Below are positions 1 through 35,894 of a DNA stretch of 35,894 nt, piece by piece. Location of the stretch: contig JAUZOM010000021.1 in NCBI GenBank assembly GCA_030706465.1, positions 1 to 35,894 on the forward strand, in the 5' to 3' direction. Each line of letters opens with the position of its first letter. The first letter of the stretch is position 1. The DNA comes from Bacteroidota bacterium (GTDB taxonomy: Bacteria > Bacteroidota > Bacteroidia > Bacteroidales > Paludibacteraceae). Under the pieces are notes generated by a model that saw nothing but the letters and a program-made list of their open reading frames with translations, searched no databases and had not been told where the DNA came from. The position numbers were made by a program, and so were the translations under genes.

Positions 1-30
1 ATTATCTTTATAAAATAAAAAAATACGAAC

Positions 31-2601
31 ATGAAAAAACAATTTTTACTTTCAGTCACCTTTGCTTTTCTGCTGATTTCAGGATTGCAAGCTCAAAGGA
101 TCGCTACTTTTGAAGATGATGGTAACGATTTATTTAATCAACTTTCGTGGGGCGGAACCGATGGTTCTTTAGGAATTGTCGATAATCCGTCTAAAACAGG
201 AATTAATAAGACCAATAAATGCCTTCTCAATCACCGGATAAAGGGTTCATCATCCGGGTGGACTACTGCCGGGGAAATTACCAATAGTCCCCTGGCTCCT
301 TTGGCGGTCAGTTCGACGAACCGGTATTTACATGTCCTCGTTTATTCCGACCAATCGTATGCGGGTTATATCAGGTTGCGCTATACCGAAGCGGACAATT
401 TATGGTTGGATCCTTCAAAAGAGATCCGTTTTAATTTTGTTGCGGGGAAATGGACTGATATTGTGTTAGACTTGCAGTCTATAAACGTGACTTCTATTTA
501 CGGACTATATTTTATTTCACAGGACTGGAATGTAACTTATCCGGCTGACAGTTACTTCTATTATGACGAAATAGAAGTAACCAGCGACCCGAATCCACGC
601 GGAATCACCGTTTTAGGAACCGCCTGCACCGTAGCCGATTTTGAGCCTAACGGCAGTAATCCGGCTTTTATCATGTCAGGTACAAGCGGAGGTTCCACCT
701 TGGGTGTGGTTGATAATCCGGTCCGGACCGGAGCAAATGAATCAACAAAAGGTTTACAAATAACACAGCAAAATGAGACAACCTGGTGGTGCCGTGCTTC
801 GATTCAACTGGATAATCCTGTGAATGTGAATGCTAAGACCAGGTATTTGCATGTGATGGTAAAGAGCCCGGCAGGACTCTCCCTGGTTACCGAAGAACCG
901 AGTGAACATTGGACCGCCGTTACGGTGCCGTTACGCAACGAATGGTGCGATGCCGTGGTGGATTTGATTGGTAGTGCCAATATCCCGTCCAATACCATTT
1001 TGCAGTCGGTGGCTTTTTGTGGTAATTCTAACACAGCTATCCAGGATTATGTATGGTCTATTGATGAGGTGGCATTTTCGGCTGATCCGAATCCCCGTTC
1101 ACGGATAAAACCAACCCAGCTGGATTCGATCACCTGCACTTCCGTAATACCCGCTACCGCAGATGGCCAGTTTGTAAATGTAAATCCCATCAGTACGATC
1201 AATCTTATGAATACCGGAAAATCTAAAGCCAAGTTTATTTTAAATATTGATGTCCGCACAACGGCTAACGATCCTTACCGACTCACCAAAGATACGCTGG
1301 TCATGCTTGCCGGTGAGGCAAAATCGATTCGTTATGAATTAACCAGTCCGGCCCCGGGTTTTTACAGGTATAATATTGATGTTACCGATACACTCGGAAC
1401 TTTTACGGAACACAAATTTCACCGTCAGATTGTCTATAACTATGAGCAGATACCCACGGTGACTGATGCCCAACCTGATTTTAATGATTTTTGGAAAGCG
1501 ACCAAGGATTCGCTTGCAGCTGTTAAGCCCGAATACAATGTCACCTTTTATCAAAACTATGGCAGTCATATTATTTACAAAGTAGCCATGAAATCAATAA
1601 AAGGGAGCACCATCAACGGCTATTTGAGCGTACCGAACAAACCTGGTAAATTTCCGGCAGTCATTGTTTCGGAAGGATTTTGGCTTACCTGCCAACCTTC
1701 AAGCAGAACGGATGATTGGGTTATAATTAATTATAACGTGCGGGGGCAAGGAATCAGTACGGCTGCTATTACGAATACGGATGTGGATCTGACTGTTGAC
1801 GGGCTGAAAGATAAAAAGACCTATTATTACCGGTTTGCCTTTATGGATGCGCTAAGAGCGGTCGATTTTGCATTCTCACGTCCTGAAGTTGATACAACTA
1901 AAGTATTTGCCGAAGGAGGCAGTCAGGGTGGTGCATTAACCTATGTAATTGCCGCACTGGATTCTCGAATTAGAGCTGCTGCCCCGACAATTCCATTCTT
2001 GTCTGATTTTCCAATGTACTATAAAATTAAAGAGAATGTGAATTATATTGATGAATGGCCTATGAACCTCCTGAATATATATATGAAAAAGTATTCGTTA
2101 AGCCTGGCAACTACCTTGCAAAACTGGAGCTATTTCGATATAAAGAACTTTGTAGGGAAGATAAAATGCCCGATATTGACGGGTTCGGGATTACAGGATC
2201 CAACCTGCCCACCAGCCCTTGGTATGGCTGATTATAATAACCTGCAGACCACCAAAGAGCATTTAATGTATGAAAGTTATGGGCATGATGTCAGTAGCGA
2301 TTTTTATGCATATCGGGATGCCTGGTTCAATCAACTTGCAGCGAGTTCGAATACGGGTACTGTCGAAATCAAAAAGAATGATTTCAACAGTGGCATCAAA
2401 ACCGATATTACCGGAAATGTTTTAAATATTAATACTATTTTAGATTCGCCGATAAAAGTTTCGATCTATCAGACCGATGGCGTGTTGGTTAGTCAATCAA
2501 ATCTTAAAGGTTCATCTTCTATTCATTTAAATTCAGGTGTATATATTATTGTCTTTAAGAACACCCAGAATCAGACTGTTAGAAAAATCATTGTTCAATA
2601 A
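31..2601 (+). CDS. Acetylxylan esterase (AXE1/CE7-like alpha/beta hydrolase) with two N-terminal beta-sandwich/CBM-like modules and a T9SS type-A sorting domain
   Basis: 856 aa ORF with signal peptide (MKKQFLLSVTFAFLLISGLQA). Hydrolase core: PDFNDFWKATKDSL, nucleophile elbow GGSQGG (FAEGGSQGGALTYVIAALDSRIRAA), Asp in SGLQDPTCPP, His in YESYGHD. C-terminus ISVYQTDGVLVSQSNLKGSSSIHLNSGVYIIVF..RKIIVQ matches the Por secretion tail pattern. Confidence 0.87.
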   Translation: MKKQFLLSVTFAFLLISGLQAQRIATFEDDGNDLFNQLSWGGTDGSLGIVDNPSKTGINKTNKCLLNHRIKGSSSGWTTAGEITNSPLAPLAVSSTNRYLHVLVYSDQSYAGYIRLRYTEADNLWLDPSKEIRFNFVAGKWTDIVLDLQSINVTSIYGLYFISQDWNVTYPADSYFYYDEIEVTSDPNPRGITVLGTACTVADFEPNGSNPAFIMSGTSGGSTLGVVDNPVRTGANESTKGLQITQQNETTWWCRASIQLDNPVNVNAKTRYLHVMVKSPAGLSLVTEEPSEHWTAVTVPLRNEWCDAVVDLIGSANIPSNTILQSVAFCGNSNTAIQDYVWSIDEVAFSADPNPRSRIKPTQLDSITCTSVIPATADGQFVNVNPISTINLMNTGKSKAKFILNIDVRTTANDPYRLTKDTLVMLAGEAKSIRYELTSPAPGFYRYNIDVTDTLGTFTEHKFHRQIVYNYEQIPTVTDAQPDFNDFWKATKDSLAAVKPEYNVTFYQNYGSHIIYKVAMKSIKGSTINGYLSVPNKPGKFPAVIVSEGFWLTCQPSSRTDDWVIINYNVRGQGISTAAITNTDVDLTVDGLKDKKTYYYRFAFMDALRAVDFAFSRPEVDTTKVFAEGGSQGGALTYVIAALDSRIRAAAPTIPFLSDFPMYYKIKENVNYIDEWPMNLLNIYMKKYSLSLATTLQNWSYFDIKNFVGKIKCPILTGSGLQDPTCPPALGMADYNNLQTTKEHLMYESYGHDVSSDFYAYRDAWFNQLAASSNTGTVEIKKNDFNSGIKTDITGNVLNINTILDSPIKVSIYQTDGVLVSQSNLKGSSSIHLNSGVYIIVFKNTQNQTVRKIIVQ

Positions 2602-2660
2602 TATCGCATAAAAAAGCCTCGATTGCAAGTTGCAATCGAGGCTTTTTTATGCGATATTAT
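2598..2660. terminator. Bidirectional intrinsic terminator formed by a perfect 31-bp-arm palindrome
   Basis: ataatatcgcataaaaaagcctcgattgcaa (2598-2628), g, ttgcaatcgaggcttttttatgcgatattat (2630-2660). The arms are exact reverse complements, with A6 and T6 tracts flanking the GC-rich core. Confidence 0.85.
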
Positions 2661-2913
2661 CTTCTACTTATATCCCCTGTGATTATAAAATTGTCCAACC
2701 CGTTTTATAACCGGACAGCAGTTCATGCCGTTTCGAAACAATTAAACGGGCCAATGAGACGAAGCAGGAATTTGCCTGTTTAATTGTGCAAATGGTATTA
2801 TTTCTTGTCAATTATTGGTCTCTGTGTGTGGAAATTCGAAAAATTTGTATTGTTGGATGCTTTCAAAAGATTTTAAAAGCAAAATCGTAATTCCATTTTT
2901 ACAAGAGCCGATT

Positions 2914-2948
2914 ATTTCATTGGACAATTCCGAATTGCCCAATGAAAT
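2914..2948. terminator. Intergenic hairpin, possible 3' stem-loop of the minus-strand GH2 transcript
   Basis: ATTTCATTGGACAATT (2914-2929) / ccg / AATTGCCCAATGAAAT (2933-2948): 16-bp arms with one mismatch. No clear U-tract, so a terminator role is tentative. Confidence 0.45.
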
Positions 2949-2997
2949 TCAGGATCAGAGCCGGTAATTGAAAGATTTCTCAACGTATAATCATAGA

Positions 2998-5424
2998 TTA
3001 TTTTGATTCAATACTCACTTTAGCTTCTTTCAGCCAGGGGGCACTAAACTTAATCTCTATTTTACCTGCTTTCCCGGTACCCTGGATATAGGCCAGCAGA
3101 CGTCCGTGATAAACATGTTGTACATTGTCTTTATAATCTCCCATATCTGAATTATTGCTTGCTTCGAGTCCCAATAATTTAACAGGACCATCAATGGTAC
3201 AAGTAATTTCATCCTCTGAGATCATAACCGGAATACCGTTTTTGTCGACTACCTGAACAACTACCTGCGTTAGTCCCTTTTCTTTTTTTATCGAAGTCAA
3301 GTCCGGAAGTGCTGTGATAGCGAAAGGTCTATCGGAGGATTGCAACTCATATTGACAGATTTGCTTATTATTTTTATCCAGGCCGGCAACTTCTAATTTA
3401 CCCTCTTCATAGGGGATATCCCAATAGACAACTCCGGTTTTATCATCTAGATTTTTGATTTCCCCGGCTTGTTTACCATTGAGTGTCAATCTAGATTTAG
3501 GAGCATTGGTGTAACACACTACCCGAATGATTTCGCCTTTCGTATAATTCCAGACCGGCCAGGCATCTATCGACAACTGATTTTTATCCGAGGGTTGCGG
3601 GTAAGTTCCAAGATAGGTAACCGGTTTTGTACTCCATAAAGCCTGTCGGAAATATCCACGAGGCTTCATAAAGCCGCCAAAATCGAGAAAGCCCGAATAG
3701 AATCCACGTGATGGCCACTCGCCCGACTCACCCAAATAATCAATTCCAGTCCAAACAAATTGGCCGAAAATATATTCATTGTCACGTACAGCCTTCCAGG
3801 CATCCATGCTATTCCCGTTCTCACTTCCGTAAATGACACGCTTAGGATATTTGGCATGATCCTGGGCATACCGGTCTTCGGTGTAATTATAGCCGGTAAT
3901 GTCTAGAACAAACGGATAATCCGTTTCGTTGGACATGACTACTCCTGCTAGTGCAGCAGTTACGGGACGAGATGTATCCAGACTGCGAACGATAGCTGCC
4001 AATCTTTTGGAAATCGCACTTAACTGCTCCGCTTTTGGATGATCAGGCAGATAGCCACCCAGTACCGGTTGGTTTATATTAGCATGGTCAAGAACAGGAT
4101 GAGAATATGGATCATTTGGATAATCCACTTCATTACCAATACTCCACATGATGATCGAAGCATGGTTCCGGTCACGCAAAATCATATCTGCCAAATCTTT
4201 GTCACTCCATTCCTTGAAATAGGAAGCTGCTCCCTGAAATTCAGGAGTTCCCACATTCCAACCGGTTACCCATTTCCTTTTAGCAAATTCCCATTCGTCA
4301 AATGCTTCGTCCATAACCAACAGCCCAAGTTCGTCACACAATTCATATACATCAGGTGCTTGCGGATTATGACTCATTCTGATAGCGTTGCAGCCCATTC
4401 CCTTGAGATTAATTAATCTTCTTTTCCAAACTTCCCGTGGCACGGCAGAGCCTAAACAACCGGCATCGTGATGAATACAAACACCTTTCATTTTTGTCCA
4501 GACACCGTTCAGGGCAAAACCTTTATTGGCATCGAAAGTCAGTGTACGAAGCCCTAATTGTTGCTCGTTTTGGTCAATAATCTTACCATTTTGCTTTACG
4601 ATGGTTTTAAGTGCATAAAGGGTCGGATGTTCCAATGACCAGTATTTAGGATTGGGAACTGATAAAGTTTGTTCTAATGTGGCTTTTAAATTTCCGCCAA
4701 CTTTAAGATTCTTTGAACCGGATGCAACAACTTTCCCGGAGACAGGATCAATAATTTCCTGCGACACTTGTACGGTTGAGCCACCGGTTAATTCGTTCTT
4801 CAAAGTTGTTGTAACGGATACATCTGCTTTTTTACCGGTAATTTTAGTTGCTTTGAAATATACTCCCCATAAATCAAGGTGAACCGGCGAAGCATAAACC
4901 AAATACACATCACGATAAATTCCTGAACCGGAGTACCAGCGGGAATCTCTTTCCTGTGAATGATCTACCCGAACTGATAATACATTTTCTTGTCCGGCTT
5001 TAAGATAAGGAGTCAGATCGTACATAAACGAAATGTAACCATTCGGGCGTTTTCCAACAGATGTTCCATTGATAAACACTTCGCTGTGATTATAAACTCC
5101 TTCGAAATAAACAAAAACCTTATTATTCTTTTCATTTGCAGGTACCGTGAAAGTTTTCCGATACCACCCGATACCACCCGGAAGAAAACCGGTACAACTT
5201 GCTTTGTCCGGACTAAAGGTGCCCTCTACACTCCAATCGTGCGGAAGATCCAGCTGCCGCCATTTGGAATCATCCAAACCAGGATTTGCTCCTTCTTTAA
5301 TATCTGACAGATTAAACCGCCAGTTTTCATTGAATAACACAGCCTTTCCAAATTGTGGTTTGGCCTGAAGCATGGTTGTTGCAAAAATTAAAGCTGCAAC
5401 AACAAAAGATAATTTTAGTTTCAT
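2998..5424 (-). CDS. Glycoside hydrolase family 2 (beta-galactosidase-like)
   Basis: Start taken at MKLKLSFVVAALIFATTMLQA (signal peptide), inside the longer 2998-5469 ORF. GH2 sugar-binding motifs NENWRFNLSD..LPHDWSVEG..GGIGWYRKTF; acid/base IIMWSIGNEVDYP; nucleophile VIYGSENG; QFVWTGIDYLGE. Confidence 0.9.
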   Translation of the reverse strand: MKLKLSFVVAALIFATTMLQAKPQFGKAVLFNENWRFNLSDIKEGANPGLDDSKWRQLDLPHDWSVEGTFSPDKASCTGFLPGGIGWYRKTFTVPANEKNNKVFVYFEGVYNHSEVFINGTSVGKRPNGYISFMYDLTPYLKAGQENVLSVRVDHSQERDSRWYSGSGIYRDVYLVYASPVHLDLWGVYFKATKITGKKADVSVTTTLKNELTGGSTVQVSQEIIDPVSGKVVASGSKNLKVGGNLKATLEQTLSVPNPKYWSLEHPTLYALKTIVKQNGKIIDQNEQQLGLRTLTFDANKGFALNGVWTKMKGVCIHHDAGCLGSAVPREVWKRRLINLKGMGCNAIRMSHNPQAPDVYELCDELGLLVMDEAFDEWEFAKRKWVTGWNVGTPEFQGAASYFKEWSDKDLADMILRDRNHASIIMWSIGNEVDYPNDPYSHPVLDHANINQPVLGGYLPDHPKAEQLSAISKRLAAIVRSLDTSRPVTAALAGVVMSNETDYPFVLDITGYNYTEDRYAQDHAKYPKRVIYGSENGNSMDAWKAVRDNEYIFGQFVWTGIDYLGESGEWPSRGFYSGFLDFGGFMKPRGYFRQALWSTKPVTYLGTYPQPSDKNQLSIDAWPVWNYTKGEIIRVVCYTNAPKSRLTLNGKQAGEIKNLDDKTGVVYWDIPYEEGKLEVAGLDKNNKQICQYELQSSDRPFAITALPDLTSIKKEKGLTQVVVQVVDKNGIPVMISEDEITCTIDGPVKLLGLEASNNSDMGDYKDNVQHVYHGRLLAYIQGTGKAGKIEIKFSAPWLKEAKVSIESK

Positions 5425-5452
5425 ATACTTTGTTTTTCTTATTTTTCCCATT

Positions 5453-7111
5453 TCAATAGATCCCAACATAAGTAATTACAGACCTTGCCGGAACAATAAT
5501 TTCTTTTCCATATTTAATTTTAGTCATGGGCTGCAGGTTAAAATCTTTTTCATCACTTGTGCAGTAGGGCTGCCAGCCTTTAGGTACATTTCCTTTCCAC
5601 TTCAGTTCAAAGGTTCTTTCTGTATCTCCGTAGTTTATGACAATAATCACAGGTGCATTTCCCTTGTTTTCGTAAGCGGAAATCATTAGGGCATAAGGGT
5701 CGGTGTCACCTTCCAGGATCAACTTACCTTTGTTGTCGTAGGCTGAAACTCCCAACCGTATGGCTCCGGGACGAATAAAGCGGCTGTAATTCCCGAGCAC
5801 CCACATTAGTTTCGAATCGGTAAAAGTGCCATCTTTCAGGGTTTTATCCGGATTAGCATAAATCAAACCATCTTTGTAATCACCGGTTCCAACCGACCGC
5901 CACCATTGCCAGGCAGAGGCATTGGCATAGACTAAATCATGATGGATGACACGGGCAACATATAGGGCGGTTTTCATGGTCAAGTCTTTACCACCACCCC
6001 CACCAATTTCATTGTCATTTCCCATAATGCAGAGTTCTGTCTGCCAATAACGTACATTGTTTTTTTTCAATTCGTTACCCATTTCCATACGAATCTTGCG
6101 TAAATCGGAAAGAGGCGTATCCGTCCAGTAACTGTGTGCAGCCATCAATCGTGGAACATTGGGAACATTTCCAATATAGGTTGCGGTACTGTCAGGCCTG
6201 AAAAAAGATTGTATCTGATAACCCCGGTCAGGTTTTACGTTCGGATGAACCCGATACATGCAGTTGTAGTCGAATGATTCCGAAACCAAGATCTTGGTAT
6301 CAATTTTATTCATAGAAAATTCATTTCCCATTAATCGCACTGTTTTGGCTATTTCTGATTTAGTAGCAGCAGTTCCTTCCTGACCAGAACCAACCCAATT
6401 CCAATGGCCATCCGGTTCGTTGAATGGGCAAACATATCCGAGCTTAATGCCATCGTGTTTTTCCAATCCTTGAATTACATTGGCAATAAAACGGGCATAA
6501 TCGACATAATGGTCTTCCTTTAAATTGAAAGTAGCATTTCGTCCGGTATTGGTTGCCAATCCATTTTGAGTCCAGTAAACCGGAGCAGAAAGGATAAATC
6601 CAAGAAACTGATTTACACCACGTTCTTTGGCTAATTGGAGAAAATTCCGTTGCCCTTTTTGTTTCTCCCAATCATAGGTACCATTGGGCAATAAAAAGCA
6701 CTCCGTACGGGTCCACACGTTATCAATTCCACTGGCAGCACCTTGCTCTGCACTTCCGGTACCTATATTGAAACGCCAAAGCGAGAGCCCTATTCCTTTG
6801 GGTTTTCCCTGAGCATCATTTTTAGTACTAAAAAGCCAGTCGGCCATTTTTTCTTGTTTCTCTTTCGGCCAAACTCCAATAAATTGCATGCTCCAGCCAT
6901 CGGAAGCGCTGAAATTATCAATGGTTTGATATTTTATGCTACTTTCGACAACAAACCTGGTAATGTTGGACTTAGAAGGTTCATGTTTGCCCAACCCAAT
7001 TTCAGATGCATAACTTGAAATTGATGCAATGGTAAGTACTAAAGCAAAGAGCAATCTGAGTGAGATGTGTTTATGAAAAAATGTAGTCGTTTTTAAGGGG
7101 TTGGGATTCAT
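5453..7111 (-). CDS. Glycoside hydrolase family 30 (endo-beta-1,6-galactanase/glucanase-like)
   Basis: 552 aa with signal peptide; IDNFSASDGWSMQFIGVWP, GLSLWRFNIGTGSAEQG, acid/base CPFNEPDGHWNW, nucleophile YWQTELCIMG; C-terminal beta-sandwich (NYSRFIRPGAIRLGV..VIIVINYGD). Subfamily not resolved. Confidence 0.85.
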   Translation of the reverse strand: MNPNPLKTTTFFHKHISLRLLFALVLTIASISSYASEIGLGKHEPSKSNITRFVVESSIKYQTIDNFSASDGWSMQFIGVWPKEKQEKMADWLFSTKNDAQGKPKGIGLSLWRFNIGTGSAEQGAASGIDNVWTRTECFLLPNGTYDWEKQKGQRNFLQLAKERGVNQFLGFILSAPVYWTQNGLATNTGRNATFNLKEDHYVDYARFIANVIQGLEKHDGIKLGYVCPFNEPDGHWNWVGSGQEGTAATKSEIAKTVRLMGNEFSMNKIDTKILVSESFDYNCMYRVHPNVKPDRGYQIQSFFRPDSTATYIGNVPNVPRLMAAHSYWTDTPLSDLRKIRMEMGNELKKNNVRYWQTELCIMGNDNEIGGGGGKDLTMKTALYVARVIHHDLVYANASAWQWWRSVGTGDYKDGLIYANPDKTLKDGTFTDSKLMWVLGNYSRFIRPGAIRLGVSAYDNKGKLILEGDTDPYALMISAYENKGNAPVIIVINYGDTERTFELKWKGNVPKGWQPYCTSDEKDFNLQPMTKIKYGKEIIVPARSVITYVGIY

Positions 7112-7186
7112 AATTTAAGTGTTGTTTTTTTCGGGAGTTTAATCCGCTTTTTTCTGTGTTATTATTATATTTTATTCAATCTTTTT

Positions 7187-7194
7187 CAAATTTA
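7187..7194 (-). promoter_or_regulatory. Candidate Bacteroidetes -7 element (TAAATTTG) upstream of the GH30-GH2 minus-strand operon
   Basis: CAAATTTA on the + strand is TAAATTTG on the - strand, about 75 nt upstream of the GH30 start. No convincing -33 element seen. Confidence 0.35.
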
Positions 7195-7306
7195 GTTTCG
7201 CTCTTCGCGGCATTCATCATTACGGAAGGCGAAAGAAAACAGGTTTGCCTAAGCCGGGCTTTATTTTTTTACCGTAGTACACTCTGTTTAAAGGCTCATA
7301 CAATGT

Positions 7307-9919
7307 TTACTTTTGATATAGATCCATTTTAACTCCGTTTAAATCACTCTCAAAAGAATAATTGTTCTTTCCATGTCTGATATTTATGATTTTTCCATTG
7401 AAGAAACGGTTTGAATTCGCCCTGTATGGACTTAAACTTCCATTTATTGATGGTTTATACCCCATTAGTCCATCGATGATCGTATTGGCGTAATCCGAAC
7501 CGGATAGCAGAAATGAAGCCCCGGCCCGCGCGCCTATTCGATTAATAGTTTCTGTCGATCCGGGGGGAACTAAGAATTCAATAGCCTGTCCCATGCCCGA
7601 TTCAACGAAAGCATTTCTAAAATTACTCAGGATATTCTTTGCTTTTTCGAATTGTCCGAGGTCTGCAATAGCTTGAACCGTCAAAGCCGGCCAGCCAATA
7701 TAGCAGCCTACCGGGCCATGGTCTGAACGGTCGGAATTGTAAGCGGCCTGATCTTTCAGGGACATAGCACGCATAAAGTTTGTCTGTGTTAATAATTCCG
7801 TTTCAACAAATCGAATCATCTCACTTTTCATTTGAGGTGTCAGGTCATCCTTCATTGTCATTCCGATGCTTAGGAAATCATAACTATGGCGGCTTATTAT
7901 CGAATCGCCATTGGGATATTTTACTTTCCAAACGCCTTCACCCGGAACATAAAGGGATTTTACATGCTCCGAAAGCTGGTTTGCTTTGTCCGTCAGATCC
8001 TCTGCGCGTTTACCAGTCCCGTACAATGTATCATAATCTGCCATGCTCCGTAGCATCCAAACATTTTGAGCATTCATGGCCGGAATCATATGAATATAAT
8101 TTGGATTTGTTTCAAAGAACGACCATGGATCTTTCCCATAATCCGCCAATCCATACTCCTTGTTGAATCGTTTTTCCCAACCTGTAGCTATATTGTATAA
8201 ATGGTCGAGGACCTGTTTGCCATTGCATTCACTCTTTAGGAAATCAAAATCCTTGTTAATCCGCAGATAGCTATCGATTGTTTTGAAAAGGGCATAATCA
8301 TTTACGGCATACCAATGATTCACAATTTGTCCGTTTTCATAATTGATCGCGTTTCCCTTATCAATATTTACATTTAAGCACATCTTGATAAATGCCTTCA
8401 ACCCTTTGGGCTCTAATAATGCATACATATCAGCGAACTGGGATATTTCCCAAAAATAGGCCTGGTTATTTGCCCATTCGTTATTTGAGCCAAATGCAAT
8501 ATCCAACGTCGGATAAACATTATTCTGTTGGGTTTCCAGGAAACTGACAATAGACAGATAATATAACTCATACAGGTTTTTGTCGGAAGTTTCGAAAGTA
8601 GGCAGATAACCGGAATAGCTTTTGTTTTGAGGGGTAAAAACATCTTTCCAACGGTCTTCCCACCGGGATTTTGCATCGCTGAATGATTGTGTAAAATTGG
8701 TATTCCAGCTTTTTGAATTGGAAACGGCTGTGTTGCTTTTATTATCAATACATAAAACATAGGATATTGTTTTCTTTTCTCCCGGTTTTAAACGAATGTT
8801 CCAAAATGCATCAATGTCCTCCCCTGTATTCCGTATTGAGTCGGGTTTATTTTTGAATGAAAAGGCATAACTGTTGTTTGCATAGGATATCAATGCTTGT
8901 GCTGGATTATCGTTTATAAGACGTTCCGGGATCCCGGAGATAAGTTCCATTGACAGCGGAAAGGCAGCCTGTTTATTCGTTTTGTTTTCCAAATTGAGCT
9001 GCATAAGCACACCTTTTTTTTCAAAAACCAATCGCATAGTACTTGTGAACTCAACGCCCCTAAAAAGGGATTTATTTACCAATTGATAAGGATACCACTT
9101 TGATTTTTGGCTGAAGATTACAGAATCGTTTACCATTAATATCCCGGCAGGTTTCTTTAATTTACTGCCAGCTAAAAATTGTGTTTCAAATCCTCCCAAA
9201 CATTTGGAAGATTTTACACTCCCCAAAAAGTTCCCAATTGCAGGAGAACAAGCTAATGTCCTGGTGTCAACAGACTGGCCGAAAATATGATCTAACGTTG
9301 GAATTTCGGTGTAGTTTTTTATTGGACATTCTGTAATTGCTACGCGATCTATCAAAAAACCTTCAATCATATCACGCTGATCCCCCTGTTTATCTTTAAC
9401 CACTTTGCAGGAGTCTTCCAGAAATTCAAGCGTATGATTTCCTGATTTAATCGATAGGGTGGGTAATGTTATTGCAACCCATTTCATGTGATCGGACAGC
9501 CTTGTTTCGGAAGGAACCCAATAGACTGTATATTCCCGAGAATCGATTTCCCGAGAATCGATATATACTTTTAATTTTCCACTCTCAATACGGGATGCCG
9601 CAAAAGCATAGGACACATTTACATTAATATTTTTATCGACCGTAAAATCTTGCCGGATGGAGGTCTTCAATCCAGACTTTGCCGGTAATAGCAGACATTG
9701 AAAATTTGAATACGGGAAAAGGCGGGTATGATTAATAATGGATACTGGAAGATCAAACTTCCAACCAGGTAATCCCTCTTGAGGATGAATGGTCAGGCTT
9801 AATTCATCGGTTATGGGATATTCGAAATCTCCGTTTTTTATAAGATTCTGAGAGGAACTATCCGAATAGATGGCTAAAAAAAGTAAGACAAGGGTCATTA
9901 TGATGAAATTGCTTTTCAT
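7307..9919 (-). CDS. Large putative glycosidase: N-terminal carbohydrate-binding-like module plus (alpha/alpha)6 six-hairpin glycosidase domain
   Basis: Start taken at MKSNFIIMTLVLLFLAIYSDSSSQ (signal peptide), inside ORF 7307-9985. N-terminal NLIKNGDFEYPITDELSLTIHPQEGLPGWKFD module; C-terminal helical half with TLDIAFGSNNEWANNQAYFWEISQFADMYALLEPKG, AMNAQNVWMLRSMADYDTLYG, GPVGCYIGWPALTVQAIADLGQFEKA. GH family not assigned. Confidence 0.72.
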   Translation of the reverse strand: MKSNFIIMTLVLLFLAIYSDSSSQNLIKNGDFEYPITDELSLTIHPQEGLPGWKFDLPVSIINHTRLFPYSNFQCLLLPAKSGLKTSIRQDFTVDKNINVNVSYAFAASRIESGKLKVYIDSREIDSREYTVYWVPSETRLSDHMKWVAITLPTLSIKSGNHTLEFLEDSCKVVKDKQGDQRDMIEGFLIDRVAITECPIKNYTEIPTLDHIFGQSVDTRTLACSPAIGNFLGSVKSSKCLGGFETQFLAGSKLKKPAGILMVNDSVIFSQKSKWYPYQLVNKSLFRGVEFTSTMRLVFEKKGVLMQLNLENKTNKQAAFPLSMELISGIPERLINDNPAQALISYANNSYAFSFKNKPDSIRNTGEDIDAFWNIRLKPGEKKTISYVLCIDNKSNTAVSNSKSWNTNFTQSFSDAKSRWEDRWKDVFTPQNKSYSGYLPTFETSDKNLYELYYLSIVSFLETQQNNVYPTLDIAFGSNNEWANNQAYFWEISQFADMYALLEPKGLKAFIKMCLNVNIDKGNAINYENGQIVNHWYAVNDYALFKTIDSYLRINKDFDFLKSECNGKQVLDHLYNIATGWEKRFNKEYGLADYGKDPWSFFETNPNYIHMIPAMNAQNVWMLRSMADYDTLYGTGKRAEDLTDKANQLSEHVKSLYVPGEGVWKVKYPNGDSIISRHSYDFLSIGMTMKDDLTPQMKSEMIRFVETELLTQTNFMRAMSLKDQAAYNSDRSDHGPVGCYIGWPALTVQAIADLGQFEKAKNILSNFRNAFVESGMGQAIEFLVPPGSTETINRIGARAGASFLLSGSDYANTIIDGLMGYKPSINGSLSPYRANSNRFFNGKIINIRHGKNNYSFESDLNGVKMDLYQK
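9533..9562. repeat. 15-bp perfect tandem duplication inside the CDS
   Basis: ttcccgagaatcgat repeated exactly twice; in-frame, giving ..YIDSREIDSREY.. in the protein. Confidence 0.9.
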
Positions 9920-10142
9920 AGTATTTTTTATTTTGGTTATCTCCGATTGTAAATTGTGAACGAAATGGCTTTCTTTTTTTTGCAAATATCGCTACAACCA
10001 TCAACTTTCACTTTCGGTATAGGATAATTTACTTTTGTTATTGTAACACTTTATTCCTATTCTCTCAAATTACATATTTTACAGTTTATTTTATTGGTAG
10101 ATTAAGCCGAAATTCTTTTCTTTGTGTAATTATTTATTTACT

Positions 10143-13100
10143 ATGAAAACACGATCCCTATTCATTCGAAAAATACTATTCGTAATTTTGCTTGTTTGTA
10201 CGACTTTCAGGGTGTCATCCCAAAAAGTCGAGCCTAATCAGATCAATAAATTTTCTACAGAACAGGGCCTATCCAGTAATATAATTTACACGGTATTGCA
10301 GGATCCTAAAGGTTTTATTTGGATTGCTACCGAAGAAGGCCTTAACAAATTCGATGGAAAGAGTTTCACCTATTTTGCTACGAACTCTTCCGGACGCTAT
10401 TCTCTTACGCACAATCGTACTCAAACTTTGATTCTTGCTCCCGATGGGAATATTTGGACCGGCACGTCGGATGGGCTAAATATCTATGATTACCGGTCAG
10501 ATAGTATTATTAAAGTCAGAAAGAATACAAATCCACTTAAATTAGTTTACAACGATATAACGTTCCTGACAACAAATGTCAGTAAAACCAAGACCTGGAT
10601 TGGAACCTATGGCGATGGGGTAAACTATTTTGATTGGGCTAAAAGAAAGTTCTATGCTTTATCCCTGCCAAAGATCAAAAACATTCCACCTCCCTTGTTT
10701 GTAAGAAGTTTGCTGGAAGACGATAATGGTCGTCTTTGGATTGGAACTCAACACAACGGTCTCTATCGGTATGACCTTATTGAAAAAAGGTTTAATTATT
10801 ATCCATTACCCTACAGCTCTCTTTTTATCCGAACCATTTACCAGGATAATTTTCGAAGGATTTGGATTGGTACTTCAAAGGGATGTTACTTATTTAATGA
10901 AACGACCAACCAGTTGGACTTAATAAACTATCCTTCGGAGCTGGCAACGAACTCTATCGGTGCAATTAAAGAAGACCATGCCGGAAGAATTTGGATAGGG
11001 ACAGAACAATTTTTAATGAATTTTTCAGTCAGATCTTTCTCCGTAAAAGAGAAGTTTCTTTATCAGCTTATCAGCCAGGGAGAATCTTCATCCAGGCTTA
11101 GTTGCTCATCGATCAACTCCTTATATGCCGATCGGGATAACAATATCTGGATTGGGACAGCTTGGGGAGGTGCAAACATGTTGAAGGGTACACCTACTAA
11201 ATTCAAGTTGTTTAAACATAACCCGGAGTCAGCCAATTCATTACCCAATTCACCTATTAATGCAATTTGTACCGATAATAAGGGTAGCCTGGTTATTGCA
11301 ACAATGGGTACCGATAAGGTCGGTGTTTGTAAAATGAACCTTCAAAATGGTGAAATCAAAGAATTGGAATTAAACAAAAAGTTACCCGGTTATATTTATC
11401 AGTCGGCCTTATTCGATTCCCAAAATAATTTATGGCTTGGAACTTACAACAAAGGATTATTAAAAGCCAATCAGAATAATTCAAACTTCAAGCAGTTTCA
11501 ATTTGATACGAAAAACCCGGGTTCCATTCCGGGTAACGATGTCCGGGCCATATACGAAGGAAAAGATAAGACAATTTGGATTGGGACAAACAATGGCCTA
11601 GCTAGATACGATGCTAAGAGTCAGCAAATTTATCGGATTGAAGCGGTAAATCGAAATGCGGTTGCCATCCGTTCAATTAAAGAGGCTGCCAATGGAACTC
11701 TTTGGATAGGAACTTATGGAGCTGGTGTCATTACGTATAATTACAAGACTCAACGGGTAAATTTTAGACCGACCACCTTGGCTCCGCATGTAATTACCGA
11801 TATGTTGATATGCGGTGATAGTGTTTGGATTGCGTCGCAAGGGGAAGGCCTTTTTCTATATAACCAACGGAATAAAAAGAGTGTCATATTCACGGAATTA
11901 AATGGGCTGTCAAGCAACTACATAAGTTCCTTGTCGTGTGATAATACAAAGAAAATATGGATGGGGACCAGTAAAGGAATCTCAAGATTTGATCCAAGAA
12001 CAAAAGAGATTGAAAACTTTAGTTCGGGCGATGGTATCCAAAATCGTGAATTTTCTGCACATGGGGCAGTAGCTTTACCCAACGGATTAATGGCATTTGG
12101 CGGTTTTGGCGGTTTAAATCTGTTCAACCCGTTGGAAGTCACAAAAAACGATAAATGCCCCTCCGTCATTTTTACAAAACTGCTTGTATCTAACGAATTA
12201 ATTACGCCATCAGAAAACAAACGTAAAAACTCTCCATTAAAAGAAAATATCACGCTCGCGGATAAGATCGTATTGAATTACAATCAATCTGTCTTTACAC
12301 TCGAATTCATGGGTGTGAATTATAATGCAAATCAAAAAATTCAATACGCCTATTTTCTGGAAGGTTCTGATAAAAAATGGAATCATTTAGGAACCCAGAA
12401 CAGTGTAACATTTAGAAATCTACAGCCGGGTGAATACGTTTTTAAAGTGAAGGCATCCAGCCCCGATGCTGTTTGGAGCGATAAGAATATTGCGTCGATC
12501 GAAATAATTATAAAACCTCCTTTTTGGAAAACCTATTGGGCTTATTTTATATATCTGATCATTCTTGCCGCGATACTTTATTTTGTCTGGGTTTTTTTCA
12601 CAACAAGAATTCGTGCGGCCAATAATTTAAAAATTGAAAGGGCTAAACGGGAAAATGATGAAGAATTGCATCAGGAAAAATTACAGTTTTTCACGAATAT
12701 ATCACATGAATTCAGGACTCCATTGACCTTGATTATCGGACCACTCGAAAAAATACTGATGGATGAAACCGAAGAAGAAAAGAAAGTTCATTTAAAACTG
12801 ATGTTACGGAATGCCAAACGATTATTGGGAATGGTAAACCAACTCCTCGATTTTCGAAAAGCCGAACGGGGACAATTTAAATTGAAAGTACAGCATCAGG
12901 ATTTGATCAATAATATAAATGAAATTATGATCTCGTTCGATGAATTAAGAATTCAGAAAAATATCAGTTTAGAGTTTATCCATGATGACCAATCCTTGTT
13001 GGCCTGGTTTGATGCGGATTTTCTGAACAAGTCTTTGTTTAATTTACTTTCGAATGCGTTTAAGTTTACACCCAATGGCGGCTGTATTACCCTGTTGGTT

Positions 13101-14270
13101 TGTACAACGAAAGATCTGTTGGACAATAGAATTGTTGAAATTTCATTAACCGATAATGGGAAAGGAATTTTACCCAAAGATATAAACAATATATTTAAAC
13201 GATTCTACCAGGGTAAAGAACAGGGAAATACGCCAAAAGGATCAGGAATTGGACTACACTTAACCAAAAGTTTAATTGAATTGCACCATGGCACCATCGA
13301 AGTAGAAAGCACTCCAAATGTGAAAACGACCTTCAAAATTACGCTTCCGATAGAAAGAAGTGCTTATTTAGAAGGCGAATTCATGGATGAAGCGGAGATA
13401 GAATCAAACAGGGCGCTCGTAGAGAATGTTGTAGATCTGGATCTTGTAGATACCGAAAAAGCACCGGTCGAAAAGTCTAAGAATCAAAATAAGAAACGAA
13501 TTTTAATTGTAGAAGACAACGAAGATATTCGTAGCTATATTCACAGTATCCTGGGTGTGGATTATGAAATACAGGAAGCTGAAAATGGGGCTGTCGCGCT
13601 TGAAATGGTTGCCTTAAATGAATATCATTTGATAATAAGCGATTTAATGATGCCGGAAATGGATGGAATCGAAATGTGTCACCGGTTGAAAGGTTCGATT
13701 GAAACGGATCATATCCCCATTATCATCCTCACGGCCAAATCGGAAATCGAGGATAAGATTGAAGGATTGAAGATCGGAGCCGACTCCTATATTACAAAAC
13801 CATTTCATCCTGAACATCTGATTATCCGGGTTTCCAAGCTGATCGAGTTGCGGGAGCTGCTCAAAGAACGCTATAGCCATAAAATCTCCTTGGGCGATTT
13901 GAACAAACCAGACCTGGTATCCGCATCGCCGGATGAGCTGTTCTTGCAAAAAACAATTTCAATAATCTTAGACAAGATGGTTGAAACCGAATTTAATGGG
14001 GATGCCCTTGCCTACGAATTGGGCATCAGCCGAATGGGGTTGCACCGGAAAATTAAGGCGCTCACTGGACAAAGTACAGGTGAATTTATACGGAATATCC
14101 GACTCAAAAAGTCTTGTGAATTACTTAGTACGCAGGGAAAGAACATTTCAGAGGTTTGTTACGATGTAGGTTTTAATTCTCCCTCTTATTTTACCACCTG
14201 TTTCACTGAGGCATTTAAAATGACTCCTAGCGAGTATGTAAAAAGTTTAAAAAATACCACCACAACATAG
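10143..14270 (+). CDS. Hybrid two-component system regulator (HTCS): two-component propeller sensor, Y_Y_Y, TM, HisKA, HATPase, receiver, AraC-type HTH
   Basis: Start at MKTRSLFIRKILFVILL. Repeated WIGT..GL.(R/F)(Y/F)D propeller blades; Y_Y_Y domain (LQPGEYVFKVKASSPD); H-box FFTNISHEFRTPLTLI; G-box GSGIGLHLTKSLIELHHG; receiver RILIVEDNEDIRSYI..ISDLMMPEMDG; AraC HTH ISEVCYDVGFNSPSYFTTCFTEAFKMTPSEY. Confidence 0.96.
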   Translation: MKTRSLFIRKILFVILLVCTTFRVSSQKVEPNQINKFSTEQGLSSNIIYTVLQDPKGFIWIATEEGLNKFDGKSFTYFATNSSGRYSLTHNRTQTLILAPDGNIWTGTSDGLNIYDYRSDSIIKVRKNTNPLKLVYNDITFLTTNVSKTKTWIGTYGDGVNYFDWAKRKFYALSLPKIKNIPPPLFVRSLLEDDNGRLWIGTQHNGLYRYDLIEKRFNYYPLPYSSLFIRTIYQDNFRRIWIGTSKGCYLFNETTNQLDLINYPSELATNSIGAIKEDHAGRIWIGTEQFLMNFSVRSFSVKEKFLYQLISQGESSSRLSCSSINSLYADRDNNIWIGTAWGGANMLKGTPTKFKLFKHNPESANSLPNSPINAICTDNKGSLVIATMGTDKVGVCKMNLQNGEIKELELNKKLPGYIYQSALFDSQNNLWLGTYNKGLLKANQNNSNFKQFQFDTKNPGSIPGNDVRAIYEGKDKTIWIGTNNGLARYDAKSQQIYRIEAVNRNAVAIRSIKEAANGTLWIGTYGAGVITYNYKTQRVNFRPTTLAPHVITDMLICGDSVWIASQGEGLFLYNQRNKKSVIFTELNGLSSNYISSLSCDNTKKIWMGTSKGISRFDPRTKEIENFSSGDGIQNREFSAHGAVALPNGLMAFGGFGGLNLFNPLEVTKNDKCPSVIFTKLLVSNELITPSENKRKNSPLKENITLADKIVLNYNQSVFTLEFMGVNYNANQKIQYAYFLEGSDKKWNHLGTQNSVTFRNLQPGEYVFKVKASSPDAVWSDKNIASIEIIIKPPFWKTYWAYFIYLIILAAILYFVWVFFTTRIRAANNLKIERAKRENDEELHQEKLQFFTNISHEFRTPLTLIIGPLEKILMDETEEEKKVHLKLMLRNAKRLLGMVNQLLDFRKAERGQFKLKVQHQDLINNINEIMISFDELRIQKNISLEFIHDDQSLLAWFDADFLNKSLFNLLSNAFKFTPNGGCITLLVCTTKDLLDNRIVEISLTDNGKGILPKDINNIFKRFYQGKEQGNTPKGSGIGLHLTKSLIELHHGTIEVESTPNVKTTFKITLPIERSAYLEGEFMDEAEIESNRALVENVVDLDLVDTEKAPVEKSKNQNKKRILIVEDNEDIRSYIHSILGVDYEIQEAENGAVALEMVALNEYHLIISDLMMPEMDGIEMCHRLKGSIETDHIPIIILTAKSEIEDKIEGLKIGADSYITKPFHPEHLIIRVSKLIELRELLKERYSHKISLGDLNKPDLVSASPDELFLQKTISIILDKMVETEFNGDALAYELGISRMGLHRKIKALTGQSTGEFIRNIRLKKSCELLSTQGKNISEVCYDVGFNSPSYFTTCFTEAFKMTPSEYVKSLKNTTTT

Positions 14271-14604
14271 TGAAGTAATGACCGGACGATACTGATTGGC
14301 GGAATTTGCGAATTCCGGTAGCTTTGTCTTGTCCACACGGACCTGTTTCTTCCAGAAGTAAAGCCTGGTGCCGATTGAGAAAATCGATTATTTCATATTC
14401 TTGTATTGTAACGATTGCAATCCGGTCCTTTCTCTATTTATAAATAGTTGCTCCTTAAAATAGATTCTGCACTGTAATCTAGTGTTGTGTAAAGTAGAAA
14501 ATGTCGCATCTGTATTCGTGAAGCTGTCACTTCTCAGGGTACTGAATTGACGGCCTTACTCTGTTCTTTTAAGAAATTACCGTCAAGATAGCCTTAACAA
14601 ATCA

Positions 14605-17136
14605 CTAGTTGTTGATTATTTTTGTGAATGGAACTTTATATTTCTCCCCAAGTAAACTTTCATATTCTTTACAGAAATTATCATACGAGAATTTAGCCAA
14701 CCCTTTTTTACCCAAATCGTACAGTGCATTACACTTAATATACAATGCATTTTCGTTTATGGAGTCGAAAAGGAAAATAATTTCACAAATTCTCATTTTG
14801 AGTTTAAGATTTGATTTTATACTTTCTTTCTCCAGCAGCGACCCAAGCATATCTAAAGCAAAGTTGGAGTATTGGGCCTTGTAAGTATCAATCCATTCAG
14901 CTTGCGTAAATGGCACTAACGGTCCGTAGCTAAGTAATTCAACCAGTTTAGCAACCGTGTCCTGATTATTCGTGATTTCAGACTCGGGAAGTTTCATCAA
15001 CCGGGATATGGCGAGATAATCGCAAAAACAATCGTCATTAATTACAAGTTTCCAAAACCGACCTTCATTCTGAATACGCACATCGCCCACTTCTTCCAGT
15101 ACGTTATTTAACCTGTTGATTGAAACATTCCGGTTGTTACGTGTAGATTTATTGTCTTTGTCTGGCCATAACAACGAGTCAATAATTTTGGTACTAATGC
15201 CCAGATCTTCATTACTGCTGAGTATTGTACAAAGAAGTATTGTTTTTAAGACAGGTGTAAAATGGCTCGTGATGTCGTTACCATTTTTATCTTTCACGTT
15301 AAATCCGCCCAAGAGCGAGATGGCTTTTATATTCCGATTGAAAATGGGAGCCGGTTCGATACCTGTTTTATCATTTCTTACCTCGAATGAATATTCGGCA
15401 TTTTTGGTTTGTTTCTTCTTTTTACTTTCCTGTAATTGTTTATAATGGATAATAAGATATAAAACCATCCCAATAAGCCCAATACCAAGAATGGCGCATA
15501 AAATCAGTATTGGGGAAATAGATTGAGGCTCTCCCTGAATGGACTCAGACTTACTTAGTGGAGGATAACAGGTTTCGTAAAGGTCAATTTTACCTCCTCC
15601 AGCCTTATAGTCACGACAGAACAAAACATAAAGCTTATTCAGTTTTTGAGGTTTCATTAGCGTGAAAAGATTGAAGTCCGCTTCGAGTTGCTGATTTATA
15701 TTGGATATGATATAGCGTATTTTCGGGTTGCTCTTCGATATTTTTATTAAGCTTCCGCCATCTTTGTTGGTCATCACATAAAAACTGTTTTCCTTCGGGC
15801 TATATACCATGTTACCGCAGGGTAAGCCATAGGTGTTTAAAGATGATTTCCAGATTTGTTTTACGCTGGATGTTTTCAGGTCAATAGCATACAAATCATT
15901 AAAGATCGTAGAGGGCTCTTCTTGTTTCCCGCTTTCGTTCCCTTCGCCGCTGAATATGAATAAGGTGTCGTTCAGAATAGTTGATGCTGCCGAATACCGT
16001 TTGGTTATGGCTTCAATTTTTTTGTTCTTCCAGGAGTTATCCTGAAGTGAAAATAAAAAGAAATCATTGGTATAACGATAGATTCCATATCCGCCAAAGG
16101 CAACAATGCTTGCGCGGTTTTGCCAATAGGCGGCTGTATGATGCCAAAAATGTGTTTCCTGAGTTCCAAACTGTTTCCTGGACCAAGTTGATGTTTCGAA
16201 AGAGAATACGGAAATACTTTGTTCGTCGAGACTATATGAAATGAGTCTTTGATTTTCGGAATCGAATACGAGCTGGTTTGTACTGCGTGAAGCCGGAAAT
16301 CCGCCTCTAACCGGGATTGCTCTTTTATCTTTTGTCTCGGGGTTGTAAACGATGATACTGTTATTATCCGGGACAATATATATAAGGTTGTTTTTGGGGT
16401 CGAAAGTATATTGTGGATAGTTGCTGTTTTTCAAATCGAGGGAAAGCAGCTTTGTCCATTTCGTATAATAATCGATCAGCCATTCTGGGTTATGCACTTT
16501 GGCAACAGCTTGTTTTTTTTCATCGTAGCATATTATATCCTTGTGCTTACACAATTTCCAAGACCGAAATAAATTATTGTTGTGTTTTAGTTCAATATTC
16601 CGTAGGTTCATTGGAGGAACTTCCTCCGTGATGAAATTGGGAATTGAGCTGACTCCAAAGCAAATTTTGACATCACCAAAGTTTTGAACCGAGTTAGGAA
16701 AACTATGCGTAAATATATAGTCGTCGCATCGTAATGTAATTTTCCGGTCGGAATTGGAGAGTATGATGTTTAGATTGAACCAGCTATTAAAATCGACAGA
16801 TTTTTTGATAGGAATAAGCTGGTTATTGATAAGCAAGATAAAGGTCGGTTTGCCTAATTCGTTTGTGGCTATACTCAGGATGATCGAATTCCCTTTGTCG
16901 CTTACAATACGTATAATTGAGCCAAAAAGAGTTTCCTTCCTGATTAACATATCAAATCCAACTCCCAGGTTGGAGCCAAGTTTTACGAACTCGTCGTTCT
17001 CCAACGATAGTCCGGTACGATCTTTACTCAGAAACTTGTAGGATTTAAATTTTAATCCATAGTCAATCTTATTTTCGGCAGTCACCACAACTGTACACAA
17101 TAAAATGGCCATTAGACCTAATGTAAATTTTTTCAT
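14605..17136 (-). CDS. Membrane-anchored regulator: signal peptide, LamG-like domain, Kelch propeller, single TM (about 15445-15513), cytoplasmic SARP/OmpR-type winged-helix and BTAD-like region
   Basis: Start taken at MKKFTLGLMAILLCTVVVTA, inside ORF 14605-17178. Kelch-type blades (HHTAAYWQNRASIVAFGGYGIYRYTNDFFLFSLQDNSW; YSAASTILNDTLFIFSGEGNE); TM ISPILILCAILGIGLIGMVLYLIIHY followed by KKKKQTK; C-terminal ISLLGGFNVKDKNGNDITSHFTPVLKTILLCTILSS..SLLWPDKDNKSTRNNRNVSINRLNNVLEEVGDVRIQNEGRFWKLV resembles SARP/OmpR-like DNA-binding domains. Confidence 0.75.
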   Translation of the reverse strand: MKKFTLGLMAILLCTVVVTAENKIDYGLKFKSYKFLSKDRTGLSLENDEFVKLGSNLGVGFDMLIRKETLFGSIIRIVSDKGNSIILSIATNELGKPTFILLINNQLIPIKKSVDFNSWFNLNIILSNSDRKITLRCDDYIFTHSFPNSVQNFGDVKICFGVSSIPNFITEEVPPMNLRNIELKHNNNLFRSWKLCKHKDIICYDEKKQAVAKVHNPEWLIDYYTKWTKLLSLDLKNSNYPQYTFDPKNNLIYIVPDNNSIIVYNPETKDKRAIPVRGGFPASRSTNQLVFDSENQRLISYSLDEQSISVFSFETSTWSRKQFGTQETHFWHHTAAYWQNRASIVAFGGYGIYRYTNDFFLFSLQDNSWKNKKIEAITKRYSAASTILNDTLFIFSGEGNESGKQEEPSTIFNDLYAIDLKTSSVKQIWKSSLNTYGLPCGNMVYSPKENSFYVMTNKDGGSLIKISKSNPKIRYIISNINQQLEADFNLFTLMKPQKLNKLYVLFCRDYKAGGGKIDLYETCYPPLSKSESIQGEPQSISPILILCAILGIGLIGMVLYLIIHYKQLQESKKKKQTKNAEYSFEVRNDKTGIEPAPIFNRNIKAISLLGGFNVKDKNGNDITSHFTPVLKTILLCTILSSNEDLGISTKIIDSLLWPDKDNKSTRNNRNVSINRLNNVLEEVGDVRIQNEGRFWKLVINDDCFCDYLAISRLMKLPESEITNNQDTVAKLVELLSYGPLVPFTQAEWIDTYKAQYSNFALDMLGSLLEKESIKSNLKLKMRICEIIFLFDSINENALYIKCNALYDLGKKGLAKFSYDNFCKEYESLLGEKYKVPFTKIINN

Positions 17137-17169
17137 CTCGTTCTTAAGTGTTAAATATAGCGCCAATTT

Positions 17170-17201
17170 GCTGACCAAAAAAAACTATTTTTTTGATCAG
17201 C
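17170..17201. repeat. Inverted repeat in the 5' leader of the Kelch/SARP-like regulator gene
   Basis: GCTGACCAAAAAAA (17170-17183) / acta / TTTTTTTGATCAGC (17188-17201): 14-bp arms with one mismatch. Confidence 0.55.
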
Positions 17202-17205
17202 GATA

Positions 17206-17213
17206 CAAAAATA
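17206..17213 (-). promoter_or_regulatory. Candidate -7 element (TATTTTTG) for the minus-strand Kelch/SARP-like regulator
   Basis: CAAAAATA on the + strand is TATTTTTG on the - strand (TAnnTTTG consensus), about 70 nt upstream of the start codon. Confidence 0.4.
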
Positions 17214-17260
17214 GGCATAATAATGAACAATTTTGAAAAAATCGTTTCATAAAAAAAAAA

Positions 17261-17282
17261 AAAACGATTAAAAAACGATTTA
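17261..17282. promoter_or_regulatory. 11-bp-spaced direct repeats AAAACGATTAA/AAAACGATTTA, candidate regulator-binding site
   Basis: aaaacgattaa (17261-17271) then aaaacgattta (17272-17282), exactly 11 bp apart; inverted copy AATCGTTT at 17240-17247. Confidence 0.5.
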
Positions 17283-17290
17283 TATCTTTT

Positions 17291-17333
17291 TTTAATGACC
17301 GTTTAATTGCTTTGTAGATCATTTTTTAATTGC
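17291..17333. promoter_or_regulatory. Second direct-repeat set TTTAATgac/TTTAATTGC/TTTAATTGC upstream of susC
   Basis: tttaatgac (17291-17299), tttaattgc (17302-17310), tttaattgc (17325-17333): spacings of 11 and 23 bp. Confidence 0.45.
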
Positions 17334-17340
17334 CTGCTTC

Positions 17341-17348
17341 TAATTTTG
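17341..17348 (+). promoter_or_regulatory. Candidate -7 element (TAATTTTG) for the susC operon
   Basis: taattttg matches TAnnTTTG; no well-spaced -33 element, consistent with activator dependence. Implies a leader of about 320 nt. Confidence 0.4.
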
Positions 17349-17670
17349 CGCCAGCTTTGAGGAAAGCTCTCTGTGTGTATATGAACATCAGGTATCGTTT
17401 ATGAGACGCATAATTGAGTTTTGCAACGACCAACGACGGATAGGGCGGAGATATATTAAACGTATTGCGCATTACGGATACGGTTAAATTCGGGAATACA
17501 AATTAGAATACCTGTCGACCGCAAGAAAGGTGACACAAATAGAAATAAATAGAAAGATATAAAAAGCAAATATAAAACAAAAACATTATGAGTCCTTAAA
17601 TTTAAAACAATTTCTCAGAGATCGGATTGAAAATGAAAAACATTAATCTTAGAAAAATACAAAGTAAAGT

Positions 17671-20600
17671 ATGGAAAAATTAAACCACTTATTGAGATGG
17701 ATAAGTTGCATTAAGCGTGTAACGCTATTAATTATTTTGTGCAGTATGGTGACAGCTCCTTTAGGCGCTCAAACCAGAAAAATATCGGGAGTAGTAAATG
17801 ATCAGAGCGGTGTTCCGATTATCGGAGCCAATGTGCAGGTAAAAGGAGAAAAGCATGGAGCTCTGACAGACATCAACGGTAAATTTACGATAGACGCCTC
17901 TACCGGACAAAAGTTGGTAATTGGTTATATCGGATTTGAAACCAAAGAAGTTCAGGTTGGTAAAGACAATTCTTTACGAATAGTACTTCAGGAAGATGAT
18001 AAAGTGTTGGATGAAGTAGTAGTGGTCGGTTATGGAACGCAGAAGAAGGCAACTCTTACCGGGGCTGTATCTGCAATCAGTAACAAAGAGATCATGACCA
18101 CTAAAAACGAGAACGTAATGAACATGATGACGGGTAAAGTTTCCGGAGTCAGAGTTGTACAGAAGAGTGCAGAGCCAGGGTCATTTAACAATGCATTTGA
18201 TATCCGAGGCTTTGGCGATGTCCTTATCGTAATCGATGGTATTCCACGGGACAACTTTACAAGGATTGACCCGAATGAAATTGACAATATCTCCGTACTG
18301 AAGGATGCTTCGGCAGCAGTTTATGGAGTAAATGCGGCGAATGGGGTTGTGTTGATAACGACCAAGAAAGGTACGTCAGCCAAGAAGGACAAATTCGATT
18401 TTACTTATTCAGCCAACTTCGGCGGGCAAAAATCCATCGGATTACCGTTAGCTACCGATGCCATTGGTTATATGACTTTGATGAACGAAAAGCGGAAGCG
18501 TAACTTCGGCCAGAATTATGTAACTCAGCAGTCACCAGCTTTTGATGATACCGAATTTGAAGCATTCCGTAACGGAGATCGTACCTCTTCGAACTGGGGA
18601 AATCAGGTACTGTCCAATTTGGCTCCTCAAACGCAACATTCCCTTAGCATGAATGGAGCCGGTGATAACATTAGCTATTTCTTTAATTTGGGCTATCTGA
18701 GTCAGGACGGCATCTTTAAAACCGGCGATTTGAATTACAACAAATGGAATTTCCGTGCCAATGTTGATGCCAAGATCGCGAAGAATTTCAGGACCGAACT
18801 CAAGGTGTCGGGTATTATGGATACCAAAAACGATATTATCGGAGGGGCCTGGAATATTTTCAAATCTATCTGGAACCAACTTCCTACCGATGCTATTTAT
18901 GCCAATAACAATAAACTATATCCCGGAACTGCGTCCGGATTTGTGAATCCGGTTCTTGCCATTGATGCCGACAAAACAGGCTACAGTCGAACCAATGACA
19001 AATGGTTACAATCCTCATTGGCATTAATCTACGATATACCATATGTAAAAGGTTTATATGCAAAGGCATTGTACAGTTATGATTATCACCTATCGGACAA
19101 CAAACAATACAAGAAAGCTGTAACCATGTATACCTACGATGCAGAGAAAGATGTGTATAATCCTGTTGTATTAAACAGTCCATCAACTGTTTCACGTTCA
19201 TACGGATACAATATAGGATCCATGATGCAGTTGTCGTTGAACTATGAACAAAAATTCGGGAATCATAACGTGAAAGCGTTGGCCCTGTACGAAGAGAATA
19301 GCACTAGAGGAGATAACTTCAATGCTTTCCGTGAGTTATCATTGGATGTGGATCAGTTATTTGCCGGTAATGATCTGCGTCAGACAGGTAATATGGATCC
19401 CAATGGCCTATATAATAACACCAAGAAGAGTTTTGTCGGCCGTCTGAATTACGACTATAAATCGAAATATCTATTGGAGGCAAGTGCCCGTCTTGACGGT
19501 TCATCCAGGTTCAAGGCCGGTCAGTGGGGCGTCTTTAGTGCCTATTCGGCCGGATGGCGAATTTCGGAAGAATCCTTTATTAAAGATAATGCTTCATTAA
19601 GGTTTATCGACAATCTGAAACTAAGATCATCCTACGGGGTAATGGGTGATGATCGTGCATTAGATTTTCAATTCTTAAGTGGATACTCGTATCCAAGCGG
19701 AGGAACCGTGTTTGGAGGCAATTTTGTTAATGGAATCGGCTTTTATCCAGTTGCTAATCCAAATATTACCTGGGCCACATCTAAAACCTACGATGCCGGA
19801 ATAGATGTGGATTTGTGGAAAGGATTGTTTGGTGCGCAGGTCGATTTCTTTGTCCGTAACCGTTCCGCATTATTAGGTACACGTATCCAGTCGGTTCCGG
19901 GTACAGTCGGTGCAGCATTGCCTCAGGAAAATATTAATAAGGATCAAACACTGGGTTACGAAATCGTGCTGACTCATAAAAATACCATTGGTGATTTTAG
20001 ATATAATATTTCCGGTAATATGTCAATAACCCGTAATAAAACAATTTATGTGGATAGGGCTCAATCGGGGAACTCCTACGAAAACTGGAGAAATAATCCG
20101 ATCAACAGATATCAGAATATAGTATGGGGAACTACCTGCTTGGGCCAATTCCAATCGTATAAACAAATATACAGTAGTACTGTCAATTACGGAGGCGGAA
20201 ATCAGGCAATTGTTCCAGGAGATTATTACTATAAGGACTGGAATGGTGATGGTGTGATAGATGGTTGGGACGAAAAACCCATTGCCACCAAGTCGGTTCC
20301 CCTGATTAATTACGGACTTACATTAGGAGGTCAATACAAGGGTTTTGACCTGAATATGTTGTTCCAGGGAACGGGTCTTGTTTATGTTCAGTACCAGGAG
20401 CAGTTAGCAGAACCACTCTGTTGGGATAGGAATGCATTGGCATTGTTTATGGATAGATGGCATACTGCCGATCCGAATGCCGATTATTTCGATCCGAATA
20501 CAAAATGGATCCCGGGTACATTTGCGGCCGTCGGTAATGGATCGGTGAGGGGTTCGGGAACCGCTTCTATCCAGGATGCTTCCTATATTCGGTTGAAGAG

Positions 20601-20802
20601 TGTAGAGTTAGGCTATACGATACCGAGGAAGATCATGAAAATTGCGGGAATGGAATCGGGGCGTGTGTACATCAACGGATATGATTTATTCACCTTTACG
20701 AAACTTAAATTCCTTGATCCAGAACATCCGGGTGATGAACTGTACGGGTACATTTATCCGTTGGTGAAGACTTTCAATGTAGGCTTTAATGTTACTTTCT
20801 AA
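17671..20802 (+). CDS. susC: SusC-like TonB-dependent outer-membrane transporter
   Basis: Signal peptide; carboxypeptidase-D-like regulatory domain (ISGVVNDQSGVPIIGANVQVKG..GALTDINGKFTI); SusC signature DEVVVVGYGTQKKATLTGAVS; plug IRGFGDVLIVIDGIPRDNFTRIDPNEIDNISVLKDASAAVYG; ends in aromatic FNVGFNVTF. Confidence 0.96.
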   Translation: MEKLNHLLRWISCIKRVTLLIILCSMVTAPLGAQTRKISGVVNDQSGVPIIGANVQVKGEKHGALTDINGKFTIDASTGQKLVIGYIGFETKEVQVGKDNSLRIVLQEDDKVLDEVVVVGYGTQKKATLTGAVSAISNKEIMTTKNENVMNMMTGKVSGVRVVQKSAEPGSFNNAFDIRGFGDVLIVIDGIPRDNFTRIDPNEIDNISVLKDASAAVYGVNAANGVVLITTKKGTSAKKDKFDFTYSANFGGQKSIGLPLATDAIGYMTLMNEKRKRNFGQNYVTQQSPAFDDTEFEAFRNGDRTSSNWGNQVLSNLAPQTQHSLSMNGAGDNISYFFNLGYLSQDGIFKTGDLNYNKWNFRANVDAKIAKNFRTELKVSGIMDTKNDIIGGAWNIFKSIWNQLPTDAIYANNNKLYPGTASGFVNPVLAIDADKTGYSRTNDKWLQSSLALIYDIPYVKGLYAKALYSYDYHLSDNKQYKKAVTMYTYDAEKDVYNPVVLNSPSTVSRSYGYNIGSMMQLSLNYEQKFGNHNVKALALYEENSTRGDNFNAFRELSLDVDQLFAGNDLRQTGNMDPNGLYNNTKKSFVGRLNYDYKSKYLLEASARLDGSSRFKAGQWGVFSAYSAGWRISEESFIKDNASLRFIDNLKLRSSYGVMGDDRALDFQFLSGYSYPSGGTVFGGNFVNGIGFYPVANPNITWATSKTYDAGIDVDLWKGLFGAQVDFFVRNRSALLGTRIQSVPGTVGAALPQENINKDQTLGYEIVLTHKNTIGDFRYNISGNMSITRNKTIYVDRAQSGNSYENWRNNPINRYQNIVWGTTCLGQFQSYKQIYSSTVNYGGGNQAIVPGDYYYKDWNGDGVIDGWDEKPIATKSVPLINYGLTLGGQYKGFDLNMLFQGTGLVYVQYQEQLAEPLCWDRNALALFMDRWHTADPNADYFDPNTKWIPGTFAAVGNGSVRGSGTASIQDASYIRLKSVELGYTIPRKIMKIAGMESGRVYINGYDLFTFTKLKFLDPEHPGDELYGYIYPLVKTFNVGFNVTF

Positions 20803-20813
20803 TACTAATTACG

Positions 20814-22619
20814 ATGAAAATAAAACAGATATTAATTATAGCATTAATAGGAATGTGTGGCGCATGTAACACGTTAGATGTACTGCCACCCAATTTTCTT
20901 AAGGATTCGGATATTTTCACAAGTGAAAGCGGAGTTACGGCATATTTAACCCGATTGTACAGTGAATTGCCTATCGAGGATTTTAAATACAGGCGCGATG
21001 CCGGGTTCAATGTATTTGAAAGCTTTTTTGGGCTGGGTATCAATACCGGCGAGTATATTCAGGCTGATTATGTGCGGAACTGGGATACCAATTCAGGATT
21101 CGGATACTGGCCGTATGGTAATATCCGGAATGCAAACTATTTTATTCAGACTCTGCCTAAATATGCCTCTTATTTGCAGGAGAGTGATATGAAAGCCTGG
21201 TTGGGCGAGGCGTATTTTTGCCGGGCGTATTACTACTTTGGGTTGGTAAAACGCTACGGCGGAGTGCCTATCGTTACGAAACCCCAGGATCCTTATGCAC
21301 CGCTTGATTCGTTACAGGTGCCCCGGAACAAAGAGGTAGAAGTTTACGATTTTATAAGTAATGACTTACAAAAGGCAATTGACTATTTACCAGAGACAAG
21401 TGTTGCCGGACGAGCCAATAAATATGTGGCAGCAGCACTCAAATCGAGAGCCATGCTATTTGCCGGATCGATAGCCAAATACGGAGCAAATTCGTATGTC
21501 GGGTCAGACGCACAAGTAAAGGGACTTGTCGGAATTCCGGCCGAACGTGCACAGGATTTCTTCCAACAGAGTTATGATGCCGCTAAATTATTGGAAGGGA
21601 AATACTCCTTGTATAATGTGAATCCGGACAAAGCGCAGAATTATCAGGATCTTTTCCTGGATGAAAACAGCAAGGAGAATATTTTCATTAAGCAATACGT
21701 ATATATGGAGTCGGTTGAAAATTCACGTCATAGCTGGGATGCCTTAAATTCACCACAACAAATGACCAACTCTTACGGAGCGTGTATGACTCCAACATTG
21801 GATTTGGTAGAGTTGTTCGGGGAAGTTAAGGTGAACGATGATGCGGGAAACCCCATCCGTTTCGATAAGAGATCAGACCTGTTAGCCTCGCTGACTCCGC
21901 GCCAACGTGCGGTAGCTTACTATCCGGGAGAAGAGCTAAGAGGTATCGAGATCGATATTCAGGCCGGTCTTTTTACCGGGAATTATACTCCCACAGCCGT
22001 TCCTCGTACAGCAACTTCGACCTTAGCAACGTATACGGATAAAGCAACCGGAATAAAATACCGTATTATGGGATTGAGTGGTATGGGCGACGGCTCCACG
22101 ACCCGCTCCGGTCTTATCATGAAAAAGTACATGAATTATAAAATGCCGTTGGCTGATGTAAATCTTTGGAAATCGACCCAGCATTGGATTGACATGCGCT
22201 ATGCCGAAGTATTGCTGAACAGAGCTGAAGCAGCTTATGAACTTGGAACTGACGAAATGAAGGCAGACGCGTTAACACAAATCAATGCCATAAGAGATAG
22301 GGGCGGAGACAAACTGTTTACCATGAATGACCTTACCATCGACGAGATAAGAATGGAACGTCGACGCGAACTTTGCTTTGAGAATCAAACATGGTGGGAC
22401 CTGCGTAGATGGAGAATTGCAGATAAAGTAATTAATAATACCCAGTATCATGCTTTGTATCCTTACTATATTATTAAAGAAGGCAAATATATTTTCAAGA
22501 AAGATCTGGAATTTCACAAGGCATACTATACATTTGGATTGCAACAGTATTACGAACCAATCCCCGGCGGTGAGATAAATATGAATCCAAATCTTTTACC
22601 GAACAATCCATTGTATTAA
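20814..22619 (+). CDS. susD: SusD/RagB-like surface glycan-binding lipoprotein
   Basis: Lipobox MKIKQILIIALIGMCGAC; AWLGEAYFCRAYYYFGLVKRYGGVPIVTKP; C-terminal WIDMRYAEVLLNRAEAAYELG..INAIRDRGG..EIRMERRRELCFENQTWWDLRRWR; directly follows SusC. Confidence 0.96.
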   Translation: MKIKQILIIALIGMCGACNTLDVLPPNFLKDSDIFTSESGVTAYLTRLYSELPIEDFKYRRDAGFNVFESFFGLGINTGEYIQADYVRNWDTNSGFGYWPYGNIRNANYFIQTLPKYASYLQESDMKAWLGEAYFCRAYYYFGLVKRYGGVPIVTKPQDPYAPLDSLQVPRNKEVEVYDFISNDLQKAIDYLPETSVAGRANKYVAAALKSRAMLFAGSIAKYGANSYVGSDAQVKGLVGIPAERAQDFFQQSYDAAKLLEGKYSLYNVNPDKAQNYQDLFLDENSKENIFIKQYVYMESVENSRHSWDALNSPQQMTNSYGACMTPTLDLVELFGEVKVNDDAGNPIRFDKRSDLLASLTPRQRAVAYYPGEELRGIEIDIQAGLFTGNYTPTAVPRTATSTLATYTDKATGIKYRIMGLSGMGDGSTTRSGLIMKKYMNYKMPLADVNLWKSTQHWIDMRYAEVLLNRAEAAYELGTDEMKADALTQINAIRDRGGDKLFTMNDLTIDEIRMERRRELCFENQTWWDLRRWRIADKVINNTQYHALYPYYIIKEGKYIFKKDLEFHKAYYTFGLQQYYEPIPGGEINMNPNLLPNNPLY

Positions 22620-22642
22620 AATTTAAACTAAAGATTATTAGT

Positions 22643-23350
22643 ATGAAAGGAATCATAAAATTCGCGGTATGTTTACTCATTGCTGCTGTAAACTATTCCT
22701 GCCTAACAGGGATAGATGACTATCAGATGCCTAACGAAACATTGAAGGGTGTTGTTATTGACAAGTATACCGGTCAACCTATGTTGACGGAAACAGGAGG
22801 TTACCGGATCAAGCTTGAAGAATTGAGCTGGAGTAGTACACCGACTCCGGAGTATTTTGGAAACAAACAAGACGGTACGTTTTTTAATTCGAAGATATTC
22901 AAAGGACACTACCGGATAAATGTTGAAAACGGGCCGTTCATTCCGCTTACAGACACCATTGAAATGGATATTAAAGGTGTGACAGAACACAATTTTGAAG
23001 TAGAACCTTATTTGCATCTCAATATTACCGATTTGCAGGTTGTGGATACCACTTTCACGGTTAAGTTCAACATCACAAGCGAGAACAATATGTACCAGGT
23101 GCTTGATGCCCGTGTGTTTGTCAATAATACTTCGTTTGTAGGTTCGGGTGCAAATATAGCTGACTATTCGGTACAGAAAATTGATTTGTCGACCACAATG
23201 AATGAATTAATTTATGCAAACGAGTACTCCTTCAAAGTGTCGGAACTGAAACGTGGCCGTACATTTTATATTCGTGTAGGCGCCCGTGTGGATGATCCGA
23301 TTGCAAAGAAATATAATTTGTCGGAGATAAAAGAGATACAGATCCCATAA
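22643..23350 (+). CDS. DUF3823-like (SusE-position) surface lipoprotein
   Basis: Lipobox VNYSC near the N-terminus; GVVIDKYTGQPMLTETGGYRIKLEELSW and YRINVENGPFIPLTDTIEMDIKG; position after SusD. Confidence 0.75.
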   Translation: MKGIIKFAVCLLIAAVNYSCLTGIDDYQMPNETLKGVVIDKYTGQPMLTETGGYRIKLEELSWSSTPTPEYFGNKQDGTFFNSKIFKGHYRINVENGPFIPLTDTIEMDIKGVTEHNFEVEPYLHLNITDLQVVDTTFTVKFNITSENNMYQVLDARVFVNNTSFVGSGANIADYSVQKIDLSTTMNELIYANEYSFKVSELKRGRTFYIRVGARVDDPIAKKYNLSEIKEIQIP

Positions 23351-23360
23351 TCTGATTAAT

Positions 23361-23408
23361 AGAGAGGGTTACTCTGCTTTCTTAGAAATAGTAGCCCTCT
23401 CTGTTTTT
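23361..23408 (+). terminator. Intrinsic terminator after the susC-susD-DUF3823 operon
   Basis: agagagggttact (23361-23373) / agtagccctctct (23390-23402), 13-bp stem with one G-U pair, followed by gTTTTT. Confidence 0.82.
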
Positions 23409-23560
23409 AGATCATGATTATATAGGTTGCATTCGTTCCCAGAGTTGTTTAGGTTAACAAATTAAGGTGTTTGCTTTCTGATTTAGTTAAAAAGATCTCA
23501 AAAACTCTGACAAACAGTCAGATATCCCAATAACATTAACTCTCTAATACAATTCTTCTT

Positions 23561-24967
23561 ATGAAAAAAATCACGCTATCATTATTTGCTATTTGTTTAG
23601 GATGCTTGTCATCATTATCAGCTAAAACCATTTATGCCAATGCGGCAAGTGGCAATGACCAGGATGAAGGTCTGACCCTTGAAACTGCCGTACAAACCGT
23701 ATCGAGAGCCTATGATTTGGCCTCCGATGGTGATGTGATCAAATTAGATGGGACATTCCTTCTTGAATCGCAAATTGTGTTGGATAAGGTACTCACGATT
23801 GAGAGTACAGGGACAGAAAAGGCCGTTCTCGATGGACAGAGTACTTGCCGAATATTTACTTTCCAGAAACAGATAACATTGAGAAACCTCAACCTGCGTA
23901 ATGGGTTTACAAGTTCGGACGAGGGAGGAGGAGCAATTTACAAATGGATTGCTTACTCTATGGAGATGAATATAACCGATTGCATATTTGAAGGAAATGT
24001 ATCGACCAAGCAAGGTGGCGCAATCAAAATGTTGACTTACGGAGGTTCGGATTTGCTTAAGATTGACCGCTGTGTGTTTAAAAACAATCAATCGGGTGAT
24101 CATGGTGGAGTTTTGGCTTTTATTACGGAGGGAGGCAATCCTGAGGGTAATAAAGCGACTCTCACTCTAAGCAATTCAACATTCACCGGTAATAAAAATA
24201 ACGGAGGCGGAGGTGGAATTCTTTTTGCAGCTGGAGGTGCGCTAAATTGGGGAACTTTTAATTTTATCCATCTTACTGTTTCCGGTAATTCCGATTATCA
24301 GAATGCTGCAGGAAATTTACCCGGATTTGTATTCATAGGAAGTGCAATGGCAGTGAATGTAATCAATTCAGTCATTGAGGGAAATTCCACGGCTAACGGT
24401 GATTTTGCCGATTTTTCGTTTGACAGTACAACTCCAACAGCCCTAACAATTAAAAACTCCATTGTCGGACATGTCACAAACTATGGAGCTACCATAGATC
24501 CTGCTAATTTCACAGTTATAGAGAGCTCCGTGAACAATACTAAATTTGTTTCGGATGCATTGCTTGCCGGGTTGGGTGCTTTTAACGGAGCTTATTTTCC
24601 ACTTACCGGACAATCGCTGGCTTACGATTACGGTCGCACCTCTACTATTCCTGCTGCCCTGAACACCGACCAGGTTGGTAATATCCGAACTAACGCAACC
24701 TATTCATCTGCCGGTGCTGTAAATTTTTATCAGAATGTAGCTACAAGTATCGGAAGCGTAAGCGAGAAACCGGATTACACTATCAACCAACATAGTGTGA
24801 CTGTAAATTCTGCTAGGGCCCAAGTTGAGATCTACAACCTAACCGGTTCGTTGGTTTACTCTTCATTTGTGACCGGAAGCAGAACTATCCGGTTATTACC
24901 GGGAGTGTATATTCTCAAATCGATGACAGCTACTAAAAAATCAATATCCAAATTTATTCTCAATTAG
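23561..24967 (+). CDS. Secreted right-handed parallel beta-helix protein with T9SS sorting domain (copy 1)
   Basis: Signal peptide; IYANAASGNDQDEGLTLETAVQTVSRAYDLASDGDVIKLDGTF (DUF1565/choice-of-anchor-like start); repeated C(I/V)F..N.S..GGAI rungs; C-terminal VEIYNLTGSLVYSSFVTGSRTIRLLPGVYILKS. Confidence 0.8.
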   Translation: MKKITLSLFAICLGCLSSLSAKTIYANAASGNDQDEGLTLETAVQTVSRAYDLASDGDVIKLDGTFLLESQIVLDKVLTIESTGTEKAVLDGQSTCRIFTFQKQITLRNLNLRNGFTSSDEGGGAIYKWIAYSMEMNITDCIFEGNVSTKQGGAIKMLTYGGSDLLKIDRCVFKNNQSGDHGGVLAFITEGGNPEGNKATLTLSNSTFTGNKNNGGGGGILFAAGGALNWGTFNFIHLTVSGNSDYQNAAGNLPGFVFIGSAMAVNVINSVIEGNSTANGDFADFSFDSTTPTALTIKNSIVGHVTNYGATIDPANFTVIESSVNNTKFVSDALLAGLGAFNGAYFPLTGQSLAYDYGRTSTIPAALNTDQVGNIRTNATYSSAGAVNFYQNVATSIGSVSEKPDYTINQHSVTVNSARAQVEIYNLTGSLVYSSFVTGSRTIRLLPGVYILKSMTATKKSISKFILN

Positions 24968-24973
24968 AAAAGC

Positions 24974-24997
24974 ATGAGGAACTGCAAAGTTCCTCAT
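24974..24997 (+). other. Intercistronic hairpin with a GCAA (GNRA-class) tetraloop
   Basis: ATGAGGAACT (24974-24983) GCAA AGTTCCTCAT (24988-24997), perfect 10-bp stem. Confidence 0.6.
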
Positions 24998-25036
24998 CTA
25001 AATAAATCTTTTACTAATTAATTAATTAAAATCGTT

Positions 25037-26437
25037 ATGAAAACAAAAAAAATTACTCTTTTAATGCTGGTAGCAGCTCTTGGATGGTCTTTGAATGTTT
25101 CGGCAAAAGACATTTATGCAAACTCAACATCGGGTGATGACACGAAAGATGGAAGCACCGCAGAAAACGCAGTTCAAACAATTACTCAGGCTTACACATT
25201 GGCAACTGATGGTGATGTTATTCACCTTAACGGAACCTTTACCTTTGAAGAACAACCCCTTTCAGTCGAAAAGGCACTTACTATTTTGAGCGATGGGGGT
25301 AAAGCTGTTCTGGATGGGACTAACAATTCGCAGATTTTAATTTTGAAAGCTTCGGTTACCCTGAAAAATCTCAAGATCACCAAAGGCTATTCGGGCGATC
25401 AGGGTGGTGCAATCAATATTCCTCTCGGATTAGACAGAGACGTAAAAATCCAGGATTGTTTGTTCATCGGCAACAACACAGATGGACGTGCTGGTGCTAT
25501 TTGGGCTCAAACTTACGGAAATGCCGATAAATTGACTATCGAACGTTGCGCATTTATATCAAACACTTCGTTAAGTCATGGTGGCGCTATAGCCTATATT
25601 GCAGAAGGAGGTTCAACCAATCATGCTGTCCTGACTATTAATAATACCACTTTCGCACAGAATACCAACGCTGCTGGTGGAGGTGCAACTTTGTTCGTTG
25701 ATGGAGGTGCAACCGGTTATGCAACTTTCAATTTTAATAACATAACCCTGTCAGGTAATACTGGCGGCGATAACGGTGGTAACTGCCCGGGTATTCGTTT
25801 TATTGGTAAAGATATGACCGTTAATATTAAGAACTCAATTATCGAAGGCAATACAGCCAGTGATGGTTTGTTTTATGATATTAGTTTCACCGATAATCCT
25901 ACAGCGTTGAGTATTATAAATTCGATTGTTGGCTATGTAGTTAATAACGGTGCGGTAGTAGACGCCAGTTCATTTACAGTTGTCGGAAGCGATGTAAACG
26001 ATATGCACGAAGCAGATACCGAATCGGTTGCAGGCTTAGGCGAATTGACAACTGGTTATTATTTTCCTCTTACTTCCGCATCAAAAGCATTTGATTATGG
26101 ACGCATGCAGAATATTACCTCTGATTTATATGTGGATCAAATTGGAAATTTACGTAGCAGTGATTCAAGATGTTCGGCCGGTGCAGTTGAATTTTTTAGC
26201 TTTACCCCAAATGGGATTTCTGAACAAAAAATTGATAACCTGAAACTTAGTACTGTTAAGAATGCTATCTCAATTGAGGTACCCACAGCTCGGGTAAAAG
26301 TATATAACCTGTTAGGAAAACTGATAAACGATTCCAAAGTGATCGGTAGCAAAATAGTATCGGTTGCTGCAGGCGTATATATCGTTAATATCGAATCAAA
26401 TACCAAAGTAATAAACCAGAAGGTGGTTGTTCGATAA
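25037..26437 (+). CDS. Secreted right-handed parallel beta-helix protein with T9SS sorting domain (copy 2, paralogue of 23561-24967)
   Basis: IYANSTSGDDTKDGSTAENAVQTITQAYTLATDGDVIHLNGTF aligns with copy 1; shared GGAI rungs and ending; C-terminal VKVYNLLGKLINDSKVIGSKIVSVAAGVYIVNI. Confidence 0.8.
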   Translation: MKTKKITLLMLVAALGWSLNVSAKDIYANSTSGDDTKDGSTAENAVQTITQAYTLATDGDVIHLNGTFTFEEQPLSVEKALTILSDGGKAVLDGTNNSQILILKASVTLKNLKITKGYSGDQGGAINIPLGLDRDVKIQDCLFIGNNTDGRAGAIWAQTYGNADKLTIERCAFISNTSLSHGGAIAYIAEGGSTNHAVLTINNTTFAQNTNAAGGGATLFVDGGATGYATFNFNNITLSGNTGGDNGGNCPGIRFIGKDMTVNIKNSIIEGNTASDGLFYDISFTDNPTALSIINSIVGYVVNNGAVVDASSFTVVGSDVNDMHEADTESVAGLGELTTGYYFPLTSASKAFDYGRMQNITSDLYVDQIGNLRSSDSRCSAGAVEFFSFTPNGISEQKIDNLKLSTVKNAISIEVPTARVKVYNLLGKLINDSKVIGSKIVSVAAGVYIVNIESNTKVINQKVVVR

Positions 26438-26457
26438 CTAATAGTTGTTTTTCATTC

Positions 26458-26498
26458 ATATCGGTTCCTTATCATTGTTAGCGATAAGGAACCGATAT
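26458..26498. terminator. Intergenic hairpin between beta-helix copy 2 and the DUF5010-like gene
   Basis: ATATCGGTTCCTTATC (26458-26473) / attgttagc / GATAAGGAACCGATAT (26483-26498), perfect 16-bp stem; no immediate U-tract. Confidence 0.6.
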
Positions 26499-26555
26499 AC
26501 AATCGAAGTTAATTTTTTAATTATAGTAACAAGGATACATCAATACTCTGAAAAA

Positions 26556-29306
26556 ATGAAGAAAATAATTTTAGTGTTCTTTATACTGATAGCGCTAAGT
26601 AATTACATCAAAGCCGATATCTCAACCAATAACTGGTACGTAGGGAACACACAAAAAGGCGCATGGATTCAGTTTGACAAAGTGTGGCTCTCGGCCGGAA
26701 CGTACAGGTTTACAACACGGGCTGTTGCTGAATCGGCTGGAAAGACAGTAAAACTTCAATTGAATGGCGTTGATTTGCAGCAGAATATTGCAGTGCCTAC
26801 AAACACGAATAACGAGTTTCAGTTGGTGCATCTTGGGAGTAAACAACTTACCGAAGGATATTATAATATCCGATTGGTATTTGAGACCGGGGATGTAAAC
26901 TGTGACATGATATTCATTAAAAAGAATACCAATACCTCAACTTCAATATTGGCAGATGATATTACCTATTCTGTTGATTTTACTGCAAAACCCTTAATGG
27001 CACCTATCGGAGGTGTCAGTTTCGGAACAGCTTATCTGGCGAAAGGTGGCGATCCGGGAGACGAAGCCATGTGGACAGACGATAGAGGCAATTACTTCAG
27101 CCGTAAGCAAATGATGTCGTGGTACAAGCAACAAATTTATGCCTATTCCTGGCCAATTAGCGACGAAGCGCAAGATATACTTGTTCAGGAATATGTGGAA
27201 TCGAAGGTTGCCATCATTTTTGCTCACGGACGCGGTGAACTTGACACTAATTATCAAATAGAAGACAGGGGTTATACCCCAGGTATTGGAGGAATGGGCT
27301 GTATGCAAAATGGAAAGTTGGTAGATGCTATCAAACGCAACGAATTTGCACGAAACAATATAAAATTTGCATTTTTCTCCGATAATGCTGTTTTTCCATT
27401 GGCATGCCAACAATATTTAGGAAAGCCTATGAATTGGGGAGACCCTACATGTCAGGAATTTTTATGGAATTATATATTTAAAAAATGGTATCAAACTATT
27501 CCTGCCGATATGTTATTTCAGGTCACGGCAGGGACAGTGCCCATTCAACTTTGGTCGGCTAATGCGAACTACGATTATTCCACTTGCGATTCAAAAATTT
27601 ACGAGTTTTTGAAATACATTGAGGGGAAGATGAAGAGTGAGTTTAACCTGAATGTTGCCTGGATACTCGATGGTACATTCATGAGTCGCGATCCTCGAAC
27701 CACAGCCTTAGCCTGGGGTAAACAGGGTTGGTTTATATGGGGGCAAAATGTCACTCAGATGGTAAGTCTCAATGGTCGTTATTTTGCGTTTGCTCTCAAC
27801 GGAGGACGATATCCTCTACGTTCGGTATGGTACAACGACTGGAATCCCGATACCGGAGCCGGAACCAACAGTGATGGAACCAAAGATTATCACACCTCAT
27901 CGTTATTATCTACCGGGGATCCGATAATCCGGTCAATCTACAAGCAAGCAGTAAGCCAGAAAGCACAATGGTTAGTAATGGAAAGCTGGTGGGATTGGTA
28001 TGAAGGGTCAATTTATTGTCGAAGTGAAAATCCCGAGCACAAATATCCAAATCAGTTCTTATCATTAATAAGAGAGTATTCCGACCGAAATTCCGAATCG
28101 ATACTGCTCGAGGCCGAAGGCTGCGACGAGTTTTCATCATTGTCTACAGGGAATAAAGGAGGAGCTTATCGCGTACATTGGTACAAGGATTTGGATAAAG
28201 ATATGATCGATGCCAACTTATCAGTCGATTTGGATATTTTCCGGCCGTTGCATAAGATCGGTCCAATTGTAAGTCAGGGAAAACCGGCAGCAACATTAAA
28301 AGATTTCTCAGTAGGTTTTTATGATATATGGGGATTCACTGATGCAGGTAAGATCTATTGCCACGAGGTGGATGGAATACCGGCAAATAATTGGGTTGCA
28401 GCCAAGAGTGCTACCAATCAAGTTATTAAAAGCTTATCGTTAAGTGGATATACTGCATGGGGAATCTCAACGACCAACAAAGTAGTTAGTTGTACTTTAA
28501 ATCAAAATAATCCAACACAAAACAGTACAGCCTGGCAGGTGAGAACCGACGCCACAGCTAATATAATTGCCGTAGCTACAACCTTAAAAGAAGTTTTTGG
28601 AATCGATGCTAATGGAAATGTGTATTATAAGGATTTGAGCGCACGAAAATCATGGAAGTTAATCCCAGGAGGTAAATTGAAATCAATTACAGCAGATGAA
28701 TCCTTTGTGTGGGGATTTACAACTGACGGTCGTCTAGCCCGATTCTCTATTCAGGATAAGACAGACTGGGCTTATTTCAACAATACCTATAACCTGACCA
28801 AAATTGATGCGGGAGCAAGCGAAGTATGGGGAATAAATAGTTCCAATGAGATTTATCGAATCAGTTCATCGGGCTGGGGTGACTGGGAAAAAGTATTAAC
28901 CGGCTATGTAAACTTTAGTGTAGGAGTTGAATACGTTTGGTTGCAGGATGCAAATGGCAATATGTATAATTGTAAGCTTGAAGGATTCGAACCACGATCG
29001 TCTTTTGGATATCCGGTTCTTACGGCATCACCAGAAGTTACAGGATCAGATAATTTCTTGAAATTGATAAATAAATCGTTTACAGATGAAATCCGGTTTA
29101 ATGTTTTGTTTCAAAACAATCAGCCGCTTATAGTTAATCTCTATAATGTAAGTGGGCAACAAGTTAAAAGCGTGGTTATTCCAGCAGAATCAGCTACAGG
29201 AACATGCGCAATAAAAGATCTTGGCGCTTTGAATGAAGGAGTTTACGTATTAACCATAGACCGGAATGGCGTAACGAGTTCTTTTAAAGTGATGAAAGTA
29301 AAATAG
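26556..29306 (+). CDS. Multidomain secreted protein: CBM6/35-like module, DUF5010-like (putative glycosidase) domain, tectonin-type beta-propeller, T9SS sorting domain
   Basis: Start taken at MKKIILVFFILIALSNYIKA, inside ORF 26445-29306. CBM-like WIQFDKVWLSAGTYRFTTRAVAESAGKTVKLQLNGVDL; core GGVSFGTAYLAKGGDPGDEAMWTDDRGNYFSRKQMMSWYKQQIYAYSWP; repeats DIWGFTDAGKIYCHEVDG / EVFGIDANGNVYYKD / FVWGFTTDGRLARFS / EVWGINSSNEIYRIS / YVWLQDANGNMYNCK; C-terminal VNLYNVSGQQVKSVVIP..NEGVYVLTIDRNG. Confidence 0.72.
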   Translation: MKKIILVFFILIALSNYIKADISTNNWYVGNTQKGAWIQFDKVWLSAGTYRFTTRAVAESAGKTVKLQLNGVDLQQNIAVPTNTNNEFQLVHLGSKQLTEGYYNIRLVFETGDVNCDMIFIKKNTNTSTSILADDITYSVDFTAKPLMAPIGGVSFGTAYLAKGGDPGDEAMWTDDRGNYFSRKQMMSWYKQQIYAYSWPISDEAQDILVQEYVESKVAIIFAHGRGELDTNYQIEDRGYTPGIGGMGCMQNGKLVDAIKRNEFARNNIKFAFFSDNAVFPLACQQYLGKPMNWGDPTCQEFLWNYIFKKWYQTIPADMLFQVTAGTVPIQLWSANANYDYSTCDSKIYEFLKYIEGKMKSEFNLNVAWILDGTFMSRDPRTTALAWGKQGWFIWGQNVTQMVSLNGRYFAFALNGGRYPLRSVWYNDWNPDTGAGTNSDGTKDYHTSSLLSTGDPIIRSIYKQAVSQKAQWLVMESWWDWYEGSIYCRSENPEHKYPNQFLSLIREYSDRNSESILLEAEGCDEFSSLSTGNKGGAYRVHWYKDLDKDMIDANLSVDLDIFRPLHKIGPIVSQGKPAATLKDFSVGFYDIWGFTDAGKIYCHEVDGIPANNWVAAKSATNQVIKSLSLSGYTAWGISTTNKVVSCTLNQNNPTQNSTAWQVRTDATANIIAVATTLKEVFGIDANGNVYYKDLSARKSWKLIPGGKLKSITADESFVWGFTTDGRLARFSIQDKTDWAYFNNTYNLTKIDAGASEVWGINSSNEIYRISSSGWGDWEKVLTGYVNFSVGVEYVWLQDANGNMYNCKLEGFEPRSSFGYPVLTASPEVTGSDNFLKLINKSFTDEIRFNVLFQNNQPLIVNLYNVSGQQVKSVVIPAESATGTCAIKDLGALNEGVYVLTIDRNGVTSSFKVMKVK

Positions 29307-29361
29307 ATGTTTGTGAGAGTTGGTTTTGAAATAAAATGTTTTTTGAAAGTAAGAGTTTAAT

Positions 29362-32300
29362 ATGAAGGTAGATAAAAGTATTGTGTTGTTTCTTTTTTCA
29401 TTCCTGATAACTGTGGGAATACGTGGAATTGAATATAAACATGTATTTAACCCGCAGCAGGGATTGGTAAAATACGAAGAGCGTCCGTATCGAGATGAAA
29501 TTTGTCTGAATGGGAAATGGAAATTTATGCCCCTGTATGAGGCAAAAGCATCGGACTTTACGCATCCCGATGTTTTCAGATGGGAAGCTACGGATATCAA
29601 AATTCCATCGCCGTGGAATGTAAATGACTTTACCGATAAGCATGGAGGCGATTTCCTGGCATATCCATCGTATCCATCAAAATGGACAAAGGCCAAGATT
29701 GCCTGGATGAAAAAAGACGTTGAAGTACCTGCCAACTGGTCTGAAAAGCAGTTGATCCTTCATTTTGAGGGTATTCTGGGTAAAGCCGTGATTTATGTAA
29801 ATGGAGAAAAAGTAGGCGAAAATTTTGAGCTTTTTCTTCCGTTTGAAGTTAACGTCTCTTCGTTCATACGCCCCGGAGCTAAAAATGAAATAGTTGTAGG
29901 CGTTGCGAAAGCCGATTTGTTTGATACACAAGGAAAATATGGTCGTCGAACGTATGTGGGAGGATCCATGTGGGGAACTGAGATGGTAGGTATTTGGCAG
30001 GATGTGTATCTATTTGCTTATCCGAATATAATGGTTTCGGGAGTTTTTGTACAACCTGATGTCCGGAATGATATACTGAAACTTGCAGTAGATGTTCGGA
30101 ATAATACTTCGGAAACAAAAACCATAACGTTGGGTGGAAGCATAAATAAATGGGTAAATAGTGCAGGTAAGCAATTGGCAGAGATTCCGGCAGAGAAGGG
30201 ATATTTTGAAACTGCTTCGGCGTTGATTTTTTCACCTCAAAAAATAACTATTCCCCCACATACAACTCTATCTGTCGATTTACAGAAAAAGGTAAGCGGT
30301 CAGTTAAATTACTGGACTCCGGATTCACCTGATTTATATGGAGCTGTAGTGACACTAATCGACAAAAAGAATGTAACAGACAAAAAAATAGAAAGGTTTG
30401 GTTGGCGTCAGTTTACTGATGAAGGAGGAAAGTTGTTCCTGAATGGTAAACCTTTGCTGCTAAAAGGAGATTCCTGGCATTTTACCGGTGTACCGCAAAT
30501 GACCAGGCGATATGCATGGGCTTGGTTCAATATGCTCAAAGATGCAAATGCAAATGCAGTAAGGCTTCACGCGCAACCTTTTCCCCGGTTTTATCTGGAT
30601 GTGGCAGACGAAATGGGAATTTGCGTACTCGACGAAACAGGGATCTGGGCCAGCGATGGAGGCCCTAAGATAGACAGCGATGAGTATTGGAACCGCTGCG
30701 AGCTACATTTACGTAAATTGATCACGCGTGACCGCAATCACCCTGCTGTTTTCGGATGGAGTGTCTGTAATGAAAACCTTCCTGTTGCGATGTATGTTTT
30801 CAAAGCCCCCGAAGAACTTGTACAAAAGCAAATAAGCGAGATAAATCATTGGGTAGCGGTTACCAAAGAGATGGATCCTACCCGTTTCTGGATTTCGGGT
30901 GACGGAGAAACAGATAAAGTAACAGATCTACCGGTAGTAATCGGTCATTATGGAGACGAAAGTTCTATCAGGCATTGGTCATCTCAGAATAAAGTATGGG
31001 GCGTAGGTGAAACCAGTATGGCCTACTATGGAACTCCAAAGCAGGTTTCAAAAATCAACGGTGTACGTTCATACGAAAGTATGTTAGGACGTATGGAAGG
31101 TATTGCGCAAGAATCGTACGACCTTATAAAGCAACAACGTAATGCCGGGGCATCTTATGCAAGTGTGTTTAACCTTGCTTGGTATGCTTTACAACCCTTG
31201 GCGCTTGGAAAAAAAGATTTGTCGGTTGCGCCAAAGGCCGACGAAGGGATCTTCTTTGGATTTGAAGAAGGCCTACCAGGTATGCAGCCTGAACGTTTGG
31301 GCCCCTATACGACAACTTTGAATCCCGGTTACGATGATGCTTTGCCTTTATACCGTACCTGGCCCATGTTTGATGCGGTTAAAGCAGCCAATAGCCCAGA
31401 AATAAAGCCATACACGGCTTTGAGAAAAGGTAAGGAATCAGTTCAACACTCCATTAAACCAGTGGATGTTACTGTTGTGTTGGGAAGTGCACAGTCATCG
31501 TTGCGCGACGACCTGGTAAAAATTGGTTTAACCGTCAAAGATATAGCCACATCCAAACTCACTTCGAACAGTTTGATAATTATTGATGGGAAGAACGTAC
31601 CAACTAATGAGAAATTATTAAAATCAGTAAAGAATGCTATCAGTTCCGGATCGCAGGTCCTTGTTTGGGGAGCCGATCCTGAAGGATTAAACGTGCTGAA
31701 CACAATCTTACCATATAAACTTGAATTACAAAATCGTAAAGCTACTTCGTTTCTAAAGGAGAAAGATGTTGCTATATTGCAGGGCTTGAATCATGCAGAG
31801 TTCTATTTTTCAGAACTTTTGCAACGAGGAAAGACGGCAATGAATTACGGTTTGAGTGGAGATTTTATGCACAAAGCAACTCCTGTATTGGTAGCGTGTC
31901 CGACCGATTGGCAATGCTGGAACTACCAGGCCGAAACCACTAAAACGGCAAACGTGTATCGAAGTGAACTCGAAACCAGCGGGTCTGCAACTGCTATGGC
32001 TGAACTGAATGAAGGTAAGATGCATGTGATTATTTCCAGCCTTGATTTTACAGATATTCCAAGGGAAAGCGAATTGGTAGTCCACATCTTGTTGTCGAAT
32101 TTAGGAGTAGGATTTAATAGTGATAATACATCTAAAATGAAGGCCATTGATGAACAAGGTTGTTTGAAAACTGCGCTTATTTGCGGAGCATTCAATATTG
32201 ACTCAAAATCACCTATAGAAATGATTGATAACACTTTTATTCCTAACGAAACAGATTTAAAACCTGTATTGGGAACCGTATCAAACGGTCGTCATTGGGT

Positions 32301-32700
32301 GTTGGTTAATTCGAAGCCAAACGGTACTGTTGATATTCGTAATGCGCAAATAAGTGGAAGTAATGAAAATGCTGCAGTTTATTTGAGCTTTTGGATTTTT
32401 AGTCCCCGATCACTTGTAAATCTGCTTGCCGAACCTGACATGCCTAAACTTGACATGTTAGTGGGTGCGGAAAAAGCATTTGCTGTATTTGTCAATGGAA
32501 TATGCGTTGGGAAAAAAGAATCAGAACACTTTGAGGTAGGATCTAACAAGATTCAAAATCTTCCTCTTGAAAAAGGTTGGAATCATTTCCTGATTAAAAT
32601 AGCAAAAGGATCAGGCGAAGGGAGCTGGAATACAAGCTTCCGTTTCCACTCAGATAGTGAAGAATATATGAAACAAGTGCTTTCGTCCGTCGTAAGATAA
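29362..32700 (+). CDS. Glycoside hydrolase family 2, long multidomain form with a GATase-like region
   Basis: LNGKWKFMPLYEA..KIPSPWNVNDF; GILGKAVIYVNGEKVGENFELFLPFEVNVSSFI; FGWRQFTDEGGKLFLNGKPLLLKGDSWH; acid/base VFGWSVCNENLP; candidate nucleophile VWGVGETSMAYY; downstream SLIIIDGKNVPTNEKLLKSVKNAISSGSQVLVWGADPEG. Confidence 0.85.
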   Translation: MKVDKSIVLFLFSFLITVGIRGIEYKHVFNPQQGLVKYEERPYRDEICLNGKWKFMPLYEAKASDFTHPDVFRWEATDIKIPSPWNVNDFTDKHGGDFLAYPSYPSKWTKAKIAWMKKDVEVPANWSEKQLILHFEGILGKAVIYVNGEKVGENFELFLPFEVNVSSFIRPGAKNEIVVGVAKADLFDTQGKYGRRTYVGGSMWGTEMVGIWQDVYLFAYPNIMVSGVFVQPDVRNDILKLAVDVRNNTSETKTITLGGSINKWVNSAGKQLAEIPAEKGYFETASALIFSPQKITIPPHTTLSVDLQKKVSGQLNYWTPDSPDLYGAVVTLIDKKNVTDKKIERFGWRQFTDEGGKLFLNGKPLLLKGDSWHFTGVPQMTRRYAWAWFNMLKDANANAVRLHAQPFPRFYLDVADEMGICVLDETGIWASDGGPKIDSDEYWNRCELHLRKLITRDRNHPAVFGWSVCNENLPVAMYVFKAPEELVQKQISEINHWVAVTKEMDPTRFWISGDGETDKVTDLPVVIGHYGDESSIRHWSSQNKVWGVGETSMAYYGTPKQVSKINGVRSYESMLGRMEGIAQESYDLIKQQRNAGASYASVFNLAWYALQPLALGKKDLSVAPKADEGIFFGFEEGLPGMQPERLGPYTTTLNPGYDDALPLYRTWPMFDAVKAANSPEIKPYTALRKGKESVQHSIKPVDVTVVLGSAQSSLRDDLVKIGLTVKDIATSKLTSNSLIIIDGKNVPTNEKLLKSVKNAISSGSQVLVWGADPEGLNVLNTILPYKLELQNRKATSFLKEKDVAILQGLNHAEFYFSELLQRGKTAMNYGLSGDFMHKATPVLVACPTDWQCWNYQAETTKTANVYRSELETSGSATAMAELNEGKMHVIISSLDFTDIPRESELVVHILLSNLGVGFNSDNTSKMKAIDEQGCLKTALICGAFNIDSKSPIEMIDNTFIPNETDLKPVLGTVSNGRHWVLVNSKPNGTVDIRNAQISGSNENAAVYLSFWIFSPRSLVNLLAEPDMPKLDMLVGAEKAFAVFVNGICVGKKESEHFEVGSNKIQNLPLEKGWNHFLIKIAKGSGEGSWNTSFRFHSDSEEYMKQVLSSVVR

Positions 32701-32777
32701 CACTTGAATCATTTCTGTTGATTAATGTCTTATTAGTATACTCAAAAAGTTAAGTATCAACTGTAAATATTTATAGA

Positions 32778-35141
32778 ATGAGGGGAAAATTTATTTCGTT
32801 TATTTTTTTTGTGATGATTACAAATCTATTGTCAGCATCTAATATTTCCCAATTTATTCACGAGTTTCATGGAAATAAACTGAGGATAGAGGCCATAGAT
32901 GATAAAATAATTCATATTGAAAGGTATCCAATTGGTAGTCATCAAAAAAAAGATAATCTTGCAGTTGTGCTAAGTAAACAAATTATAATGTCAAACAAAG
33001 AGACAGCTGAAAATTTTATACTGAAAACAAAAGCTATACAAATACAAATAGATAAAAAGACAGGCATCATAACATTTTATAGTGCTATCAATAATCCGGT
33101 ATTAAAAGAAGCTAAAACAGACTCTGCGTTCGAAGTTGCTTCAGATATTTGTGGTAATGCTTTTCATATTCAGCAAACATTTTCTTTACCGGCAAATGAG
33201 GCTGTATACGGTTTGGGACAGGATCAACGTGGGATTATCGATTACAGGCTCAAATCGGTTGTATTGGAGCAGCGTAATATGTATGTTGCTAATCCGGTTG
33301 TAATTTCATCAAGAGGATATGGGCTATTTTGGAATAATTATTCCCGAACAACATTTACAGGCGAAGCAAAAGGCATTACATTTGATTCAGAAATTGGAGA
33401 TTGTGTAGACTATTATTTTTTATATGGTGAAGATGCAGACGGTTCTATTGCGCTTTACAGAAAGCTAACCGGAGATGTACCCATGTATGGGAAATGGGCT
33501 TTCGGATTATGGCAGAGTAAAGAACGCTATAAAAGCCAAGATGAGATTTTACATGTTGTAGAGAAATACAGGGATCTGCACATCCCTCTTGACAATATAG
33601 TTCAGGACTGGCTCTATTGGGGAGAAGGTAACGAGCGCTGGAACTCAACCGAGTTTGGAAACCCGCAGTTTCCGCAACCTCAAAAGATGATAGAAAAGGT
33701 ACATGCTCTAAATGCGCACATAATGATTTCTGTTTGGCCCTCTTTTGGAAGTAGTTCTAAAATTTATAAAGAATTAAATGAAAATAAACAGTTATACAGT
33801 TTTAAAACATGGCCCGATGAACAAAATGTTCGAGTTTATGATGCGTTTAGTCCTTCTGCCCGTGAAATCTACTGGAAGTACATGAATAAGAATCTATTCT
33901 CATGTGGGATTGATGCATGGTGGCTCGATGCAACAGAACCAGAACAAAGGTCAAATCAGGGTGAAATAGATTCTACTTTAACAGCATTAGGCAGTTTTAA
34001 ACGATATAGGAATGCGTTCCCGTTAGCAACTAACAGGGGAGTTTATGAAAATCAACGAAAAACTACTTCAGATAAGCGGGTGTTTATTTTAACGCGCTCT
34101 TCTTTTGCAGGTCAACAACATTACGGGGCGTCAACTTGGTCGGGTGATATAGATGGAAGATGGGATGTGTTTCACAAACAAATTGCAGGGGGAATAAATT
34201 TTTCACTGTCAGGAATTCCTTATTGGACAACAGATATTGGAGGCTTTTATGTACATGATAATGAATTTCCCGGAGGTGTCAGTAATCCGGCTTACCAGGA
34301 ACTTTATGTGAGATGGTATGAGTTTGGAGCTTTCTGTCCACTTTTTAGGTCACATGGGTCGTCGACTCCCCGTGAGATATTTAATTTTGGGAAGCGAGGT
34401 GACTGGGCATTCGATGCACAGGAAAAATATATTAAGCTACGTTACCGATTACTTCCATATATTTACTCACAAGCGTGGAAAGTAAGTTCTCAAGGGGCTT
34501 CAATGATGAGAGGTTTTGTTATGGATTATGCCAATGACACTTCTGCTTTGCAGATCGCAGACCAATATATGTTTGGTAATTCGCTGATGGTGGCTCCTGT
34601 TACTTGTTCTCAGTATATTAAAACCGAAAAGGGAAATTCTATTTTCGATAATAGCATTGTGGCAAAACGAACTCTATACTTGCCAAAAGGTGATAATTGG
34701 ATTGACTTTTGGACTGGCGAAAAATATATTGGAGGCACTAAAGTTGAAAAAGCAACTCCAATTGATATTATTCCTTTATATGTTAAGGCAGGCTCCATTA
34801 TACCTATGGGACCTGAATTGCAATATGCTTTGGAAAAGAGTGATGCTCCTTTAGAAATAAAGGTATATGCAGGGGGAAATGCTCACTTTGATTTATACGA
34901 AGATGAAGGCGAAAATTACAACTATGAGAAAGGGCTTTATTCGATAATACCATTTAAGTGGAATGAATCAACAAAAACTCTTATTATAGGGCAACGAATG
35001 GGGCATTACCCGGGAATGATAATGAAACGAAAATTTAATATTGTTTTTGTTTCTAAGGATGAAATTGGTTCAGGACAACCAATGAAGAACAATGTTGAAG
35101 TTGAATACTCCGGGAAAAAACTTGAATTGAAAAAAGAATAA
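32778..35141 (+). CDS. Glycoside hydrolase family 31 (alpha-glucosidase/alpha-xylosidase type)
   Basis: AVYGLGQDQRGIIDYR; GKWAFGLWQSKERYKSQDEIL; nucleophile region GIDAWWLDATEPE; LTRSSFAGQQHYGASTWSGDIDGRWDVFHKQIAGGINFSLSGIPYWTTDIGGF; PLFRSHG. Confidence 0.92.
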   Translation: MRGKFISFIFFVMITNLLSASNISQFIHEFHGNKLRIEAIDDKIIHIERYPIGSHQKKDNLAVVLSKQIIMSNKETAENFILKTKAIQIQIDKKTGIITFYSAINNPVLKEAKTDSAFEVASDICGNAFHIQQTFSLPANEAVYGLGQDQRGIIDYRLKSVVLEQRNMYVANPVVISSRGYGLFWNNYSRTTFTGEAKGITFDSEIGDCVDYYFLYGEDADGSIALYRKLTGDVPMYGKWAFGLWQSKERYKSQDEILHVVEKYRDLHIPLDNIVQDWLYWGEGNERWNSTEFGNPQFPQPQKMIEKVHALNAHIMISVWPSFGSSSKIYKELNENKQLYSFKTWPDEQNVRVYDAFSPSAREIYWKYMNKNLFSCGIDAWWLDATEPEQRSNQGEIDSTLTALGSFKRYRNAFPLATNRGVYENQRKTTSDKRVFILTRSSFAGQQHYGASTWSGDIDGRWDVFHKQIAGGINFSLSGIPYWTTDIGGFYVHDNEFPGGVSNPAYQELYVRWYEFGAFCPLFRSHGSSTPREIFNFGKRGDWAFDAQEKYIKLRYRLLPYIYSQAWKVSSQGASMMRGFVMDYANDTSALQIADQYMFGNSLMVAPVTCSQYIKTEKGNSIFDNSIVAKRTLYLPKGDNWIDFWTGEKYIGGTKVEKATPIDIIPLYVKAGSIIPMGPELQYALEKSDAPLEIKVYAGGNAHFDLYEDEGENYNYEKGLYSIIPFKWNESTKTLIIGQRMGHYPGMIMKRKFNIVFVSKDEIGSGQPMKNNVEVEYSGKKLELKKE

Positions 35142-35175
35142 AATATCAAGGAAATAATACGATATAAAATTAATC

Positions 35176-35894
35176 ATGAAATCAAAAATTAATCCGATAC
35201 AAATAAAAGCGGTATACAGAGTTCTATTTTGCTTACTGATTTTTATCGTGTGTCCTCATCTTCAATCAAAGGCAATTAATGTTGGCAACGTACTTGACTC
35301 ATATAATCTTACGTGGACAGAACCGGGTCCTACTTCACAGCAATCGATGCCGATTGGGAACGGAGATATTGGATTAAATGTATGGGTCGAAAGCAATGGC
35401 GATTTAGTTTTCTATATTGGAAAAACAGATGCCTGGAGCGAAGATAATTATGGTAGTTGGGCTTTGCTCAAAGTAGGGCGGATCAGAGTGTCCTTGAACC
35501 CTAAGCCTGCTCTGACTCCTTTTGCTCAAATACTCAAATTGCGTACAGGGGAGATTGAAATACAAGAAGGAACTACTATTCTAAGAGTCTGGGTTGATGC
35601 TAATAACCCGGTTGTAAGAGTTGAGGTAAAAAGTGAACAGCCATCTACTCTGACGGCTACATATGAAAATACACGTCCTAAGGCTCTTAATGGAGTGAGC
35701 GCCGATATTGTTTATGTTGGAGACCCTGATCAGGTGACCTGGTATCATCGGAATACACTTACGGCAGTTCCCAGCTTATCAAAACTTACTTTCGGAGCTA
35801 TCATGAAGGGAGACGGACTTGTATCCAAGAGTACGAGTGTGTTGGAATCATCGTCTCCACAACTTACGCATACCCTTTCAATCTATCCGCAAAC
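35176..35894 (+). CDS. Partial DUF5703-like secreted protein (N-terminus only, truncated by window end)
   Basis: Open frame from ATG 35176 to the window end: MKSKINPIQIKAVYRVLFCLLIFIVCPHLQSKAINVGNVLDSYNLTWTEPGPTSQQSMPIGNGDIGLNVWVESNGDLVFYIGKTDAWSEDNYGSW... Absent from the supplied ORF track because it has no stop in the window. Confidence 0.7.
   Translation, partial: MKSKINPIQIKAVYRVLFCLLIFIVCPHLQSKAINVGNVLDSYNLTWTEPGPTSQQSMPIGNGDIGLNVWVESNGDLVFYIGKTDAWSEDNYGSWALLKVGRIRVSLNPKPALTPFAQILKLRTGEIEIQEGTTILRVWVDANNPVVRVEVKSEQPSTLTATYENTRPKALNGVSADIVYVGDPDQVTWYHRNTLTAVPSLSKLTFGAIMKGDGLVSKSTSVLESSSPQLTHTLSIYPQ

Follow-up and report, generated by a model that had tools for sequence, protein, structure and literature searches.

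The gene at positions 14605 to 17136 of the window, the whole stretch of 35,894 nt that was analysed, most probably specifies a one-component, membrane-tethered SARP-type activator of PULs using half-sites arranged as direct repeats with 11/12-bp steps. The open reading frame starts with an ATG at 17136, contains zero internal stop codons and encodes 843 aa. AlphaFold, run on the full-length protein with 26 homologues, placed the parts in this order: signal helix, beta sandwich, propeller, long membrane helix (residues 542-573), disordered linker and cytoplasmic domain (residues 605-842). The gene and the parts of its product are located as follows.

14605..17136, minus strand: regulator gene, 843 aa, with signal peptide, LamG-like part, Kelch propeller, TM helix, wHTH and BTAD-like domain
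17077..17136, minus strand: signal peptide, residues 1-20 (MKKFTLGLMAILLCTVVVTA), hydrophobic helix 2-18 in the model
16483..17049, minus strand: LamG-like beta sandwich, residues 30-218, from the AlphaFold model, with Laminin_G_3 in 2/26 relatives
15562..16455, minus strand: Kelch beta-propeller, residues 228-525, presumed sensor, from Pfam Kelch and fold matches
15439..15513, minus strand: single TM helix, residues about 542-566, then KKKK, from model and alignment
15040..15324, minus strand: OmpR/SARP-type winged helix, residues 605-699, from model, Foldseek and profile-profile alignment
15088-15153, minus strand: recognition helix, residues 662-683, within the winged helix
14611..15021, minus strand: BTAD-like TPR domain, residues 706-842, from model, Foldseek and profile matches

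The N-terminus is hydrophobic in nearly all family members with an intact start. The full-length model that shows the beta sandwich has a mean pLDDT of 88. In Pfam scans, Laminin_G_3 matched the two relatives listed and gave no match in the window protein itself, and therefore the label LamG-like refers to the fold and to the relatives. The propeller was detected directly in the window protein by PF24681 with an E value of 9.5e-18, Kelch_3, Kelch_4 and Kelch_6 being also above the cut-off. Kelch was found in all 26 aligned relatives, and structure comparison matched the propeller to the Kelch domains of LZTR1, Keap1 and others. The TM helix, trailed by HYKQLQESKKKK in the window protein, is present together with the basic residues after it in 26/26 aligned members, none of which contains a second TM segment. 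Conservation is highest in the recognition helix, where the mean majority fraction is 0.68, compared to 0.44-0.46 in the sensor.

Modelled alone with AlphaFold, the cytoplasmic domain reached a mean pLDDT of 95.4 and starts with strands at its N-terminus, followed by a winged helix of three helices, in which the recognition helix is long, a wing and a TPR-like helical domain. Foldseek returned six PDB matches at E<1e-3, all of them SARPs, namely EmbR of M. tuberculosis and AfsR of S. coelicolor, and these matches span the whole domain. In the window protein, the wHTH/BTAD part lies outside all Pfam matches and would be missed in a routine domain scan. When PDB sequences were searched with the cytoplasmic-domain profile, nothing real was found, and the link to SARPs came only via the fold comparison and BTAD intermediates from Bacteroidota. 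A search of 297 genomes of the phylum with the family profile (A5) retrieved family members and then other proteins at E values from 8e-16 to 9e-5. Pfam BTAD was found in 9/9 of the non-family proteins scanned, and it was also above the cut-off in two congeneric members (L094/L095). Aligned to five BTAD proteins by hhalign, A5 gave a probability of 98.9 over 227 columns and a pairwise E value of 2.8e-17. From these profile matches and the BTAD hits in relatives, it follows that the cytoplasmic domain is a divergent SARP module by sequence, not a look-alike.

Two features of SARPs are thus present in the protein, the OmpR-type wHTH and, by fold and profile-profile alignment, the BTA(D) helices straight after it. 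The N-terminal position within a cytoplasmic protein, known from the small and large SARPs described so far, is not found. Since the module is C-terminal and lies behind a conserved TM helix, the protein is filed as a SARP-type output module and not as a classical SARP. In a preliminary description, a signal peptide with a LamG-like and Kelch region, a single TM helix followed by KKKK and a C-terminal OmpR/SARP-like wHTH with a BTAD-like tail had been proposed. All these parts were borne out, and structure prediction placed the wHTH at the C-terminus at very high confidence. In other genomes of the phylum, the BTAD proteins of L108, L110, L113 and L119 have the wHTH-BTAD at the N-terminus, with long TPR regions after it, and form a separate set of SARP-type regulators.

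In the window, the regulator gene is embedded in a PUL with the following further genes.

17671..20802, plus strand: SusC-like TonB-dependent transporter, divergent neighbour, presumed target
20814..22619, plus strand: SusD-like protein
22643..23350, plus strand: DUF3823 lipoprotein-type gene
10122..14270, plus strand: canonical HTCS with Reg_prop, HisKA, receiver and AraC domains, transcribed convergently, a further regulator of this PUL

An 892-aa open reading frame of this PUL (7307-9985, minus strand) gave no Pfam match at E 1e-3 and possibly encodes an unrecognised enzyme or surface protein.

For the family as a whole, 69 non-identical members were compared with 40 control regions of 20 kb from member-holding genomes. 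SusC is the immediate neighbour of 21/69 members compared to 26/579 control genes (p 2.9e-10), and in 21/21 cases its 5' end faces the member, as expected of a cluster regulator. GH92 was found as neighbour of 13/69 members and of 2/592 control genes (p 5e-12), a sulfatase next to 6/69 members and 0/593 control genes. SusC, SusD, GH92 or a sulfatase is located at most three genes away from 47/69 members (control 89/593). In the other 22 members all four are absent from this range, in some because the contig ends. The co-occurrence with PULs in other genomes that the preliminary description had predicted is therefore far above control, and the GH92/sulfatase link, like the operator signal described below, goes beyond that description. 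The DUF3823 gene accompanies SusC/D in 14 member loci and is present in no control region. The presence of SusC plus SusD within about 10 kb was not significant alone (27/69 versus 9/40, p 0.09), PULs being frequent in the genomes concerned; adjacency of SusC and the GH92/sulfatase enrichment are significant. No enrichment of HTCS genes was seen beside members (2/69 versus 10/588 control genes). Members thus usually stand alone beside SusC, and the pairing with an HTCS in the window is unusual.

Where no SusC adjoins the member, GH92, sulfatase, GH125 and GH43 are the families most often found as neighbours. The family has a strong link to GH92 alpha-mannosidases, and also to GH125 and sulfatases, as in L027, L043, L055, L066, L068, L167 and others. 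These associations hint at N-glycan, alpha-mannan or sulfated-glycan substrates.

In SARP operators, direct repeats are spaced by 11 or 22 bp (PMC10936776; PMC4393881). With no motif assumed, the intergenic regions on either side of members were set against control ones. Exact direct repeats of at least 8 nt were found 18 times at period 11, with 4.1 expected, and six times at period 23, with 0.0 expected. Shared k-mers in member promoters showed no clear excess over shuffles, whereas the direct-repeat periodicity did. Common to the repeats is the half-site GRTTAA (TTAAYC on the opposite strand), often present in three copies. After strand-aware removal of duplicates (L233 is a duplicate of L029 in reverse orientation), GRTTAA pairs of period 11 numbered 13 in the training regions (35 kb), six in the held-out regions (10 kb) and zero in the control (88 kb), and those of period 23 four, four and zero, the held-out loci coming from a new genome search in which some genomes are congeneric with training genomes. 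A score for three half-sites, with weights set by hand from the training sites, was at least 16 in 21/85 regions of the training set, 9/26 of the held-out set and 3/291 of the control (p=7e-9 for the held-out regions alone), so that this threshold is reached by only some 25 to 35% of the regions flanking members. The arrays usually lie upstream of a target, be it SusC, GH92, a sulfatase or another operon, at a distance of 40-250 bp from its start. In 29/34 cases (p 4e-5), a count that includes a few related loci, the target gene and GRTTAA are on opposite strands.

Two full-length paralogs are present in the same genome. A scan of the whole genome for the triple pattern gave no more than two matches with one mismatch. 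One of them lies 286 bp upstream of the SusC/SusD operon in the PUL of the C1 paralog, a PUL that also contains GH92, GH125 and GH3. A match with two mismatches lies about 60 bp before the GH92 gene of that PUL and belongs to a class with many chance matches (control 20 against 66). Judged from their sequence, the GRTTAA arrays, which have SARP geometry with 11/12- and 23-bp spacing, are likely to be the operators of the family and are regarded as candidates. On contigs C3, C16, C169, C202, C266, C272 and C333 of genome G000, dispersed 11-bp tandem arrays like GGGTTATCCCT were observed, often as inverted pairs; these look like a repeat element of their own.

The intergenic region between the regulator gene and susC of the window, 534 bp in length, contains two candidate repeats.

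17259..17280, no strand assigned: candidate operator on the regulator's side of the intergenic region, perfect 11-bp tandem repeat of AAAAAACGATT, two copies (CGATTAA-11-CGATTTA)
17292..17333, plus strand: candidate operator towards susC, TTAATG (17292) and exact TTTAATTGC at 17302 and 17325 (period 23)

TTAATG stands 11 bp ahead of the period-23 repeat (17302-17333). Two such repeats occurred in 0/2000 dinucleotide shuffles of the window promoter, one repeat in 2.6%. The AAAAAACGATT repeat resembles the site of relative L039 (CGATTAATTTTCGATTAAT), and the TTTAATTGC repeat resembles a half-site of relative L047 (TTAATTG at period 11). A strong family-consensus triple is absent within 400 bp of susC, the best score being 7.1. 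As neither repeat reaches the family triple score, the exact operator of the window is a candidate.

The position of the repeat at 17259-17280 on the regulator's side, and arrays upstream of the regulator in divergent loci as well, would fit a membrane-tethered SARP-type protein acting as a ligand-relieved repressor or mainly as an autoregulator, which occupies the repeats and keeps the PUL, or its own gene, shut off as long as no sugar is bound. Many loci, however, contain arrays where the only nearby start codon is that of the target, the end of the regulator gene facing the target's start, and known SARPs are activators (PMC10936776). Repression or autoregulation is therefore considered unlikely.

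The complete HTCS at 10122-14270, together with the weak triple score of the promoter, raises a second question, namely whether the HTCS truly regulates the window PUL and the SARP-type protein is a remnant or acts on some other target in the genome. This, too, appears improbable to about the same degree, since the regulator gene, which is intact, and susC diverge from a region with two repeats of the family periods, and HTCS genes are not enriched beside members, as described above.

For the preferred role of the protein as an activator, the following mechanism is proposed. The periplasmic LamG-like/Kelch part of the inner-membrane protein would sense an incoming oligosaccharide delivered by the adjacent SusC/D, and the signal would cross the single TM helix and change the arrangement of the cytoplasmic SARP-type domains on the DNA. 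These domains are predicted from the repeat signal to bind tandem direct half-sites on one DNA face, in 11/12-bp steps, upstream of the susC, GH92 or sulfatase operon adjoining the regulator gene. As in AfsR (PMC10936776), protomers lying side by side may occupy the 11/12-bp steps, and activation could occur by a SARP-like contact with sigma region 4 / RNA polymerase, also by analogy to AfsR. We infer both the glycan ligand and the activation.

Members of the family were detected in 17/48 genomes of the genus and 29/393 genomes of the order. They are present in Bacteroides, Coprobacter, Dysgonomonas, Mediterranea, Chitinophaga, Mucilaginibacter, Echinicola, Fulvivirga, Galbibacter and Robertkochia, among other genera. 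Variants combine a constant output with a changed sensor. L016 and L021 (neighbourhoods L072 and L070) and L105 encode short members in which a LamG-like part is present and the Kelch propeller absent. The downstream genes form a similar run in L070 and L072, with a DcuC-type carrier in L072, and include no SusC/D pair. In L052 (8303-10846, plus strand), the same output is fused to an N-terminal TIM-barrel-like part, with a weak MTC6 match, and Laminin_G_3, from which it follows that sensors are exchanged on the SARP-type output. L017 resembles L052 by eye. In L006/L009/L058 (G132) the member gene is broken into two frames, and in L053 (Bacteroides xylanisolvens XB1A) the member is a short C-terminal open reading frame behind one of 499 aa. 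Both are candidates for pseudogenes, real splits or sequencing errors.

SARPs are familiar above all from Actinobacteria, where they act as soluble switches of antibiotic clusters. With the SARP/BTAD activators AfsR and EmbR, the window family shares the OmpR-type wHTH followed by an all-helical BTA domain, the direct-repeat geometry (11/22 bp in SARP operators), seen at the family level and in the window as two candidate repeats only, and the cluster-situated gene. In contrast to SARPs, it is membrane-tethered, has a periplasmic sensor and a C-terminal DNA-binding module, occurs in Bacteroidota beside PULs, is too divergent for Pfam in most members and has GRTTAA as half-site. ToxR/CadC-type proteins are one-component regulators with an OmpR-type winged helix tethered to the membrane, the wHTH being N-terminal. 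The window protein is alike in these respects except that the order is reversed, with a C-terminal wHTH and then the BTAD-like domain. HTCS are PUL regulators which also place a periplasmic beta-propeller sensor before the DNA-binding output, but histidine kinase, receiver and AraC domain were not found in the window protein by Pfam or in the model, and its propeller is of the Kelch and not the Reg_prop type.

SusR-like regulators have a periplasmic sensor, a single membrane anchor, a C-terminal DNA-binding domain without known relatives, direct-repeat motifs and a position adjoining susC (PMC3878776), and on these grounds the window protein could be a SusR-like regulator with a DNA-binding domain that was never classified. 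A SusR2-type regulator accompanies the dextran PUL (GH66, GH31, SusE, SusD, SusC) (PMC3878776). By this context, a TPR-TM-DUF6377 protein was recognised in L158 (11902-13569, minus strand) beside GH66, GH31 and SusE/D/C. It is unlike A5, with an hhalign probability of 0.2%, and homology to SusR, examined by way of this protein, was rejected. Predicted SusR boxes, moreover, are 67 or 77 bp apart (PMC3878776) and not 11/12, which leaves a SusR-like identity very improbable indeed. DUF6377 probably marks the SusR-like family.

In the open literature, to which the search was confined, no paper joining SARP or Kelch with Bacteroides PUL regulation was found, in agreement with the earlier suggestion of a PUL regulator class with little description. 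It appears fairly likely that the SARP-type activators form an undescribed class of membrane-anchored PUL regulators in Bacteroidota. Exchangeable periplasmic sensors (LamG+Kelch, LamG alone, or TIM-barrel-like+LamG) on one SARP-type output would activate alpha-mannoside, sulfated-glycan and other PULs via a shared operator code of TTAAYC direct repeats with 12+11-bp steps, and their regulons would be predictable from DNA alone. The SARP output module is joined here to a periplasmic propeller beside glycan-use genes in Bacteroidota, including the gut genera Bacteroides, Coprobacter and Mediterranea. That members often stand alone beside SusC would explain PULs without an HTCS, a SusR or an ECF pair, and the operator code makes their target genes predictable.
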